Assembly (NCBI GenBank): GCA_014695325.1
Contig: JACJNZ010000054.1
Location: forward strand, 1 to 64,000
DNA: 64,000 bases
Reading direction: 5' to 3'
Source: Cyanobacteria bacterium FACHB-502
GTDB taxonomy: Bacteria; Cyanobacteriota; Cyanobacteriia; Elainellales; Elainellaceae
In this document: in pieces, positions 1 through 64,000 of the stretch
Layout: every line of letters starts with the position of its first letter
Position numbering within the stretch: position 1 is the stretch's first letter
Position numbers and translations under genes: made by a program
The notes under the pieces: model-generated
Database searches by the model: none
Seen by the model: only the letters and a program-made list of their open reading frames with translations
Told to the model about the DNA's origin: nothing

Positions 1-50
1 ACCGCATCAACTGCTTTGCGCCGCAGGTCATCACTGTAGGGGGAAGGCAT
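1..50 (-). CDS. IS630-family transposase, N-terminal end only (runs off the window)
   Basis: The minus strand from 50 reads MPSPYSDDLRRKAVDAV and continues past the left edge. This is the usual opening of the N-terminal helix-turn-helix of cyanobacterial IS630-type transposases, which begin with a short P-Y-S-x-D-L-R-x-K motif. Only 17 residues are visible, so whether the element is intact cannot be judged. The adjoining LuxR-type gene to the right lacks its 5' part, which fits an insertion of this element into that gene. IS630 elements insert at TA, and a TA lies at the junction near 108-112. Confidence 0.6.
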   Translation of the reverse strand, partial: MPSPYSDDLRRKAVDA

Positions 51-113
51 CGGCACTCCTAGACGCTTGTTTCTCGCTAGCTTAGCGTTCTCACCTGATC
101 TCGTAAAGCTATA

Positions 114-485
114 GTGGGCGGAATTGCTTTTACCCGCCATCGCGATGCTCCCGCATTTAATGCAGACGATCTAGCAGATTTGAGTGCGCTATGTCTTCAT
201 CTCTCGACACGGCTTGCAGAACTGCGTTCAAAACCTATTATTTCCGAACTGGCTAGCAGTAATGCAACGTCTTCTGTGAAGGATCGTCTGACTCTACGGG
301 AAATGCAAATTGCCGAATTAGTTGCTCAAGGACTTACCAATGCTCAGATTGGTGCAGCCCTATGGATTACTGAACACACGGTGAAGCAAGCATTGAAGCG
401 AATGTTTCGCAAACTAGAGATTTCATCACGTGCGGAACTGGTGGCACGAATTGCAAAATTCAGTAATAAACTTGCAGCATCCTGA
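114..485 (+). pseudogene. LuxR/NarL-type regulator, 5'-truncated by the IS630 element
   Basis: The open frame holds a short piece of a sensor-like domain (residues 1-40, with D-L-x-x-L-S-A-L-C-L-H-L-S) and a complete C-terminal LuxR-type helix-turn-helix (about residues 58-118). The HTH signature is L-T-x-R-E-M-Q-I-A-E-L-V-A-Q-G-L-T-N, then a recognition helix with H-T-V-K and the closing S-S-R-A-E-L. Family members normally have 200 or more residues ahead of the HTH. Here the frame starts abruptly beside an IS630 end with no good ribosome-binding site. I read it as the remnant of a DNA-binding activator interrupted by insertion. An isolated HTH protein could still be made from an internal start. 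Confidence 0.75.
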
Positions 486-516
486 GTAGTGGTTAATCTT
501 TGACGTAATTGAGTGT

Positions 517-1515
517 TTATCTAAAAAGATTAGGTTCTACAACTTGCGGAAAACTCTCAAAGTTGCGCCGTACCCAATCCATTCCGACCTCGTTGTTCAA
601 TCTGATTCGTTGAGGCGTATTGGGATAGATCCGGCTGAGAATTCTGGCATCCTGTTCTACAACGACATCAATCAACTTCAGTAAGTTTCTCTTTAGTAAA
701 TGAGCAATTGGGGAGCGTGCCTGCATATACATCAGCACAAACACACGCGATCGCTCTACCGATTCAGGCAAATAAAAGTGGCATTCCTTCAAACTCAAAA
801 GTTGATTGTCGCCATGCATCACACCCATGAACGGAAAGTAATTCTCTAGATGCGCTTCTAAAACCTTGGGTAATGCGAGTTGAGCTGGATTTTTGAGGAT
901 TTCACGCCAGGTCGCTTGTTTCCTGGGTTGCGCCAGATAAGCGTGAGAATGTAAACCCTGATCAATAAACTGCTTGACCTGCACTTCCTCAATCTCAAAT
1001 AACTCCCGGTGGGTACCATTCTGGTGATTGTAGTCATGCATATTTAGCAACAAACTCAGAATATCCGTCGGTATGCTGCGCTCACCTGTTACGCCAATAA
1101 ACTCATACTCAGTTGCAATCGTGTTCATTAAATCTGGAATTGGGATCTTCGGCTCATAACCCCCATAAGTCCAGATCAAATCCCCTTGAATTACCAATTC
1201 AAGCGGTGACAGCAAAGATTTTGTTTGTTTATTAGAGCCCGGTAATACCGTGCAACCCTTACGATCGAACTCTAGGGCATGAAACGGACAGGCAATGGCA
1301 CTACTGCCATCGGATTGAGTGATGCACCACCCCTCTGAAAGCATTGCTCCCATGTGAGGGCAGGCGTTGGGGAGGGCAGTAATTGTGCCCTGAGAATCTT
1401 GCCAGAGGACATAATCTTGCCCCAACAAGGAAAACTTCCGAGGTTGATTCAGCTTCAGCATAGAACGATGCGCCAACAGCCACGGAGAACCTTGTAATTG
1501 CTCCATAATCGTCAA
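517..1515 (-). CDS. Rieske [2Fe-2S] aromatic-ring-hydroxylase-type oxygenase
   Basis: The 332-residue protein carries an N-terminal Rieske domain with C52-x-H54 (CPHMG) and C76-x2-H79 (CPFHAL), which bind the [2Fe-2S] cluster. It also has a mononuclear iron motif N-x2-D-x2-H-x4-H (N158, D161, H164, H169) in the C-terminal catalytic half. This is the architecture of the alpha subunit of ring-hydroxylating or demethylating Rieske oxygenases. No ferredoxin or reductase gene is adjacent, so the electron donor must be elsewhere. The gene is divergent from a TetR regulator, with a perfect palindrome seven bases upstream of its start, so it is probably repressed by that TetR and induced by a substrate-like compound. 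The substrate cannot be read from sequence. Confidence 0.85.
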   Translation of the reverse strand: MTIMEQLQGSPWLLAHRSMLKLNQPRKFSLLGQDYVLWQDSQGTITALPNACPHMGAMLSEGWCITQSDGSSAIACPFHALEFDRKGCTVLPGSNKQTKSLLSPLELVIQGDLIWTYGGYEPKIPIPDLMNTIATEYEFIGVTGERSIPTDILSLLLNMHDYNHQNGTHRELFEIEEVQVKQFIDQGLHSHAYLAQPRKQATWREILKNPAQLALPKVLEAHLENYFPFMGVMHGDNQLLSLKECHFYLPESVERSRVFVLMYMQARSPIAHLLKRNLLKLIDVVVEQDARILSRIYPNTPQRIRLNNEVGMDWVRRNFESFPQVVEPNLFR

Positions 1516-1521
1516 CCCTTA

Positions 1522-1543
1522 ACTTACTAATTAATTAGTAAGT
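1522..1543. promoter_or_regulatory. Perfect 22-bp palindrome, probable TetR operator
   Basis: The left arm ACTTACTAATT is followed immediately by its exact reverse complement, giving a 22-bp palindrome with no spacer. It sits 7 bp upstream of the Rieske oxygenase start, between that gene and the divergent TetR gene. This is the expected position and symmetry for the site of a dimeric TetR repressor. Binding is inferred. Confidence 0.7.
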
Positions 1544-1628
1544 CTATCAAAAGCTCATCTGAGCGTCAATTTGGCAATGCCTAGTCTTTGCTAAGATGGC
1601 TTTGAACCGATAGTCATGAATTAAGGCT

Positions 1629-2276
1629 GTGAATCGAGCAGGAAAGCGAACAGCAAAATCAGTGCGTCCAGTGCGAGATGCTGAGGCAACACAGCAGCAA
1701 ATTCTAGATGCTGCCGAACAAGAGTTTGCCCATCACGGCTTGAAAGGCGCACGGATGAGTGCGATCGCCCAAGCTGCTCAGGTCACATCTGCAACCTTGC
1801 ACTATTACTTTGAGAACAAAGAGAATCTGTACAAAGCAGTTCTCCAGCGTCCTGTAGACGAAGTTCAAGAAATCCTGGCGCAACAAAAGTTTGATGCACT
1901 GTCTCCCGAAGAGGCGCTGAAGCAAATCATTCGCATTGCGATCGCCAACGAAGCAGCAAATCCTCAGCGACAAATGCTATGGTTTCAGGAATCGAGCCAA
2001 AATCAGGGGGCGTACTTTAAGGAGTGTAATGTGCTAACCCTGCACGGGTATCTCTTGAACGTGTTAGAGCGCGGTACTGCAGAAGGTTACTTCCGTCCGC
2101 TCAAGCCATTCTTGGCATTAACCCACATCTTAAGCGTTTGCTGGTTTTATTTCACAGTTCATGAAAATTGGAAGCATCTCACGCCAGACCTTGATCGCCT
2201 CAGTCCAGAGATGGTCGAAGAACACACTGAAGAAGCGATCGCATTTATTTTGGCAGCTATTCAGCGAAGGGATTAG
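1629..2276 (+). CDS. TetR/AcrR-family transcriptional regulator
   Basis: The 215-residue protein has an N-terminal TetR helix-turn-helix (about residues 20-68). It shows the typical run I-L-D-A-A-E-x-x-F-x-x-x-G, then the recognition helix followed by L-H-Y-Y-F-x-x-K-E-x-L-Y. The all-helical C-terminal half is the ligand and dimerisation domain. The first codon is GTG; no better start is visible upstream. It is transcribed away from the Rieske oxygenase gene, with the 22-bp palindrome between them, so it most likely represses that oxygenase and itself. The ligand is unknown. Confidence 0.88.
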   Translation: MNRAGKRTAKSVRPVRDAEATQQQILDAAEQEFAHHGLKGARMSAIAQAAQVTSATLHYYFENKENLYKAVLQRPVDEVQEILAQQKFDALSPEEALKQIIRIAIANEAANPQRQMLWFQESSQNQGAYFKECNVLTLHGYLLNVLERGTAEGYFRPLKPFLALTHILSVCWFYFTVHENWKHLTPDLDRLSPEMVEEHTEEAIAFILAAIQRRD

Positions 2277-2277
2277 G

Positions 2278-2461
2278 TTATCGAAGAACTAGCTCTAAAG
2301 AACGACGCACATAAGCCTCCCAGAACTCAGGTGTTGGCTGGAAAATCATGGCATACAGCATGATGCCGCTCATCGTATCGAAAACCAGACCTGGACCTAA
2401 ATCAGGTTCAATCTCAGAAGCGGGTGTTCTAATCGTGCCTGCTATTGGCTCTAAACTCAGG
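2278..2461 (-). pseudogene. C-terminal remnant of a second TetR-type regulator
   Basis: Read on the minus strand, this stretch is an open frame of about 60 codons ending in a TAA. Its tail (G-L-V-F-D-T-M-S-G-I-M-L-Y-A-M, then W-E-A-Y-V-R-R-S-L-E-L-V-L-R) resembles the last helices of TetR ligand-binding domains. There is no start codon or HTH in front, and the following gene occupies the upstream side, so only the 3' end of the gene survives. It ends two bases beyond the intact TetR gene on the other strand. The family assignment rests on helix pattern only. Confidence 0.5.
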
Positions 2462-2482
2462 AATGCCTCATCTCAAATAATC

Positions 2483-2848
2483 TCAAACAGTGCGCTCTAA
2501 ATGTTGTTCTCGGCGGTACAGGAAGAAGGGAAGAGAACAGGAAAGCCCAACGCCGAAGGTCAATCCAATATACAGAATGATCCAGGCGCGTGATATGTTT
2601 AACCGCTTCAATTCAATCCATACAAAGCAGAAGAAGGCGATCGCAGAAATCAATAAATCCGTTGTTAACCCTGCTGCAATGTTATTCGCAAACGCTTGTT
2701 GCAGGAAAAATGAGGGAGAAAGCAATGCTGACGGATCTTGCAGGAGCCAGAACCAGGGTTCAATTGAACCGGCAATGGTCAGTATCAGATACAAAACTTT
2801 GATACTGCTGAACGTGCGCGTCATTGGGAGGTTTGTTGTCTTCAACAT
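2483..2848 (-). CDS. DUF2834-like small membrane protein
   Basis: This is a 121-residue hydrophobic protein with about three membrane helices: S-S-I-K-V-L-Y-L-I-L-T-I-A-G-S-I near the start, T-D-L-L-I-S-A-I-A-F-F-C-F-V-W-I in the middle, and W-I-I-L-Y-I-G-L-T-F-G-V-G-L-S-C-S-L-P-F-F-L-Y near the end. The closing R-R-E-Q plus the W-x-W-I-E-x-x-R arrangement fit the DUF2834 family, whose function is unknown. The start at 2848 is preferred over the ATG ten codons upstream because AAGGA lies eight bases before it. The gene is divergent from the following HTH regulator. Confidence 0.65.
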   Translation of the reverse strand: MLKTTNLPMTRTFSSIKVLYLILTIAGSIEPWFWLLQDPSALLSPSFFLQQAFANNIAAGLTTDLLISAIAFFCFVWIELKRLNISRAWIILYIGLTFGVGLSCSLPFFLYRREQHLERTV

Positions 2849-2947
2849 GATGTTTATCCTTAATCGGTGTGCTTTCATGATGGAATAGGGAAATAATCAA
2901 AGCAATTACCTGCCAGGTAATCAAACTCATCTTTTGCAAACTTTGTG

Positions 2948-3790
2948 ATGCAACAGCGCACCAATGCCTCAAATCCGACCCTCGACTCGTTTGGACTGCT
3001 TCTGAAGCAATGGCGTAGCCAGCGAGGATTTAGCCAGCTTGATTTAGCTGTGACCAGCCAGGTCTCCCAACGCCATATTAGTTTTCTTGAATCGGGACGA
3101 GCCAAACCCAGCCGAGAGATGGTGTTGCAACTGGCGGAGGTGCTGGAGATTCCGTTGAGACAGCAAAACTTGATGCTGACTGCCGCAGGATTTACACCCA
3201 TTCACGCCGAGACTGATCTATCGGCTCCTGAAATGGCTTCTATCCGTAAAGCGATCGACTTTATGCTGCGACAACAGGAACCGTACCCAGCGATTGTGGT
3301 CGATCGCTACTGGAATCTACTGCTGACCAACCATGCTGCCAATCGACTACTGAATGCTTTCATTGCCCCAGAAGAACTGCAAGCCCACTTCTACCGGGAT
3401 GGAAAAGTTAACCTGATGCGGGCGATGTTTCATCCTCAAGGGTTCCGTCCATTTGTCATTAACTGGGACGATTTTTCAGTGCATTTGCTACAGCGCCTGC
3501 ACCGAGAGGCAATTGCTGAGGGAGAAAGTGAACAATCTAAAACATTACTGAACGAATTAATGAGTTATCCGGGCATTGCTGAGGTTTGGCAGCCTTTCAC
3601 TCGAACAACTCAAAATGCCATGCTGCTGACTGTTCATCTCAAACGAGGGAATCTAGAATTAGAGTTTTTTTCAACGATCGCCACCCTCGGCACCCCCTAC
3701 GACATTACCCTGCAAGAACTGAGGATTGAGTGTTTGTTTCCAGCCAATGACAGTACGGAACATCACTGGAAACAACTCCTGAAATCTTAG
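2948..3790 (+). CDS. XRE-family regulator with MmyB-like ligand-binding domain
   Basis: The 280-residue protein has an N-terminal Cro/C1-type helix-turn-helix (about residues 12-65: L-L-x-x-W-R-x-x-R-G-F-S-Q-L-D-L-A, then Q-R-H-I-S-F-L-E-S-G-R-A-x-P-S). A longer domain follows with V-V-D-R-Y-W-N-L-L-L-T-N and a late L-E-F-F-S-T-I-A-T-L-G-T-P-x-D. These are hallmarks of the MmyB-like PAS-related ligand domain. This family is a common regulator of adjacent oxidoreductases or transporters in actinobacteria and cyanobacteria. The first candidate codon is a GTG at 2945, but ATG at 2948 is preferred. It is divergent from the DUF2834-like gene, a plausible target. Confidence 0.85.
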   Translation: MQQRTNASNPTLDSFGLLLKQWRSQRGFSQLDLAVTSQVSQRHISFLESGRAKPSREMVLQLAEVLEIPLRQQNLMLTAAGFTPIHAETDLSAPEMASIRKAIDFMLRQQEPYPAIVVDRYWNLLLTNHAANRLLNAFIAPEELQAHFYRDGKVNLMRAMFHPQGFRPFVINWDDFSVHLLQRLHREAIAEGESEQSKTLLNELMSYPGIAEVWQPFTRTTQNAMLLTVHLKRGNLELEFFSTIATLGTPYDITLQELRIECLFPANDSTEHHWKQLLKS

Positions 3791-3869
3791 GAGTCTCAGG
3801 ACTGTTGAGGACGGATGCTTTGCCTGGTCTTACTCTAGAATAGACACAGCTTGAGTTGTAGACCCAATT

Positions 3870-4130
3870 ATGCAACCTGAACACAACCAACCCAACCTTC
3901 AAACCTGGCGGAGTAGAGCTACTCAATTTTTATTGGGTTCGCTCCTGGGATCTTTCTTGATCCTAGTTCCTCTCTCCTATTTCATGTACTTTACACCGGA
4001 AGCCGTTCACTTCATTCATTACATGGGTTCGGCCATGTTTGTGTTGCTGTGTGGAATATTCTCCACAGCGTTTGGAAATCGGTTTTTGCAAATTCTTACT
4101 AAACTGCTCGAATCAATGCCTACCAGTTGA
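3870..4130 (+). CDS. Small two-helix membrane protein, function unknown
   Basis: This is an 86-residue protein. A polar N-terminus (about 20 residues with an R-S-R-A motif) is followed by two hydrophobic segments, about residues 20-42 (F-L-L-G-S-L-L-G-S-F-L-I-L-V-P) and 50-70 (M-G-S-A-M-F-V-L-L-C-G-I-F). I do not recognise a characterised family. It lies alone between the MmyB-type regulator and the convergent MATE transporter. The coherent membrane topology and an ATG start argue that it is real. Confidence 0.55.
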   Translation: MQPEHNQPNLQTWRSRATQFLLGSLLGSFLILVPLSYFMYFTPEAVHFIHYMGSAMFVLLCGIFSTAFGNRFLQILTKLLESMPTS

Positions 4131-4185
4131 AAGAATTGCAGCCCTAAGACCACTCAAACCTGTTGGTATCCGTCAGTCTGAGCTT

Positions 4186-5574
4186 CTAGCGTTGCGGCGC
4201 TCGGGAAAGCTTTTGATGGTTCATCAATTGCCAGAACCGCCAAGTGAATAGCCCTGCGACAACGGCGATCGCCACCGATTGCCCAATCCACAAGCCTACA
4301 CTTCCCATCTGCAACTGAAAGCCTAATACATAGCCCACTGATAAACCAATTCCCCAGTATCCCAACACATTCAGCAACATTGGAATTTGCGTGTCCTGTA
4401 GTCCCTGAAGAGAGCCATAAACTGCTTTTTGAAAGCCGTCGAGAACTTGTGCGATCGCTGCAATCATCAATAGCGGAAGTGCAAGCGCAACAATGTTTGC
4501 ATTCACTGGATTGGTAATGTCGATGTAAAGACCAATAATAAATTTAGGAAAGAAGAGAAATGCACTTGATACAGCAATCATAAAGATTGTAGTGACGCTC
4601 ATACTCACCAATGCTGCTTGTTGAATGCCTGTGCAATCGCGTCGTCCTAACCACTGCCCAACTCGTACCGTTGTTGCATAAGAGATACCTAAGGGAACCA
4701 TAAACACAACAACGATCGTTTGAAATACTATCTGGTGGGCAGCTAACACTTCAATACCTAACAATCCTATCCAGAAGGTAATCACCATAAAAAAGCCTGT
4801 TTCAAGTCCAGAGAACAACCCGATCGGTACACCCACCCAGGCTAGCTCCTTCAGGATGTAGGGTTTGACCCGATGCAGTTCTTGAAAAATGCGGTAGTGC
4901 TTTAAATTCTCGTTTGTTGAAATATACAGGGCTAAAGCCAGGAACATTCCCCACAGCGTAATTACGCTGGCTAACGCTAATCCTGCGATTCCCATCTTGG
5001 GAAAGCCGAATTTACCAAAGCCGAGAATATAATTCCAGACGATGTTGAAGGCGGTTCCTGATACAACAATGAGCATAATCGGACGGGCTTGAGACAAGGC
5101 TGAAACAGTTGCCCGCAGTGCCGCAAAACCGATGGCTGGAAACAATCCCCACAGCATAATATCCAAATAAATATTGGCAAGCTGAACAGTAGTTTCGGTT
5201 TGTCCTGTACGGCTCAAAAGGATATCCAGATGTCCGGTGAACAGCATCGTGGGAATCGCCACCAATACGGACAACCACAATCCCTGACGCGCAATTTGCT
5301 CAACGCGCGTTTTTTGCCCCGCTCCAAATGCTTCCGCAATCAGTGGACTGACTCCCATCGCAACACCACTCGCAGTCATCATGATGCAAAGAAATGTAAT
5401 GGCTGCCAGCCCTCCAGCCGCTAAGACATCGGCTCCCATTCTCCCCATCATGACGGTATCAGCAAAGCCGGTCGCAGATTGAGCAACTTGAGCACTGGCA
5501 AGGGGAACCGCTAACTTAAAAAACTCGCGTACTTCAACTAGAAGATCGTTCTTTTGGATTTTGATAACTGTCAT
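4186..5574 (-). CDS. MATE-family multidrug/sodium antiporter
   Basis: The 462-residue protein is almost entirely hydrophobic, with about 12 membrane segments in two homologous halves. The first half opens with the MATE pattern P-L-A-S-A-Q-V-A-Q-S-A-T-G-F-A-D-T-V-M-M-G-R-M-G. The usual family length is 440-480, so it looks complete. MATE proteins export cationic drugs, dyes or secondary metabolites in exchange for Na+ or H+. It lies 27 bp downstream of an SDR gene on the same strand, so the two are probably co-transcribed, with the now broken LysR gene as their former divergent regulator. Confidence 0.9.
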   Translation of the reverse strand: MTVIKIQKNDLLVEVREFFKLAVPLASAQVAQSATGFADTVMMGRMGADVLAAGGLAAITFLCIMMTASGVAMGVSPLIAEAFGAGQKTRVEQIARQGLWLSVLVAIPTMLFTGHLDILLSRTGQTETTVQLANIYLDIMLWGLFPAIGFAALRATVSALSQARPIMLIVVSGTAFNIVWNYILGFGKFGFPKMGIAGLALASVITLWGMFLALALYISTNENLKHYRIFQELHRVKPYILKELAWVGVPIGLFSGLETGFFMVITFWIGLLGIEVLAAHQIVFQTIVVVFMVPLGISYATTVRVGQWLGRRDCTGIQQAALVSMSVTTIFMIAVSSAFLFFPKFIIGLYIDITNPVNANIVALALPLLMIAAIAQVLDGFQKAVYGSLQGLQDTQIPMLLNVLGYWGIGLSVGYVLGFQLQMGSVGLWIGQSVAIAVVAGLFTWRFWQLMNHQKLSRAPQR

Positions 5575-5601
5575 AATGAAATCTCCCCACTTCTCTAATC
5601 A

Positions 5602-6315
5602 CTAAATTGCAGCCGATCGCGCCTCATCAACTTTCAACGTCGTTCCTGAAATGAATTTGGCATCATCTGAAATGAGAAATGCAACAGTTTTTGCCAGTTC
5701 CGCATAGGTTGCCGGACGACCCCACATCAAATCACTGGGAACATCCCATCCCGCTAATTCCTCCAGGCTATCTACCACAAAGTAAGGGGCAACACAATTC
5801 ATGCGGATATGGTCGCCCCGGTAGCGTTGAGCATACAGCTTGGTAAATCCTTCCATTGCCGCTCGCAGTGTGCCGCTAAATGGTGTTCCAATGGAGGGTT
5901 CTTGAGAGTCACAGGCAGAAATATTAACGATCGCACCACCGCCTTGCTGACGCATTGGCTCTGTCACCAGACGAGCTAATCGCACCACGCTCAAAAACAA
6001 CATCTCAAAGTTCTCCAACCACAGATCATCAGAAATCTCTAACAAGTCAGGTCGGGGTGGATCACCAAAGCTGTTCACTACTGCATCAATTCGCCCAAAC
6101 TGGTTCAGCGTTGTTTGTACTAAATTTTCCAAATCCTGAGCGTTGGATAGAGAACCCTGAACAGCAATCCCACCTAATTCTTGTGCTAAATCCAGGATGC
6201 TAGGGGATCGCGCAAACAACGAGACAGCATACCCTTGAGCGGCTAATTCTCGCGCACAACCTGCCCCAATGCCACGACTTGCTGCGGTGACAATGACAAC
6301 TTGCTTGGAACTCAT
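5602..6315 (-). CDS. SDR-family protein lacking the catalytic Tyr/Lys
   Basis: The 237-residue protein has a Rossmann fold with the cofactor motif T-A-A-S-R-G-I-G near the N-terminus and a C-terminal region typical of short-chain dehydrogenases (R-M-N-C-V-A-P-Y, then F-L-I-S-D-D-A-K-F-I-S-G-T-T). The active-site motif normally reads Y-x3-K ahead of A-A-x-E-G-F. Here it reads S-G-T-L-R-A-A-M-E-G-F, so the tyrosine position is Ser and the lysine is Arg. The NAG motif is replaced by V-N-S-F-G. It may bind nucleotide without standard redox activity, or use a different mechanism. It sits first in a two-gene unit with the MATE transporter, divergent from a LysR remnant. Confidence 0.8.
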   Translation of the reverse strand: MSSKQVVIVTAASRGIGAGCARELAAQGYAVSLFARSPSILDLAQELGGIAVQGSLSNAQDLENLVQTTLNQFGRIDAVVNSFGDPPRPDLLEISDDLWLENFEMLFLSVVRLARLVTEPMRQQGGGAIVNISACDSQEPSIGTPFSGTLRAAMEGFTKLYAQRYRGDHIRMNCVAPYFVVDSLEELAGWDVPSDLMWGRPATYAELAKTVAFLISDDAKFISGTTLKVDEARSAAI

Positions 6316-6411
6316 TGCTTTATCCTTTGTTACACTTTCATCAAAATATCCTTTGCCTCACTAGAAGAAAAAGCAGTATTTTGGCAAAACATTTGTGCTT
6401 GACCGGAATAA

Positions 6412-7039
6412 ATGCTGAATGTTCTCAATCAACTTCCCGAACTGATCGCCTTTGTCGAAAGCGTAGAGTGCAATAGCTTCAGTGCGGCTGCCCAATCGCT
6501 CGACACCACTCCCTCCGCCATCAGCAAGCGAGTTGCCAAGTTAGAAGACCGATTAGGGGTAAGACTGCTGCACCGTACAACGCGATCGCTTAGCTTAACC
6601 GCAGAGGGAGCGGCTTATTACGAACGGGTGTCCCGCTTACTGAGAGAACTCGACGAAGCCCATGATCTGGTCATTTCCAAAGGCAAGCCACGCGGCAAGC
6701 TGACCGTCAGTACATCGTTGGATTTTGGGCAGTGGTTGCTCATGCAATCGATTCCAGAATTTTTAGCCCAATATCCAGAGATCCAGATTGACTTACGGTT
6801 GAGCGATCGCAGGCTTAGGTATCACTCGCTTACTTGGTTTTCAAGTGAAACAAGAAGTTGATCAAGAGCAACTAATTCTGCTGTTTCCCAATCAATCATT
6901 TCCTGGTCTTGCAGTTCATGCGCTGTTTACTCATCAGCGTAATCTGTCGCCACGAGTTCGAGTTTTCCTTGAGTTTCTGAATGGTTATTGCAGACAGTTT
7001 TTGGGAGAGATGGAGAAGAACTTGAAGAAGATGGCATGA
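6412..7039 (+). pseudogene. LysR-type regulator with internal deletion and frameshift
   Basis: The first frame (6412-6861) gives an intact LysR winged HTH: F-V-E-S-V-E-x-x-S-F-S-A-A-A-Q-S-L, S-A-I-S-K-R-V-A-K-L-E-x-R-L-G-V-R-L-L-H-R-T-T-R. The start of the effector domain follows. At the HIP1 octamer GCGATCGC (6803-6810) the frame jumps. The sequence I-A-G-L-G-I-T-R-L-L-G-F-Q-V plus a LysR C-terminus (E-Q-L-I-L-L-F-P-N-Q, ending 7039) continues in another frame. Family members have about 300 residues; roughly 100 or more from the middle are missing. The regulator was divergent from the SDR-MATE unit, which it probably controlled. Confidence 0.85.
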
Positions 7040-7193
7040 AGAAGATAGAACCAATCAGAAATAGAACGCCCTCCGATAAGTGCAGCAGAGACATAAATGA
7101 AAAATGTTGAGCAGCCTCAAACATTGAATCAATGAGAAACAGGCTAGAACCAATCAAAAATAGCCAACTTGCAATTAAGATTCGCTTTTCCAC
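6927..7193 (-). CDS. YrhK-like small membrane protein
   Basis: This is an 88-residue protein with two hydrophobic helices (R-I-L-I-A-S-W-L-F-L-I-G-S-S-L-F-L-I, then L-S-E-G-V-L-F-L-I-G-S-I-F-F-M). A serine-rich, acidic soluble tail follows. The pattern resembles the YrhK domain, a two-helix domain of unknown function. The GTG start at 7193 is chosen because AGGAG precedes it by six bases; the longer ORF from 7253 lacks such a site. Its 3' part overlaps the LysR remnant on the opposite strand, so the tail may have been acquired when that gene decayed. Confidence 0.5.
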   Translation of the reverse strand: MEKRILIASWLFLIGSSLFLIDSMFEAAQHFSFMSLLHLSEGVLFLIGSIFFMPSSSSSSPSLPKTVCNNHSETQGKLELVATDYADE

Positions 7194-7339
7194 GCTACTT
7201 CTCCTGATTGCCTTGGATAACACCTTGTTAAAAAATCGATTACAATGACACATTAAGGGAATCTACAAGCCCTGGAATACTTGAATTTTGCCCGTTTGTC
7301 AAAATCTTGCTGTCAGTTTTGGAATGACTCAAAACTCTT

Positions 7340-8230
7340 ATGGCAAAAGCATCCCAGGTTAGTAGCACCTCTCTACCTAAATCAGACATTCCCATCCCGG
7401 TGATGTCTAGTGAATCGCTTGGCTGGCAACCCCTGCTGGTTGAGGAATTTCAGCAACCGCCTGGGGGAACCGATTTACCAGAAGCCTGGGTTGGGCATTC
7501 CATCGCGCTTTGTTTGGCTCCTCGTCCCCATCGCATTCATCAAATGGTGGGCGATCGCTGTTACACTGGACTCTACTCTAAAGGCGATATCTCCATTACT
7601 CCGGCAGACATCCCTGCATCCTACCGTGCCGAAGGGGATGATCACTATCTCCACGTCCTAATGCCTGCCCAGTTTCTGCAATCCGTTGCCCAGGAAGCAG
7701 CAGTTAACCCTGATCGCCTGGAACTGGTGACAGAATTTCGGGTGCGCGATCCTCAATTAGAGCAAATTCTGCTGCTGCTAAAAGCAGAACTCTACAAAGG
7801 AGGTGGTGGAATTGGGCGGCTCTATGCTGAATCGTTAGCTAATGTGCTAGCAGCTCACTTGTTGCGGGAGTATTCCAGCGATCAACCTCGTGTCACACAG
7901 TACGAGGGAGGATTGGGCGATCGCAAACTTCTACAAGTCTCAGAATACATTCATGCCCATCTGGACCAAGACATCAAATTAGTTCATCTTGCCGATGTTG
8001 CGTCGGTGAGTCAGTTTCATTTCAGCCGTTTATTCAAGCAGTCTACAGGAATCTCTCCACACCAATATTTGCTGCAACAGCGAGTGGAGCGAGCCAAGCA
8101 GCTGTTAAAAACATCGCAATTGGCGATCGCAGAAGTTGCGCTTCAGTGTGGATTTAATAGCCAGAGCCACTTGGGTAAGGCGTTTCGAGAAGCAACCGGC
8201 ATGACTCCTGGTAATTACCGTAAGTACTAA
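7340..8230 (+). CDS. AraC-family transcriptional regulator
   Basis: The 296-residue protein has an unclassified N-terminal sensing domain (about residues 1-185) and a C-terminal double helix-turn-helix (about 195-296). The HTH region reads V-S-E-Y-I-H-A-H-L-D-Q-D-I-K-L, V-S-Q-F-H-F-S-R-L-F-K, then A-K-Q-L-L-K, I-A-E-V-A-L-Q-C-G-F-N-S-Q-S-H and F-R-E-A-T-G-M-T-P. This belongs to the large cyanobacterial AraC group with a cupin-like N-terminus. It is divergent from the YrhK-like gene. Two further AraC genes near 61-63 kb are of the same general type. Confidence 0.88.
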   Translation: MAKASQVSSTSLPKSDIPIPVMSSESLGWQPLLVEEFQQPPGGTDLPEAWVGHSIALCLAPRPHRIHQMVGDRCYTGLYSKGDISITPADIPASYRAEGDDHYLHVLMPAQFLQSVAQEAAVNPDRLELVTEFRVRDPQLEQILLLLKAELYKGGGGIGRLYAESLANVLAAHLLREYSSDQPRVTQYEGGLGDRKLLQVSEYIHAHLDQDIKLVHLADVASVSQFHFSRLFKQSTGISPHQYLLQQRVERAKQLLKTSQLAIAEVALQCGFNSQSHLGKAFREATGMTPGNYRKY

Positions 8231-8316
8231 ATTAAGAGCGTTATTGCCAGCTAACTGAGGTAAGAACTGCTAAAAAATATAGTTGGTCATTCTAGGATTT
8301 TGGGTTTGATACAAAA

Positions 8317-8868
8317 CTATTCAGCATAGGTTGGTGTGTTGTAATTCGCTTCAACAATTTCAAAACCTGCTCGCGTTAGTATTCCCTCGATGATCCATCC
8401 ATAAGTACTATGCTCTTCACGTACATGTATCTCAAAGTCTTTGGTTGCCCACCCTTCGCCGTCTGATTTGGCAACCTGTTTGATTCAGTTATTGATTGAC
8501 GATTCATAATCTGCGGGTGCAAATGGGAGGATGACATCTCGCAAATAAAACTTACCGTTCGGCTTCAGCATCGTGGCAATTCTCAAAAAAGCCGTCATCT
8601 TCCAAAAATCGGGCAGAATGTGAAGTGCATTTTTGGTGACGACGAAATCGGCTAATTGATCTGGATGCTTGCAGCTCAAAAAGCCTGCTTGATGAAACTT
8701 GATCGTGGTAACGCCTGCTTATTGGGCTTTGTTTTGAGCATAAGTGAGCATCGCTTTCGAGATATCAACCGCATGAACAGAAGCTCCTGTAAGCGCAGAT
8801 TGAATGGCAAAGTTACCTGTACCCGCACCTAAATCGATAACTGTATGTTCTGCAGCAATTCCTAATCG
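8317..8868 (-). pseudogene. SAM-dependent methyltransferase, truncated and with two stops
   Basis: On the minus strand a single frame reads H-T-V-I-D-L-G-A-G-T-G-N-F-A (SAM-binding motif I), then H-A-V-D-I-S-K-A-M-L, then a methyltransferase core and a C-terminus ending ..N-T-P-T-Y-A-E-stop. The frame is broken by an in-frame TAA after N-K-A-Q (near 8720) and an in-frame TGA after S-S-I-N-N (near 8486). The N-terminus before motif I is missing and replaced by the tail of a GNAT fragment. It is clearly an inactive class I methyltransferase. Confidence 0.85.
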
Positions 8869-9080
8869 TGATGAATGAACGATTGTAGTGCCCTTTCTGC
8901 ATTCTCTCTGGGAATTGAAACGCCTCGACTTGGCAAAAAGCGAGTTACTTCAGGATCAGCCCAGATGGATACAAGCGCCTCCAAATCTAAGAATTGAAGT
9001 GGACGCATCGTAAAACCGTCAATTTGTAAGACGGTTGGATCAGCAGGATTGCTCATTGCCATATTCCAAACATCAATCAC
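8862..9080 (-). pseudogene. GNAT acetyltransferase, N-terminal fragment
   Basis: The 72-codon frame has the N-terminal signature of RimJ/RimL-like acetyltransferases: L-Q-I-D-G-F-T-M-R-P-L, D-L-E-A-L-V-S-I-W-A-D-P-E-V-T-R-F-L-P. It stops at H-H-D. The acetyl-CoA binding core that should follow is absent, because the sequence passes directly into the truncated methyltransferase. The two fragments were probably joined by one deletion. Confidence 0.75.
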
Positions 9081-9172
9081 ACCTTAACACTGCTGCCTCA
9101 ATCCATCGCTTAGGCAGGAGTTGTCAGGCACAGCAGGTTTTCAACAATGTTAAGCTAGCTGTTAAACCGATG

Positions 9173-9228
9173 TTGTCAAGTACTACTTGACAAGTTGTTT
9201 CTTAGGGATGTAAAGTAATACTTGACAG
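9173..9228 (+). promoter_or_regulatory. Promoter with duplicated 21-bp operator ahead of the HTH-Clp_N gene
   Basis: Site 1 (9173-9193) has left arm TTGTCAAGTA, one central base, and the exact reverse complement TACTTGACAA. Site 2 (9208-9228) repeats the symmetry imperfectly (ATGTAAAGTA / TACTTGACAG), centred 35 bp away. A TTGACA hexamer (9187-9192) lies in site 1, and TAAAGT (9211-9216) lies 18 bp further in site 2, so both operators overlap a likely promoter. The HTH protein encoded 16 bp downstream is the obvious candidate ligand, implying autoregulation. Confidence 0.7.
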
Positions 9229-9243
9229 CAAATAGGCGAAAGG

Positions 9244-9936
9244 ATGAAGAATCGGCTGAAAGAGCTTCGACAATTACGCCAATGGTCACAAGCCGACCTC
9301 GCCAGAGAACTAGAAGTAAGCCGTCAAGCGGTCAACGGGTTTGAATCGGGTAAGTTCGACCCAAGCTTGGATATGGCGTTCAAAATTGCCAGTTTGTTTC
9401 AGGTCTCGATCGAAGACGTTTTCATCTTTGAGGCAAAGAATTCAATGCAAACATTATTTGAACGAGTCAAAAATTTCTTCGGTTTTGAGTTTGGGTTTGA
9501 GCGGTTCACAGAACAGGCAATTCATGCTATCACCTTCGCTCGAAACGAAGCCCTACGGTTGCAACAGTCAGCACAGGGCACAACTTCGCAGGAACCGCAG
9601 GTTGAACCAGAACATTTGCTAGCTGGCTTATTGGCTGATCCAGCAGCAACGTCTGCTCAATTACTGCAAGCGAATGGTGCAACACTGAGAGCCATAACTG
9701 ATGAGCATAGTTTTGAACGAGGTGAGAATCTCAAATTGAGTTCACAAAGCAAGTTTGTCCTGGAGCTTGCTTTACAGGTCGTTCGGCTTCAGGGCAAGAA
9801 GTCGATTGGCACAGAACATCTTTTATGGGGTTTGATGCGGCTAGCTGATACCGATAAGACCATTCAGACTGATTTGTTTCACCGTTACGGAATCAATCTT
9901 GAAGCTTTGAATCATCAACTCATAGAAGTCATTTGA
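9244..9936 (+). CDS. XRE-type HTH fused to a Clp N-terminal (ClpA/ClpC-like) domain
   Basis: The 230-residue protein has a YozG-like Cro/C1 HTH in residues 1-66 (L-K-E-L-R-Q-L-R-Q-W-S-Q-A-D-L-A, V-S-R-Q-A-V-N-G-F-E-S-G-K-F-D-P-S). A linker follows, then a double Clp_N repeat in about residues 85-228 (F-T-E-Q-A-I-H-A-I-T-F-A-R-N-E-A, E-P-E-H-L-L-A-G-L-L, then T-E-H-L-L-W-G-L-M). Clp_N domains normally sit at the front of Hsp100 ATPases and bind adaptors or substrates. There is no ATPase module here. The protein probably links DNA binding to a Clp-type input. Two operator copies just upstream suggest it represses its own promoter. Confidence 0.88.
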   Translation: MKNRLKELRQLRQWSQADLARELEVSRQAVNGFESGKFDPSLDMAFKIASLFQVSIEDVFIFEAKNSMQTLFERVKNFFGFEFGFERFTEQAIHAITFARNEALRLQQSAQGTTSQEPQVEPEHLLAGLLADPAATSAQLLQANGATLRAITDEHSFERGENLKLSSQSKFVLELALQVVRLQGKKSIGTEHLLWGLMRLADTDKTIQTDLFHRYGINLEALNHQLIEVI

Positions 9937-9937
9937 G

Positions 9938-10290
9938 ATGGGTACAAATGATATGAGCGCAGAGTGCGATCGATCCTTGTATTTGAGTGATTCATTCACT
10001 CAGGCATACCAGCGTTGCCTCCAGGAAGGATTTTCTCAGGGAGGAGGTTACGTCCGCGATTCAGTGAATGCGATGAGTGCGTGGTCGTTTGCGTTGGAGA
10101 ATATCACGATTCCTGTAGACCTCTGGTATGACGGTTTAGATACCAGTCCTGTTCACTCCCCCGATTTTAGCGTAACCCTCGCTGCTCACTTGCCACGGCT
10201 ACCCATATCCTTGATCCTAATGAGGGAGGCTCCATTCTGTGGACGCGATCGCACGATATTCTATCAAAGCTGAAATCCCCTGTGTCAGTA
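9938..10290 (+). pseudogene. Alpha/beta hydrolase C-terminal fragment, frameshifted
   Basis: The frame from 9938 resembles the cap and C-terminal part of an alpha/beta hydrolase (V-D-L-W-Y-D-G-L-D-T-S-P-V-H-S-P, the acid-residue loop). Near 10195 the proper continuation moves to another frame, where A-T-H-I-L-D-P-N-E-G-G-S-I-L-W-T-R-S-H supplies the family's terminal histidine region. The nucleophile elbow and the N-terminal half are absent. The ATG two bases after the HTH-Clp_N stop looks like a translational start, so a short product may be made, but it cannot be a working hydrolase. Confidence 0.7.
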
Positions 10291-10694
10291 TGAATAGCAT
10301 GATCATTGATGTTGTCGCCTGGATTTGCATCAGGGATAGACAGGTTTTATGTGCCCGGACAACGGGTAACGATGTGTTCTATCTGCCTGGTGGAAAACGG
10401 GAGAAGGGTGAGTCTGACTGGGAGGCATTGCGCCGAGAGGTTCAGGAAGAACTTAATGTCAGCCTGATCGCTGAAACCTTAACAGAAGTAATGGTCGTGC
10501 AGGAGGTTGCTCATGGCTACACAGAACCAACTCAGGTGACGATGCGCTGCTTTGGGGCAGACTACAGGGGTGAAATCATGGCAGATTCTGAAATTGAAGC
10601 GATCGCGTGGCTGAGGTACATAGATTTAGACCAATGTGCTCCAGCTACGCAACGGGTACTGGAGTATTTGTATAAGCAGCAATGGATTGATTAG
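10290..10694 (+). CDS. NUDIX hydrolase
   Basis: The 134-residue protein carries the NUDIX box G-x5-E-x7-R-E-x2-E-E (G-K-R-E-K-G-E-S-D-W-E-A-L-R-R-E-V-Q-E-E-L), which binds Mg2+ and cleaves nucleoside diphosphates linked to another moiety. The length is typical of single-domain NUDIX enzymes. The ATG at 10290 is preferred over an upstream in-frame ATG at 10239, because the extra 17 residues precede the first beta strand and overlap the hydrolase remnant. The substrate cannot be predicted. It converges on the GNAT-barstar gene. Confidence 0.88.
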   Translation: MNSMIIDVVAWICIRDRQVLCARTTGNDVFYLPGGKREKGESDWEALRREVQEELNVSLIAETLTEVMVVQEVAHGYTEPTQVTMRCFGADYRGEIMADSEIEAIAWLRYIDLDQCAPATQRVLEYLYKQQWID

Positions 10695-10744
10695 GCGCGA
10701 TTACCCCGTAGGGGGAACTGCTTCGCATCGCTTACAAGCGGTAG

Positions 10745-11710
10745 CTACTCAACATCATCCGCCGTTTCGACCAGCACCAACTCTACGTTTGGATAACGGT
10801 TTATCGCTTCCACCAACCAGTCAAAAACCGTGGGTCCCTTTTCTCTCAGGGCTGCTCGTAGTGCCCAGGCGGTTTTAATTAACGCAGTAGGAGGACAATC
10901 CCGTAACTGTTGCAGCAGTTGGCGAACAGTCTCGTCATAACCTAAAGCTGCTCTCGCATAGTCTACTTCTCGCCATACTAATCGGAATGAATCAGGTAAG
11001 CATCCATAATCACCTCGAAGTACAGCATGGAAACCATCGAGGTTCTTATCCCAGGGTTGTCCTGCCAGCAAAATCTGTTCCACTTGGTTGTAGAATGCCT
11101 CCAGTGTGGTGGTGCGACGACCATCAAGAATATACTCTGGTTTTAACTCATTGACTGTATGCAATAACCAGCCTTTCTTCCTCAACTCAAATGTTTGCTC
11201 TAGACAAAGTTCATTCTTGAATACAACCTCCTCAGAGCTTACTAAGTTCATTCCTAATCGTGTCAGAAGATTAATTGATGGATGATTGCGGCTATCTGTG
11301 ATGCCAATGACTTTCGTAATATTTCCAGGTTCGAATAATGAGCAAAGCAATGCTTGAATCGCTTCTTTTGCATAGCCATTACCTTGTTCTTCTCGATGTA
11401 GCGTAAAACCAATTTCTACTGTTGTTGTATCGTGCTCACTTACCTGTATCCCAATATCACCAATCAGTAGATTGGATTGCTGGAGAGCGATCGCAATTTG
11501 AAACCATTCCCCTGGAATTCCAATTGGAACTGTACTCATTTCATTGATGAAAGCGATCGCCTCATTCTCTAATAGCATTGACCAACTTTGGAAGCGGGCA
11601 ACCTCAGGGTCATGCCGGTAGGCAAGGAAGCGATCGAGATCAGTCTCAGTAAAGCGCCGAAGCGTCAGTCGTTCAGTTTGTTGGGGAAGAAAGTGTTCTG
11701 GAAATGACAT
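10745..11710 (-). CDS. GNAT acetyltransferase fused to a barstar-like domain
   Basis: The 321-residue protein has a RimJ/RimL-type GNAT domain in about residues 12-178, with acetyl-CoA loop R-E-E-Q-G-N-G-Y-A-K-E-A (106-117) and N-H-P-S-I-N-L-L-T-R-L-G-M. A domain of about 125 residues follows from 193: Y-I-L-D-G-R-R-T-T-T-L-E-A-F-Y, W220-D-K-N-L-D-G-F and L-V-W-R. This matches the barstar (barnase-inhibitor) family, including the W-x-x-N-L-D-x-F helix that plugs an RNase active site. Single genes joining these two domains are unusual; I know of no characterised example. It starts 21 bp after the ASCH gene stop and is probably translated from the same message. Confidence 0.82.
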   Translation of the reverse strand: MSFPEHFLPQQTERLTLRRFTETDLDRFLAYRHDPEVARFQSWSMLLENEAIAFINEMSTVPIGIPGEWFQIAIALQQSNLLIGDIGIQVSEHDTTTVEIGFTLHREEQGNGYAKEAIQALLCSLFEPGNITKVIGITDSRNHPSINLLTRLGMNLVSSEEVVFKNELCLEQTFELRKKGWLLHTVNELKPEYILDGRRTTTLEAFYNQVEQILLAGQPWDKNLDGFHAVLRGDYGCLPDSFRLVWREVDYARAALGYDETVRQLLQQLRDCPPTALIKTAWALRAALREKGPTVFDWLVEAINRYPNVELVLVETADDVE

Positions 11711-11731
11711 CGCTCTTCAGCATCCTGATGA

Positions 11732-12043
11732 CTACGAGTAAACCACACGAAACCGCTCGCAAACCAGCAGCATTTGAGGAGTGGGCTGCTTACCGATTTG
11801 AGGTAATCCCCGTGAAAAATACCTCCAATGTTCCTCTCTCCAGGATTCCAGGGAACGGTCATCCTCACCCTCTTCATAGGCAAACTGTGCGTCCACCTCA
11901 TTAAATGCTCGGAGTGTTACTTCTGTCGTTTCAATAATGCAAAGAGGGCGATCGCTTCCATCCAGCACAATTGTTTTAGAACCTATTTTAGGGGGTTCGC
12001 TACTCTCTGCTTCCCATTCCCATACGGTTGAACACGCTGCCAT
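11732..12043 (-). CDS. ASCH-domain protein, N-terminally short
   Basis: The 103-residue protein matches the ASCH family: T-V-W-E-W-E-A-E, P-P-K-I-G-S-K-T-I-V-L-D-G, I-I-E-T-T-E-V, F-N-E-V-D-A-Q-F-A-Y-E-E-G-E, S-L-E-S-W-R-E-E-H-W-R-Y-F. ASCH domains are beta-barrel folds proposed to bind RNA; some members are hydrolases or nucleases. Family members normally carry about 40 more residues before W-E-W-E. Here the upstream sequence is open for ten codons in frame, then merges with the end of the TPR gene, so the front was lost by a junction. However, AAAGGAG lies five bases before the ATG, so the short form is translatable. Confidence 0.75.
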   Translation of the reverse strand: MAACSTVWEWEAESSEPPKIGSKTIVLDGSDRPLCIIETTEVTLRAFNEVDAQFAYEEGEDDRSLESWREEHWRYFSRGLPQIGKQPTPQMLLVCERFRVVYS

Positions 12044-12060
12044 TTTAACTCCTTTGAGAA

Positions 12061-14523
12061 TTAAACTTTGAATTGTTGTAACGCGATCGTTCGATAAGAT
12101 TCTTCGTTAAACCCCATTACCATTTGTACTGCGAGAGCAGGCTCCTTGGCATTTAAAGCTTCTTCAACCATTTGCCAGAGGAGTTCCCGTTGCTCGAAGC
12201 GATTGGGCATTGTTTCTACAGCCTCGCGCGAAAATTGTGCGGCTTGGTTAGCGCGGCTCGTTTCCCCCTGAAAGGCATAGGCTTGAGCAATGAGGAACCA
12301 GTTATAAGCCTTCAAGTTAGGAGACTGAAGATCAGCGTTGATTTGCCCCGCCTGTAGCAACTGTGAGATAGATGGATTTTGGACTCCCGAAAGCACGAAA
12401 TAAAAACGAACTGCATCATTCAAGGCTTGTTCTCGCTGGCTATCATTAGGAATCGTTTCCGCAATTTGCTGAAGTCGAATGACAACGGCTTGTGCCTGAG
12501 CGTTTTGACCTGTGGCATGATAGTTCACCACCATTTGAGCCAGCGTGGAAATGTATCCAGCTTGGTGGGGCTGATTCTGGATAATCTGGAGGGCATAGGC
12601 TGGGTCAGAAGATGCTGCTGCAACTGCAATGCGTCCAATCATCCAATCCTGTTGAGCAGGTTCCAGGCTTTGTGCTAGGGTCAAGGCGGCTTCTGCAGTT
12701 TCCTGCATTTGCGGTTCCGCGCCTATAGTTGCATAGGCTTTGACGATCGCCTCCATTCCTCTAAGCTGCTGCAATGGTTCTGTAGCGGTGCTGTTAACTG
12801 TCCTTAAACCCGACAGCATTTGCATCGCTTCTTCCTCATCCCCCGCAAGGAAAAACATTTGAGCCACTTCAGCCATCGGCACTACTGTCCAGAAGGGGAA
12901 AGATGACGACCGCTCACTTCCAGGAAATTGACTGATCAGATTAAACGCGCCTTCTGCCGCTGCTTGTGCCTCCTCACGCTGTTGCAGTTGGGCATATAAT
13001 CGGGCAATCGTTCCCAGATACCGCACCTGTTCTCGCACCGAATCTTGATTCTGAACCTCTAGAGTTTTAGCTGATTCAAGCGCCTCATTTAACACTGCCC
13101 TGGCTCGATCGGATTCATTGAACGCCAGATAATCCTGAGCAATCTCTAGCAACAATCCTGCGTTAGAAACGGTGACGTAGGTATTGCGATCGTAAAAGAT
13201 AGTCATTTTATCCACAGTGCGAGCTACAGCCAAAGCTTGATCTAGCATGGCGATCGCATCTTGAGGTTGATTAACCTGCCGGTACTGTTGAGCGATCGTT
13301 TGCAGTGCATTGACGCGAGCCTGTTCCTGAAGGACATTTGCAGCTTGCATTGCCCGATCGTACTGTTTTGCTTTCGCCGCTTGCTGAACGATCTGTTGCA
13401 GGGCTTCTACTTTCAGGTCAGGCATATCGCCAAAGGGTTGCAGGATTCCATCTGGCACCTGTTGCGTAAGAGCGATCGCTTCGTTATACCGTCCAACATC
13501 GGAGTAGACGCGGGCGATGATGACTTTGGCATGAGCCTGTTCATACCCGGTGAAGCTGTTGGTAAGAGCTAGAGCGCGATCGAAGGCTCCGACCTGGGCG
13601 AAGTGACCTGCCCACTGAGCGAAGACCTGCGATGGCTGCATTTTGGTTAGCTCATAGGCTTCGGAAAGAATGCTGACGGCGCGTTCTTTTGCTCCAGCTT
13701 TAGCATAGGCAAGAGCGACTTCTATCCAGAGCTGAACTCGGCTGCTTGGCTCTGGAATCTGACTGGCAATCTGGTAAGACAGGTCAGTCTTGCCGCTGCG
13801 CCATGCCCACCGTGCTAGGGTTGAGAGCAGGGATGATTTTTCGTTAGGGTCTGTGATCTTTTCTGTGAATGCCAATGCATCTGTGAAGCGATCGGTGTTG
13901 ATATAGCTTTTGAGAATGGCATCGCGTGCTTGGTCGCCGTAATCCTGTATAGATTGGCTGAGGGCAATTGCCTCGCTAAACTGTCCTTGCTCAGCCAGAT
14001 AAGAGACCACAGGAATTAAGGCTTGGTCACGGGATGGAGCAAACTGAATTTTCTCGGCAAATTGCTGGGCTGTCTTAATCTGTCCGGCATTCAAATAAGC
14101 TTGGACGATTGCAACTTCCGCATCCGTCCTTACAGGCACACAGCACCCTAATGAAGGCAGGGAGTTATAGCTCATGCGGTTGGTGATAGCGATCGCCCAA
14201 TCGTACTGTCCCAGTTTTGCTAACTCTGCTGCAATGGTGGCAAAGAATTGGTCAAGGGTAACGGAATTGGAGAGGAGCGCGGTGATTTGTTCAGCCTGGA
14301 GTAAGGCTTCTGTCGCTTGAGCAACTTGACCATTGGCGGCATTGCGCCGGGCTGCCCGAATTAGCTCCCAGGCTTGAGCAGCAGGGCTTGACTGAGGACT
14401 GACTTGGGCGATCGTAGGGACAGAATGATCCCCTGACAAGGCAGACAAATTTGGAATTGCTTCTGCGGCAGCAGGTACAGCAGCAAACAAACTGACAATG
14501 ATGGGCACCATCCAGGGCTGCAT
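12061..14523 (-). CDS. Secreted TPR-repeat protein
   Basis: This is an 820-residue protein from the chosen start. The N-terminus is a cleavable signal (hydrophobic run V-P-I-I-V-S-L-F-A-A-V, then P-A-A-A-E-A), placing the protein in periplasm or outside. The rest is about 18 degenerate TPR-like helical repeats with recurrent phrases such as W-D-W-A-I, D-R-A-L-A-L, Y-N-E-A-I-A-L-T-Q-Q-V and A-L-A-Y-A-K-A-G. An in-frame ATG at 14583 would put 20 polar residues ahead of the signal, so 14523 is preferred. TPR scaffolds mediate protein contacts. It lies 125 bp downstream of the AAA-WD40 gene and 17 bp upstream of the ASCH gene, all on one strand. Confidence 0.8.
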   Translation of the reverse strand: MQPWMVPIIVSLFAAVPAAAEAIPNLSALSGDHSVPTIAQVSPQSSPAAQAWELIRAARRNAANGQVAQATEALLQAEQITALLSNSVTLDQFFATIAAELAKLGQYDWAIAITNRMSYNSLPSLGCCVPVRTDAEVAIVQAYLNAGQIKTAQQFAEKIQFAPSRDQALIPVVSYLAEQGQFSEAIALSQSIQDYGDQARDAILKSYINTDRFTDALAFTEKITDPNEKSSLLSTLARWAWRSGKTDLSYQIASQIPEPSSRVQLWIEVALAYAKAGAKERAVSILSEAYELTKMQPSQVFAQWAGHFAQVGAFDRALALTNSFTGYEQAHAKVIIARVYSDVGRYNEAIALTQQVPDGILQPFGDMPDLKVEALQQIVQQAAKAKQYDRAMQAANVLQEQARVNALQTIAQQYRQVNQPQDAIAMLDQALAVARTVDKMTIFYDRNTYVTVSNAGLLLEIAQDYLAFNESDRARAVLNEALESAKTLEVQNQDSVREQVRYLGTIARLYAQLQQREEAQAAAEGAFNLISQFPGSERSSSFPFWTVVPMAEVAQMFFLAGDEEEAMQMLSGLRTVNSTATEPLQQLRGMEAIVKAYATIGAEPQMQETAEAALTLAQSLEPAQQDWMIGRIAVAAASSDPAYALQIIQNQPHQAGYISTLAQMVVNYHATGQNAQAQAVVIRLQQIAETIPNDSQREQALNDAVRFYFVLSGVQNPSISQLLQAGQINADLQSPNLKAYNWFLIAQAYAFQGETSRANQAAQFSREAVETMPNRFEQRELLWQMVEEALNAKEPALAVQMVMGFNEESYRTIALQQFKV

Positions 14524-14708
14524 GACAGATCTCTCTGATTCTACGGTGGTTTCAGATGGAAAATGGAAGAGCATTATTCGCAATTACACTAAAGCATAGA
14601 TACATCATTTGAGAGGCTTTTTGAAATGCTTTGCGATTTTTCTAGGAACTCATACTGAGTAGTTAGGCTTCATCAGCAGTAAGATTAATTCCAGAATGGC
14701 TTTTAGAT

Positions 14709-17700
14709 TTAGGAAGGACATTGAAGTGTATCGCGCAAGTCTGGATGATGGGTGAAATAGGGAGATAACCAATTGCAGCCCTGCTTTAATAGGCCTGGCA
14801 ATTCAGGCACTTGCCAGTGATGGATCGTATTGTTATTTCCAACGGTGAAGATTGTTTGACCATCTTTGCTGAAGCTGATGTTGTGTGTGCCCTCAGAAAC
14901 ACTCATATCGCTCAGCAACTGTCCATCTAGTGTCCACAATCGCAGCTCAGTGCTGGCCAGGGTGGCAAAGCTGCGGCGATCGGGGCTAAATGCAATTCTG
15001 AAGATAGAATCGGTGTGTCCTGTAAAATCGCTGAGGAGCTGTCCCTGGCGGCTCCAGACTTTGATATTGCCGTTCATCCCTGTGGTCACAAAGTATTGTC
15101 CATCGGGGCTGAATTCGATCGAGTAGGCATCTGGTTGGGTTTGCTCTAGCGTTTTAACAAGCTGTCCCTGAGCTGTCCAGATTTTGATTGTTCCTTCTAA
15201 GCCAGTTGTGACTAGGTGTTGATTATCTGGGCTGAATTGCAGAGCGATCAGAGCTTGATCGTGAGCTTTGAAGCTTGCTTGTCTTTGCCCATTAGAAGAC
15301 CAGATTGTTAGGGTGCCAGTGCCATCGGCTTGTCCTGCTGCAATCCATTCTGCATTGGGGCTAATCCGCAGTGCGTTAATCGATGACGTAGAAGAGAGCC
15401 GAGTTTGTAGCAGCACCTTTCCCTCACGATTCCAGAGATGAATCTGATTGTCGGTGGTCGCAGCGGCGATATGGCTTCCATCTCGGCTGAGGGCAAGGGA
15501 ACTGACGTAAGGAAGGCGACCCTTCAGTTCTTGCAGCAGTTGTCCCTGCGGATTCCACAGGCGAATTAGCCCTTCCTGTCCGGCGATCGCAATCACCTGC
15601 CCATCCTGGCTGAACTGTGTTTGCAGGTAGGATTGTCCGGAGGTATCTAGTGTTGTTAGTCTCCGTCCTGCGGTATCCCAGAGTTGGGCTTTGCCCTCGG
15701 CACTGATACCAATCACGCGATCGGCTGCTCCGTTGACATCGGTGGATGGCATAAAGTCAGACGAAGTTCCCTGTAGTGGGTAGTAATTGAACGATTGCAG
15801 GTTCCATTCCTGAATCGTTCCAGCGCTTGAAAACGTGAGCAGACGATTACCCTCTGGAGAAAACCAGGCGTTGAGAATTCTGCCCTGCCCTTGCATCATT
15901 GAGACGATTGGCTTAACCGCTTTAAGCTGTTGACCCAGGTAAATCTTGCCAGAGAAATCGCTAAAGATAAGGTGATTACCCTGAGGACTGAGATGTAAAT
16001 TCGCTTCCACTGGCGTAATGGTTTGGGATTTGGAACGGTTACCAGGAACCCTGGGAGTTTGTTGTTTTCCCTCAGGTGTCCAGTAGGTTACGTCTCCATT
16101 AATTGTGATCGCTACAATTTCGTTGCTCGAGAGGAATTCAGCATCCGCGATCTGTGAATGTGCGACATTGCCATTGCCCGGAATTTTGATTTCACCAAAC
16201 CGATCGCCGCTCAACGTCCACACTTGACCAATACCGTCCATCCCAACCGTTAGTAGATGCTGATTATTGGGACTCCACTGCATCTTCAAGTGAGGAGAGG
16301 CTTTGAAGCTAGCTAACGTTTGACCGCTGCGGGACGCAATTTTTACATTACCCCGCTCATCGATCGCCGCTAAATATTGCCCATTTGGACTGAACTGCAC
16401 CGCATGAATATTGCCCTCAAACCCCTCCAGCTTAAACTGGTAGCGTCCCTGAGATGACCAGACATCGACTGCCTCAACACTAGCCGCCGCCAGCCGCTCA
16501 TTATCAGGACTAAATGCCAGACCGAACACCGGACGATTTTGAGGTTGTTGCAACTCTCGCAGACGATGCAAAGCAGTTCCCCCTTCGGGGTAATCACCCT
16601 GTCGATCCCACAAGCGAATTTTACCGTCAAAGCCGGAGGTTGCGAGCAATTGACCATCTGGGCTAAACGCCATCTCCAGTTCTGTGCCACCATGATCACC
16701 CAACGTTGCAATTTGCTTTCCCTGAGTTGTCCAGAGTTGAGCGGCGGCATGAACTCCTGCGGAGGGAGATGCAGAAGCTACTGCGACGAGTTCTCCATCA
16801 GGGCTAAATTCCACCGCCCCCAGGTTAGCCGGAAAACCTGTTACCCGATTCTGTTCGCGAATCTGGCTCAAGACCTGATGCAGTGCTCGAACGGGGCTGA
16901 TCGCTGGATACTCAGCCCAGGGACGATTGCCCCTCACCAACTGGTTTAGCGCCTGCCCAGCCTTCATCGCAGAAACTAGAGCATCCAGTTCAGAGGTTTC
17001 AAACTGTCGTAAAACGGTCATTCCCTGTCGTTCCAGGCGTGTGCCTGCTAGGGCAGTTTGCTGTTTTTCCAGGGCATTCTGGGCAAACAGAGCCGCGATC
17101 GCCGCTCCCACAATTGAAGCCACTAGCACGACTAATCCGATGCGAATTCGCCGTTTAGCCGTTTGATTGGCTTGGGTCAGGATTTGATTGGCTCTGGCAA
17201 TGCTCTCTTTCTCCTGTTTCTCGATATCCCAGCCAATCTGAGCTTCCAGTTTCTCTAGTTGAATCGTGCGATTCTCAACAGCCTGGCTCGCCGCTAAAAA
17301 CTGGTAGTCCTCATCGCTCAAACTCTTACCTGCTGACCAATCTAGCGCCTCGCGCAAGGCTTGTCCTCTCAGCAGGCGGGAATCATCCTGGCGATCGGAG
17401 TTTAGCCAGGCAGCGATCGCCTCGTTGTAAATCCGCAGCTTGTCAAGCTGCTCACCGACCCAGATTGGATCAAACACAGTTGCGTAAATCCGGTTTGCAA
17501 CCCATAGCCTGCCCTGACGCTGCACCACCAGACCCGACAGCTTCAACTCCATCTGCTCCCGCGAATCATCAGCAGGAATGGATTGACTGGGAGACAGCAA
17601 AATCTGCTGATAAAGCCCTAATAATCGTCCTGCCCACTGCTCATTCCGAAGCAGGCGATCGCGAATTGTTTTCAAGTGTTCGGGATAGTCTTGTGCTTCC

Positions 17701-18569
17701 CAACGATCGATAATCCGCGTCCTGATAAGAGCATCAACAGAATGAGTCATACAATTCTGTCCAGCCTGTTCACAACTCCATTCCTGAACAATTAATTGAC
17801 AGACTCTTTGCGTTAAAAACGGTTGTCCATCCGTCCATCGTAAAACTTCGCGTAACGTTATCTCAGGATCGGGCACAACACCTTTGAATCCTTCCGCTAA
17901 AACTTGGGCTTCGTGTTCAACAAAGCCATACAAATCGATCGCTCTACCAATGTTAAAAGGGGTGCGATTGATATCACTAATCAGATCGCCAGGAGTTGCA
18001 ACACCTAGCAGCGCAAAGGTGAGCCGACGATAGGCAGCATGGTGTGCTCGCTTGTTATAGCAGGCGCGAATCAGAACAAAAAAATCATCGAGTGAGTCTC
18101 GAAAACTGAGAACGCTGTCGATTTCATCAATGAAAACCACAATCGACTGAGACTGTTTTAATAAAATCTCTTCAATGAGTTGGCTTAGCCGCTGCACCGG
18201 AGAGAGGGAACTGCGATCGCGCCACCAGGTCATAAACTCCGCAGCATTAAACAGGCCTAGTTGGCTCACCAGCTTGTAGGCAACGCCGCCGTACCACTGC
18301 TCCAGAGACACCTGATTGCCAATGTCAGAAATATCGATCGCGACACAGGCAATTCCCTCCGCCTGCAAACGATTCATCACCTGTACCTGAAGGCTGGATT
18401 TCCCCATCTGACGCGAGTTCAACACATAGCAAAACTCACCTGCCTTCAGCCCCTCATACAAATCGAGGTCAGCCTGCCGCCTGACGTAGGTAGGAGCCTG
18501 TTCGGGTAAAGTGCCGCCTGCCTGGTAATAGGGATAGTGAGCGACCGTTCGATTGGGATGTGCTGTCAT
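14709..18569 (-). CDS. AAA-like (AAA_35) NTPase with membrane segment and WD40 propeller(s)
   Basis: The 1286-residue protein has an N-terminal AAA-like STAND-type NTPase in about residues 25-330. Its Walker A variant is S-R-Q-M-G-K-S-S-L and its Walker B is [12 protein letters not shown]. It also has T-P-F-N-I-G-R-A-I and [10 protein letters not shown], which are typical of cyanobacterial AAA_35 proteins. A coiled stretch, then a membrane helix ([19 protein letters not shown]) at about 480-500, separate it from roughly 14 WD40 repeats (F-S-P-D-G-Q.., I-x-L-W-x-x-Q-G-x). STAND ATPases with WD40 sensors act as ligand-gated signalling switches. It is divergent from a second AAA_35 gene and leads a run of co-oriented genes. 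Confidence 0.88.
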
Positions 18570-18883
18570 AGTTAGTTAGACAAGAAATGAGGGAAATAGA
18601 TTCTGGGAATCTGTGGTTATCTCCTATGAAAGTTGAGAGGTTAGTGAGTTCAGGCAGGAAAACTTTATGTTGCAATCAAGTTTTCATCGACTTTATTGAG
18701 CTTGACTCCTATCCTGCACCAAAACAGCGATCGTCAAAGCATTGAAGAAGGAGAATTGTGCCGTCCTAGATGTTCGTCCGAAACGGGTAAGTGACGGCTA
18801 TACTACCGGGGTTTGTTCCATTCGTCATAATTGAAATTGCCAACACGCTGAGATTCTGTTTTGTTCTCCCCTTTGCCCTGACT

Positions 18884-20668
18884 ATGCCGCGATCGCTCAA
18901 ACTCCGTCAGTCCTGTATCTCTGACATAAAGCTGTCTCTATTGCGAAACGGATTTCCCAGCCAGCGGCTCCTCGCTGAGCAGCTTGAGATTGCCCAATCA
19001 ACGGTCAGTCATTTTCTCAATGGCAAACCCGTAGATTTCGTTAATTTTGTAGAACTTTGTCAAGCGTTGGGGCGGGATTGGCGCGATCTCGCCGACCTAG
19101 AAGCAGAACCACCCGCGGAACAAACTCAGCCAAAGTTGAACGGGCAGGACAGTACTGTAACCATTTTGATTAGCGGTGATGCAAGCTGTGCTGAACTGAT
19201 CACGCAGCTTCAGCAGTCGTGTGCCCAAACTCGGCATCAAGTGGTGACCCCCTCCACGCCTTTGCTATCTGCCGAAAATCTGCAATTCTCGGATTACTGG
19301 CTGTTGCTGTTAACAGAACAATCCATTGCTAGTGAAGCAACTCTAGCAAACGTTCAGCTTGCCAGGGAATTGCAGACGAAAAGGTGCCAGCCTGGAATTT
19401 TGCCGATACTGCTCAACTTACCCTGGATGCAGCGATTACCGTTTGATTTACTGAGCTATTTGCAGGACAGCCAACCGTGGCAATGGCAGCTATCTGAATC
19501 ATTTACCCGATTATCATCAGCTCTGTTGGAGGTTTTGAAACAGCGGCGGATGACTCTTCCGGCTAACCATGAGCTTGCCATATCTTGGAGACAGCTAACA
19601 ACGCCTACTGACCAATCACCTCTTCCACCTCTCCCCAGCGCAGCTCCTGAAATCCCCGGTGGGCAAATCGATCTCGAATCGCAGTTTTATATCCAGCGAC
19701 CTCCGATCGAGACATTATGCTACGAAGCGATCGCCCAACCCGGGGCCCTCATTCGGATCAAAGCCCCCCGCCAAATGGGCAAAACCTCCTTAATGGCTCG
19801 CATTCTTCATCAGGCAAAACAGCAAGGAGCGCGGGCTATCCCCCTGAGCTTTCAGCTTGCTAATCAGCGCAGCCTGACCAACCCCGATACGTTTCTCCAG
19901 TGGTTCTGTGCGAGTGTAAGTTTAGAATTGGGACTGCTTGACCCTGACCAACTGGCAAGCCACTGGCAACTTGCTCCCGTTATTGGCAGCAACCAATGCT
20001 GCAAAGCCTACTTTGAACAGTATTTGCTGCCGTCTCTCTCCACTCCCCTAGCCCTGGGCTTAGATGAAGTCGATCGCGTCTTTGCAAACCTCGAAATTGC
20101 TGATGATTTTTTTGGGCTATTGCGTGCCCTCCATGAAGAAGCAAAACGGCGAGAGATTTGGAAGAATATTCGTCTGATTGTCGTGCATTCCACAGAGGTT
20201 TATATTCCGCTTGATATCAACAAATCTCCGTTTAACGTCGGGCTACCGATCGAGTTACCAGAATTCACGGTGCCTCAGGTGGAGGAATTGGTGCAGCGTT
20301 ATGGTCTTGCACTCTCTCCTGAAGCTATCCAAGCCTTAATGGAATTGATTGGAGGACATCCGTTTTTGGTGCGATTGGCACTGTATGCGATCGCTCACCA
20401 AACTCTGAGCTTTGATCAACTCCTGCAAGAGACCTTCATAACAGGCAGCATTTATGCAGATCATCTGCGTCGCCACCTCAGCAATCTCGAACGCAATCCG
20501 TTTTTAATGCAAGCATTTCGGGACATTGTTTTGCACGAGACCCCCGTGCGGCTTCCCTCCGAACAAGCCTTTAAACTAGACAGTATGGGGCTGGTTAAAT
20601 TAGTAGGGAATACTGCGCTGCCCCGATGCAAGCTCTATCGTAACTACTTCCGTCGCTACTTTGAATGA
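18884..20668 (+). CDS. HTH / TIR-like / AAA_35 signalling ATPase
   Basis: The 594-residue protein has three parts. Residues 1-75 hold an HTH (G-F-P-S-Q-R-L-L-A-E-Q-L, S-T-V-S-H-F-L-N-G-K-P-V-D). About 90-230 is a Rossmann-like region with D-Y-W-L-L-L-L-T-E-Q-S and I-L-P-I-L-L-N, reminiscent of the degenerate TIR domain found ahead of cyanobacterial AAA_35 modules. About 265-594 is the ATPase, with Walker A A-P-R-Q-M-G-K-T-S-L, Walker B L-A-L-G-L-D-E-V-D-R-V and F-N-V-G-L-P-I. An upstream in-frame start (18791) would add a hydrophobic leader, but M-P-R-S-L-K is the usual beginning of this HTH. There is no C-terminal sensor repeat. It is divergent from the AAA-WD40 gene across 314 bp. Confidence 0.75.
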   Translation: MPRSLKLRQSCISDIKLSLLRNGFPSQRLLAEQLEIAQSTVSHFLNGKPVDFVNFVELCQALGRDWRDLADLEAEPPAEQTQPKLNGQDSTVTILISGDASCAELITQLQQSCAQTRHQVVTPSTPLLSAENLQFSDYWLLLLTEQSIASEATLANVQLARELQTKRCQPGILPILLNLPWMQRLPFDLLSYLQDSQPWQWQLSESFTRLSSALLEVLKQRRMTLPANHELAISWRQLTTPTDQSPLPPLPSAAPEIPGGQIDLESQFYIQRPPIETLCYEAIAQPGALIRIKAPRQMGKTSLMARILHQAKQQGARAIPLSFQLANQRSLTNPDTFLQWFCASVSLELGLLDPDQLASHWQLAPVIGSNQCCKAYFEQYLLPSLSTPLALGLDEVDRVFANLEIADDFFGLLRALHEEAKRREIWKNIRLIVVHSTEVYIPLDINKSPFNVGLPIELPEFTVPQVEELVQRYGLALSPEAIQALMELIGGHPFLVRLALYAIAHQTLSFDQLLQETFITGSIYADHLRRHLSNLERNPFLMQAFRDIVLHETPVRLPSEQAFKLDSMGLVKLVGNTALPRCKLYRNYFRRYFE

Positions 20669-20706
20669 GCCAGATAAATGAATGAGTCAGATAAACGAAA
20701 CTGTCA

Positions 20707-20997
20707 GAGCAGTTGTGTCGCAAATACTTTTTAGTGACAAACTTAGTGACAAACACAGTATCTCGTTCGCGTTCCGTTAAGCGCTAATTCCGAAGAATGC
20801 TTCAATCAATTTTACTTGAGACACACTGTCTCCTTTGCTGATTCCCTTGACTTGTCCTTTGCGAATTAGACTCATTGCTTCAATACAATGATTTCGGGCA
20901 GGAAGTGTTTCCACTTCAACAAGAATTGGGAGGCTATTTAGGGTGTGACTAGAGAAAATTGAGCTTCCCCACCTTGTCATTTATACGACACAACCAA
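20707..20997 (-). mobile_element. IS6-family remnant with both ends, internally deleted
   Basis: The minus-strand frame 20980-20777 ends in L-I-R-K-G-Q-V-K-G-I-S-K-G-D-S-V-S-Q-V and F-G-I-S-A-stop, the C-terminus of cyanobacterial IS6-type transposases. Downstream of the stop at 20710-20740 is the element end GTTGTGTCGCAAATAC followed by TTTTTAGTGACAAAC. At 20983-20997 is a matching inverted end (ACGACACAACC). Almost the whole transposase is missing, leaving a stub of about 290 bp flanked by terminal repeats. Such a stub could be moved in trans. The same terminus occurs at 56098-56130. Confidence 0.7.
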
Positions 20998-21186
20998 ATC
21001 TTGAAGGGTCAGCACTGTACAACATTACCGTAGTGCCGTTCGTATAAGATTTACCTCTTGAGGCTTTCCTATTGTGCTTAAGCTCATTATATAAATGTTT
21101 TGTAACGTTTTTGCTTAAACCTTACAAAATTCTTAGGAAAACGCTAGGCAACAATCGCAGCGCAAATTCTGGAAGTAAAACTGAGA

Positions 21187-21549
21187 TTAATCCTTCTTTG
21201 GCTCCGAAAAGTCTCGCGCGACTAGATGCGATCGCTCCTGCTGCCTTTGCATCAGTTCATCCAAGAGCTTAAGCTGCTGCTCCAGTTCAACGATCGCATC
21301 CCGTCGCACGATTGATCGCTCCCAAGCAAGGTGCTGGCCACTGCCAATGCGCCCTAGAGAACGAACAGTTTGCTTACCCACACTTTCCTCCTTTACTAGG
21401 CGAGCATAGTAGTAGGTCTTGCCTGCCTTAGAAGTCGTCGTTGTTGTTGTGAGAAAATAACGTGCTGGAGCTACAGACCCACTTTTGCGAATTGCTTCGA
21501 TGCAATTTAAAAGGCATTGCTTCTCGGCTTCGAGGTGAGAAGAGAACAT
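21187..21549 (-). CDS. Conserved-looking hypothetical protein
   Basis: This is a 120-residue soluble protein with a threonine run (T-T-T-T-T-T) near residue 37, a basic middle (Y-Y-Y-A-R-L-V-K-E-E, T-V-R-S-L-G-R-I-G-S) and a heptad-like C-terminal helix (I-V-E-L-E-Q-Q-L-K-L-L-D-E-L-M-Q-R-Q-Q). The S-L-G-R-I and Y-x-A-R-L-V motifs recall proteins encoded near transposons, but I cannot name a family. The second ATG (21549) is given as start. It is isolated between the IS6 stub and the 44-bp repeat, and is a possible cargo or accessory gene of a mobile element. Confidence 0.45.
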   Translation of the reverse strand: MFSSHLEAEKQCLLNCIEAIRKSGSVAPARYFLTTTTTTSKAGKTYYYARLVKEESVGKQTVRSLGRIGSGQHLAWERSIVRRDAIVELEQQLKLLDELMQRQQERSHLVARDFSEPKKD

Positions 21550-21813
21550 CATTATTTTCGTAATGTTTGCTTGTCTATCTTACAAAAATAACTGATCGGG
21601 GAAGACTTTACATCCGCACTTGCAAATTTGAAAAATCATTCTGATTTTGTCAGATTAGATTTTTAACCTTACAAAAATTGTCAAAACACTTAGAAGCCAA
21701 AGAAGCGCGAATTCCTAGATGATTAAGAACCAAAGGCAGCTGCAATATTATAGAAGCAATAAACCATAAGCTGTGCCACATCGCCTAATCAGGGTGCAAT
21801 GTAGTTGCAGCAG

Positions 21814-21857
21814 TACTGTCAACTCAACTAGACAAATTTAAGAATAAGCAGATAGTC
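21814..21857 (+). repeat. 44-bp direct repeat, left copy (bounds the sugar operon)
   Basis: It starts TACTGT and ends GATAGTC, with the invariant core GACAAATTTAAGAATAAG. It matches the copy at 27814-27857 in the same orientation with three differences, and lies exactly 6,000 bp from it. The two copies enclose the ABC-transporter/epimerase/xylulokinase cluster together with two small features. Confidence 0.85.
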
Positions 21858-21880
21858 CCTGGCAAGTTGGAATCACAGGA

Positions 21881-22108
21881 TTATGCGGCAGGTTTCAACC
21901 CAACAATCTCTTGCCAATCCTGAATCCGTTGGCGCATCTGTTCACGGTAGCACTGAGCGGTGAGCGGGTGTTGTTTCGGACGGAAACTGTGGCACATCCT
22001 GCAAAAGAGCATTCGACGATACGAAACATTAGCGTCATGGGCTGCCGAAGCTATCTTCGGCTCGACCCACCTCAGAGAATGCATCTGTGACGATCGCAAT
22101 ATCTCCAT
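21881..22108 (-). CDS. Small Cys-pair hypothetical protein
   Basis: This is a 75-residue frame with C-R-M-C in its middle (S-Y-R-R-M-L-F-C-R-M-C-H-S-F-R), followed by a polar helix (C-Y-R-E-Q-M-R-Q-R-I-Q-D-W-Q-E). The paired cysteines and histidines could bind a metal. A purine-rich stretch (GAGGACGGGGAG) directly precedes the ATG. I do not recognise the family. The gene lies next to the left 44-bp repeat. It may be a chance ORF in its N-terminal part. Confidence 0.35.
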   Translation of the reverse strand: MEILRSSQMHSLRWVEPKIASAAHDANVSYRRMLFCRMCHSFRPKQHPLTAQCYREQMRQRIQDWQEIVGLKPAA

Positions 22109-22116
22109 CTCCCCGT

Positions 22117-22162
22117 CCTCGTTTTACTTTCTTTGCTATCCTCGTTTTACTTTCTTTGCTAT
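22117..22162. repeat. 23-bp perfect tandem duplication
   Basis: The unit starts CCTCGTTTTACTTTC and ends TTTGCTAT. It occurs at 22117-22139 and again, without change, at 22140-22162. It lies upstream of the Cys-pair ORF. The rest of the gap up to 22421 is AT-rich and holds the inverted repeat annotated separately; I see no gene there. Confidence 0.85.
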
Positions 22163-22291
22163 TTTTGTTTATCATTCGTGTCCATCGAATCATCATTGAG
22201 GTCAGTCTTTAGGTGGACGCACAGTTTTATGCCTCCGTAGAAGATAGAAAAATAAAGTTTTCCAGGATAAACGCACTACAATTTTGTAAAT

Positions 22292-22343
22292 GAATATTCT
22301 CTAGACATCATTCTCTAATAAACACTACATCTAGAGAAGATTC
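22292..22343 (+). promoter_or_regulatory. Inverted repeat upstream of the sugar operon, candidate operator
   Basis: The left arm GAATATTCTCTAGA (22292-22305) and right arm TCTAGAGAAGATTC (22330-22343) are complementary at 13 of 14 positions, with a 24-bp spacer. The spacer carries a further TTCTCTA half-site (22311-22317). It lies about 80 bp before the first start codon of the operon. A sugar-responsive regulator is plausible, but none is encoded beside it. Confidence 0.5.
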
Positions 22344-22421
22344 TGAATAAAATTCAAAATTTGTCTTTGTTTATGAAGATGCGTTTGCCCTAGGGATAGT
22401 CTCACGATAGGAGGCATGAAA

Positions 22422-23471
22422 GTGGGCAAGAAACGATGCGACATGAGGAGTGCTTCAGTGCTTTTGGTCGCGGTGATGGTACTCGCGGGCTGTAGTGGAC
22501 CTCAACGCAATAACAGCAGTAATGAGAGTAGCAATCAAAATGGAGGGAACACACAACCTGTTGCTGCAGTGATTAAAGGATTAGATAATCCCTTCTTCCA
22601 AACAATGCAGCAGGGCATTGAAGATCAGGCAAAAACCGCAGGTACGACTGTCACAGTGCAGGCAGCCAATAGTTTAAACGACACGACAGGACAGGCTGAT
22701 AAAGTGCAGGCATTGGCGGGGCAAAATTATGGCTGTTTTATCATCAATCCCATCACACAAACAAACTTAGTGCAGCCCCTTGTTCAGGTTGCTAATGCAG
22801 GCAAGCATATCGTTAACATTGATAGCCCGATCAGTAAGGAGGCTGCACAGACAGCTAATCTGAAGCTCTCGACTTACATTGGCACCGATAACGTGAGTGC
22901 GGGTAGATTGGCTGCTGAGGAAATGGCTAGATTGCTGCCGGATGGTGGAGATGTCGCTTTGATAGGCGGTGTTTCTGGAGATGCAACTAGTCAGGCTAGG
23001 CTGGAAGGCTTTCAACAAGGCATTCCCAATAACATTCGGATTGTGCAAACCGTTTCCGCAGATTGGGAGCGGCAGAAAGCATTGACCGCCGCTGGAGACA
23101 TTCTGCGGGCACGCCCCGATTTGAAAGGATTCTTTGCTGCGAATGACGATATGGGATTAGGAGTGGTTCGAGCACTCGCTGATGGGGGACAACAATCTCA
23201 AGTGAAGGTGATTAGTGTAGACGGACTCCAAGATGCCATTAAAGCAGTGCAGCAGGGGACGTTGTCAGCAACGGTTGCTCAGTATCCTTATGCGATCGGA
23301 GCAATGGGCATGGACGCATGTCGGGCAGCAATTGCGGGTGAAACCCTGCCACAGGACGTGACTGCCCCCGTTGCCGTGGTGAACAGGAGCAATGCAGATC
23401 GAGCGCTGCAAAGTTTCCCCAAACCCTTCTCTGACTATGAAAACCCCTTTGCCGATCTGCTGGGGCAGTAA
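22422..23471 (+). CDS. Ribose-type sugar ABC transporter, substrate-binding lipoprotein
   Basis: This is a protein of about 349 residues with a lipoprotein signal (L-L-V-A-V-M-V-L-A-G-C; cysteine near residue 24), an Asn/Ser-rich tether, and a periplasmic-binding fold of the RbsB/sugar type (N-P-F-F-Q-T-M-Q-Q-G-I-E-D-Q-A, D-K-V-Q-A-L, F-F-A-A-N-D-D-M-G-L-G-V). It captures a pentose or related sugar for the permease encoded next. AGGAGG (22409-22414) is one base from an ATG at 22416 but seven bases from the GTG at 22422, so the GTG is the likelier start. It is the first gene of a five-gene operon. Confidence 0.9.
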   Translation: MGKKRCDMRSASVLLVAVMVLAGCSGPQRNNSSNESSNQNGGNTQPVAAVIKGLDNPFFQTMQQGIEDQAKTAGTTVTVQAANSLNDTTGQADKVQALAGQNYGCFIINPITQTNLVQPLVQVANAGKHIVNIDSPISKEAAQTANLKLSTYIGTDNVSAGRLAAEEMARLLPDGGDVALIGGVSGDATSQARLEGFQQGIPNNIRIVQTVSADWERQKALTAAGDILRARPDLKGFFAANDDMGLGVVRALADGGQQSQVKVISVDGLQDAIKAVQQGTLSATVAQYPYAIGAMGMDACRAAIAGETLPQDVTAPVAVVNRSNADRALQSFPKPFSDYENPFADLLGQ

Positions 23472-23573
23472 AGCCTGAAGCAGCGATCGCCATTTCTTGC
23501 CGTAGGGGTGTTTCTTCAAATGCCCCTGCGATTGCCCATTGATGCGATTTCCCTACATCGTAGAAGGTATGCC

Positions 23574-24533
23574 ATGACACAGGCTCATACATCTCCAACC
23601 TTGGGGCGACTGCGAGACCCTAGCTTCTGGGCAGATTGGACAGCAGCCGTCGCGCTAGTTCTGTTAATTATCGTTTTTAGCATTGCTTCCCCGGTATTCC
23701 TGACGGTGGGGAATGTGCAAGCCCTTCTGCTCGCAGCAGCAATTCTCGTCGTGCTGACGATTGGACAAACTTACGTCATTTTGACTGGAGGAATTGATCT
23801 ATCTGTCGCTTCGATCTTGACGCTAGGAAGTGTCGTGCTTGGGCAAGCCTATAGTCGCGGCTGGGGAATTGGAGTGGCGTGCTTGTTGGCAATCGCGGCA
23901 GGTGCTCTCCTAGGACTAATTAATGGGCTCGTCATCGCTAAAGGCAAAATTACTGATTTTATTGTAACCCTTGGTTCTCTTAGTGCAGCGGCAGGCGCAG
24001 CCTTAGTGCTATCCGATGGGAAGCCCGTCCAAATTGCCAGTCCTTTTCTATTAAGGTTCGCGACGGGCGGTCTGGGTCTTATCAGCTATTTTGTGATTTT
24101 GGCGGCGATTATCGCTATCATCGCGCATATTGTGCTGTTCCATAATCGATTTGGTACTCATCTGCTAGCGACAGGGGGAGATACAGAAGCAGCACGGGCA
24201 ACGGGAATTAACACCGATCGCATGAAAATCATGGCTTATATGATCTCCGGCTGCTTAGCAGGAATCGCCAGTATTATGCTAACTGCTCGTGTAGGCGCAG
24301 CAGAGCCTGCCTCGAATACCAGTTTTCTGCTCAATTCTGTGGCGGCTGTGGTGCTGGGGGGTGTCAGTTTGTTTGGTGGACGAGGCACAGTTGCGGGTCC
24401 AGTCATCGGTGCGTTGTTGCTCACAGCGCTTGTTAATGGTTTGACGTTGCTGTCGGTTTCCCAGTTTTATCAGCCACTGGCGGTCGGGATTGTCGTTGTT
24501 CTTGCCGCCTTGCTTATGAGGTATCAACAATGA
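23574..24533 (+). CDS. Ribose-type sugar ABC transporter permease
   Basis: The 319-residue integral membrane protein has about nine to ten helices and the RbsC-family signatures T-I-G-Q-T-Y-V-I-L-T-G-G-I-D-L-S-V-A and G-G-V-S-L-F-G-G-R-G-T-V-A-G-P. It forms the inner-membrane channel, presumably as a homodimer. The start at 23574 has AGAAGG at a good distance; the upstream in-frame ATGs encode a basic leader that is unlikely to be translated. Its stop overlaps the next start by four bases (ATGA), indicating translational coupling with the ATPase. Confidence 0.92.
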   Translation: MTQAHTSPTLGRLRDPSFWADWTAAVALVLLIIVFSIASPVFLTVGNVQALLLAAAILVVLTIGQTYVILTGGIDLSVASILTLGSVVLGQAYSRGWGIGVACLLAIAAGALLGLINGLVIAKGKITDFIVTLGSLSAAAGAALVLSDGKPVQIASPFLLRFATGGLGLISYFVILAAIIAIIAHIVLFHNRFGTHLLATGGDTEAARATGINTDRMKIMAYMISGCLAGIASIMLTARVGAAEPASNTSFLLNSVAAVVLGGVSLFGGRGTVAGPVIGALLLTALVNGLTLLSVSQFYQPLAVGIVVVLAALLMRYQQ

Positions 24534-25414
24534 GTTTAGATGAACCGATTCATCCATCAGGAGATGGTTCGAACCCTTCCAATTCCATCTCATCCCCTTC
24601 TAGAAATGGGGGCCTTTCCCCGTCTACTAGAAATAGCTCAAGCGCAACAATACCCAATTCTTCAAACGTACTCTTGCATGTCGATCGGGTTAGCAAATGG
24701 TTTGGCAATGTTCATGCCATCACAGATATTACGATTTGGGCTTACAAAGGCGAGATTACGGCGATCGTTGGTGACAACGGGGCAGGAAAATCTACATTAA
24801 TCAAATGCATTTCAGGAGTGCATACGCCGACCGCAGGACAAATTCTCATCGATGGCAAACCCGTTCATTTTGCCTCCCCAGAAGATGCTCGACGGACAGG
24901 GATTGAAACGGTTTATCAAAACCTGGCGCTTTGCAATGACCTAAGCATTTGGCAGAATCTGTTTTTGAACCGCGAGTTGGTTAAACGGTTTGGACCGCTC
25001 GCATTTCTTGACCAGCGGACAATGCGGCGTCGATCTGCTGAAATGCTCAGTCGATTAGAGGTTAACATTCCCAGCATTAATGCCAGAGTACGGCGTCTAT
25101 CGGGTGGCCAGCGACAGGCAGTTGCTATCTCCCGCGCTGCAAGTTGGGGGTCGCACCTGGTGATTATGGATGAACCGACCGCAGCCCTTGGTGTACGCGA
25201 AACCGCTCGCGTTGAAGAATTGATTTTGCGGCTTCGAGATGATGGTTTGGCAGTGTTGCTCATCAGCCATAACTTCGATCAGGTAATGCGCCTTTCAAAC
25301 CAGATTTGGGTGATGCGCAGTGGTCATTTAGTCGGGGGACGACGCACTGAGAATACTAGCGGCAAAGAGCTGGTGGCGATGATTACAGGAGCCCAACAGG
25401 AGGAACAATCATGA
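24530..25414 (+). CDS. Ribose-type sugar ABC transporter ATP-binding protein (single NBD)
   Basis: The 294-residue protein has one nucleotide-binding domain: Walker A G-D-N-G-A-G-K-S-T (81-89), signature L-S-G-G-Q-R-Q, Walker B L-V-I-M-D-E-P-T, and the switch histidine in L-L-I-S-H-N. Classic RbsA/XylG proteins have two fused NBDs, so this is the shorter FrcA-like form that would dimerise. Residues 1-46 form a Ser/Asn/Pro-rich tail not usual in the family. It overlaps the permease and epimerase genes by ATGA at both ends. Confidence 0.9.
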   Translation: MSLDEPIHPSGDGSNPSNSISSPSRNGGLSPSTRNSSSATIPNSSNVLLHVDRVSKWFGNVHAITDITIWAYKGEITAIVGDNGAGKSTLIKCISGVHTPTAGQILIDGKPVHFASPEDARRTGIETVYQNLALCNDLSIWQNLFLNRELVKRFGPLAFLDQRTMRRRSAEMLSRLEVNIPSINARVRRLSGGQRQAVAISRAASWGSHLVIMDEPTAALGVRETARVEELILRLRDDGLAVLLISHNFDQVMRLSNQIWVMRSGHLVGGRRTENTSGKELVAMITGAQQEEQS

Positions 25415-26292
25415 ATCAAATTGGTGTCCACGCGCTGGTGTGGGTTGGAGGATGGAGCGAGGCGGAATGCCGAAGGGCGATCGAAAGTAGCAAGGCTGCG
25501 GGGTTTGATCTGATCGAAATCCCAGTTCTCGACCCTTCCACGATCGACATCGACATGACCCGGCAAGTCCTCCAGTCGGTTGGGCTGCAGGCAGGTTGCT
25601 CTCTAGGTCTCAGTTTTGATACCGATATTTCAAGCGTAGATCCAGCAATTGTGGCGGCAGGCGATCGCCTTCTCCATCAAGCTTTGGAGGTTGCTCGCGG
25701 CATTGGTGCTAACTATTTGGGGGGCATTCTCTATAGCGCTTTGGGCAAATATTCTCAAATGCCCACAAGGGAAGGGCGTGCAAACTGCGTTAATGTGTTG
25801 CGTGGCTTAGCGAGGGAGGCTGCTGCAGATGGCATCACGCTGGGTTTAGAAACCGTCAATCGGTATGAAAGTAACCTCCTCAATACAGCCGAGCAAACAA
25901 TCGAAATGATTGACGCGATCGGCGAGGACAATGTGGTGGTACACCTTGACACGTATCACATGAACATTGAAGAGTCGGGTTTTCGCACTCCGGTATTAAC
26001 TGCTGGCGATCGTCTAGGCTACGTGCATGTCGGGGAAAGCCACCGGGGTTACCTCGGCACGGGCACGATAGACTTTCCGACGCTGTTTGATGCGCTAGCT
26101 GAGATCAATTACCAGGGCACCATTACCTTTGAAAGCTTCTCCTCAGCAGTAGTTTCCCCCAATCTTTCCACAACGCTAGCGATCTGGCGCAATCTTTGGA
26201 GCGATGGGATGCATTTGGCTCGCCATGCGCGTCAGTTCATTGATCAAGGATTGCGAACCGCATCGCGATCGCTTGCTGAAGCGAACCCATAA
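25411..26292 (+). CDS. Ketose 3-epimerase (D-tagatose/D-allulose 3-epimerase family)
   Basis: This 293-residue TIM-barrel protein has the metal-site residues of the family in order: E147 (G-L-E-T-V-N-R-Y-E), D180 (H-L-D-T-Y-H-M-N), H206 (H-V-G-E-S-H-R-G) and E241 (F-E-S-F). These enzymes move the C3 configuration of ketoses, for example fructose/psicose, ribulose/xylulose or tagatose/sorbose, through an enediolate. Encoded between the importer ATPase and a xylulokinase, it would plausibly make D-xylulose from an imported or derived 2-ketose such as D-ribulose. It starts in an ATGA overlap with the previous gene. Confidence 0.87.
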   Translation: MNQIGVHALVWVGGWSEAECRRAIESSKAAGFDLIEIPVLDPSTIDIDMTRQVLQSVGLQAGCSLGLSFDTDISSVDPAIVAAGDRLLHQALEVARGIGANYLGGILYSALGKYSQMPTREGRANCVNVLRGLAREAAADGITLGLETVNRYESNLLNTAEQTIEMIDAIGEDNVVVHLDTYHMNIEESGFRTPVLTAGDRLGYVHVGESHRGYLGTGTIDFPTLFDALAEINYQGTITFESFSSAVVSPNLSTTLAIWRNLWSDGMHLARHARQFIDQGLRTASRSLAEANP

Positions 26293-26330
26293 CCGTTCTT
26301 CAACCCTTTCAACAAACCTTTAGAATTACC

Positions 26331-27812
26331 ATGCTGCTGGGAATTGATTTGGGTACAGGTTCCGTTAAAGCTTTGTTATTGGATAAGGCTGGAACTGTAT
26401 TGGCTGAATCTTCGCAGACTTATGGGGTGCAATCTCCAAAACCAGGTTGGGCAGAGACAGACCCGGAAGCATGGTGGGAGGCTGTAGCGATCGCAGTGCG
26501 GCAGGCGATGGCGAATTCTTCGTATCCTGTTGAGGCGATCGGGCTTTCGGGCCAGATGCATGGGGTTGTGCTAGCCGATAAAGAGGGGCGACCCTTGCGC
26601 CCTGCTATTCTTTGGGCAGATATGCGGTCAAGCGATGTGCTCGAAGTCTATCAGCAGCTTCCTGCCGACTTGCTGCACCGACTCGCCAACCCGATTACGG
26701 CGGGAATGGCTGGGCCAACGCTCGTGTGGTTGCAGCGAGAAGAACCGAATATCTATGCTGCCGCTCGTTGGGTTTTGCAGCCAAAAGACTGGCTACGTTT
26801 CCGAATGACAGCGGAAGTCGGGGCAGAACCCTCAGATGCCTCTGGAACCTTACTGTTTAATGTGCGATCGGATCAGTGGGCTTTTGAGGTGATGGAAGCA
26901 TTGCATCTTCGCACCGACTGGCTTCCAGACCTCTTTCCCTCCAGCCATATTACAGGGCATCTAACGGCTCAAGCTGCTCATCATTTGGGTTTAGAGACAG
27001 GAATTCCTGTGGTTGCGGGGGCTGCTGATACCGCAGCAGCGATGCTGGGTAGTGGCCTGCTCGACCCCAGAGCAGTGCAGCTCACAATTGGTTCAGGAGC
27101 TCAAATTATTACGCCGCTCGCTCAGCCCCATGCTGATGATTCCCTTCGTACCCATCTCTTTCGTACAGCTTTGCCCGGACAATGGTATCGGTTGGCAGCG
27201 ATTCAAAATGCCGGGCTGGCTCTGGAATGGGTACGAGGAATTCTGGGCTTAAGCTGGACAGAGGTCTATGAAGCCGCTGATTCCATTCCTCCTGGGTGCG
27301 AAGGACTGACGTTTTTGCCCTATCTTACTGGGGAGCGTACGCCTCATCTTGATCCTCACGCACGGGGTACCTGGGTCGGATTGGGATTACACCATACGCG
27401 ATCGCACCTGATGTGGGCTGCTCTGGAAGGAGTTGCTTTTGCGATCAAGCAGGGAATGGAAGCGCTTCCTTCTGAGTTGCGCTACCCGCAAACCACGACT
27501 CCTGATATGTCTATTCCGCACGTTCGCCTGGCGGGTGGTGGTACCCTTGAACCTGCTTGGAGACAACTGCTCGCGACAGTGCTACAAGTGCCACTCTATA
27601 GCATTGCGGTATCAGCAGCCTCAGCCCGAGGAGCCGCGATTCTAGCAGGTCTAGGAATTGGAGCCTATGGTGATAAACACATGATTCCTCAATTAAGGAT
27701 TACGGCTCCCCCAACCCTTCCAGATACCTTTTCTCCCAAGTTAGACAATGCTTGGATACGCTTTCAGACTCTTTATCCAACCTTGCTCCAGTGGAGATCG
27801 CAACTTCCTTAG
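26331..27812 (+). CDS. xylB: Xylulokinase
   Basis: The 493-residue FGGY-family carbohydrate kinase has D-L-G-T-G-S-V-K-A-L at residues 6-15 (phosphate-binding loop 1), L-S-G-Q-M-H-G-V-V (a xylulokinase signature), W-A-D-M-R, and the C-terminal R-L-A-G-G-G and S-A-R-G-A-A-I-L-A-G. It phosphorylates D-xylulose with ATP to D-xylulose 5-phosphate, feeding the pentose phosphate or Calvin cycle. The family length is 480-510, so it is complete. It is the last gene of the operon, 38 bp after the epimerase. The 44-bp repeat begins two bases past its stop codon. Confidence 0.92.
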   Translation: MLLGIDLGTGSVKALLLDKAGTVLAESSQTYGVQSPKPGWAETDPEAWWEAVAIAVRQAMANSSYPVEAIGLSGQMHGVVLADKEGRPLRPAILWADMRSSDVLEVYQQLPADLLHRLANPITAGMAGPTLVWLQREEPNIYAAARWVLQPKDWLRFRMTAEVGAEPSDASGTLLFNVRSDQWAFEVMEALHLRTDWLPDLFPSSHITGHLTAQAAHHLGLETGIPVVAGAADTAAAMLGSGLLDPRAVQLTIGSGAQIITPLAQPHADDSLRTHLFRTALPGQWYRLAAIQNAGLALEWVRGILGLSWTEVYEAADSIPPGCEGLTFLPYLTGERTPHLDPHARGTWVGLGLHHTRSHLMWAALEGVAFAIKQGMEALPSELRYPQTTTPDMSIPHVRLAGGGTLEPAWRQLLATVLQVPLYSIAVSAASARGAAILAGLGIGAYGDKHMIPQLRITAPPTLPDTFSPKLDNAWIRFQTLYPTLLQWRSQLP

Positions 27813-27813
27813 G

Positions 27814-27857
27814 TACTGTTAACTTAACTGGACAAATTTAAGAATAAGCAGATAGTC
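27814..27857 (+). repeat. 44-bp direct repeat, right copy
   Basis: It has the same orientation and length as 21814-21857, with the identical core GACAAATTTAAGAATAAG and three base differences near the left end. It lies between the xylulokinase stop and the plasmid replication gene. After it, up to 27951, I see only a 14-bp palindrome (TGAGCTTAAGCTCA, 27941-27954) overlapping the rep stop codon. Confidence 0.85.
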
Positions 27858-27951
27858 ATAACACAAGTCCTGTAGGAATCAGTTCCTAGTTGAATTAGCG
27901 AACAGGAGGAGGTGAAGCCGTTGTCGCAGCTCTGCCGAACTGAGCTTAAGC

Positions 27952-29121
27952 TCAAATTGCATTTGCTTTCAACTTCTCAGGATTAATTTGAAACTGAATT
28001 GTTGCAGCCTTTCTTTTGCCAGGAAGCTCCTGTGCCCCTAAGATATAGCCTTCCTGCTGCAACTCCTCTACAGTACGCCAGAAGATTTGGTTGTTGCGTG
28101 CAGTATTGCTCCCGAACAGGTCAAGATTCTTGAACAGATATTGTTTAGAAATCGTGAGATACTGTCCGTCCTGTGGGGAGTCCCACTTCAATCGGCTAGC
28201 TAGGTAAATCAACAGCTTTGTCTTATAATCGTTTTTCGCATTGTTTCCTAGCTTCTGCTTTAGGTCAATATCGCTAGCAAACAATACATAATCTCCAGTG
28301 CGTCCTGGACCCTCGAAGAATTCTAGAGCAACTGTGTAGGCATCTGCTAATTCATAGGTATAGTCAGCAGCCTTCAATAAGTCAAAGTCGCGTGGAACGT
28401 TATCAATTTCATAATCTTTGATTCGCAACACGCTCTTGATCATGACCTTTGCACCAACCTGATTACCCTTCCGAAGGGATTGGGCAAGTACAAGTTCTGT
28501 GCGGTGCAGAGCGACGAGATCGCGGTTGAGCTGCGATCGCACCTTTGAAGCAAACCCACCGTCTTTGGTACGCTTGTAGCCAAGGCACTCTAGCAGGTCA
28601 TTCGATCGAAACGTAACCAGTCGTCCGTTACCCTGGTGAGCTGCTAATCGATATAGGTAAAGCACGATTGCGACCTGTCTGGGATTGAGGAAAGTCAGCA
28701 GCGCCATGAATAACCGTTGGATTCTGCGATCCTGGATCTTCTCCAATCCATTACTGATCCCTTCATCACTACAGGACTGTAGATCGAGATCGGCATACTG
28801 CTGCTTTAGTTCTTCCCATTCCTCCACTGATAGGTTTTCTAACTGTACCCGTCGAGTCAGTATCACTTCACTAGGGTCATTAGAATCTGATTCAACCCGC
28901 ATCTCCAGGTAGTACCCATCCTCATCGGCTCGTAGGATTGGTAGCTGGACATCGGGGTTTCTAAGAGATGCCCCTGCGCGAGGCAGCACCATCAAGAGTT
29001 GCCCATCAACAGCGAACGATCCGTTTTCCTGCTTCTCTACCATAAGCTCCTGCTGATCGGTCTGGGGTTGTTTGGCAATTTTACCAGCGAAGTAGTCCAG
29101 CAAGGCATATTTTTTAAGCAT
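27952..29121 (-). CDS. Plasmid replication initiator (iteron-binding, winged-helix Rep type)
   Basis: The 389-residue soluble protein has no enzymatic motif. It contains winged-helix-like stretches (R-Q-V-A-I-V-L-Y-L-Y-R-L-A, V-T-F-R-S-N-D-L-L-E-C-L-G-Y-K-R-T, then D-Y-K-T-K-L-L-I-Y-L-A-S-R-L and T-I-S-K-Q-Y-L-F-K-N-L-D-L-F). This matches cyanobacterial plasmid Rep proteins as I know them. The decisive context is the array of 12 iterons starting 68 bp upstream of its start codon. It should bind the iterons, melt the origin and control its own expression. The assignment rests more on context than on a single motif. Confidence 0.75.
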   Translation of the reverse strand: MLKKYALLDYFAGKIAKQPQTDQQELMVEKQENGSFAVDGQLLMVLPRAGASLRNPDVQLPILRADEDGYYLEMRVESDSNDPSEVILTRRVQLENLSVEEWEELKQQYADLDLQSCSDEGISNGLEKIQDRRIQRLFMALLTFLNPRQVAIVLYLYRLAAHQGNGRLVTFRSNDLLECLGYKRTKDGGFASKVRSQLNRDLVALHRTELVLAQSLRKGNQVGAKVMIKSVLRIKDYEIDNVPRDFDLLKAADYTYELADAYTVALEFFEGPGRTGDYVLFASDIDLKQKLGNNAKNDYKTKLLIYLASRLKWDSPQDGQYLTISKQYLFKNLDLFGSNTARNNQIFWRTVEELQQEGYILGAQELPGKRKAATIQFQINPEKLKANAI

Positions 29122-29189
29122 CTGTCAATATCCCAGAACTAGCGTTTCTTGCCTGAAGGAAAACAAAATCCGCTAAATCTGGAATTACT

Positions 29190-29580
29190 CTGTAACTCCG
29201 GCGTATGATTTTGCAGGAGTAACCTGTAACTCCGGCGTATGGTTTCACCTGAAAAGGCCTGTAACTCCGGCGTATGGTTTCGCCTGTAAATCCGCCGTAC
29301 TACGATTTAATCAGTCTGTAATTCCAGCGTATGGTTTTACCCTGTAACTCCGACGTATAAGTCGTAGAAAACAGCTTATGAAAGCACTGAGTTTATTAAA
29401 GTCTTATTTTTAAGCCTGTAACTCCGGCGTATGGTTTTACCCTGTAACTCCGGCGTATGGTTTTGGAAGGACTCTGTAACTCCGGCGTATGGTTTTACCC
29501 TGTAACTCCGGCGTATGGTTTTGCTTAAAAAGACCTGTAACTCCCGCGTATTGTTGGCCTGTAACTCCCGCGTACACTGA
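29190..29580. repeat. Iteron array, 12 copies: plasmid origin of replication
   Basis: The core GTAACTCCGGCGTATGG, preceded by CT and usually followed by TTTT, starts at 29190, 29224, 29259, 29284, 29316, 29342, 29416, 29442, 29474, 29500, 29535 and 29559, all in one orientation. Copies at 29284, 29316 and 29342 are degenerate, and the last two read CTCCCGCG in place of CTCCGGCG. Spacing is 24-35 bp except for one 74-bp step. That step contains an AT-rich stretch (29362-29415), a candidate unwinding element. Such arrays bind the Rep protein of theta plasmids. Confidence 0.92.
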
Positions 29581-29852
29581 GATTTCGCCTCTTGAGATCC
29601 TTATAGTGCAGTGGTACGCTTTGTCTTGGAAAACCTAAAAAACCGGGGCGGAGCCTCTCGCAAAGCCTCTCTACACCCGGTTCTCTAGTTCGAGTCTGGA
29701 ACGACTGCCATCGTTTCAGATTCTTTTGATTTACCTTCTTGCTAAGGCTACCACATTTTTCTTTGGTGTGGCAGTCTGAGTTTTGTGTTGGCTATAGGCT
29801 GGAGAATCAATAGAGGCATTTGCTGCTTGCCCTGGCTCTCAAGAGAGTCATC
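29581..29852. other. Gap between iterons and primase gene
   Basis: No gene is seen. There is a long-range inverted pair AACCGGG (near 29640) / CCCGGTT (near 29677). Further on, a hairpin CCACA...TGTGG (near 29749-29772) encloses a T-rich loop. These could be part of the origin or of a transcript leader; nothing more can be claimed. Confidence 0.4.
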
Positions 29853-31598
29853 ATGGTCAGTGCAGCTCGTGAATTTCAATATGTTCAGGAGTGGGACGAT
29901 GCATTTCTTATGCTTTTCCCACATCGTTTTGACTACATCTGGGCAGAGCATTCAGATCCAGGTGTAAAGCCCCAGTGGAAGACGGAGAGTCGACATCCCT
30001 TAAGCGATCGCCTGATTCGACAAGGATCTTCTTTGTATGGTGTGCGCTTTGGTGCGGAAACTCGGTATGCTCTGGTTGATATTGACGTGACCAGTCTTTA
30101 TCACCCCAGTCGAGATCCCTTTGCTATTTCTCGCATTGTTGCTGCCTTGGAACCACTGGGACTTGTCGGTTATCTTGCTTGTACCTCTAGCTATAGCGGG
30201 GGACTTCACCTTTATTTCCCATTTCAGCGATCTCAGAGTTCCTGGCAGGTCGCTATTGTCCTGGCTTGTCTTCTGGAAAATGCTGGATTCAAACTTCAGC
30301 CTGGGCAGCTTGAACTTTTTCCGAATCCCAGGCCTTTCACAACGGATGGAACCTATAGCCTCTTTAATGCTCACCGTCTGCCTCTACAGGCTGGTTCCTA
30401 TCTCTTAAATACTGAGTGGCAGCCTGTTTGGGGTAATACACAAACTTTCGTTCGACAGTGGCAGTTTGTTCAAGAGCGGAATACTTTGGATACCAGCACA
30501 ATCAAGCGAGTGCTGAAGCAGGCGAGGCGACGCCAATACGGAATTTCTGGCAAAGTGGAAAAGTTTATCAATGATCTAAACGCTGAGATTGAGCAAGGTT
30601 GGACTGGAGTAGGGCAAACAAATCGCCTTCTAGGACGCATTACCATGCGGTCCTATATTTTTCATCATCTTCTAGTAGGTGGTCAGCCGTTAGAAGGACA
30701 GGCATTAGTGGATAACATTGTAGTAACTGCACGATCCCTACCTGGGTACACAGATTGGTGCCAGCATCAGCATGAGATTGAACACCGCGCTGAGGAATGG
30801 GCACGATGTATTGAAAACAGCCATTACTTTCATTTTGGTTCTCGAATTTCCAAATCTAAGCTAGAACTTCAAGCCCCAGAACTGGCGACCGCAATTGACC
30901 AGTTGCCTTCTTGGAACCAGCGACAGTCAGCAGTGACAAGGGACCGTATTAAGCAAGCAATTGCAGATTTGCTTGAAAAGGGTAGTTTACCTGTTCGACC
31001 AACAGCTCGTTTTCAGGCACTGCTCCAATATGGCATTGGAGGTGGATCACTCTATCGCCACCGTGACCTGTGGCATCCCAATTATTTTGGACTGGGATCT
31101 GCTCAGGAAGAGGGAGCAGGTCATCAACCTGTGGAAAACCCCCCGCACCCCCCTTGCTTCAGTGAGAACAGCCAGTTAGATTGCACTGAAGCAGCATCTA
31201 ACTGGCTCAGTTCTCCAAGCTTATTTCCTAACGGTGGCGGTGATAATAGACAGGACAAGGCTTCTAGCCATTGTTTTAGTTCTGAAGGGCGATCGGCTGA
31301 TGGTAATGCTCTTGCTCCTTCCGGTTCAACTGGGGTGGAGTATATTCAGCAAGCTCTGTTTCAGGTGAAGGCACAGCAGGAAGCGTATCAGCAGGCAAGG
31401 CGATCGGCTCAATTGCGGCTGCAGCACATCCGCTCTGAAGCTCAACAGAAGCAGCAGATTGACCAGATGCAGCAATATCTTGCGTCTGGTGATCCAATTC
31501 TTATAGCAGAAGCAAGGGCATGGGCAGAGATTAATCCAGGAGTGCTGGACATGGAGCAACTGCAACTGCCGCTCATCCAGATACCTGATTCTGAATAG
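29853..31598 (+). CDS. Archaeo-eukaryotic primase (AEP)-like plasmid replication protein
   Basis: This is a 581-residue protein from the ATG at 29853 (the longer frame begins with TTG). The N-terminal third carries the AEP triad: D-I-D in A-L-V-D-I-D-V-T-S-L-Y (metal-binding D-x-D) and, after T-S-S-Y-S-G-G, L-H-L-Y-F-P-F (the s-x-H-type motif). Further conserved blocks are E-L-F-P-N-P-R and a helical segment. The C-terminus has a Gln-rich coiled coil (A-Q-Q-E-A-Y-Q-Q-A-R-R-S-A-Q-L-R-L). It lies beside the iterons, opposite to rep, and probably primes leading- or lagging-strand synthesis at the plasmid origin. No helicase domain is fused. Confidence 0.7.
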   Translation: MVSAAREFQYVQEWDDAFLMLFPHRFDYIWAEHSDPGVKPQWKTESRHPLSDRLIRQGSSLYGVRFGAETRYALVDIDVTSLYHPSRDPFAISRIVAALEPLGLVGYLACTSSYSGGLHLYFPFQRSQSSWQVAIVLACLLENAGFKLQPGQLELFPNPRPFTTDGTYSLFNAHRLPLQAGSYLLNTEWQPVWGNTQTFVRQWQFVQERNTLDTSTIKRVLKQARRRQYGISGKVEKFINDLNAEIEQGWTGVGQTNRLLGRITMRSYIFHHLLVGGQPLEGQALVDNIVVTARSLPGYTDWCQHQHEIEHRAEEWARCIENSHYFHFGSRISKSKLELQAPELATAIDQLPSWNQRQSAVTRDRIKQAIADLLEKGSLPVRPTARFQALLQYGIGGGSLYRHRDLWHPNYFGLGSAQEEGAGHQPVENPPHPPCFSENSQLDCTEAASNWLSSPSLFPNGGGDNRQDKASSHCFSSEGRSADGNALAPSGSTGVEYIQQALFQVKAQQEAYQQARRSAQLRLQHIRSEAQQKQQIDQMQQYLASGDPILIAEARAWAEINPGVLDMEQLQLPLIQIPDSE

Positions 31599-31607
31599 GG
31601 CAGGGAG

Positions 31608-31814
31608 TTAAGCTGTCTTATCAGGGCTAGACGTAGGCAATAGATCCCGGTTGGAAAAGGTAAGCCGCTGGTACCGAAGCTGATAGGTGCTGAGCAGCAC
31701 ATCAATTTCTCCTCGATAGTAGGGCTGGCAATCCGAGAAGTTGAAAGCCTCGCGATCGAGGAAGTTAGCTAACGTCGTTTCCAGTAAGGCCTCGACTGAA
31801 TAAGCTATCTCCAC
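31608..31814 (-). CDS. Small plasmid protein, paralogue of the neighbouring pseudogene
   Basis: The 68-residue frame shows Y-S-V-E-A-L-L-E-T-T-L-A-N-F-L-D-R-E-A-F-N-F-S-D-C-Q. It shares a clear pattern (Y-x-V/I-E-x-x-L-E-x-x-x-A-x-F-L-D-x-E-A-x-x-F-x-x-C) with the pseudogene 120 bp upstream. The N-terminus expected from that copy is missing here, so it may itself be truncated. The family is unknown to me. It converges on the primase gene with a 9-bp gap. Confidence 0.5.
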   Translation of the reverse strand: MEIAYSVEALLETTLANFLDREAFNFSDCQPYYRGEIDVLLSTYQLRYQRLTFSNRDLLPTSSPDKTA

Positions 31815-31936
31815 GGCTTTTTGGACAATAAGCCTCCTGGATCTAGTTTGGCAGGACTGTTGAGATTATCTGGGCTGTCACCCGACTCAAGTGATCGATT
31901 AGCTCCTACGCAAAGTGGGATTGCCAAATTAGCCCT

Positions 31937-32170
31937 TTAGCGATCTGTATATTCAGAGCGGCAGCCTGCAAACGTAATCGCTTCACTGTCCAGAAAGCCT
32001 GCGATCGCCATTTCCAGTACCATTTCGATCGGATACTGTGTTTCCTAGGCATGACCTAACAATGCTTGCTGAACGTGTTCGGGTAGGGCTGCCAGGAACA
32101 TTTTGGCAGCGATCGGGCTAAGATGCTCGTCGCTTTGCTTAGAAGGTAGGGGTGTGCCAACGGTTTGCAT
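31937..32170 (-). pseudogene. Paralogous small plasmid gene with an in-frame stop
   Basis: The frame runs from an ATG at 32170 through S-D-E-H-L-S-P-I-A-A-K-M-F-L-A-A-L-P-E-H-V-Q-Q-A-L-L, meets an in-frame TAG after G-H-A, then continues E-T-Q-Y-P-I-E-M-V-L-E-M-A-I-A-G-F-L-D-S-E-A to a TAA. The second half matches the gene at 31608-31814. The intact ancestor would be 77 residues. A single nonsense codon inactivated it, unless the downstream half is translated separately. Confidence 0.6.
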
Positions 32171-32482
32171 TACCCCTCACAGGGTATCTGGCATTATAGG
32201 GCGGTTGTGCAGCAGCGATGATAATAGCTTCTAAGACCAGAGAAAAGCCTTGTGTCTATCCCAGAACCGCTCGCGGCTATAGCATGTTTGCCTACGTAGA
32301 GTAGTCCAAGCTCCCGGTGTCGAACGGCATGGATGCTGGCATTTGCAGTTACATCTTTGAACGATCGGGTAATGGGAAGACACTGCTCAAACGGGGTGGA
32401 GGCAAGAGTATCTAAGATTGTAAGGAAGGGATTGAAGAGCCAATCAATCCTGCAGATCGCAGTTTTATGACTCCTCCAACCT
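32171..32482. other. Gap downstream of rtcB, no recognisable gene
   Basis: On the minus strand one frame is open for about 95 codons here but lacks a start codon and any motif I know. I do not annotate it. No terminator-like hairpin with a T-run follows the rtcB stop. Confidence 0.35.
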
Positions 32483-33664
32483 CTAGCCTTTAACGCACAT
32501 CACCTGCTTCAGCGTGGCAACGACTTCGACCAGATCGTTCTGGTTCGCCATCACCTGCTCGATCGGTTTGTAGGCACTCGGAATTTCATCCAGCACGCCT
32601 TCGTCCTTGCGGCACTCTACCCCATCGGTCTGCTGAATCAGATCGTCCAGCGTAAAGTGCAGTTTTGCCTTATTGCGTGACATTCGGCGACCTGCCCCAT
32701 GCGAGCAGGAGCAGAAAGCATCTGCACAGCCCTTGCCCTTCACGATGAAGGACTTTGCACCCATTGAGCCAGGGATAATGCCATAGTCTTCTTGGCGCGC
32801 CCGCACTGCCCCTTTACGGGTGACATACACCGATTCGCCAAAATGAGTTTCCCGCTCGGCGTAGTTGTGGTGGCAGTTGACCTGAATGGAGGGCTTAAAC
32901 GGTTTACCGCCTGCCAGATGCGTTTCAACAACGCGCTTGAATCGTGCCATCATCACTTCCCGGTTCCGCAGGGCATAGTTTTGCGCCCATTGCAGATCGC
33001 GCCAGTATGCCTCGAATTCAGAAGTGCCCTGAACAAAGTGAGACAGATCCGGATCAGGCAGCTTTAATCCAGCCAGCTTTGCCAGCTCTTTTGCCGTTTC
33101 AATGTGACGCTGCGCCAGCATGTTGCCGATGTTGCGGCTACCGGAATGCAGCATCAGCCACACCTGTCCCTCGGTATCCAGGCACAGTTCAATAAAGTGG
33201 TTGCCCCCGCCAAGGCTACCCATCTGCTTCAAAGCTTTGCCATCCAGGTGTTGAACCCCAGAATGCAAATCCTTGAAGTCACCCCAACCCTGCCAGTTGG
33301 TCACGTCTTTGTCAGTGTCCTTGTTCTCGTTAAAGCCAACCGGAATCAGCTTTTCAACGTCCAGACGAATCTGCTTCAGCTTCCCGTCGAGCTGGTCAGC
33401 ATGATAAGGCGTTTTTACAGCACACATCCCGCAGCCAATATCCACGCCCACAGCAGCAGGGACGATCGCATCTTTGGTGGCGATCACTGACCCCACCAAT
33501 GCACCCTTACCCAGATGAACATCGGGCATGAGGGCAACGTGCTTGTGAACAAACGGCAAGGAGGCAACGTTCTTTGCCATTTTCATTTCATCATGTCCCA
33601 ACTCATGTCCTGCCCAAGACAGAACGGGCACTGGAGTTGATAAATTGAGCTTGTCGTAAGGCAT
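32483..33664 (-). CDS. rtcB: RtcB-family RNA ligase
   Basis: The 393-residue protein has the RtcB landmarks in order: D-V-H-L-G-K-G (residues 48-54), V-G-V-D-I-G-C-G-M-C-A (metal-binding Cys), L-G-G-G-N-H-F-I-E, H-S-G-S-R-N-I-G, and C-S-H-G-A-G-R-R-M-S-R, where the histidine is the GMP-accepting residue. RtcB joins 2',3'-cyclic phosphate or 3'-phosphate ends to 5'-OH ends of RNA using GTP and Mn2+. It is the last gene of an apparent transcription unit: a promoter at 34126-34154, a 77-aa protein, a tRNA-like gene, then rtcB 43 bp further. No archease or RtcR regulator is adjacent. The protein is somewhat shorter than the E. coli enzyme but no core motif is missing. Confidence 0.93.
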   Translation of the reverse strand: MPYDKLNLSTPVPVLSWAGHELGHDEMKMAKNVASLPFVHKHVALMPDVHLGKGALVGSVIATKDAIVPAAVGVDIGCGMCAVKTPYHADQLDGKLKQIRLDVEKLIPVGFNENKDTDKDVTNWQGWGDFKDLHSGVQHLDGKALKQMGSLGGGNHFIELCLDTEGQVWLMLHSGSRNIGNMLAQRHIETAKELAKLAGLKLPDPDLSHFVQGTSEFEAYWRDLQWAQNYALRNREVMMARFKRVVETHLAGGKPFKPSIQVNCHHNYAERETHFGESVYVTRKGAVRARQEDYGIIPGSMGAKSFIVKGKGCADAFCSCSHGAGRRMSRNKAKLHFTLDDLIQQTDGVECRKDEGVLDEIPSAYKPIEQVMANQNDLVEVVATLKQVMCVKG

Positions 33665-33707
33665 AGTTTCGTGTCCTTATCGATGATTGTGAACTGGGAT
33701 AAACCCA

Positions 33708-33804
33708 AGCTAATGACAGGACTCGAACCTGCCTACGCGCAGCGAAGCTGATCCGTACCGCATCGCTTATAAGGCGATTGCTCTACCCACTAAGCTACAT
33801 CAGC
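33708..33804 (-). tRNA. tRNA-like gene, anticodon UAU, with extended variable-region hairpin
   Basis: The 97-nt cloverleaf can be drawn in full. The 7-bp acceptor stem is GCTGATG with CATTAGC (one G-T pair). The D arm is GCTT/AGAGC-type with loop GG. The anticodon stem ATCGC/GCGAT holds loop CTTATAA, giving anticodon TAT (33769-33771). The T arm is GCAGG-TTCGAGT-CCTGT. The discriminator base is U. Between anticodon and T stems are 29 nt instead of about five, containing CAGC-TTC-GCTG and TACG/CGTA pairings, that is, a class II-like extra arm. UAU would read AUA (Ile), normally served in bacteria by a lysidine-modified CAU tRNA. It lies 43 bp upstream of rtcB and downstream of a 77-aa gene. 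Confidence 0.65.
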
Positions 33805-33847
33805 ATTTGGTCGCGGAGCTGGGTTTTAGCAGCAGTGATTGCAGAAA

Positions 33848-34081
33848 TTAGAAGAAGTTGCGCCGTTCCAGACGATAGATTTGCTCTAGATGGCGAAAGG
33901 CTTCAATCTGTTTCAAGCCGCGATCGTGTTTTAAGCTGCGATCGGATTGATGTTCCAGATCAAGATGTTCTAGATCAAGGGTTTTGTCTCGAAGGGGTGC
34001 AACTGCACCAGGGGAGGATGGTTTGAGGAACGCTAGCCACTTCGAGAAAAGACCGATGCTGGGGAGGGAGCGAGAATTCAT
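33848..34081 (-). CDS. 77-aa hypothetical protein, first gene of the rtcB unit
   Basis: This is a small basic/polar protein. The N-terminus S-I-G-L-F-S-K-W-L-A-F-L-K-P is amphipathic. The C-terminal half contains imperfect repeats of the type L-E-H-x-D/H-L-x-x-Q and ends R-L-E-R-R-N-F-F. No family is recognised. Support for expression is strong for its size: AAAGGAG lies seven bases before the ATG, and a consensus-like promoter with an inverted repeat is 45-70 bp upstream. The tRNA-like gene starts 43 bp after its stop, so it is probably co-transcribed with rtcB. Confidence 0.6.
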   Translation of the reverse strand: MNSRSLPSIGLFSKWLAFLKPSSPGAVAPLRDKTLDLEHLDLEHQSDRSLKHDRGLKQIEAFRHLEQIYRLERRNFF

Positions 34082-34121
34082 GGGTTAGCTCCTTTCGGCT
34101 GTTCTGTGTCTCATCTTATGC

Positions 34122-34169
34122 TACAAATGTAATATTTGTAATACAGGCTGTCAAGGGCATACTACAAAT
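34122..34169 (-). promoter_or_regulatory. Promoter and operator of the 77-aa/tRNA/rtcB unit
   Basis: On the minus strand TTGACA (34154-34149) is followed after exactly 17 bp by TACATT (34131-34126), a near-consensus sigma-70 promoter. It points at the 77-aa gene and would start transcription near 34119. An inverted repeat TACAAAT-5 bp-ATTTGTA (34122-34140) covers the -10 box, and another CTACAAAT half-site lies at 34162-34169 just beyond the -35. This arrangement suits a repressor. The binding protein is not identifiable. Confidence 0.7.
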
Positions 34170-34277
34170 TCTCGAGGTGGGGAGAGAGCAAGAATGAATG
34201 AATGCTTTGAATTGCTCTCTTCGCTTAGACTTTGGCTTAGTTCAACAATGAAGGTCGGGGTCAGGAGGCGCCAGATT

Positions 34278-34580
34278 GCTGTTCTTTCCAGCTCTTCCTG
34301 AAGTCGGTGAATTGGATGCACTGGAGGCCTTTGTTGGCTAAAAAAACAAAATCTGGTTGTGGACTGCCGTTGACCACTGTAGAAAAGGGATTCTAGGGTG
34401 GGTGTTGGGCGACCCTAGTGCTGAGACATTCCGACCGTTCTGGATGATCGTGGTAAGTTAGCCGTGCTCCTTCTATGTCACTGCTGGTTGGTCTGTTTAT
34501 CCAGGATTTATTCCAAAGGGAGCCCCGATGGTGAGCAAGACCTACATGACCCGAGTTGAAGGAGAAAATACACGGCTTTT
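34278..34580 (+). pseudogene. IS1-family transposase fragment
   Basis: The plus-strand frame reads F-F-P-A-L-P-E-V-G-E-L-D-A-L-E-A-F-V-G, a TAA, then K-N-K-I-W-L-W-T-A-V-D-H, G-W-V-L-G-D-P-S-A-E-T-F-R-P-F-W, a second stop, and Y-P-G-F-I-P with E-G-E-N-T-R-L. This is the DDE region of IS1-type transposases. It contains a run of seven A and a C (34340-34347) like the family's frameshift signal. It has two stops and no ends, so it is dead. It abuts the stop codon of the next gene. A second fragment of the same element is at 55686-56095. Confidence 0.8.
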
Positions 34581-34586
34581 ATTTTT

Positions 34587-35114
34587 TTAGGGAAGGTCAT
34601 AGACCTGCCACGATCGAACGCTACAACGGCGAAGAACTGGTTCAACAGAAAGAATTTGGGTTTCTGTTGCCTTTATGATGACTAAACAATCTCCCTGCTT
34701 AACTTGTTCTTTGTAGAGTTTGACCTGCTTTTCAGGGTCTAAGCATCCCAAAAATGCGCCGTATAACCCACCTGCGGCAGAGGCAACACTGCTGCCTAAA
34801 AATGCTGTCAGGATGCTATCAAGTGCGAGTGCTGGACCTACTCCAGGAACTAATAAAACTCCTAATCCAATCGTTAGTGTCGTTAATCCAACTCCTACAC
34901 TTCCTAGTACGGCTCCTGCTTTTGTCCCCTCTATACGAGTGATGGATAGCTGATTTGCTTTGTCTACTAAATTCTTGGTCGCGTTTAAATTTTTGGTCAC
35001 TACGGAGATTTGGTGCATTGGAAAATTGACGCTTTGTAGCTCAAGCAGTGCTTGTTCTGCTTTTTCCTGATTTGGAAAAACACCAATTGCTTGTTTGAGG
35101 TTGTTAGTCTTCAT
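34587..35114 (-). CDS. General-stress-protein-17M-like membrane-associated protein
   Basis: The 175-residue protein has an N-terminal alpha/beta domain (G-V-F-P-N-Q-E-K-A-E-Q-A-L-L-E-L, I-S-V-V-T-K). A long Gly/Ala-rich hydrophobic middle follows (G-A-V-L-G-S-V-G-V-G-L-T-T-L-T-I-G-L-G-V-L, then V-A-S-A-A-G-G-L-Y-G-A-F-L-G). The C-terminal strand has G-D-C-L-V-I-I-K-A. This matches the GSP17M/DUF1269-like stress protein group; its role is unclear. It lies 86 bp downstream of the P-type ATPase gene, same strand, and may share its message. Confidence 0.65.
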   Translation of the reverse strand: MKTNNLKQAIGVFPNQEKAEQALLELQSVNFPMHQISVVTKNLNATKNLVDKANQLSITRIEGTKAGAVLGSVGVGLTTLTIGLGVLLVPGVGPALALDSILTAFLGSSVASAAGGLYGAFLGCLDPEKQVKLYKEQVKQGDCLVIIKATETQILSVEPVLRRCSVRSWQVYDLP

Positions 35115-35200
35115 GATTTATTCAATCGATAAGGGTTCAGTCGTAATTTTTCTAATGTCAGGGGAGTATCGGAAACCCGTTGCTGTCTCTCTTGGGGCAA

Positions 35201-37915
35201 CTACTTGAGGGGAGCGAATCGCCTTAGCAGTGTGGCTAAACCAATCATGGGTAAGCCGATCGCAATGCACAGGAGAGCCTGACTTAAATTCAACGTTGCT
35301 GTGTCAAATAGTTGATTCATTACGTTCCATTGGCTAAACAGCGTTTGAAATAGGAATGCTGCGCCAATGCCAAATAGGACTGCATAACCAAAGGATTCTG
35401 TTCGACCACGCATTTTGGCAATGATAGCTGGGACAAATCGGCTGATGCTTAAGAGGTAAAACGCTTCGGCTGCTACCAATGCCTGAATTGCCATTGTCCG
35501 CGCCAGAGCTTCGTTGCCCGTTGTCCGAATGATCCATTCAAAGGTGCCAAAAATAACAATCCAGTTGAATACGGAAACTGCCAGAATGCGGGTAATCAGA
35601 CGACGAGAGAGTAACGGTTCATTCGTTGGGCGAGGCAGGTTTTGCATCACGTCGGGGGAGGGGGGCTCGAATGCCAGTGGCACAGATAGCGCGATCGAAC
35701 CCACCATGTTCAGCCAGAGGATTTGCACCGGAAGAATGGGCAGGGGGCTTGCTAAAAATACCGCGATTAAAATCGTCATCGATTCGCCCCCGTTGACCGG
35801 TAGGATGAAGGCGATCGCCCGCAACAAATTCTTATAAACGGTGCGCCCCTCTTCTACGGCTCGTTCAATGGAGGCGAAGTTATCATTCGTCAGGATCATA
35901 TCTGCCGCTTCTTTCGAGACTTCGGTTCCGGTAATTCCCATCGCAGTTCCGATGTCTGCCTGTTTCAAGGCAGGCGCATCATTCACGCCATCTCCGGTCA
36001 TGGCGACAATTTCGCCTTTCGACTGAAGTGCTTTGACCAGGCGGAGCTTTTGTTCCGGGGCAACCCTGGCAAACACATTGCTTTGTTCAACAGCGTTTGC
36101 CAGTTCCATCTCGCTCATATCCGCTAGTTCTCGTCCGGTGAAGATGGGTGCATCCGGTGTTTGATTGATTCCCATGCGCTGAGCAATTGCAGCAGCTGTT
36201 TTGGCATGGTCGCCCGTGATCATCTTCACCTGGATTCCGGCAGACTGGCAGGAGCGAATGGCTTGAATCGCTTCTGAGCGAGGTGGATCAATCATGCCTT
36301 GAAGTCCGAGGAAGACCAGGTTTCGCTCAATGTCGGAATGTTCAAGGGAGGATTTGGATCGGACAGCAGTTTTCTCTGCCAAAGCCAGCACTCTTAACCC
36401 CTGGTTTGCCAGGCGATCGACCATTTGTTCGATTGCAGTTGCATCAAGGGCGGTTGAATTTCCCGCAGCATCGACCATTTGGTAACACCGTTTGAGGATC
36501 GCCTCAATGGAACCCTTGACGTAAATCAACTGCTCGGAACCGCGATTGTGTAAGGTCGCCATGTACTGAAATTGAGATTCAAACGATAGGGTAGCCATGC
36601 GGGGAACGGTTTCTGCGAGAGCTTCCGGGGTTATTCCTGCCTTATGAGCAGCTGTCACTAATGCTCCCTCAGTTGGGCTACCAACCACTGTCCAGTTGCC
36701 ACCTTGCTCCTCAACATGGGAGTCGTTGCATAGTAGCCCTGCTTGCAGGCATTGAGAGAGAGCAGTCGTTTCTGCTAAATCAATGGGCTGTCCTTGGAGC
36801 GTAATTTCTCCCTCTGGCGCGTAACCGCCACCACTGACCTGATAAAGTTTCCCTCCGGCATAAATTTCCTGCACCGTCATCTGATTTTCGGTGAGCGTTC
36901 CGGTTTTGTCTGAACAAATGACAGTGGTACTGCCCAGGGTTTCAACGGCTGGCAGTTTGCGAATAATGGCATGATGCTTTGCCATCTGGGAAACCCCAAT
37001 CGCCAGGGTTACTGTCAGGATTGCGGGTAAACCCTCAGGAATGGCACTCACGGCGAGCGCAACGGCTGCTTTAAAGACCTCAACCCAGGAAAAACCTTGG
37101 GCGACTCCCACCGCAAAGGTTAATGTTGCCAGAGCCAGAACGACGTATAGCAGGGTTTTGCTAAATCGATCGATTTTTCGGGTTAAAGGGGTTTCCAGGC
37201 TGTGGCTCTGCTGCATCATCTGGGACAAATGCCCAGTTTCAGTCTTGTCACCAATGGCGACAACCAATCCCTGCCCCCGTCCAAAAGTGACTAAGCTTCC
37301 GGTGTAAGCCATGTTTGCCTGTTCTGCCAGAGGAGTGTCTGGCGGCAGTGGGGTGAGGCTTTTCTCAACAGGAACAGACTCTCCGGTTAAGCCTGACTCA
37401 TCGATTTGGAGGTCAAAAACTTTAATCAAACGCAAATCTGCCGGGACTTTATCCCCTGATGCCAGCAGCACCAAATCTCCCGGCACCAGTTCACTGGAAG
37501 AAATGACCTGTTTTTGTCCATCCCGCAGGATGGTTGCTTCCGTTGTGACGGATTCTGCGAGAGCGGCGATCGCATTCTCAGCTTTTGACTCCTGGATAAA
37601 GCCAATCACGGCATTGATGATCGTGACTCCGAAGATCACTCCAGCATCAATCCATTCGTGCAGAAAAGCGGTGACGATGCCTGCTGCTAGAAGTATGTAG
37701 AGCAACGGTTGGTTGAATTGCTGGAGAAAACGAACCCAGGCACTCTGGCTTTTCTGGGCAGTCAGTTCGTTAGCACCAAAGCGATCGCGCCGTTCCTTTG
37801 CTTCCTGAGTGGAAAGACCTGTATCAGGGTCAGTTTCTAAAGATTGAACAACCTCTTTCACCGACAGATGGTGCCATTGATCCTGTGTTGGATGTTTCGC
37901 CAGTGTTTCAACCAT
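35201..37915 (-). CDS. P2-type cation-transporting ATPase
   Basis: The 904-residue protein has all P-type landmarks: an N-terminal cation-ATPase domain (residues 15-85), actuator T-G-E-S (177-180), M4 motif A-I-P-E-G-L-P-A (291-298), phosphorylation loop D336-K-T-G-T-L-T, hinge M-T-G-D-G-V-N-D-A-P-A-L-K, and about ten membrane helices. The P-E-G-L motif and overall length place it with P2-type (Ca2+, Na+/K+ or H+) pumps, as in cyanobacterial PacL/Pma1-like proteins. The ion cannot be fixed by eye. It sits in the plasma or thylakoid membrane. It is divergent from the rhodopsin gene across a 167-bp region with an inverted repeat. Confidence 0.93.
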   Translation of the reverse strand: MVETLAKHPTQDQWHHLSVKEVVQSLETDPDTGLSTQEAKERRDRFGANELTAQKSQSAWVRFLQQFNQPLLYILLAAGIVTAFLHEWIDAGVIFGVTIINAVIGFIQESKAENAIAALAESVTTEATILRDGQKQVISSSELVPGDLVLLASGDKVPADLRLIKVFDLQIDESGLTGESVPVEKSLTPLPPDTPLAEQANMAYTGSLVTFGRGQGLVVAIGDKTETGHLSQMMQQSHSLETPLTRKIDRFSKTLLYVVLALATLTFAVGVAQGFSWVEVFKAAVALAVSAIPEGLPAILTVTLAIGVSQMAKHHAIIRKLPAVETLGSTTVICSDKTGTLTENQMTVQEIYAGGKLYQVSGGGYAPEGEITLQGQPIDLAETTALSQCLQAGLLCNDSHVEEQGGNWTVVGSPTEGALVTAAHKAGITPEALAETVPRMATLSFESQFQYMATLHNRGSEQLIYVKGSIEAILKRCYQMVDAAGNSTALDATAIEQMVDRLANQGLRVLALAEKTAVRSKSSLEHSDIERNLVFLGLQGMIDPPRSEAIQAIRSCQSAGIQVKMITGDHAKTAAAIAQRMGINQTPDAPIFTGRELADMSEMELANAVEQSNVFARVAPEQKLRLVKALQSKGEIVAMTGDGVNDAPALKQADIGTAMGITGTEVSKEAADMILTNDNFASIERAVEEGRTVYKNLLRAIAFILPVNGGESMTILIAVFLASPLPILPVQILWLNMVGSIALSVPLAFEPPSPDVMQNLPRPTNEPLLSRRLITRILAVSVFNWIVIFGTFEWIIRTTGNEALARTMAIQALVAAEAFYLLSISRFVPAIIAKMRGRTESFGYAVLFGIGAAFLFQTLFSQWNVMNQLFDTATLNLSQALLCIAIGLPMIGLATLLRRFAPLK

Positions 37916-37987
37916 TGTGTTTTCTCTACTCGAACTCGGTAATCACACAGCCCCAAGACTGTTTCTCATTACCTCTAGCGTCGATGA

Positions 37988-38034
37988 GAAAAGTGAACTA
38001 AATATGATCACTCGATTCTAACCACTCACTTTTC
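37988..38034. promoter_or_regulatory. Inverted repeat between ATPase and rhodopsin genes
   Basis: GAAAAGTGA (37988-37996) and its exact complement TCACTTTTC (38026-38034) are separated by 29 bp in the divergent promoter region. The site could be an operator shared by the ATPase and rhodopsin genes, or a stem in the rhodopsin leader. No clear sigma-70 hexamers are seen beside it. Confidence 0.4.
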
Positions 38035-38082
38035 GATCACATTTGGCTTTCAAAGTAAGAGGCAAGCGAATTGGAGTAGCGT

Positions 38083-38796
38083 ATGGACTGGCAAGCAATA
38101 TTTCACTGGGTCTATGTCACCGCGATGGTGATCGGGGCACTTTATTTCATGGCTCTCAGTCGCAATCCATGCGGGGTGCCCAAATATGAGTATTTAGTTG
38201 CGACCTTTATTCCCATCTGGTCGGGACTCGCCTACATGGCAATGGCAATGGGGCAGGGAAAAGTTGAGATAGCAGGACAAATCACGCACTATGCCCGCTA
38301 CATCGATTGGTTCGTAACCACTCCCCTACTGCTGCTGTCGTTATCGTGGACAGCGATGCATCACATTGCCAAAGATTGGACTCTGATTGCTGGGCTGATG
38401 GGAACGCAAGTGATTGTGATTGGGAGCGGGCTAATCGCAGATTTATCTACCACAGATGAAACACGCTTTGTTTGGTATACCTGCGGTGTTGTTGCGTTTC
38501 TCGTGGTTCTTTGGGGAATTTGGGTGCCGTTGCGGGCAAAGACTCGGGGTCAGGGGATGGAGTTTTCCACCCTTTATACAAAGCTCGTTGCCTATTTCAC
38601 GGTATTTTGGATTAGCTACCCGATCGCCTGGTTAATTGGTCCTTCTGGTTTGGGCTGGGTCAACCAAACAATTGAGACATTGCTGTTTTGTGTACTGCCC
38701 TTTTTCTCTAAGGTTGGGTTCAGCTATCTAGATTTGAATGGTCTACGCCGTTTGAGAACACGGTCTACAGCGACAAGCCCTAAAATCCTTTATTGA
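38083..38796 (+). CDS. Anabaena sensory rhodopsin-type microbial rhodopsin
   Basis: The 237-residue seven-helix protein has the retinal Schiff-base lysine K210 in helix G (F-F-S-K-V-G-F), R72 and counterion D75 in helix C (R-Y-I-D-W), T79 and S86 (pump proton donor position replaced by Ser). P206 stands where pumps have the second counterion Asp. D217 is also present. These residues and their numbering equal those of Anabaena sensory rhodopsin as I know it, a photochromic sensor that signals through a soluble tetrameric transducer. No transducer gene follows. Instead there are a convergent small membrane protein and a two-component system. It is therefore predicted to sense light rather than pump. 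Confidence 0.93.
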   Translation: MDWQAIFHWVYVTAMVIGALYFMALSRNPCGVPKYEYLVATFIPIWSGLAYMAMAMGQGKVEIAGQITHYARYIDWFVTTPLLLLSLSWTAMHHIAKDWTLIAGLMGTQVIVIGSGLIADLSTTDETRFVWYTCGVVAFLVVLWGIWVPLRAKTRGQGMEFSTLYTKLVAYFTVFWISYPIAWLIGPSGLGWVNQTIETLLFCVLPFFSKVGFSYLDLNGLRRLRTRSTATSPKILY

Positions 38797-38809
38797 GGCA
38801 GAAGTAGAT

Positions 38810-39187
38810 TTACTCAATGATCTCGTAACGGACTAGCTGGCGCACATCTTGACGCGACAACTGAAGCTCATTGGCGATCGCTGCTTCAATTTGGCTAGGG
38901 TCTGTTGTGGCGAGTTCTAATTCCATCCGTTTCAAAACCGAATCGGCTGTTTCGACCTTCACCTGAGTAATATTCTGGTTTCGGTTAATGACGGCATTGA
39001 TCAGCAGGATATTCACAGACACAACTGCTTTAAGCTGAGTATCTGCCTGAAGCTTCGTTGCAGTTGGCTGAGATTGCTGCAATTCTTGAGCCGTCAAAAT
39101 GCTGGAGCCAAGCCAGAATGCTATTGCTACCACTGGGAGGGGCAACCAAAATTCTGCACCTGATGCCTGTAACCAGCGTTTGATCAC
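38810..39187 (-). CDS. Membrane-anchored hypothetical protein beside the two-component system
   Basis: The 125-residue protein has one N-terminal membrane helix (F-W-L-P-L-P-V-V-A-I-A-F-W-L-G-S-S-I-L, about residues 13-32) and a mostly helical extracytoplasmic domain (V-K-V-E-T-A-D-S-V-L-K-R-M-E-L-E-L, then Q-L-S-R-Q-D-V-R-Q-L-V-R-Y). I have the impression that similar proteins sit beside RppA/NrsR-type regulators in other cyanobacteria, which would suit an accessory sensor, but I cannot verify it. It is divergent from the response regulator and converges on the rhodopsin gene with a 13-bp gap. Confidence 0.65.
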   Translation of the reverse strand: MIKRWLQASGAEFWLPLPVVAIAFWLGSSILTAQELQQSQPTATKLQADTQLKAVVSVNILLINAVINRNQNITQVKVETADSVLKRMELELATTDPSQIEAAIANELQLSRQDVRQLVRYEIIE

Positions 39188-39329
39188 CCTCGATCGATGC
39201 TCCTCAATAGCGTTTTCCCTGACTGTAATACAGCCTTCTGCTGCTTAAAATCTAGCTTTAAGGAGATGTGTAATCTCATCTCAGAACTCAATGCTAGAAC
39301 TGCAAGCCATCGAAAGGCTGGGCGGAAAA

Positions 39330-40007
39330 ATGAAAATATTGCTAGTCGAGGACGATCCGAAACAACTACTTCCACTCCAGATTGCTTTGTCTCAAGCAGG
39401 GCATAGCGTAGATGGTATCAAAGACGGAAAAACGGCTCAGTGGCTTTTATCTGAGAAGGACTATGATCTTTTGGTTCTGGACTGGATGTTGCCCCATGTT
39501 AGCGGAGTAAATCTTTGTCAGCATTATCGTGCCCTGGGAAAAACGGCTCCCGTTTTGATGATTACGGCAAGAGATACAACTTCTGAAAAAGTGACTGGGT
39601 TAGATGCAGGAGCCGATGACTATTTAGTGAAACCGATTGATTTAATCGAGTTTATGGCACGCGTGCGGGCGTTGAGACGGCGATCTCCCTTATGGGTTGG
39701 AGACACGCTGAATTTAGAAGATCTGTACCTCCATCTTGATTCGCTAACTGTAGAAAGACAGGGTAAATCTGTCACCTTTTCTAGCCGTGAGTTTCAATTG
39801 CTAGAACACTTTATGCGTCACCCTCGCCAGATCTTGAGCCGCAACCAGATCGAGCAAGCTGTATGGGAATGGGGGACAGAGCCGGATAGCAATGCGATTA
39901 CCGTTTTAGTTCGTAAACTTCGTCAACGCTTACAATCTGTAGAAGCCAGTGATTGGGTTGAGAGTATTTATGGAATGGGGTATCGGCTGTCTCCTCCGGA
40001 GAATTAA
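39330..40007 (+). CDS. OmpR-family response regulator (RppA/NrsR-like)
   Basis: This is a protein of about 225 residues with a receiver domain (L-V-E-D-D-P at the front; phosphoacceptor D51 in V-L-D-W-M-L-P; V-K-P-I-D) and a winged-helix OmpR output domain (F-S-S-R-E-F-Q-L-L-E-H-F-M-R-H, N-A-I-T-V-L-V-R-K-L-R-Q-R-L). The start at 39330 (M-K-I-L-L-V) is chosen over an upstream ATG at 39291. The histidine kinase gene follows 36 bp later in the same direction, so the two form a pair. In the related RppA/B (NrsR/S) systems the inputs are redox or nickel; the signal here is unknown. Confidence 0.9.
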   Translation: MKILLVEDDPKQLLPLQIALSQAGHSVDGIKDGKTAQWLLSEKDYDLLVLDWMLPHVSGVNLCQHYRALGKTAPVLMITARDTTSEKVTGLDAGADDYLVKPIDLIEFMARVRALRRRSPLWVGDTLNLEDLYLHLDSLTVERQGKSVTFSSREFQLLEHFMRHPRQILSRNQIEQAVWEWGTEPDSNAITVLVRKLRQRLQSVEASDWVESIYGMGYRLSPPEN

Positions 40008-40043
40008 TTTTTATCGGAATCACCATCCTATTCACAGCAGAAT

Positions 40044-41321
40044 GTGTTTAATCAGAGTCGTCGCAATCTAGCCCGCTGGTTTACCCTCTCAATGGGTAGT
40101 ATTCTTGTGTTGTTTGCAGGAGTCATTTACCAGATTGAGGCGAAAGACAAACGAGAGGCACTCGATCGCTTGCTGCTCGACAAAACCCGGATTATGGCGG
40201 CGAGCGTTCATTACGATGTTCGCCAGAATCAAACTGCGGTCGATTTAACCAATGTTCCTCTACTAGGGAGTGGTTCTCACCCACTGGCTGAGGATTTGAT
40301 CTATGTGCGTTGGTACAACGCCCAAGGACGCTTGGTTCGTTTCTTTGGGGCTGCCCCTGCCAATCAGCTCAATACTTCTCCGGGTTATCAAACGATTCAA
40401 CCGGCTGATCCCTTGTTGCAGCATCGCTGGTTGCGCCAGATTACGCTACCTGTTGAGGGGCGAACAGGGACGCTGGGCTACCTTCAGGTTGCAACGCCCC
40501 TAACAGAAACCCACAATCAGTTGCAAGAGCTTCAGATTGCACTAACCCTGGCAGTGCCGATCGCATTGGGGTTGATTGGCTTAGCGGGTTGGCTATTGAG
40601 TGGAATTGCCATGCAGCCCATTCGGCAGTCTTATCAACAGCTTCAACGCTTTACAGCCGATGCCTCCCACGAGTTGCGATCGCCCCTTTCTGCCATCTTG
40701 ACCAATGCTCAGGTAGGGTTGATGCTTGCATCAGATGATTCCCGGTTCCAGCCATCCCTAGAAAATATCGTAGATAGTGCTAAATCAATGGGTTCTCTGG
40801 TGAATAATCTGTTGCTCCTAGCGCGTCATCAGGGAAAGCTCGCGCCTGAGTCGTTCAAACTGCTCACCCTCAATCAATTTCTAGCGGAAATCGTTCCCCA
40901 ATTTCGGGTACTGGCAGAAGCACAAGACATTCAACTTGAATATGAGCAGCCAGAACAAGCGATTAAGGTCTGGGCTGATCCTGATTTGTTGAGGCAGGTG
41001 ATTGAAAACTTGCTCAGTAATGCTTGTAAATACACTTCTACAGGTGGGTCAGTGCGGTTGCGACTTGTTCCCCATCCAGGTTGGGCCGTGATTCAAGTCA
41101 TTGATACCGGAATCGGAATTCCAGAAGTGGACTTACCCTATATCTTCGATCGCTTTTACCGGGTTGATACGGCGCGATCGCTCGACAGCGGTGGCTCTGG
41201 ACTGGGGTTAGCGATCGCTCAACAGATTGTTCAGGCTCACAGTGGGCATCTCCATGTAAAGAGCGTCATCGGTCAAGGTTCAACGTTTCAAGTTGAACTA
41301 CCCCTCAAACTACCCTCCTAG
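40044..41321 (+). CDS. Membrane sensor histidine kinase (partner of the response regulator)
   Basis: The 425-residue protein starts with GTG; the ATG two bases earlier is in another frame that closes quickly. It has two membrane helices (about residues 12-30 and 165-188) flanking an extracytoplasmic sensor domain of about 135 residues. It then has HisKA (A-S-H-E-L-R-S-P-L, phosphorylated His near residue 210) and HATPase_c with the N box (N-L-L-S-N-A-C-K-Y), D-T-G-I-G-I and G-G-S-G-L-G-L-A-I boxes. All catalytic boxes are intact. It should phosphorylate the preceding OmpR-type regulator. The sensor domain has no motif I can assign to a ligand. Confidence 0.9.
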   Translation: MFNQSRRNLARWFTLSMGSILVLFAGVIYQIEAKDKREALDRLLLDKTRIMAASVHYDVRQNQTAVDLTNVPLLGSGSHPLAEDLIYVRWYNAQGRLVRFFGAAPANQLNTSPGYQTIQPADPLLQHRWLRQITLPVEGRTGTLGYLQVATPLTETHNQLQELQIALTLAVPIALGLIGLAGWLLSGIAMQPIRQSYQQLQRFTADASHELRSPLSAILTNAQVGLMLASDDSRFQPSLENIVDSAKSMGSLVNNLLLLARHQGKLAPESFKLLTLNQFLAEIVPQFRVLAEAQDIQLEYEQPEQAIKVWADPDLLRQVIENLLSNACKYTSTGGSVRLRLVPHPGWAVIQVIDTGIGIPEVDLPYIFDRFYRVDTARSLDSGGSGLGLAIAQQIVQAHSGHLHVKSVIGQGSTFQVELPLKLPS

Positions 41322-41341
41322 TGACTCTTCCATCTTCTGTC

Positions 41342-41671
41342 TTAAACTCTTGGAGCGTACATCATGATCAGGACACCCACTAGGATAATGGTCGCTCCAA
41401 CCCAATCCAAGCGATCGGGAGCAACATTATCGATTCGCCATCCCCAAAGGATTGACAGCATGATAAAGATACCGCCATAAGCGGCATAGGCTCGTCCAAA
41501 ATTCGCGGGTTGAAGCGTTGCAACAAATCCGTAGGTTGTCAGCAAAATAGCGCCAACCATTGCTAACCAGATGCTTTCTCCTTCACGTAGCCATAACCAA
41601 ATCAGGTAGCCGCCCCCAATCTCACACAGACCCGATAAAACAAAGACCAATAGTGAAAAAATTGTTGTCAT
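41342..41671 (-). CDS. YnfA/UPF0060 family small membrane protein
   Basis: The 109-residue protein has four membrane helices and the UPF0060 signatures [24 protein letters not shown] and D-x-x-D-W-V-G-A. The family length is 105-112, so it is complete. Members resemble small multidrug-resistance exporters, but transport has only been suggested. It converges on the histidine kinase gene with a 20-bp gap. Confidence 0.9.
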
Positions 41672-41819
41672 GATAAATCAAATCATTGATCACAATGTTG
41701 AGATTACTAGTGGTTGAAAGGAACTGATTCACTGGGTTTTCACGCTCCATTAATCCGCAACCTTCGGTAGTTGAAACGCCTATAGTAATCTGTAATATTC
41801 ATTCTTTAATGGTTTAACG

Positions 41820-41905
41820 ATGAACGGGATCATCGGTGGTGCAGGGATGATGGGGTGGGGTTTAGCCCAGCAATTGCTAGAACAGGGGCATACGGTTGCC
41901 ATCAT
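41820..41905 (+). pseudogene. N-terminal scrap of a Rossmann-fold oxidoreductase
   Basis: The first 28 codons read G-I-I-G-G-A-G-M-M-G-W-G-L-A-Q-Q-L-L-E-Q-G-H-T-V-A-I. This is the NAD(P)-binding start of a 6-phosphogluconate-dehydrogenase- or F420-reductase-like protein. The frame then enters an antisense IS6 fragment, so the rest of the gene was lost at that insertion. Confidence 0.65.
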
Positions 41906-42105
41906 TAAATCTAACCTGAGATGCAATATCCCCTTTGTCAATACCATTCACTTGTCCTTTGCAAATCATATTCATCGCTTCAATTCCACTCAACGTTCTT
42001 CTTGCCGGATTGAAGACGTTCAATCCCATCATCGGCTTCACAATTCGCTTGATCGATCGGTGAGCCTGCTCAACCTCATTGGGATTGCTCCCGTTGTGGA
42101 TAGGT
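41906..42105 (-). mobile_element. IS6-family transposase fragment
   Basis: The minus strand reads R-S-I-K-R-I-V-K-P-M-M-G-F, L-S-G-I-E-A-M-N-M-I-C-K-G-Q-V-N-G-I-D-K-G. This is the C-terminal region of the same IS6-type transposase as at 20707 and 56098, with one base lost after D-K-G that breaks the frame. No terminal repeat remains. It truncates the Rossmann-fold gene to its left. Confidence 0.75.
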
Positions 42106-42253
42106 GAATGACTCGATATAAGGCTTGTTGCCCTAAATAGGTCTACCCTGCCAACGTTGAAATCTCACAGAATTGGAGGATGTGTGATCCAGATGGAATC
42201 AGGTATAAATAAACTCAAAGGATAAAGATCCTTGTTTTTTATAAGGTTTATTT

Positions 42254-42451
42254 ATGACTACACGAGAACAACAACAAGAATATCTCGCCTCGATCGCTCA
42301 AGCTTACGATGTTGGTGACTTTGACTACTTAGCTCCCGGTGACTTACGATCGCTCGACGCTTTGATTGCTGAAGCTTGGCAAGCATTCAAGCAAGATGGA
42401 GATGTTGATACTCAAATCAGGAAGATTGAAAAAGCGATGGGTCGAGAATGA
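42254..42451 (+). CDS. 65-aa acidic hypothetical protein
   Basis: This small soluble protein (Q-E-Y-L-A-S-I-A-Q-A-Y-D-V-G-D-F-D-Y, then S-L-D-A-L-I-A-E-A-W-Q-A-F) is predicted helical and acidic, with a basic end (I-R-K-I-E-K-A-M-G-R-E). The composition is coherent and there are several in-phase acidic helices, but no family is recognised and the ribosome-binding site is weak. It is isolated between an IS6 fragment and an IS5 element. Confidence 0.45.
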   Translation: MTTREQQQEYLASIAQAYDVGDFDYLAPGDLRSLDALIAEAWQAFKQDGDVDTQIRKIEKAMGRE

Positions 42452-42779
42452 AAAGATAAGCCGTAAAATTATCCCGCATGGAAATCTGTTGCTTTGAGAG
42501 TGAAAGGTGTGATATCGCTGCATCTTCCACCCTCAGAAAAAATGTTTCAGGGATTTCGACAGGATAAAAGCTAACCCTTGCAAAGCATTCTCAAAGGCTC
42601 ATTTTTTATTGGTTTCTAAACCTGAACTAGCATAGGGTTAGCTCTTTCAGGGTTTCAGGGGTGTCTTACATGTGAGATCCCGATCGTCCCAGATCAGCCA
42701 GATCAATATCACGGGGATTGCCCTAGTTGCGGGTGGCTTGATGACTCGGTGTGAAGCCTTAATAGCGATCGCTACAGCC
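42452..42779. other. Gap before the IS5 element, no gene seen
   Basis: About 330 bp with no open frame of convincing composition. GGGTTAG motifs recur loosely and a HIP1 octamer lies near 42765. I see no promoter or RNA structure worth naming. Confidence 0.3.
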
Positions 42780-43687
42780 TATAGAACCTATTTGGGATCC
42801 TTTTGAGATGGGTTAACCTCAAACATAAATACCATACTCCAGCAGCTTAACCGACAAAGAATGGGAACTCATTGAACCGTTGCTGCCCCAAAAGAAGCAA
42901 ACTCGACCGCCCAAGTGGACAAAACGACAAATTTTAGACGGTATCTTCTATCAACTCAAAAACGGCTGCAATTGGTGTGACTTGCCCAAAGACCTGCCGC
43001 CTTATTCCACGGTCTTCTGGCACTTGCATTCAATGGCGCTCTGAAGGTGTCCTTGACTGCATCTTGGCAACGTTACATCAACAAGTTCGAGCCAACGTAA
43101 AAAAAACCGAAATGGACCCGTCTGCTCATCATTGACTCACAAGCGGTCAAAAACACTTGCAACGCGAGTATGGCATCCAAAGGCTTTTGTCACTACAAAT
43201 GCACTAACGGCATCAAACGCCATCTAGCCATTGATACATTGGGGTTTCCCTTCTTCACCCATTGCACTAGGGCAAATGTTTCAGATGATCAAGGGTTGAT
43301 TGAACTGCTCAGTTGCAACTTAGATTACTTTCGCACCAAGCCAGTTAATATCCCCAAGATTACAATTCTGCTAGACCACGGATATCACCCGGACAAGCTT
43401 ATCGCTGCCTTGCAGCAACTCTACCCCCAGATTATGACCAAGATTCGCTTTGAACTCGCCCCAAAGCCGACGAAAGCGGAGAAGGCAGCACAAGGGAAAA
43501 CGGGCTTTGTCCCTGTAGCAACTCGGTGGATCGTGAAGCGGTCGAATGCCTGGATGGAGCGGTGCAAGAGTTTGGTTAAGAATTTTGAGCGAACGCTTGA
43601 CCATGCCAGAGCAAAGCTTAACCTATGTTTTATCCGATTAATGCTCAAGCGGTTAGCAAGTGCATAGATCTCAAACGGATTCTATAG
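42780..43687 (+). mobile_element. IS5-family element, decayed, with imperfect terminal repeats
   Basis: The left end TATAGAACCTATTTGGGAT (42780) and the complement of the right end ATCTCAAACGGATTCTATA (to 43687) match at about 15 of 19 positions, defining a 908-bp element. Its transposase occupies 42845-43667 in three frames: E-L-I-E-P-L-L-P-Q-K-K; then, after a shift near 43025, Q-W-R-S-E-G-V-L-D-C; then, after a shift in the A-run near 43100, L-L-I-I-D-S-Q-A-V-K-N-T and the final D-D-E-type part to L-K-R-L-A-S-A. Two frameshifts make it inactive. Confidence 0.85.
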
Positions 43688-43713
43688 TCGATTTCAAAGC
43701 GTTAGGGTGAAGT

Positions 43714-44118
43714 ATGAGCGACACTGAGACCAGTACAAACCTCTTGATTCAATTAAAAGAAGCTTCTCAAGGCTTGGTGTATTTAAGCGAGTCAGAGTCA
43801 TCATTTGAGGTGTTTATCTGGGAAGGACAAGCCAGTGACGGTCTTACTCCCGAACAGGTCGCTCAGCAAACAGGACATCCGGCAGATGCCTCAGTTCAAG
43901 TGATGGAGTTGTCTGAATTCTTTAGACCGACCTCGGGATGGTTTGGCTCGGAAGAACAAGAGATTGCAGATCGCTTCAAAACTCTGGAGAATACGCTCGC
44001 CAGTAACCTGACCAACATAAAGGTGTATCGAGTTGGTCACATTGAGATTGATGTTTATATTGTGGGTCAGCACGCCAACGACCTGGTAGGCATATCCACC
44101 AAGGTCATTGAGACTTAG
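43714..44118 (+). CDS. nuiA: NuiA-type nuclease inhibitor
   Basis: The 134-residue acidic protein matches the sugar-nonspecific nuclease inhibitor NuiA along its length: L-S-E-S-E-S-S-F-E-V-F-I-W-E-G, Q-Q-T-G-H, V-M-E-L-S-E-F-F, N-L-T-N-I-K-V-Y-R-V-G-H-I-E-I-D-V-Y-I-V-G and the closing G-I-S-T-K-V-I-E-T. NuiA blocks the NucA active site by a C-terminal acidic residue coordinating the catalytic metal; the final E-T here fits that mechanism. The gene converges on a NucA gene with only two bases between their stops, so inhibitor and target are paired. It should act in the cytoplasm, protecting against prematurely active enzyme. Confidence 0.93.
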   Translation: MSDTETSTNLLIQLKEASQGLVYLSESESSFEVFIWEGQASDGLTPEQVAQQTGHPADASVQVMELSEFFRPTSGWFGSEEQEIADRFKTLENTLASNLTNIKVYRVGHIEIDVYIVGQHANDLVGISTKVIET

Positions 44119-44120
44119 AG

Positions 44121-45026
44121 CTATTGCGTATCGACTTTGGATTCAAGCGTCTCTTGCAAAGCTTCCGATACATTGCTCAAGAAGTTGTAGCCAGTTGTGG
44201 CTTCAATCTGGTCAACCGACGTTCTAAAGCTGCGCCAATCTGTCGTTCTGATTCCCTGGCTGTTCGGCATGTTGACAGCAATCACTCGCGTATTGTTATT
44301 GATTCCCCCAATCCCGCCCCCTGCTGGAAGAACAACTACGACTTTCCAAGTGTTAGCAGGGACAGTAATCCTGCCAGATGCCAAGGTTGACATGGAACCG
44401 TTCTCCCCGATACCCCCGATGCCACTTCCTCCGGCAATGATGTAGAGATCATTACCCTGTTTAACTAAGGTTCGGCAATACTCTTCCAAAACCGCCCAGG
44501 GACCACGATTATTGTCTGGGGATTGGGGCAGGATGTTGGTCATCAAAAAAGTTGCAGAGTTTACCTCAATGATCGCAGTTCGATCTTCTGACGCCGTCAT
44601 ATGTCCACGATCGAACCCGCTATAGGTATAGTTTGTCGTTGTCACTCGATACCAACCCGTTGGAAGAGTTGTATCTGAGCGAAAATTGTTTTGCCGTGGA
44701 GCGTCGCCTTGCCACGCCTGACTCAGTTGCCAACTCACCCAATTGGGAATGCCTTTGCTACGACTGTAGGATAAGGCATATTCAGGCTTAATCATGAGGT
44801 AATTTTCAGGGCTGGCAACATCAGCCTTTGCATCACTCGGGTTACCCAATAAAAGATGAGCGCTGCTAGAAGTTGTATCTGCTGAAGGGGTTGACTGTGC
44901 AACTGTTTGGGAGGGGAATGTTGTTTCCGAAGAGCTGAAGGATAGCGATTCAGTGGCGGAAGCGATCGCGCAGCCGGTTAAAAGCAACAAAAATCCACCT
45001 AGCCAGGGCAAATGTTTGAGACCCAT
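44121..45026 (-). CDS. nucA: NucA-type DNA/RNA non-specific endonuclease, lipoprotein
   Basis: The 301-residue protein has a lipoprotein-type signal (L-L-L-L-T-G-C, Cys19), a Ser/Thr-rich linker to about residue 70, and a beta-beta-alpha-metal nuclease domain. Catalytic D139-R-G-H142 is followed by the metal-site region M-T-N-I-L-P-Q-S-P-D-N-N-R-G-P-W, then E. It would hydrolyse extracellular DNA and RNA in the presence of Mg2+ or Mn2+. The glycine-rich stretch I-G-G-I-G-E-N and G-G-I-G-G-I-N is slightly unusual. It is paired with a NuiA inhibitor at its 3' end. Confidence 0.93.
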   Translation of the reverse strand: MGLKHLPWLGGFLLLLTGCAIASATESLSFSSSETTFPSQTVAQSTPSADTTSSSAHLLLGNPSDAKADVASPENYLMIKPEYALSYSRSKGIPNWVSWQLSQAWQGDAPRQNNFRSDTTLPTGWYRVTTTNYTYSGFDRGHMTASEDRTAIIEVNSATFLMTNILPQSPDNNRGPWAVLEEYCRTLVKQGNDLYIIAGGSGIGGIGENGSMSTLASGRITVPANTWKVVVVLPAGGGIGGINNNTRVIAVNMPNSQGIRTTDWRSFRTSVDQIEATTGYNFLSNVSEALQETLESKVDTQ

Positions 45027-45370
45027 GACAATGCTCCTGAACTACTTGATCATTTCATTCACCCTAATCAAGGCAGTCTAGCGCCTCTAAATCCACGAGA
45101 AAACCTTCCTTTTGAAATAGAACAGGAACTCGATCGAATCCTTCTTTTTGAGGTGTGCCAGAGCTAGGTGGAAGCGGGACGGCGGTGGGGGAGGGACGAA
45201 TTGGCAGCTTCTATGTCAACGGACTCTGATCGCCCCTCTCCCCCTGGTGATAGTACGATCGGACAGTTCCTCCTATAGAGGCAGAATAAGTACCATAAGC
45301 AAAATGTATTTGCAAATATTTTTAACAAAGTGTTATATTTTTGTTGCACAAGTTTACAGAAAAGAGCGCC
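45027..45370. other. Intergenic region upstream of the Psb34-like gene
   Basis: No gene is convincing. The last 80 bp before the ATG are strongly AT-rich (GCAAATATTTTTAAC, then TTATATTTTTG), as expected of a promoter, but no hexamer pair stands out. A weak inverted pair CTATAGAGG/CCTCCTATAG lies near 45270-45285. Confidence 0.35.
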
Positions 45371-45715
45371 ATGACTTACACTGCTGACTCCGCCCTTGAT
45401 TTCGTCTCCATCGCTCGTGAATTAGGAACAACCCAAGGGCTGTCCCTCAAAGCAGGGGTCAGCAATGGGACTGAATTGACCCCCACTGAAGTTCGTTCCC
45501 GGATGCGCCGCGAAGGACGTAACTTCCTCCGTCGTCCGGCATTGAATGGGGCAACGATCGATCGAGAAGGTTTAGCTAACAACTACGCCGTTGAACCCAC
45601 CCTCTACTATGCACACTTCCCCTCTCCAGAGCAGGCTCGTCAATATGCGCTGCAAGGGGCGATTGCGGTTCTCGTCGTGACTCTCACCCTCTTGACTGCC
45701 TTTGCAGTGAGCTAA
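45371..45715 (+). CDS. Psb34/Ssl1498-like light-harvesting-like protein with extended N-terminus
   Basis: The 114-residue protein has in its C-terminal 50 residues the Ssl1498-family pattern: D-R-E-G-L-A-N-N-Y-A-V-E-P-T-L-Y-Y, P-S-P-E-Q-A-R-Q-Y, and a single membrane helix (G-A-I-A-V-L-V-V-T-L-T-L-L-T-A-F-A-V-S). Psb34 proteins bind photosystem II assembly intermediates. Typical members have about 60 residues; the extra 55 here (G-T-T-Q-G-L-S-L-K-A-G-V, then R-R-E-G-R-N-F-L-R-R-P-A) are basic and soluble. The ATG at 45371 is chosen. A strong terminator follows 40 bp after the stop, so it is a single-gene unit. Confidence 0.75.
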   Translation: MTYTADSALDFVSIARELGTTQGLSLKAGVSNGTELTPTEVRSRMRREGRNFLRRPALNGATIDREGLANNYAVEPTLYYAHFPSPEQARQYALQGAIAVLVVTLTLLTAFAVS

Positions 45716-45754
45716 TTAAAGTTTCATCTCGTTTGGATTTTCCCTATCGATAAG

Positions 45755-45782
45755 CCTCAGTTCGGCACTGAGGTTTTTGTTG
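45755..45782 (+). terminator. Rho-independent terminator of the Psb34-like gene
   Basis: The stem CCTCAGT / ACTGAGG (45755-45761 with 45767-45773) encloses a five-base loop and is followed directly by TTTTTGTTGT. The position 40 bp past the stop codon fits termination of the upstream gene. Confidence 0.9.
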
Positions 45783-45787
45783 TAGGG

Positions 45788-46010
45788 TTACGTTCCCTGT
45801 TCGCTGTCTTGCATTTCAACGTCATCCTCCGCCTCTGCACTGATGAACGAAAAAGCAAGGATTGCTCGATTGGTTGCATTCAGTTGCTGAGACTCTGGAA
45901 TAAATCCAAGAACCACGCCTAGCGTGTAGGCAACTGTAAATGTACCGATTGCAATTGCAAGGATACGACGCTGCTGGGAAATGACTAATTGATTACGCTG
46001 TGATGCTATA
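45788..46010 (-). pseudogene. Membrane-protein fragment without a start codon
   Basis: The minus strand is open for about 73 codons with sensible composition: Q-Q-R-R-I-L-A-I-A-I-G-T-F-T-V-A-Y-T-L-G-V-V-L-G-F-I (one membrane helix), then an acidic tail A-E-A-E-D-D-V-E-M-Q-D-S-E to TAA. There is no ATG, GTG or TTG in a position to start it, and a stop lies upstream. It is likely the 3' end of a lost membrane-protein gene. The family is not recognised. Confidence 0.4.
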
Positions 46011-46105
46011 GAAAAAGTCTAGAGAACGGATTGAGGAGTTTTAAGAATCTATAGAAGAGGATTTTCACTTCCGCTCCGCCTTCATTTGGGTCATTCAAGC
46101 AGCAA

Positions 46106-46483
46106 TTAAACCCGATCGAAATAGTGCATCAAATTCTCCCACCGTCGATGCCCCGTCAGCTTCTGAATCTAAGCAGGCGAATACCCCTTATCGCGCAGCT
46201 TTGTAACATAGGTACGTTGAAACGAGTGCGTCAAAACTCCCTCTAGCCCCACTCGATCGCAAGCTTCCCCTAAAATCTCATCCGCCCGCGATCGTGTCAG
46301 GTGTTCTGCTTTAGAGCCGCGCCGCCCTAGAAACAACAATCTTTGCTGCAGCATCCGATCGCCCTCTTCCCCCACTCGATGCGTATCCAGAAAAGCTTGC
46401 TTAGCTTTGCACAAATTCTTGAAGGCTTTGATTAACAGACTGCTCTGCATTGGTGGACTGAACTGCCACTGCCCAGCGCTCAA
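46106..46483 (-). pseudogene. Tyrosine recombinase (integrase) C-terminal remnant
   Basis: The frame carries a phage-integrase-like catalytic half: L-F-L-G-R-R-G, L-T-R-S-R-A-D-E-I-L, V-L-T-H-S-F-Q-R-T, then K-G-Y-S-P-A, an in-frame TAG (46169), and in the same frame I-Q-K-L-T-G-H-R-R-W-E-N-L-M-H-Y-F with the tyrosine nucleophile. In active enzymes the H-x-x-R box has Arg where this has Gln (H-S-F-Q). The stop and the lost Arg both indicate inactivity. It is probably a relic of the integration or resolution system of a mobile element. Confidence 0.75.
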
Positions 46484-46527
46484 AGTTTCTTTGCTAGGCT
46501 AGAGCAAGCGTACTTCAAGGAAGGGTT

Positions 46528-48168
46528 GTGAGCAACTGCACGATCGTCTGGTTCCGCCGTGACCTCCGCATCTCTGACCATGCTCCCCTCGATCGAGCGG
46601 CACGTCGAGGAGCGGTTGTTCCCGTCTTTGTCTTTGATCCTGCCCTATTGCACCATCCTGAAACCGCCCCTGCTCGCGTTGCCTTTCTGTTGAAGTCACT
46701 GCAATCGCTGGATGCTGACTTGCAGGAGCGCGGGGGACGCCTGATCCTCCGCTTGGGTGATCCGCTCACCGTCTTGCCGCAACTGATTCGGGAGACGAAA
46801 GCTGATGGCATCTATGCTCATCTTGACTTCGAGCGATTGTATGGTCGGGTCCGGGATGCTCGACTCAATCGCATTCTCACAGAGCAAGATCTTAAGATTC
46901 GCTGGTTTGAGCCATCCGGTACAACTCCTGACCTCATGACAACGAGGCAGTATCGTCAGTTGTGGTACGACCAGATGCGTGAGGCGATCGTCCCAACTCC
47001 CCAACGAATCGAAGTCCCGTCAGAGGTGTTGAGTACATCGTTACCCACGCTGGCTGACCTCAAGCTCCACGATGATGGCAAGCCCCTGCCTCCGGCTGGA
47101 ACCCAGGCTGCTTACCAACTGCTCGATCGCTTCCTGGAGGAGAAAACGCAGCGCTACTATTGGCAGTTGTCCTATCCCAGTGCTGCTGCCACCAGTGGAT
47201 TAAGTCCTCACATCAAATTCGGTGTCATCTCATTGCGACAGTGCTATCACGCTGCCCAAACCCTCAAGACCGTGCTCGATGAGCGAGTGCAGCGCAGCCG
47301 TAAGCAGTTTATTGCTCGCCTGAGATGGAACAGTGGTTTTGCCCAACGCTTTCGCTACCTGCCGCAACTCGAAGTGCGATCCCTCTATCGTCATTTTGAT
47401 GAAGAAGGCTTTGAGTTCGATGAAGACCTGTACCAAGCCTGGCAACAGGGACAGACTGGATTTCCGATTATTGATGCAGCCGCTCGTTGTTTAATTGCAA
47501 CTGGAGGTTGGCAGGCCTTTAACTTTCGCACCCGTGCCTGTTATGCCAGCTTCTTGAGTAACCTGTTGGGGATGGACTGGCGCTATGGGGCGCTGCACTT
47601 CATGCGGCATCTCATTGATGGGGATTGCCCGATCGACCATTATCAGTGGGCCATGCAAGCCGGGATTACAGCCGCAATTGACCAGTCCTGGACGCGCATC
47701 TACAACCCAGGGCAAGCCGCAGTCGATCGATTTGACCCCCAAGGACAGTTTATTAAACGCTGGGTACCCGAACTGCGGCATCTCTCGCCGCAACAGCTTG
47801 GAACTCCACCGTCAACAAAGGGGTATCCTGCACCGATTCTCGACTATAGGCAAGCCAGAGCAAAACGAGTACAGCAACTCGATCGGCAACGGCAGGAGTT
47901 AATTCAACAGGGTAACCTTGTGCCTTACCTTGCGCCTTTGCCAGAAAGCTTCCTTCCGTTTGGCAGCGATCGGGTTCAGTGTGACGTGAGTTGGGCAGGA
48001 TTAGCCGATCGAGCCTTGTTTCCAACGGCGCTTAATTTAGCTGAACTGGACGAGAGCCAAGCGCAAATGTTGCGAACTTGGTTTGTTGGAGCCGCTCGTC
48101 CTTCTAAACCATCAGGTGCACGAAAATCCCCTTCCAAGTCTCAAGCGGAACAGCTCACCCTCCTGTAG
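46528..48168 (+). CDS. Photolyase/cryptochrome-family flavoprotein
   Basis: The 546-residue protein starts at GTG, after which [17 protein letters not shown] gives the classic N-terminus of the antenna-chromophore domain. The FAD domain follows ([36 protein letters not shown]). Where many class I CPD photolyases have an N-N-G-G-W-Q-W block, this one has [16 protein letters not shown], so its subclass is uncertain. The C-terminus after about residue 520 is a basic, unstructured tail. It should bind FAD and either repair pyrimidine dimers with blue light or signal. Confidence 0.88.
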
Positions 48169-48179
48169 CAAGTGCAATC

Positions 48180-48767
48180 TAGACAGCACTCTCTTAAAGA
48201 TGCAGATTGGTGGACTGGGATTAGGACTGGCGATCGTACGGCATTTAGTCGAATTGCATGGAGGAACGGTCGCAGTCGAAAGTCCTGGGAATCGGAAGGG
48301 GCACAACTTTTACCGTCAGGCTGCCACTCATACCTATTCAGGCGATCGCCGATCACAATAGTCGATCGTCAGAGCCATCTTATGACTTGAATGGGATTCA
48401 AGTCTGGGTCGTCGATGATGAAGCAGATTCACGAGAGTTTGTGGCGTTTGTGTTGTAGCAAGCGGATGCAACTGTACTTACCACAACGACCGCTAATGAA
48501 GCACTAACTATGCTCATTCAAGCTAAGCCAATAGTGCTGCTGAGTGACATTGGGATGCCAGATAGGGATGGCTATATGCTGTTGCAACAGGTGAAAGCAC
48601 TGCCATCAGAGCAAGGCGGACAAGTTCGGGCGATTGCAGTCACTGCCTACACAGGCGACTTCAACCAGCAACAAGCCCTGCAAGCTGGATTTCAACAGCA
48701 TGTCTCGAAACCAATCGAACCAGAGAGATTGATTCAAGTGATTGCTTGCCTCACTCAGTCCGCTTAG
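48180..48767 (+). pseudogene. Hybrid histidine kinase 3' end plus receiver domain, broken
   Basis: The region begins inside the HATPase_c domain ([25 protein letters not shown]). It changes frame near 48297 to [12 protein letters not shown], passes V-W-V-V-D-D-E-A-D-S-R-E-F into a receiver domain, meets an in-frame TAG at 48456-48458, and continues L-L-S-D-I-G-M-P-D-R-D-G and V-S-K-P-I-E to the end. The sensor, HisKA and N box are missing. The part after the stop (48510-48767) has an ATG but lacks the first acidic pair. The remnant follows the photolyase gene directly, so truncation probably accompanied arrival of one of them. Confidence 0.85.
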
Positions 48768-48885
48768 CGATCGCCTGAAAAAACTTCGCTCTAAAGGATG
48801 AGGGATAAAAGCTAAAAGATAGCGCAGATAGAAGGGCATGGTACAAAGCGTTTAAGACCATTACTCAATTACAAGGGATTTATCT

Positions 48886-49581
48886 ATGTTTTTTCATAAA
48901 AAAGAGCCAATTCATGCTGTAAAAATTGGTGAGGCAAATCCTCGGTTTGCTCAACTTTTGTTAGAGCAGTTTGGTGGTGCAACGGGTGAGCTGTCTGCCG
49001 CATTGCAGTATTGGGTGCAGTCGTTTCATGTGGAAGATGCTGGCATCCGGGATATGTTGCAAGACATTGCGTTGGAGGAGTTCGGACATTTAGAGATGGT
49101 TGGCAAGCTGATCGAAGCGCATACCAAAAACGTTGACCAAACGGATGCTTACAAGAGTTCATTGTTCGCAGTACGGGGTATGGGTCCCCACTTTCTAGAT
49201 AGCCAGGGCAATGCCTGGACAGCGAACTATTTGAATGAAGGCGGCGATGTCGTGCGTGATTTACGAGCTAATATTGCCGCTGAAGCAGGAGCACGCCAAA
49301 CTTACGAATCCTTGATCAAGCTTGCACCCGATAAAGACACTGAAAAGACACTGGTTCACCTACTAACCCGTGAAATCTCTCACACTCAAATGTTCATGAA
49401 GGCGTTGGATTCTTTGGGCAAATTGACTGATCCGATGTTTGGCAATGTTCAGCCCGATGAAACTGTGGCTCTTTACTACAACCTGTCAACCAATGGACAG
49501 AATGATCAGGATGATCGCGGTCCTTGGAACTCTGAACCCGATTTCACGTACGTTGCTGACCCAGTTGGCGATCGTTCATAG
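48886..49581 (+). CDS. Manganese (non-haem) catalase
   Basis: The 231-residue four-helix-bundle protein has the dinuclear manganese ligands in E-x-x-H settings: E in T-G-E-L-S-A-A-L-Q-Y, E-x-x-H in A-L-E-E-F-G-H-L-E-M, and a second pair in A-E-A-G-A-R and R-E-I-S-H-T-Q-M-F. It disproportionates hydrogen peroxide in the cytoplasm. Cyanobacterial members of this length are common, and it looks complete, ending in an acidic D-D-R-G-P-W tail. It is a single gene with no clear partner. Confidence 0.92.
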   Translation: MFFHKKEPIHAVKIGEANPRFAQLLLEQFGGATGELSAALQYWVQSFHVEDAGIRDMLQDIALEEFGHLEMVGKLIEAHTKNVDQTDAYKSSLFAVRGMGPHFLDSQGNAWTANYLNEGGDVVRDLRANIAAEAGARQTYESLIKLAPDKDTEKTLVHLLTREISHTQMFMKALDSLGKLTDPMFGNVQPDETVALYYNLSTNGQNDQDDRGPWNSEPDFTYVADPVGDRS

Positions 49582-49596
49582 CTCTTGAGCACTTGT

Positions 49597-50241
49597 TTAG
49601 TAACGTGCCAGGGTTGATATCTCACTGGATTGATCTGTGTGATAGTCAGCCACATCAATGATGCGATCACACAATCGTTTCAGCAAGGCGAATTCATGGC
49701 TGATCACCAATAATCCAATCTCGTGAGTGCGCGTATAAGAGAGAACAGCTTGCCAGATGAGTGCCTGGGTATTGGCATCCAGCATGGCAGTCATTTCATC
49801 AGCAATTAAGTAATGAGTGGCTGGGTTGAGAACTCGGGCAACGGCAATGCGTTGAAGCTCACCCCCACTCAACTCATGAGGATAGCGATCGAGCCAGTTT
49901 TTATGGATTCCTAATCTATCCAATAACTCAGGTGCCGGCAGGTGTCCTTCCTGGAGAATCTGACGAACACGCCAGCGTGGATTGACTGCTAATTCTGGGT
50001 TTTGAAAGATTAGCTGTACTGGGGAGTAGCCCCGTAGAGGTAATAGTTGACTGTTCACTGTTACGGTTCCAGCGGTGGGTGTGAGATAGCCTGCCAACAG
50101 TTTTCCCAGTGTTGTTTTGCCAAAGCCAGAGGGACCCATCAGCCCAACCCTTTCACCGGGCGCAATCACCAAACTAAAATCGCGCGGAATCTAGGGATGT
50201 CTGGGACTATAGCGAAACCTAAGCTGCTTACCGACTAACAT
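49597..50241 (-). pseudogene. Peptide/nickel-type ABC ATPase (DppF/NikE-like) with one nonsense codon
   Basis: From the ATG at 50241 (M-L-V-G-K-Q-L-R-F-R-Y) the frame meets an in-frame TAG after P-R-H-P. It then continues intact: Walker A G-P-S-G-F-G-K-T-T-L, signature L-S-G-G-E-L-Q-R, Walker B Y-L-I-A-D-E-M-T, H-loop V-I-S-H-E. Downstream of the stop everything needed for ATP binding is present, so restart at an internal codon is conceivable. Its start overlaps the end of the preceding ATPase gene by 14 bases. No permease or binding-protein genes remain nearby, so it is probably dead. Confidence 0.8.
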
Positions 50242-50889
50242 GGTGTTCCTCCGCATGAATACATCTGACTGGCGCACCGTGCACCTGCCGAAATGAAGGA
50301 CGCTCAACCTGACACACCTCTGTCACCCAAGGACAGCGATCGCTAAATAAACACCCGTTGGGTAATGCATCGGGACTCGGTTGGCAACCAGGGACAGGAA
50401 TGAACTCATTTTGAGGGAGCGATCGCCACAAAGCCTGGTATAGGGATGGCGAATAGTGCCATTGGAAAAGTCGGTTGCTGCGGTAATTTCAACGGTTGTC
50501 CCAGCATAGAAAACGGCAACCTGATCCGCCACTTGCAATGCTGCTTCAATATCGTGGGTAATCAGGATAACTCCCTTGCCTTCATCTGCCAGTTCTCGCA
50601 GGTGGTTCAGGGTTTCCTTAATAACATCAGGATGTAGTCTAGAAGTGGGTTCATCGGCAATCAACAAATCAGCCTGGCTGACAACAGCGGTAGATACGAG
50701 TACGCGCCGTGCCATGCCACCTGAAATTTGAAATGGATAGCACTGCTTAACTTCAGTTGCCAGATTGTAACGGTCAAAGGTACGATCGACTGCCTGAAAT
50801 GCCTGTTGTTTGGACAATCCGCACACTTGTGCGACGCAGCTCACTTGTTTTCCAACCTGCACCAACCGCACTAGCAGGAGCATCGCCAC
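50228..50889 (-). pseudogene. Peptide/nickel-type ABC ATPase (DppD/OppD-like), truncated and frameshifted
   Basis: The 5' part with Walker A is missing. The frame begins near the Q loop and has I-S-G-G-M-A-R-R-V-L (signature), L-L-I-A-D-E-P-T (Walker B) and L-I-T-H-D (H loop). Around 50440 the frame shifts: W-R-S-L-P-Q-N-E-F-I-P-V-P-G and the Cys-rich oligopeptide-ATPase C-terminus C-L-F-S-D-R-C-P-W-V-T-E-V-C continue in another frame to 50228. The product could not bind ATP. With the following gene it marks a former opp/nik-type importer. Confidence 0.85.
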
Positions 50890-50927
50890 CTTCTGGCAGC
50901 AGATTTCAGTACTTATCTAATCAGTAC

Positions 50928-51401
50928 TTATCTAAATAGAGATCGAGCACTATACCTGATAGTTCTATTCCTGCTCAAACTTTGAACCTCGGCATAAACC
51001 TGAACCGTGGAGTCAAAGTTATTAAACAAAGGAACGCTTGCTTCCTGGGAGTAGGAGTCAGGGCGAAAGACGACTGATAAATATTTGACAGGAGACTGTC
51101 CAGGCAGGGAATAGTAGGAATTAATTCTGATCCTGCCCCCTTCGACCCTACCACTGGTAGTTGCAGTCGAGAATGAGGCACCTGGCGCAACATCGACTCT
51201 AAAAAAATCCACTTGATCGCTGCGATCGAGTATGCCGCTAAAGCGAACTCTGGCTGAAGAGGCATTAGCTTTGATCCTGCCCAAAAACTTAGCAGTATTG
51301 AATGAATTGTTGCTATCGCGTAGAGGTTTTGATAGCGATGGAGCGGACGAGGCGAAGAACGAGGACTGAGTAAAATTGGCAGAAGACGATTGATTCAACA
51401 T
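50928..51401 (-). CDS. Pre-peptidase C-terminal (PPC)-like domain protein
   Basis: The 157-residue protein has a Ser/Asn-rich N-terminus and then a beta-rich domain: N-S-F-N-T-A-K-F-L-G-R-I, V-R-F-S-G-I-L-D-R-S-D-Q-V-D-F-F-R-V-D-V-A-P-G. This is the signature of PPC-type domains, which accompany secreted bacterial and cyanobacterial proteins. No signal peptide is evident, so export, if any, would use another route. It is a stand-alone domain of unknown role. A 15-bp direct repeat (CAGTACTTATCTAAT-type) overlaps its 3' side near 50908-50937. Confidence 0.6.
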   Translation of the reverse strand: MLNQSSSANFTQSSFFASSAPSLSKPLRDSNNSFNTAKFLGRIKANASSARVRFSGILDRSDQVDFFRVDVAPGASFSTATTSGRVEGGRIRINSYYSLPGQSPVKYLSVVFRPDSYSQEASVPLFNNFDSTVQVYAEVQSLSRNRTIRYSARSLFR

Positions 51402-51835
51402 AGATGCTGACCTTTATCGTGAGGCGAAGGAGGCTATCGTGGACGTTACTTAACGGTCTCGCACAATGCAAGGACTAGCATCCGGCAAAAGTTGAGTCTC
51501 CGAGCCGATTGCCTTTTTGCGCTTCGAAAAGGCAGTGTCGCAAGTGCGCTGAAGCATTGCTCGGCTTTGTCTACCCGGTGTAAGTCCTGGTTCTGGAAGC
51601 CTTGTTAGTCACTCTTCAGTCACTCTATGTAGAAAAAAAGAGGAGTCACTATTGCCCAACACCAGTTCAAATCGAAATTCCATCGCCTATAGCTCTCGAA
51701 TCATTTGAGCCGCAATTTGGGTTTGGTGCGATAGGTTTCAGGCGGTTTGAGTCGCTCAATCTCAAGCTCAATCTCAACCCGATCGTGCCTGTCTTTCAGG
51801 CCTACTGATGAGTCTAGTACAGTTCTGCTCCATAA
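51402..51835. other. Gap with a hairpin and an unplaced coding scrap
   Basis: A perfect 8-bp stem TGCCTTTT/AAAAGGCA (51510-51517 with 51527-51534) is present without a T-run. On the minus strand 51812-51709 is open, with a charged peptide V-E-I-E-L-E-I-E-R-L-K-P-P-E-T-Y and then a stop. It looks like the C-terminus of a lost gene, which I cannot identify. Confidence 0.4.
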
Positions 51836-52501
51836 TTACCAGGGCAACACTGCTCCGTTGGCGTGCCAGAACGTGCCTGTATTCTCCAAGGTCAACTCAT
51901 CGATGCGAGCCAGTAACCCTTGCACCGATTCCTCTGGGGTGATGCCACCTTTCGTAAAGTTCGTCATGCGCGTTTGCACCAAGCCCGGATGCAGAATCGC
52001 GACAGTAATTCCTCGGGGCTTCAGATCGTGCGCTAACGACTTCCCCGCCATCGACAGTGCCACTTTTGACATCCGGTAGCCGTAAGAACTGCCAGAGGTA
52101 TTGTCGCCAATCGACCCCATCCGGCTCGTCATCAACACGATCTTGGAGCCTGTTCTGAGGTTGGGCAGCAAGGTGTGAGTGACCCGTAGCGCACCCAGAG
52201 CATTCACCTCAAACTGTTCACGAATGCTGTCAAAGTCTAAATCTTCCAGCGTTACCCGCTTGAGAATGCCTGCATTGTTGACTAAGACATCGATCGCAGT
52301 ATCTCCCAGACGATTTCGTAAATTTGTGATCGAATCATTGGAGGTAATATCAATGCCATCCTCAACCTGTACCCCAAGCTGCTGCAATTCCTGAGAGGCA
52401 GTACGACACACTGCAATTACTGCTTCTCCCCGTGCTTGTAGTTGACGGCAGTATTCGTAGCCGATACCTCGACTTGCACCTGTAATGAGATAAGTTGCCA
52501 T
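51836..52501 (-). CDS. SDR-family oxidoreductase
   Basis: The 221-residue short-chain dehydrogenase has T-G-A-S-R-G-I-G at residues 7-14 (dinucleotide binding), N-N-A-G, catalytic Ser in L-M-T-S-R-M-G-S, and Y-x3-K in Y-G-Y-R-M-S-K. The C-terminus ends T-F-W-H-A-N-G, as in CsgA/sniffer-like carbonyl reductases. It is an NAD(P)H-dependent reductase of a carbonyl compound; the substrate is unknown. The gene stands alone, divergent from the oxygenase gene at 52650 by 148 bp. Confidence 0.88.
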   Translation of the reverse strand: MATYLITGASRGIGYEYCRQLQARGEAVIAVCRTASQELQQLGVQVEDGIDITSNDSITNLRNRLGDTAIDVLVNNAGILKRVTLEDLDFDSIREQFEVNALGALRVTHTLLPNLRTGSKIVLMTSRMGSIGDNTSGSSYGYRMSKVALSMAGKSLAHDLKPRGITVAILHPGLVQTRMTNFTKGGITPEESVQGLLARIDELTLENTGTFWHANGAVLPW

Positions 52502-52649
52502 GTGAATTGTGATCGCCTAATGAGACAGGTATTCTAGAGACTCATCATAGGCGAATTTAGTCGGCCGCTCGTGATTGGCGTACTACACTGCGTGACCTCA
52601 GAGTCCTCTATCCTGGAAGACAGAATGATGGCTGGGAAGGTTCGGCAGG

Positions 52650-53189
52650 ATGGAAATCATTGGACGGATGAGCGGAGAAAACCTAGTCGAACTCTGGGAG
52701 TGGGTGCAATCGCTTTCCCTGTCGCCAACTGCCATTCAGAGCCGCTACGCTCCCAACCGATCGGTCAAATGCTTTGGCGTTGCCTCAAACTTGCAATCGA
52801 TTGCCAAAGGACGTGCCAGATTGCTGCGGACGGATGACCCCGGAGAGCGCATTCGGTCGCTGGGAGAGCGATTGCTGCCGGGCTGGCACAGTCTACTGGT
52901 CTGCGGCGGCGATACAACCATTCACTGGCATCGCGACCACGGACACTTTGAAGGGATAGCGGTCATGATCAACCTGGGCGAAGCGCTGTATTTTGAGCGC
53001 GATTACGAGCAGGGCGAGCTACAGCACCATCTCACTGATGGATTAGTGATTCGAATTAACACTAAACTGCTCCATCAAGCAATTCCCCGCTCCACCCCCC
53101 GCTATAACCTGACCTTTCGCCACCTGAAACCTCAATTTCTACCCCAGGTCGAAGAAAGCCAGGCAACTCAGCTACAGTTGCCAATGTAG
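52650..53189 (+). CDS. 2OG-Fe(II) oxygenase-like protein
   Basis: The 179-residue protein has H94-x-D96 (H-W-H-R-D-H), H142 (L-L-H-Q-A-I-P) and R151, in the order and spacing of a 2-oxoglutarate/Fe(II) dioxygenase facial triad plus the 2OG-binding arginine on a small double-stranded beta-helix. The N-terminus has no motif, and an alternative start exists at 52668. I cannot name the substrate. It is followed 25 bp later by a saccharopine-dehydrogenase-like gene in the same direction, suggesting a joint transcript. Confidence 0.6.
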   Translation: MEIIGRMSGENLVELWEWVQSLSLSPTAIQSRYAPNRSVKCFGVASNLQSIAKGRARLLRTDDPGERIRSLGERLLPGWHSLLVCGGDTTIHWHRDHGHFEGIAVMINLGEALYFERDYEQGELQHHLTDGLVIRINTKLLHQAIPRSTPRYNLTFRHLKPQFLPQVEESQATQLQLPM

Positions 53190-53214
53190 TCCTGTAATCA
53201 GGAACGTGAATGCC

Positions 53215-54432
53215 ATGCCTGATCGTTTCTACGATATTGTCCTCTACGGTGCCAGTGGTTTTGTTGGTAAACAAACGGTGCAGTACTTTGCTCGCTGTGT
53301 TGATCCGCAACAGGTCCGCTGGGCAATTGCCGGACGCAACCGCCTAAAACTAGAAGCGGTTCGGGAGGAAGTGGGAATAGCTGTGGATGTGTTGGTTGCT
53401 GATAGCCAGGATCAGCAGGCGATCGATGCAATTGTTGCCCAGACGCGAGTGTTACTGACTACTGCCGGACCTTTTGCCCTTTATGGCAATACCCTCGTGG
53501 ATGCTTGTGTTCGCTTCAAAACTCATTATGTCGATATTACAGGGGAAACACCCTGGGTCAGACGCTTGATCGATCGCTATCATGCTCAAGCTGCCGCTGA
53601 TGGAACGCGCATTATTCCCTGCTGTGGCTTTGATTCGGTTCCGTCTGACCTGGGAACTTATCTGGTTGTTCGGTCCATGCAGCAGTTGGGGATGTCCACT
53701 CAGCGGGTGAACGCCTATTTTCAGGCGGTGGGCGGCTTTAATGGAGGGACGCTGGCATCTGCCTTCAACCTTTACGACTCCCACGGAACTACCCAAATGA
53801 GCAACCCCTTCTTGCTGAACCCAAGCCCTCCCCCTTCGCAAGCTCAGATCGATCGCAATCGTGACCCACGGATTCCTGCATTTGATCCCGACCTCAACAC
53901 CTGGGTCGCTCCCTTCTTCATGGCTCCGGTCAACACTCGCATTGTGCGCCGCAGTAGTGCCCTGTATGCCGGGTGGCAGCAACCCTACGGAGCTGATTTT
54001 ACCTATCAGGAGTATCTCAAGTTTGAGGAACCTTTGGCATGGCTGAAGGCAACCGGCGCAACAGCGGGACTTGCCCTCCTGACAGGCATTCTGCAACAGC
54101 CGCAAGCTAGGTCACTGGTACAGCCCATCCTGCCGCAGCCGGGCAGCGGACCTTCAGAGCAAACGATGAACGAAGGCTGGTTCTCCTGTGAGCTGATTGG
54201 CACTGCTCAAGAGGGGCGCAAGGTACGCGGACTGATTCGGGACCAAGGTGATCCGGGCAATCGTGCTACAGTCAAGTTCGTCTGCGAGTCTGCTTTGAGC
54301 TTGGCAGTGCAAACCGATGAGCTACCGGACGGTAAGAGCCGAGGTGGGATTCTCACACCCGCAACAGGGTTAGGGGATGTCCTAGCAGAACGGCTACGGA
54401 GAGCCGGAATGACCGTTGAAGTTGCCCTGTAA
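53215..54432 (+). CDS. Saccharopine-dehydrogenase-like (trans-acting enoyl reductase type) protein
   Basis: This is a protein of about 405 residues with an N-terminal Rossmann domain (Y-D-I-V-L-Y-G-A-S-G-F-V-G-K-Q, W-A-I-A-G-R-N). The following F-A-L-Y-G-N-T-L-V-D-A-C, Y-V-D-I-T-G-E-T-P-W-V-R and P-C-C-G-F-D-S-V-P-S-D-L-G-T are hallmarks of the saccharopine dehydrogenase/trans-acting enoyl reductase family. Members reduce double bonds in lipid or other substrates with NADPH. It starts at the second methionine (M-P-D-R-F-Y-D); a GTG three codons earlier is possible. It is complete for the family (390-420 residues). Confidence 0.85.
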   Translation: MPDRFYDIVLYGASGFVGKQTVQYFARCVDPQQVRWAIAGRNRLKLEAVREEVGIAVDVLVADSQDQQAIDAIVAQTRVLLTTAGPFALYGNTLVDACVRFKTHYVDITGETPWVRRLIDRYHAQAAADGTRIIPCCGFDSVPSDLGTYLVVRSMQQLGMSTQRVNAYFQAVGGFNGGTLASAFNLYDSHGTTQMSNPFLLNPSPPPSQAQIDRNRDPRIPAFDPDLNTWVAPFFMAPVNTRIVRRSSALYAGWQQPYGADFTYQEYLKFEEPLAWLKATGATAGLALLTGILQQPQARSLVQPILPQPGSGPSEQTMNEGWFSCELIGTAQEGRKVRGLIRDQGDPGNRATVKFVCESALSLAVQTDELPDGKSRGGILTPATGLGDVLAERLRRAGMTVEVAL

Positions 54433-54475
54433 CCGAGTGAGCTAGGATCGATTGAAGGACGTTTTGGACCATAGT

Positions 54476-54742
54476 ATGGCAAAGCAGGAACAGCCACTTC
54501 AAGGAGAGGCGCTGATCAAGGAAGTATGTCGGCGCATTCGCGTTGCCCGTTGTTATTGGGATGCCCATAACAATCATGCCTGTCGCGGAGAGCGAGAACG
54601 GGCCTTGGCTCTATACAACACGCTGACAAAAGAGCAAAAGGACAAGATCCCGCAGGAGTTGCGAGTGTGGTTGCGCTACCGCAGTGAAAAATACTTTGGC
54701 GAACACCGCACGCCGCCCCATTCAAAGCGAAAGTCGAAATAG
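54476..54742 (+). CDS. Conserved small basic hypothetical protein
   Basis: The 88-residue soluble protein reads L-I-K-E-V-C-R-R-I-R-V-A-R-C-Y-W-D-A-H-N-N-H, A-L-A-L-Y-N-T-L-T-K-E-Q-K-D-K-I-P-Q, W-L-R-Y-R-S-E-K-Y-F-G-E-H-R, and a Lys/Arg tail. I believe such proteins are widespread in cyanobacteria without known function. The basic tail and aromatic residues could bind nucleic acid. It lies 43 bp after the reductase and 40 bp before the phosphatase gene, all in one direction. Confidence 0.6.
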   Translation: MAKQEQPLQGEALIKEVCRRIRVARCYWDAHNNHACRGERERALALYNTLTKEQKDKIPQELRVWLRYRSEKYFGEHRTPPHSKRKSK

Positions 54743-54782
54743 TGCTTGAAGCTCCCTCCTTATTGAAAGCCTTTCAACCCTC

Positions 54783-55667
54783 ATGCTGCCTACCCCCACT
54801 CCGCGATCAATTCTTGCCACGCTCCTGCCCCATTTGCGCGTTGCGGCTGCCTACGCCCGTCAGATTCAGTCACAAATTGTGGCGCATCCTAAAAAGGACA
54901 GTGACAACTTCCTGGCTGCTGCCCTAAGTGACGCAGATTTATCCATTCAAACGTTGATCGAAGTCGCAATCCTAAGCACATTTCCTAATATTCGCTTTTA
55001 CGGTGAGGAGCACGAGCGGTCTTATAACACCCGCTATTTTCGGGCGATCGATCTAGGTGAAATGGGGGATTACCTGGTAACGCTTGACCCAATCGACGGT
55101 ACGCGCTTTTATCTAGATGGACACCAAAACTATCAGATTATTCTGAGCATTCTGAATGCGGACGAATACGAAGCGGTCATCGCTGTAACTCCGGCACAAA
55201 ACATTTACCACTATGCAGTACGAGGGAAAGGCTGCTGGAAAGGAAATTTAGAGACAGACCTCGACAACTGCGATCGCCTGATGCTTGGAGACGCAGATCG
55301 AGCAGTCTTTTTTGGCATTGCGATGGGTGCAATTGCTCCCCATTTAGAAGGCTATAGGGCGATCGACGTAACACAGGATTACTCCAAGGACGCGCAAATT
55401 CCCTTGATCAACGGACTGCTGACGGGTGAACTTTCAGGGGCAATCACCCGTGCCGGAAACTGGATTGACGGTGCGGCACTCGCATTTTTGGTGCAAGAAG
55501 CGGGAGGAATAGTCACAACGCTGGAGGGAACTGCGCTGCCACCGCTCCATACCTGCTGCAACTACCAGCGTCCAGGATTGATTATGGCAAGTTCAACTAC
55601 AGTCCATCAGGATTTGCTAAAAGCAGTACAACAATTGATGAAGCAGCATAGTGCAGCTGTCCCCTAA
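54783..55667 (+). CDS. Inositol-monophosphatase-family phosphatase
   Basis: The 294-residue protein has the family metal-binding sequence: G-E-E (74-76), D-P-I-D-G-T (102-107) and W-I-D-G-A-A in the C-terminal half. These coordinate two or three Mg2+ ions for hydrolysis of a sugar or inositol phosphate, or of 3'-phosphoadenosine phosphate. The hydrophobic F-Y-L-D-G after the DGT box is not the commonest variant, so the substrate is left open. It is the last gene of a possible four-gene run from 52650. Confidence 0.9.
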   Translation: MLPTPTPRSILATLLPHLRVAAAYARQIQSQIVAHPKKDSDNFLAAALSDADLSIQTLIEVAILSTFPNIRFYGEEHERSYNTRYFRAIDLGEMGDYLVTLDPIDGTRFYLDGHQNYQIILSILNADEYEAVIAVTPAQNIYHYAVRGKGCWKGNLETDLDNCDRLMLGDADRAVFFGIAMGAIAPHLEGYRAIDVTQDYSKDAQIPLINGLLTGELSGAITRAGNWIDGAALAFLVQEAGGIVTTLEGTALPPLHTCCNYQRPGLIMASSTTVHQDLLKAVQQLMKQHSAAVP

Positions 55668-55685
55668 GGAAAAGTGCTTTGCCCG

Positions 55686-56095
55686 TTATCCTAATGCACA
55701 AGAAAATCTGGCGTTGCTGAATAGGAATATGATTCGCTGAGGGATAGGTACATCACCAAATTGGAGGTAGTGCAGTAACAACCGAATCGAGTGCTGCAGC
55801 ATCTCCACGGATTTGGAATAGCACAATGTCTTGCGATGTAACCGAGCAAGATAGTGTCGTAAGCGTGTATTTTCTCCTTTAACTTGGGTTATGTAGGTCT
55901 TGCTCGCCATCTGGTCGCCCTCTGGAATAAATCCTGGATAAACAGACCAACTAGCAGTGACATAGAAGGAGCACGGCCAGCTCACCACGATCGTCCAGAA
56001 CGGGCGGAATGTTTCAGCACTAGGGTCGCCCAACACCCAACCTAGAATCCCTTTTCTACAGTGATCAACGGCAGTCCACAATCAGATTTTGTTTT
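55686..56095 (-). pseudogene. IS1-family transposase fragment, second copy
   Basis: The minus-strand frame gives W-T-A-V-D-H, G-I-L-G-W-V-L-G-D-P-S-A-E-T-F, Y-P-G-F-I-P-E-G-D-Q-M, E-N-T-R-L-R-H-Y-L-A-R-L-H-R-K-T and a C-terminal H-S-I-R-L-L-L-H-Y-L. It matches the fragment at 34278-34580 almost base for base across their shared part, including the A-rich run before K-I-W, but here the C-terminus is kept and the first half is absent. No inverted ends are seen. Confidence 0.85.
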
Positions 56096-56097
56096 TT

Positions 56098-56270
56098 GGG
56101 TTGTATCGCAAAAACTTTTTAAAGACAAACGATACCTATTAAGGTCATCGTCTTAAGCAGTTACGCCCAAGAGTGCTTCGATAAATCTGGCCTGAGATGC
56201 AATATCCCCTTTGTCAATACCATTCACTTGTCCTTTGCGGATCATATTCATCGCTGGAGTTGTGATCAGC
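56098..56270 (-). mobile_element. IS6-family end with transposase C-terminus
   Basis: The minus strand gives A-M-N-M-I-R-K-G-Q-V-N-G-I-D-K-G-D-I-A-S-Q-A, then I-E-A-L-L-G-V-T-A-stop near 56159. The element end GGTTGTATCGCAAAAAC follows at 56110-56130. It is truncated just upstream of A-M-N, where a short tail of a foreign gene (M-L-V-K-R-G-Y-V-D-A-Q-D-I-V-V-A, stop) lies at 56270-56338. It is the same element type as at 20707 and 41906. Confidence 0.8.
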
Positions 56271-56352
56271 CCTGAGCAGTTTTCAGCAGAGCAACAACGA
56301 TATCTTGTGCATCAACATATCCACGCTTTACGAGCATTATCCTAAACACCCA

Positions 56353-57345
56353 TTACTCTCGTTGTAACACCACTTTCCCGATCGCCTGCCCCGACTCAGC
56401 CCGTTGGTGTGCTGCTGCTACTTCAGAAAACTTGAACACCTGACTATCGAGTAGCGGTTGTACCTGTCCGGCATCGACTAACTGAGCCAGTTGGGTCAGA
56501 ATCTCTCTATGCCGCGATCGCCCCACACTATGCAACAGTGGAATCAACATAAAGACCAGATGCAGCGTCAGTCCTTTTGCATGTAGCAGGGTTAAGTCTT
56601 GCTGAGACAGAGAAACAATTGACACCACTGTTCCATTCAGCTTTGCAGCTTTGAATGCGTTTTGCAAATTGTCATTTCCTACTGTGTCGAAAACTATGTC
56701 AAATCCTTGCTCATTGGTGTGTTCTGCCACAAACTCTTCAACAGGCTGCTGATGGTAGTTGATGGTGAAATCAGCTCCTAGTTTACGGGCGATCGCTCCT
56801 TTCTCTTCACTCGATACCAGGGCATAAACTGTCGCTCCTGCTGACTTCGCCAGTTGTACCCCAATATGCCCTACACCGCCTGTTGCTCCATAAACCAGAA
56901 CCCGTTGTCCAGGTTGAACTTTGGCGCGATCGATTAGCCCTTCCCAGGCAGTGATTGAAACGAGGGGTAGAGCGGCAGCTTCTGCCATCGTGAGCGACTT
57001 GGGCTTGTGAGCCACTTGATCTACATCTGCCAGCATATACTCCGCCAATGCACCCCCCAACCCTTTCACGCCGCCTGCACAGGCATACACTTCATCTCCG
57101 GGTTTAAAGATGGTGACTCCCTCACCGATTGTTTCCACCACTCCGGCAACATCTCCATGCAATACAGCAGGAAAATCAGGGGCAATGTCTGGAACTGCAC
57201 CCTGACGAATTTTGTAGTCCACTGGATTCACGCTGGTTGCCATGACCCGAATCAATACATGATGGGGTAGGACTTGAGGAGCTGGGACATCGGTTGTTTC
57301 AAAAACAGCGGGGCTACCGAACTGGGTAATAATTTGGGCTTGCAT
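56353..57345 (-). CDS. MDR-family NADP-dependent oxidoreductase (quinone-oxidoreductase type)
   Basis: The 330-residue zinc-independent medium-chain dehydrogenase/reductase has a GroES-like N-domain (N-P-V-D-Y-K-I-R-Q-G, H-G-D-V-A-G-V-V) and a Rossmann domain with V-Y-G-A-T-G-G-V-G-H-I-G (A-x-G-G-V-G nucleotide loop). No structural-zinc cysteines are present. Such enzymes reduce quinones, enones or aldehydes with NADPH. It is divergent from an HxlR regulator 97 bp away, an arrangement typical of redox- or aldehyde-responsive pairs. Confidence 0.9.
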   Translation of the reverse strand: MQAQIITQFGSPAVFETTDVPAPQVLPHHVLIRVMATSVNPVDYKIRQGAVPDIAPDFPAVLHGDVAGVVETIGEGVTIFKPGDEVYACAGGVKGLGGALAEYMLADVDQVAHKPKSLTMAEAAALPLVSITAWEGLIDRAKVQPGQRVLVYGATGGVGHIGVQLAKSAGATVYALVSSEEKGAIARKLGADFTINYHQQPVEEFVAEHTNEQGFDIVFDTVGNDNLQNAFKAAKLNGTVVSIVSLSQQDLTLLHAKGLTLHLVFMLIPLLHSVGRSRHREILTQLAQLVDAGQVQPLLDSQVFKFSEVAAAHQRAESGQAIGKVVLQRE

Positions 57346-57442
57346 TGCAATTGACCTCAGAACTCATATTCCATGAGTACCATTGAGACATTGCTGCCCG
57401 AAAGGATTAACGGCAAAGTGCATTAGTTACTTTTTGGTAAAC

Positions 57443-57892
57443 ATGGTGATCAACCCGAATTCTGACGCTATCCAATTGAATTACTTGCCGCAGCCTGCGC
57501 TCGATCGCATCGCTAACATGAACCTGTTCGACACCAACTGTGCAGGGCATCAAATGCTCGAACACATTGCTAATAAGTGGACAGTGTTGATTGTGTATGC
57601 CCTGACGCAGGGGAAAAAGCGATATAGCGAACTCAAGCAGCAGATTGTTGGCGTATCTCCCAAGATGCTGATTCAAAATTTGCGGAACCTGGAGCGATGT
57701 GGATTGATCGAGCGAGAAATTTATCCCACCGTTCCGCCACGGGTCGATTACTCGTTGACTCCATTAGGAGAATCGCTGGTAGAACCGTTGGCGATCTTGG
57801 GGGAGTGGGCATATCGTCATATTCCAGAGGTCAAGACAGCAATGGAGCAGTATGACGATAACCCTAAAGAAAACTACTGGGAACCCAAGTAA
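57443..57892 (+). CDS. HxlR-family transcriptional regulator
   Basis: The 149-residue winged-helix protein shows the HxlR signature: H-I-A-N-K-W-T-V-L-I-V-Y-A-L, R-Y-S-E-L-K-Q-Q-I-V-G-V-S-P-K-M-L, L-R-N-L-E-R-C-G-L-I-E-R, and Y-S-L-T-P-L-G. A single cysteine (C31 in D-T-N-C-A-G-H) sits just before the winged helix, where redox-sensing members carry their reactive Cys. The ATG at 57443 is preferred over one at 57383. It probably controls the divergent oxidoreductase. Confidence 0.9.
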   Translation: MVINPNSDAIQLNYLPQPALDRIANMNLFDTNCAGHQMLEHIANKWTVLIVYALTQGKKRYSELKQQIVGVSPKMLIQNLRNLERCGLIEREIYPTVPPRVDYSLTPLGESLVEPLAILGEWAYRHIPEVKTAMEQYDDNPKENYWEPK

Positions 57893-58067
57893 TTCGGCAG
57901 CAGGTTTATTTCAGGGCAACATGCTTTAACTCTAAATGGGATCGGGCATGCATCAGCAGTGTAACCGCAAAATATTGATAAAACAGCGCAAGAATCGGGC
58001 TTCAAGTTTAAGGGGGCTTTTTCTAATCTTGAGTTATTGAAACCCAACTCAAATCGAGAAAGGAACT

Positions 58068-59129
58068 ATGAACGTTATCCAATCCCTGATTGCAACTGGC
58101 ACAATCGCGATCGTTTCCTTTACTTCTCTCCCTGTCGCTCTGTCAGAGACAGTCAATTTTGATTTCCTCGCACGCGAGTCTACACAGATGATGGCTGAAC
58201 TGCCTGCATCCTTCCAACCCGGACTCAATCAGGTTATCTTTCAAAGCGAGGGCGAACGGATGGTGGGTAACTTGTACCTGCCAGCTTCCTACCAGTCCGG
58301 AGACAAACTTCCCGTGATTGTTGTGACAGGTGCCTGGACGACGGTAAAAGAACAAATGCCTGCGGTCTATGCTCAACGGCTCGCCGATCGCGGATTTGCG
58401 ACTTTCACGTTTGATTTTCGCTACTGGGGTGAGAGCGGTGGTACTCCTCGCCAATACGAATCACCTGCGGCTAAAGTTCAAGATATCAAGAATGCGGTTG
58501 CGTTCTTGCAAACCTTACCTGTGATTGATGGCGATCGCATTGGTGGGTTGGGCATCTGTGCCAGCGCAGGCTACATGGCACAAACCGTTGCAGAAGATTC
58601 AAGCTTCAAATCCTTTGCAACCGTTGCCGCATGGTTACATGACATGGATTCGCTCAACGCATTATTTGGGGAAGAAACGGTGCAGCATCGGATGGAAATC
58701 GGGCGGGCTGCCCGTGAACAATACGACCGCACGGGCAAGGTGGCTTATGTTCCGGCTTATTCTCAAGGCGATCGCAGTGCAGCCATGTTTGGCGATGTTA
58801 GTTATTACGCCAGTACGGATCGGGGTGTGACTCCAGAGTGGACAAATCTTTTTGCGGTGATGTCCTGGCACGAATGGCAGGGATTTGATGCAATGGCGAT
58901 CGCGCCCCAAATTACAACTCCAACGCTGATGGTTCACAGCGATGGTTCTGCTCTGCCGGACAATGCCCGCGAATTCTATGCTTCGTTGAGTGGCGAAAAG
59001 CAGTTAGTTTGGACGGAAGGACAACATCTTGATTTCTACGATCGCGATCCTCAAGTTGCAACCGCTGTCGATGCATTAGTAAGTCATTTCCAGGCAACAT
59101 TGCCCCATCTCACATCAGTACAGCATTAG
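58068..59129 (+). CDS. Secreted alpha/beta hydrolase
   Basis: The 353-residue protein has a signal peptide (I-A-T-G-T-I-A-I-V-S-F-T-S-L-P-V-A-L-S, cleavage near residue 27). The alpha/beta hydrolase domain has nucleophile elbow G-I-C-A-S-A-G-Y, acid loop L-M-V-H-S-D-G-S-A-L-P-D-N and histidine in E-G-Q-H-L-D-F-Y. The elbow reads G-x-C-x-S rather than G-x-S-x-G, so Cys or a later Ser may serve as nucleophile, as in dienelactone-hydrolase-like enzymes. AGAAAGGA precedes the ATG. It leads a four-gene run with an SDR and two NTF2-like proteins. Confidence 0.82.
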   Translation: MNVIQSLIATGTIAIVSFTSLPVALSETVNFDFLARESTQMMAELPASFQPGLNQVIFQSEGERMVGNLYLPASYQSGDKLPVIVVTGAWTTVKEQMPAVYAQRLADRGFATFTFDFRYWGESGGTPRQYESPAAKVQDIKNAVAFLQTLPVIDGDRIGGLGICASAGYMAQTVAEDSSFKSFATVAAWLHDMDSLNALFGEETVQHRMEIGRAAREQYDRTGKVAYVPAYSQGDRSAAMFGDVSYYASTDRGVTPEWTNLFAVMSWHEWQGFDAMAIAPQITTPTLMVHSDGSALPDNAREFYASLSGEKQLVWTEGQHLDFYDRDPQVATAVDALVSHFQATLPHLTSVQH

Positions 59130-59178
59130 TCAGTTTGAAATATTCAACAGTCATTACACATTATTTGGAGCAAACAAA

Positions 59179-59931
59179 ATGAGTGGACGCATGGATGGGA
59201 AAGTGGTCATTGTGACGGGCGGAAGTTCAGGAATTGGTCGAGCAACTGCCATTGCCTTCGCCAGAGAAGGCGCAAAAGTGGTGATTGCGGCACGACGAGT
59301 CAATGAAGGAGAAGCAACCGTCAAACAAATTGTGGAAGCTGGCGGAGAGGCAATCTTTGTACAAACGGATGTCACTCAAGCAAAAGAGGTACAAGCTCTA
59401 GTCGATCGCACTTTAGAAAAATATGGTCGTCTTGATGCTGCCTTCAATAATGCAGGTTCCGGTAAAGGGATTCGATTGATCGATTTGACCGAAGACGAGT
59501 GGGAACAGGAAATTACAGTCAATCTCAAATCCGTGTGGCTCTGCTTGAAATATCAAATTCCTGCGATGCTGAAGTCTGGTAAAGGGGCGATCGTGAATAT
59601 CGCATCTCAAGGGGCAATCCTGGGTGTTCCCAACTATAGCGCTTATGGAGCAGCGAAGGGAGGAGCAGCAGCATTAACCCGTGCGGCGGCGGCCGAATAT
59701 GCGGCAGAGGGAATTCGGATTAATGCGGTCAGTCCGGGTGCAGTTGAAACGGAGCTATGGGCGAACGCGCCTGCCGGAATGCTGGAACAGGTGGCAGCGG
59801 GTATTCCGATGCAGCGCGTTGGACAACCCCAGGATATTGCGGAAACGGTTGTTTGGCTCTGCTCTGATGCCGCTGGATTTATCACCGGACAGAACATCGC
59901 TATCGATGGTGGCTATACAACCTCCAACTAA
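59179..59931 (+). CDS. SDR-family oxidoreductase (glucose-1-dehydrogenase-like)
   Basis: The 250-residue classical SDR has T-G-G-S-S-G-I-G (14-21), N-N-A-G, catalytic Ser in N-I-A-S-Q-G-A, Y-x3-K in Y-S-A-Y-G-A-A-K, and the C-terminal G-F-I-T-G-Q-N-I-A-I-D-G-G-Y. It is a complete NAD(P)-dependent alcohol/carbonyl oxidoreductase. GGAG lies at a proper distance before the ATG. It stands 49 bp after the hydrolase and 16 bp before the NTF2-like gene, so an operon is likely. Confidence 0.92.
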   Translation: MSGRMDGKVVIVTGGSSGIGRATAIAFAREGAKVVIAARRVNEGEATVKQIVEAGGEAIFVQTDVTQAKEVQALVDRTLEKYGRLDAAFNNAGSGKGIRLIDLTEDEWEQEITVNLKSVWLCLKYQIPAMLKSGKGAIVNIASQGAILGVPNYSAYGAAKGGAAALTRAAAAEYAAEGIRINAVSPGAVETELWANAPAGMLEQVAAGIPMQRVGQPQDIAETVVWLCSDAAGFITGQNIAIDGGYTTSN

Positions 59932-59947
59932 AACTCACTGAACTCCC

Positions 59948-60481
59948 ATGAAAAAATATTTGATTGCGCTCTTTGCTTTTGTATTAACGATCGCCTTCAT
60001 GATGAGTTGGAAATCAGAACAACCTGCGATCGCCAACAACATACCTACCAGCCAGGAACAAGCTAATGTTCAACTGATTCAGGATTACTATGCTGCCTAT
60101 GCAGAAAGCGATCTGAAAGCCCTTAAAACCTTCTTCGCTCCCAATATTACCTGGCGTATTCCTGGTCATCATCCTTTAGCAGGCGAGAAGCATGGTGCAG
60201 ATGAAGTGATTGCATTTTTTACCCAACTTGCAAAGGGCAATTTCAAAGCTGATCCCATCTTTTTCCAAGCACAAGGGAATTATGTTGTAGACATCCACCG
60301 AGGATGGAGCAATGTTGAAGATGGTGGTACTCAAGTCGATCAGCTATTCACGCTCATGTTCAAAATTGAGAATGGCAAAATTGTTGAGGCACAAAATTTC
60401 TTAACCGATCAGCACCAGGCAGATGCTTTCTTCTGGAGGGTCTATTCCCTCAAGCCGTTGCCCGATCGCTTAGTCCAGTAA
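59948..60481 (+). CDS. Exported NTF2/ketosteroid-isomerase-like protein
   Basis: The 177-residue protein has an N-terminal hydrophobic signal or anchor (L-I-A-L-F-A-F-V-L-T-I-A-F-M-M) and then an NTF2-like cone fold: Q-L-I-Q-D-Y-Y-A-A-Y-A-E-S-D-L-K-A-L, F-A-P-N-I-T-W-R-I-P-G-H-H-P, V-V-D-I-H-R-G-W, L-F-T-L-M-F-K-I-E-N-G-K-I-V-E. The family binds small hydrophobic molecules, and some are isomerases. It is placed between an SDR and a second NTF2-like gene, pointing to a small extracytoplasmic pathway. Confidence 0.85.
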   Translation: MKKYLIALFAFVLTIAFMMSWKSEQPAIANNIPTSQEQANVQLIQDYYAAYAESDLKALKTFFAPNITWRIPGHHPLAGEKHGADEVIAFFTQLAKGNFKADPIFFQAQGNYVVDIHRGWSNVEDGGTQVDQLFTLMFKIENGKIVEAQNFLTDQHQADAFFWRVYSLKPLPDRLVQ

Positions 60482-60536
60482 AGTGATTGTGAAAATTTGT
60501 ACCACGTCAACTCTCGTTCATTTAAAGAAAAAAGCC

Positions 60537-61073
60537 ATGCTCAAGAACAAACGCCGCCAATGGTTGCTGATTGGAAGTAGTGTAATTGCCTCCACACTTC
60601 TCTCTAATAAAGTTGCAACGGCTCAACCTTCAAATGATCAAATGATGACCTCAACTACTGATCGAGATGCCATCATCAATGCCGTCAATCAAATTGCCAT
60701 CATGGCTGATCTCCGAAACTGGGAAGCCTGCCGAGATGCATTTAGCGATCGGGTTGAAACCGATTACACCTCTCTAACGGGTGGAGAACCGTCAACCATC
60801 ACTGCAGAGGATTTAGTCAAGGGCTGGGAAACTTTCTTCTCACAAACTTTCAAAGTCACGCAGCATTTGATTGGAAGTCATGTTGTCACAAGCACAGGAG
60901 ATACCGCAACCTGTCTTTCCAACTTTCAAGCCCACCATGTTTATTTAGATACCACAAAAGGAACTTGGACATTGGGTGGCGTTTACGAACATGGCTTAAT
61001 CCGAACTCCTCAAGGCTGGCGAGTAAACCGAATGAAAATGACCTGGACTTGGGAATCCGGCAATCGTCCCTAA
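60537..61073 (+). CDS. Exported SnoaL-type NTF2-like protein
   Basis: The 178-residue protein has a signal peptide (L-L-I-G-S-S-V-I-A-S-T-L-L-S-N-K-V-A-T-A, cleavage near residue 29) and a SnoaL-like domain: A-I-I-N-A-V-N-Q-I-A-I-M-A-D-L-R-N-W-E-A-C, F-S-D-R-V-E-T-D-Y-T-S-L, H-H-V-Y-L-D. It ends in W-R-V-N-R-M-K-M-T-W-T-W-E. The start at 60537 (M-L-K-N-K-R-R) replaces a longer frame whose extra residues spoil the signal. Its stop lies immediately against the end of the convergent AraC gene. Confidence 0.85.
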   Translation: MLKNKRRQWLLIGSSVIASTLLSNKVATAQPSNDQMMTSTTDRDAIINAVNQIAIMADLRNWEACRDAFSDRVETDYTSLTGGEPSTITAEDLVKGWETFFSQTFKVTQHLIGSHVVTSTGDTATCLSNFQAHHVYLDTTKGTWTLGGVYEHGLIRTPQGWRVNRMKMTWTWESGNRP

Positions 61074-61919
61074 CTAACTGCACTGCAAGCGATAATCTTT
61101 TGGTGTCACCCCGGTTGCTTTGCGGAAATGAGTGGTAAAGTGGCTTTGATTGGAAAACCCTACTCGATAGGCAATTTCTGCGATCGCTAGCTGAGTCACC
61201 GTCAATAAAACTTTGGCACGTTCCATTCGGCGTTGAATTAAATACTTGTGCGGAGTTTCCCCTATTGCAGCTTTGAAGGCACGGGCAAAATGAAACTGGC
61301 TCATCGGAACTAAAGCTGCCATGTCTTCGATCGCAATGTCTTCTTCCAAATGCTCCTCAATGTAATCTTGAATCTGCTTCAGCTTTACAGCATCAAGCGC
61401 ACGACCCGGAACAACGAGCTTCTTCTGTAGCATTCCGGATTCACAATAGTTGCGTAACAGATGAACCGTCAGCAAATTTTTCAGCGATTGGGCAAAAAGG
61501 TTTCCGCCTAATCCTTCATTCAGCAGTTCACCCTTGAACCAGTGAGCAACTTGAGTAATGGTGGGATCAGGAAAAATCACTCGATGGCTCAACTGCGTTT
61601 CTGCAGGCAATTCATTTTCTACCGCCGTCTGTTTCAGATAATCTGGATCAAGGTAAAGAGTGACATACTCACTTGCCTTCTCCCGGTGATGCCAGACAAA
61701 CTCGCGATCGCCATACAAAAACGCACTCCCCGCAGGCAGAGCAGTGGTTTGTTTTTTGCCATCAACAGACCAGGTAACGCGATCGTGCGGGATAAATGCC
61801 ACACTAATCGCGTGTTTAGGCATGGCAAACTCAAAGTCGCCTACACTTTCGAGCAGACCATACTCAACCGTAATATTCTGCCACTCCTTCTTGAGGAAAA
61901 GGGAAGGTTGCTCCGTCAT
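61074..61919 (-). CDS. AraC-family transcriptional regulator
   Basis: The 281-residue protein has an N-terminal cupin-like sensing half and a C-terminal double HTH (I-A-I-E-D-M-A-A-L-V-P-M-S-Q-F-H-F-A-R-A-F-K, I-A-E-I-A-Y-R-V-G-F-S-N-Q-S-H-F-T-T-H-F-R-K-A-T-G-V-T-P). It is adjacent and convergent to the hydrolase/SDR/NTF2 run, and 30 bp downstream of another AraC gene on its strand. It may regulate that run, but no binding site is evident. Confidence 0.9.
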   Translation of the reverse strand: MTEQPSLFLKKEWQNITVEYGLLESVGDFEFAMPKHAISVAFIPHDRVTWSVDGKKQTTALPAGSAFLYGDREFVWHHREKASEYVTLYLDPDYLKQTAVENELPAETQLSHRVIFPDPTITQVAHWFKGELLNEGLGGNLFAQSLKNLLTVHLLRNYCESGMLQKKLVVPGRALDAVKLKQIQDYIEEHLEEDIAIEDMAALVPMSQFHFARAFKAAIGETPHKYLIQRRMERAKVLLTVTQLAIAEIAYRVGFSNQSHFTTHFRKATGVTPKDYRLQCS

Positions 61920-61949
61920 CTGCCACCACTTCAGAAAACGTTACTGCCC

Positions 61950-62864
61950 TTATCCTATCGAAATACAATTTCCTGGCAAGCCTTTCTCCTCACGGTACTG
62001 CTTGGGTGTCGTCTGCAATACATGCCGGAACACGGTCGTCATGTGACTCTGGTTGCCAAATCCAGCTTCTATGGCGACTTCAGCCAGCGATTGCCTCTTA
62101 TCCTGCAAAAGTTGTTGAGCCAATTCCACCCGGCATTGCAGCACGTACTGATAAGGAGGGATTCCGGTTGTGGCTTTAAAGGCTCTGGCAAAGTGATAGG
62201 GACTCAATCCAATTATGGTTGCAATATTGCTCAAATTTAACGGCTGTGAAACGTTCGCTCGAATGTAGTCCAGGACATTCTTTAACAACTGGGGTTCCAG
62301 GAATTCTGGTGGACGTTTGAAGCGTTGAGAAAGGGTCGATCGCCGATAGATAATTTGTCCGAGGACTGCTGTCACAACGGATTCCAGGTAGAACGCACCA
62401 CCCAGCTGCCCATTGTCAAAAAACTCCTGGATGGCGATCGCTGCACTCAGTCCCCAATGAGTTTTGAAAATTTGTCCTGGCAGTAACTCCACAGTTTCTC
62501 CCTCTGCCACACTATGGGATAGAAACGCCTGGGAATAGCCAAACACCACGAAGCAAGACGCATCTTCCACCGAACGATAGGTACTGCCTTGAGGCACAAT
62601 GTCAAACCCTCCCGGTGTTGCCTTGTAAGGTTTGAGGCGAGCGCTATCGAAAGCCGCAACACCCTGAGTCAACCCAAAACTGGTGGCTACAAGATTGAGG
62701 GGAGAGCACAAATTTACCTCCAGATGACCGGGTGGAACAATCGCCACCATGTACTCTGGGGTTTCGATCCAGTGCCCCCATTGCGGCAGGTTCTCCAACG
62801 GAGGTTGATCCAGAGGGATCTTACGATCGGTCGGGTCAAACAGAAACTCTTGCAGTAGGCTCAT
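61950..62864 (-). CDS. AraC-family transcriptional regulator
   Basis: The 304-residue protein has a sensing domain (residues 1-190) and a double HTH (L-N-L-S-N-I-A-T-I-I-G-L-S-P-Y-H-F-A-R-A-F-K, L-A-E-V-A-I-E-A-G-F-G-N-Q-S-H-M-T-T-V-F-R). It shares the P-Y-Q-Y-V-L-Q-type linker with the neighbouring AraC protein, so the pair may be paralogues. The gene is divergent from the MAPEG gene across 141 bp containing a 17-bp tandem repeat, so MAPEG is its best candidate target. Confidence 0.9.
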   Translation of the reverse strand: MSLLQEFLFDPTDRKIPLDQPPLENLPQWGHWIETPEYMVAIVPPGHLEVNLCSPLNLVATSFGLTQGVAAFDSARLKPYKATPGGFDIVPQGSTYRSVEDASCFVVFGYSQAFLSHSVAEGETVELLPGQIFKTHWGLSAAIAIQEFFDNGQLGGAFYLESVVTAVLGQIIYRRSTLSQRFKRPPEFLEPQLLKNVLDYIRANVSQPLNLSNIATIIGLSPYHFARAFKATTGIPPYQYVLQCRVELAQQLLQDKRQSLAEVAIEAGFGNQSHMTTVFRHVLQTTPKQYREEKGLPGNCISIG

Positions 62865-62970
62865 CGGCAGGGGAAGGAAATTTCATTCCATCATCTCGTC
62901 ATCCGATCACCTCCGCAAGAATCTAAAAGACAGTGATCGCTCAAAGTCAGTAAGCTCATTTCAGCATTGT

Positions 62971-63004
62971 GATGATTGTTGTAATTCGATGATTGTTGTA
63001 ATTC
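62971..63004 (+). repeat. 17-bp tandem repeat directly before the MAPEG start codon
   Basis: GATGATTGTTGTAATTC occurs at 62971-62987 and 62988-63004 without a mismatch. The ATG of the MAPEG gene follows at 63006, inside what would be the start of a third unit. It lies in the region divergent to an AraC regulator, and AraC sites are often direct repeats of this size. Confidence 0.85.
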
Positions 63005-63005
63005 G

Positions 63006-63521
63006 ATGTCTGTTTTAATTCCGATCTCAACTTTCTTTATTGGCTGCCATGGATTACTGGCTTTAGGGCTGTCCTACCAAGTTGTAATGGAACGCATCCG
63101 AACTCGTGTTTGGCATGGGGCAACCACTGGAGACATTGCCTCGCAACCCGATTACCTGAAACAACCCAATGCCTGGGCAGCCTTGATCGAGAAGCTGACA
63201 CAACAAACCATTGCAACCAAGGAATCCGATAATGGCGTATTGCAACGAACGATTCGGGCGCACGGAAATTTCATCGAATATGTACCGCTTGGTTTGTTAT
63301 TTCTGATTGCCTTAGAGTTCATGCAAGCGTCTACTGCCTTGCTCTGGTTACTGGGGGCAACATTGATTGTGTCGCGCATTTTCCATGCGTGGGGAGTGCT
63401 TGAAACCTACGGGCCCTCACCGAAAAGAGCGATTGGCTTTTTTGGAACCTGGATGGTTTACATCGCTGGTAGTGCAGCGTGTCTCTACTACAGCTTGCAG
63501 TCATTCCAATCAACGCATTGA
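63006..63521 (+). CDS. MAPEG-family membrane protein
   Basis: The 171-residue protein has four membrane helices and the MAPEG signature R-A-H-G-N-F-I-E-Y-V-P-L (residues 80-91). L-G-A-T-L-I-V-S-R-I-F-H-A-W-G-V follows. This is the glutathione-transferase-like membrane family (microsomal GST/FLAP/LTC4 synthase type), active in the membrane on hydrophobic electrophiles. Family length is 130-170. No good ribosome-binding site precedes the ATG; the sequence there is the tandem repeat. Confidence 0.9.
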   Translation: MSVLIPISTFFIGCHGLLALGLSYQVVMERIRTRVWHGATTGDIASQPDYLKQPNAWAALIEKLTQQTIATKESDNGVLQRTIRAHGNFIEYVPLGLLFLIALEFMQASTALLWLLGATLIVSRIFHAWGVLETYGPSPKRAIGFFGTWMVYIAGSAACLYYSLQSFQSTH

Positions 63522-63717
63522 GCAATTGGCAAGCCATAAACTCTTCGAGCACATTCTGACTCAATATGCACAGGCATCTGCTTTTAGATAGAGATATTTA
63601 ATGCATGTGAAGTTAGTTGACAGCCAGAAAATTAGAAGAACTTTTTCCGAAATTTCAGAACTAGTGAGTGTAGTTCTAACGGCTCATCGCCCCAGATTGA
63701 AGTTTATGATTCAAGGG

Positions 63718-64000
63718 ATGAAAAAAGCCTCGCTTCGCTCATTTTTCTTGTTTGGTCTGACTGTTTTACTCACTGTCAGTTGTACAAGTGTTAATTCCTA
63801 TAACGGGAAAGCAGATTCAAATAGTCAAACTAGTACGCCAATCGAAATCACAACATCTAACATCGATCGCAACAATGAATTACGCGATCGCATTGAACAA
63901 ATCTCTCAGGTTGCTCAAGGACGAGTTGGAGTTACAGCCACAGTACTAGAAACTGGGGAATCAGTCACTTTCAATGGTGATCAGCAATTTCCGATGCAGA
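63718..64000 (+). CDS. Class A beta-lactamase-type lipoprotein, 5' part only
   Basis: The visible 94 residues begin with a lipoprotein signal (F-F-L-F-G-L-T-V-L-L-T-V-S-C, Cys17) and a Ser/Asn/Thr-rich tether. Then come L-R-D-R-I-E-Q-I-S-Q-V-A-Q-G-R-V-G-V-T-A-T-V-L-E-T-G and F-N-G-D-Q-Q-F-P-M-Q. This is the strand and helix that precede the S-x-x-K active-site motif of class A beta-lactamases, which would lie just past the window edge. An in-frame ATG at 63706 is an alternative start. Enzyme activity cannot be judged without the catalytic residues. Confidence 0.82.
   Translation, partial: MKKASLRSFFLFGLTVLLTVSCTSVNSYNGKADSNSQTSTPIEITTSNIDRNNELRDRIEQISQVAQGRVGVTATVLETGESVTFNGDQQFPMQ

Follow-up and report, generated by a model that had tools for sequence, protein, structure and literature searches.

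The window, meaning the whole 64,000-nt stretch of a FACHB-502 contig analysed here, contains a tRNA gene with the anticodon UAU that is genuine and well supported, unexpected in its origin and doubtful in its decoding role. It is probably the single surviving tRNA of a collapsed trn array, kept in a stress-controlled unit and a marginal reader of AUA at most. Cyanobacterial trn arrays are mobile, normally silent operons of stress tRNAs. For example, the Anabaena trn operon lies on the delta plasmid, comprises 26 tRNAs and is repressed by TrcR (PMC10272220). The window locus resembles this operon in its TGTAGTAT-box promoter region, its array tRNA and a leader common to the arrays of relatives, and its own genome holds a TrcR-like protein and operator, while it differs in being reduced to one tRNA followed by rtcB. 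The features are collected in Table 1.

Table 1 Features of the window at and around the UAU tRNA gene
Feature	Positions	Strand	Basis
tRNA gene	33708..33804 (33804-33708)	minus	tRNA-Thr(UGU) body by alignment, anticodon UAU, U73, no encoded CCA; Rfam 57.7 bits
Anticodon UAU	33769..33771 (33771-33769)	minus	UGU in 10/10 aligned relatives
Short dispersed repeat copy GCGATGCGGTACGGATCAGCTTCGCTGCGCG	33736..33766	minus	further copies not in tRNAs, both in the own genome and in relatives
CCGCGACCAAAT, apparent 3' leftover of array tRNA-Met(CAU) plus spacer	33805..33816	minus	FACHB-8 match
Whole trn-array leader segment	33825..34170	minus	blastn 83.3% over 347 bp to G001 trn leader, E 2.7e-101
77-aa leader ORF, ends LERRNFF	33848..34081	minus	homologues at head of trn arrays
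Predicted trn-type promoter with TrcR-type boxes	34118..34166	minus	box similarity to trn arrays
Promoter part, TGTAGTAT box	34166-34159	minus	
Promoter part, -35 TTGACA	34154-34149	minus	
Promoter part, GTATTACA	34144-34137	minus	
Promoter part, -10-like TACATT	34131-34126	minus	
Promoter part, TGTAGCAT	34125-34118	minus	
rtcB, RNA ligase	32483..33664	minus	Pfam RtcB 420 bits; one match in own genome
Protein, presumably plasmid replication	27952..29121	minus	73% identity to FACHB-8 trn-contig protein
Protein	29820..31598	plus	51% identity to FACHB-8 trn-contig protein

The tRNA gene and its descent

The first-pass annotation had described a tRNA-like gene with a complete cloverleaf, a UAU anticodon, a U discriminator and a 29-nt variable region, and all of these are present, the variable region spanning 33761-33733. 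Nor is the covariance score low: the Rfam tRNA model aligns full-length (model positions 1-71, E 7.8e-10) at almost twice its cut-off of 29 bits. Uninserted relatives reach 65-73 bits and the sole other inserted relative 59.3; the insert reduces the score without abolishing the match. ARAGORN, run over the window, made no call at this gene, and together with Rfam it yields one tRNA only within the window instead of the tandem tRNAs of a trn array, hence the term remnant. The annotated excess of about 24 nt equals the net gain of 24 nt over uninserted orthologs in the alignment. Of the hairpin proposed for it (TACG/CGTA plus CAGC-TTC-GCTG), two stacked stems are indeed possible, and inspection gives a 3/2 internal loop, a 4-bp helix and a 3-nt terminal loop; yet the arm is thermodynamically unremarkable, as the isolated 29-nt region (z = +0.55 against shuffles) carries no structure signal above shuffled sequence. 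The cloverleaf with its variable arm folds at -28.6 kcal/mol, compared with -32.5 kcal/mol for a different minimum-energy fold. The stem substitutions seen in the alignment with relatives (A5-U68, G4-U69 and U13-G22) all preserve pairing, which may be a weak sign of constraint and hence of some function.

By alignment, the tRNA body is that of the tRNA-Thr(UGU) of a mobile cyanobacterial trn array with a single anticodon change, G35A, and not that of the isoleucine tRNA with which it had been compared. A search of relatives with the full tRNA sequence returned one near-complete match, 87% over 91 nt, on contig41 of Leptolyngbya sp. FACHB-8 (G004:C36). There, the inserted tRNA retains the anticodon UGU and belongs to a trn array that is otherwise intact, with tRNA-Thr(GGU) and tRNA-Gly(UCC) on either side. 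The array tRNA-Thr(UGU) of G026 is 91% identical over 43 nt. G026, G050 and Kovacikia have UGU counterparts without the insert at the corresponding place in their arrays. The threonine anticodon (G35, U36) is not retained in the window, which has A35 where all ten aligned relatives have G35. The own chromosomal tRNA-Thr(UGU) likewise ends in U73, so that the unusual discriminator fits threonine descent.

The own genome carries a second, larger trn array on contig C86, in which two tRNA-Thr genes, fused into a single remnant (L007 4764-4842), stand where relatives have Thr-CGU, Thr-GGU and Thr-UGU. Other members of the own trn array have drifted anticodons too, e.g., Gly UCC to UCU; the survey of anticodon drift flagged 41 of 263 cases, many of them best-hit artefacts, and only those with a matching array position were kept. 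The anticodon in the slot after tRNA-Trp varies by genome (CUA, GCA, CAA and CUU among L004 2464-2535, L177 4974-5044, L180 3171-3243 and L005 1596-1668). In the G001 trn array, an apparent group II intron (L173 6612-6688; Rfam 61.8 bits) separates tRNA-Glu from tRNA-Arg(ACG).

Like the class II tRNAs (Ser, Leu and Tyr), the UAU tRNA has a long variable arm with a stem, and at 29 nt its variable region exceeds the published range of 4-23 nt for such loops (PMC5733544). Descent from class II was considered and rejected: the arm was acquired by repeat insertion into a class I tRNA-Thr, and neither G73 nor A73 is present. The class II phage tRNA to which the first-pass annotation had alluded is set aside on the same grounds, array descent and an inserted arm. 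A pattern scan of viral contigs gave 0 matches, and the phage matches obtained span only tRNA-Thr-like parts of the body, covering at most 39% of the query. Two loci of the Planctomycetaceae MAG palsa_1355 (L143 7565-7615 and L145 4847-4896) contain stretches resembling this tRNA, in which the anticodon loop is of the UAU type and the variable hairpin is long and rich in G+C; as both fall under the Rfam cut-off, these matches to the long-variable-arm pattern were not accepted as further such tRNAs.

The repeat in the variable region

Judged by its copies elsewhere, the extra hairpin is a short dispersed DNA repeat and not an intron, which bears out the earlier suggestion of an insertion. The left end of the repeat (GCGAT) doubles as the anticodon stem's 3' strand, and the remainder replaces the 6-nt variable loop. 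GCGATNCGGTACGGATCAGCTTCGCTGCGCG is found outside tRNAs, with exact cores in G020, G006 and the own contig C84. Allowing up to three mismatches, G020 has 26 copies and G028 11; the own genome has 4, and a reversed-pattern control gave 0 in these three genomes. The copies lie at several unrelated sites; in an alignment, their left border, at GCGATCC, is sharp, and their flanks are unrelated. The corresponding empty site is seen in the insert-free array tRNA-Thr(UGU) of G001, G006, G026, G050, Kovacikia and Nostoc. Among 388 cyanobacterial genomes searched, the inserted tRNA occurs in two, the own genome and FACHB-8, with the same insert at the same position.

Short dispersed repeats of cyanobacteria were treated by Elhai et al. 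2008, as cited in PMC4390886. The insert resembles them in being around 30 nt long and partly palindromic, in its HIP1-like GCGATC start and in its many copies in some relatives, while its location in a tRNA variable loop differs and no match was made to SDR5 or another named class. One statement in PMC4390886 places SDR5 insertion within HIP1 GCGATCGC, and the GCGATC start of the insert fits that statement.

Two other arrays have enlarged tRNAs. On a Kovacikia minuta plasmid, the tRNA-Arg(ACG) of the trn array (L006 2395-2494) measures 100 nt, its variable loop being enlarged by about 22 nt; this insert occurs once on that plasmid, leaving its status as a repeat family unproven. In the G007 trn array (L175 4477-4573), the T arm of tRNA-Asp contains an inserted palindromic stretch, ACTGCTTCGCAGAAGC. 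Typical group I introns are far longer than 22-49 nt. The 22-49 nt "group I introns" reported in cyanobacterial tRNA-Arg(ACG), Gly(TCC) and Lys(CTT) (PMC5733544) might be repeat inserts like that of the window.

Array leader, rtcB and TrcR

Upstream of the tRNA, the array promoter region and leader ORF are intact. The TGTAGTAT box is identical to the footprinted TrcR site at the -10 region of the Anabaena trn operon (PMC10272220), and TGTAGTATGCCCTTGAC is unique in the window and found 0 times in 100 shuffles. A promoter scan picks up the -35/-10 pair, yet not above chance by itself, and a stricter composite promoter pattern gave no match. Segments resembling the predicted promoter precede trn arrays in G001, G006, G007, G017, Kovacikia and Nostoc MS1, and promoter and leader together align with the G001 trn leader at 83% over 347 bp. 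In G001, which belongs to the same genus, an ORF 76% identical to the leader ORF (E 1.5e-27; dN 0.13, dS 0.25) immediately precedes tRNA-Asp in the trn array. Weaker relatives of this ORF head the arrays of G007, G017, G006 and Kovacikia, in the last two again directly before tRNA-Asp, while the own C86, FACHB-8 and Nostoc MS1 arrays have none. The leader runs into CCGCGACCAAAT and then the tRNA. These 12 nt are identical to the tRNA-Met end in the FACHB-8 array and appear to be a tRNA-Met remnant, an assignment that, given their shortness, leans on position too. The tRNAs from Asp to Met are otherwise gone. The tRNA and the apparent Met remnant resemble FACHB-8, whereas the leader resembles G001, so that two arrays may have recombined here and the locus may not stem from a simple deletion.

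The FACHB-8 array contig also encodes homologues of two further proteins of the window (27952-29121 and 29820-31598); both loci therefore probably belong to one mobile-replicon family. Plasmid replication is our guess for the first, for which a Pfam search gave no match. Elsewhere in the window, a microbial rhodopsin gene (38083-38796, plus strand; Pfam Bac_rhodopsin 212 bits) is followed just downstream by an apparent response regulator and histidine kinase pair.

The RNA ligase gene rtcB begins 43 nt downstream of the tRNA, and this gap contains no TGTAGTAT box, TrcR-type promoter or other recognisable promoter. In several relatives, e.g., G001 and G020, TGTAGTAT boxes lie directly upstream of rtcB. 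Since a tRNA precedes rtcB at 0 of 16 loci in relatives (two of these being pieces of one split gene) and the tRNA beside rtcB in G020 lies just downstream of it, a conserved tRNA-rtcB pair was rejected. The trn operon of Anabaena shares its repressor, TrcR, with rtcB (all3526) (PMC10272220). The ligase neighbour that the first-pass annotation had pointed to is thus meaningful in that trn arrays and rtcB there share one repressor, while its tie to the insert does not hold, as FACHB-8 has the same insert on an array contig without rtcB and none of the relatives' 16 rtcB loci has an upstream tRNA. On contig C89 of the own genome, a TrcR-like protein is encoded behind TACTACACTTGTATTAC, which is identical at 17/17 positions to the reported Anabaena trcR operator core, and a TrcR-like paralogue sits near the own trn array. 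Neither protein has a Pfam match; they are called TrcR-like on the strength of operator, position and mutual likeness. Leader ORF, tRNA and rtcB would form one TrcR-controlled transcript made under translational stress.

It is possible, though rather unlikely, that the tRNA serves such a transcript as a processing signal, with cleavage by RNase P and at the 3' end detaching the rtcB message from the leader ORF and setting the 5' end of that message, decoding being irrelevant. The predicted order of promoter, leader ORF, tRNA, 43-nt gap and rtcB, all on one strand, on which there is no terminator-like site, would suit this role, as would the preservation of structure while the anticodon changed. 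However, rtcB of several relatives sits behind an adjacent boxed promoter region without a tRNA, and such a signal is therefore not generally needed.

Charging, decoding and the fate of the tRNA

In bacteria, tRNA-Ile2 has a CAU anticodon that receives lysidine from TilS. The UAU tRNA would likewise read AUA by its anticodon, yet it differs from tRNA-Ile2 in its body, in U34 instead of modified C34, in U73 and in its threonine-type stem. Both tilS and a tRNA-Ile(CAU)-like gene of the Ile2 type are present in the host, so AUA decoding is independent of the UAU tRNA, and the AUA role implied by the first-pass annotation is unneeded. In 20 ORFs of the window, AUA makes up 19 of 9195 codons. Threonine identity lies in the anticodon and acceptor pairs, isoleucine identity needs discriminator and anticodon, and serine identity lies in the variable arm (PMC9976931). 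A73 and the isoleucine acceptor-stem determinants are absent from the UAU tRNA, which has U73 and G4-U69 compared with C4-G69 in E. coli. It thus appears to satisfy neither the threonine nor the isoleucine identity set in full, and its charging is doubtful.

These features bear on an unlikely alternative, that the gene encodes a functional stress tRNA that decodes AUA, carries isoleucine or some other amino acid and is under selection along with rtcB. The full cloverleaf, with stems paired despite substitutions, speaks for it, as do the predicted stress-inducible unit with RtcB and the survival under antibiotics that trn expression favours in Anabaena (PMC10272220). Against it, U73 and the threonine-type acceptor stem are unsuited to isoleucine identity and the anticodon change removes the threonine determinant (PMC9976931); AUA is rare and already covered, and anticodon drift has affected other own trn-array tRNAs as well. 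The more specific proposal that a long-armed tRNA, made from a threonine tRNA by a repeat, reads AUA in stressed cells and is co-made with RtcB is highly improbable; if true, isoleucine or a non-cognate residue would be placed at a rare codon as part of the stress response.

Excision of the hairpin as an intron, with the tRNA halves sealed by the adjoining RtcB, is extremely unlikely, even though RtcB is a ligase of tRNA halves in eukaryotes and archaea (PMC10272220). Copies of the insert are present in the genome outside tRNAs, inspection found no clear bulge-helix-bulge or other splice signal, and both FACHB-8 and the 16 relative rtcB loci speak against it, leaving the earlier idea of a required splicing step unsupported. 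The hairpin would instead be kept in the RNA as an oversized, unspliced variable arm, after release of the tRNA by RNase P and 3' processing. Cyanobacteria are not known to have a tRNA-splicing endonuclease.

The UAU tRNA is thus most likely a relic with marginal or no decoding function, as far as can be read from its sequence. On the preferred reading of a collapsed array, an array tRNA-Thr(UGU) would have had its variable loop replaced by a dispersed repeat and its anticodon changed from UGU to UAU. Charging of the product is probably poor or absent, since the threonine anticodon is gone and A73, which isoleucine would require, was not gained. Points against this reading are the chance-level -35/-10 pair, a cloverleaf that is not the minimum-energy fold and the 12-nt length of the Met remnant. 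The locus indicates that collapse of a large operon of stress tRNAs can leave a promoter and a single tRNA in front of another member of the predicted regulon, here rtcB. It also indicates that an array tRNA can take up a dispersed repeat in its variable loop and keep it in two genera, and that genes of this kind can escape standard tRNA finders.
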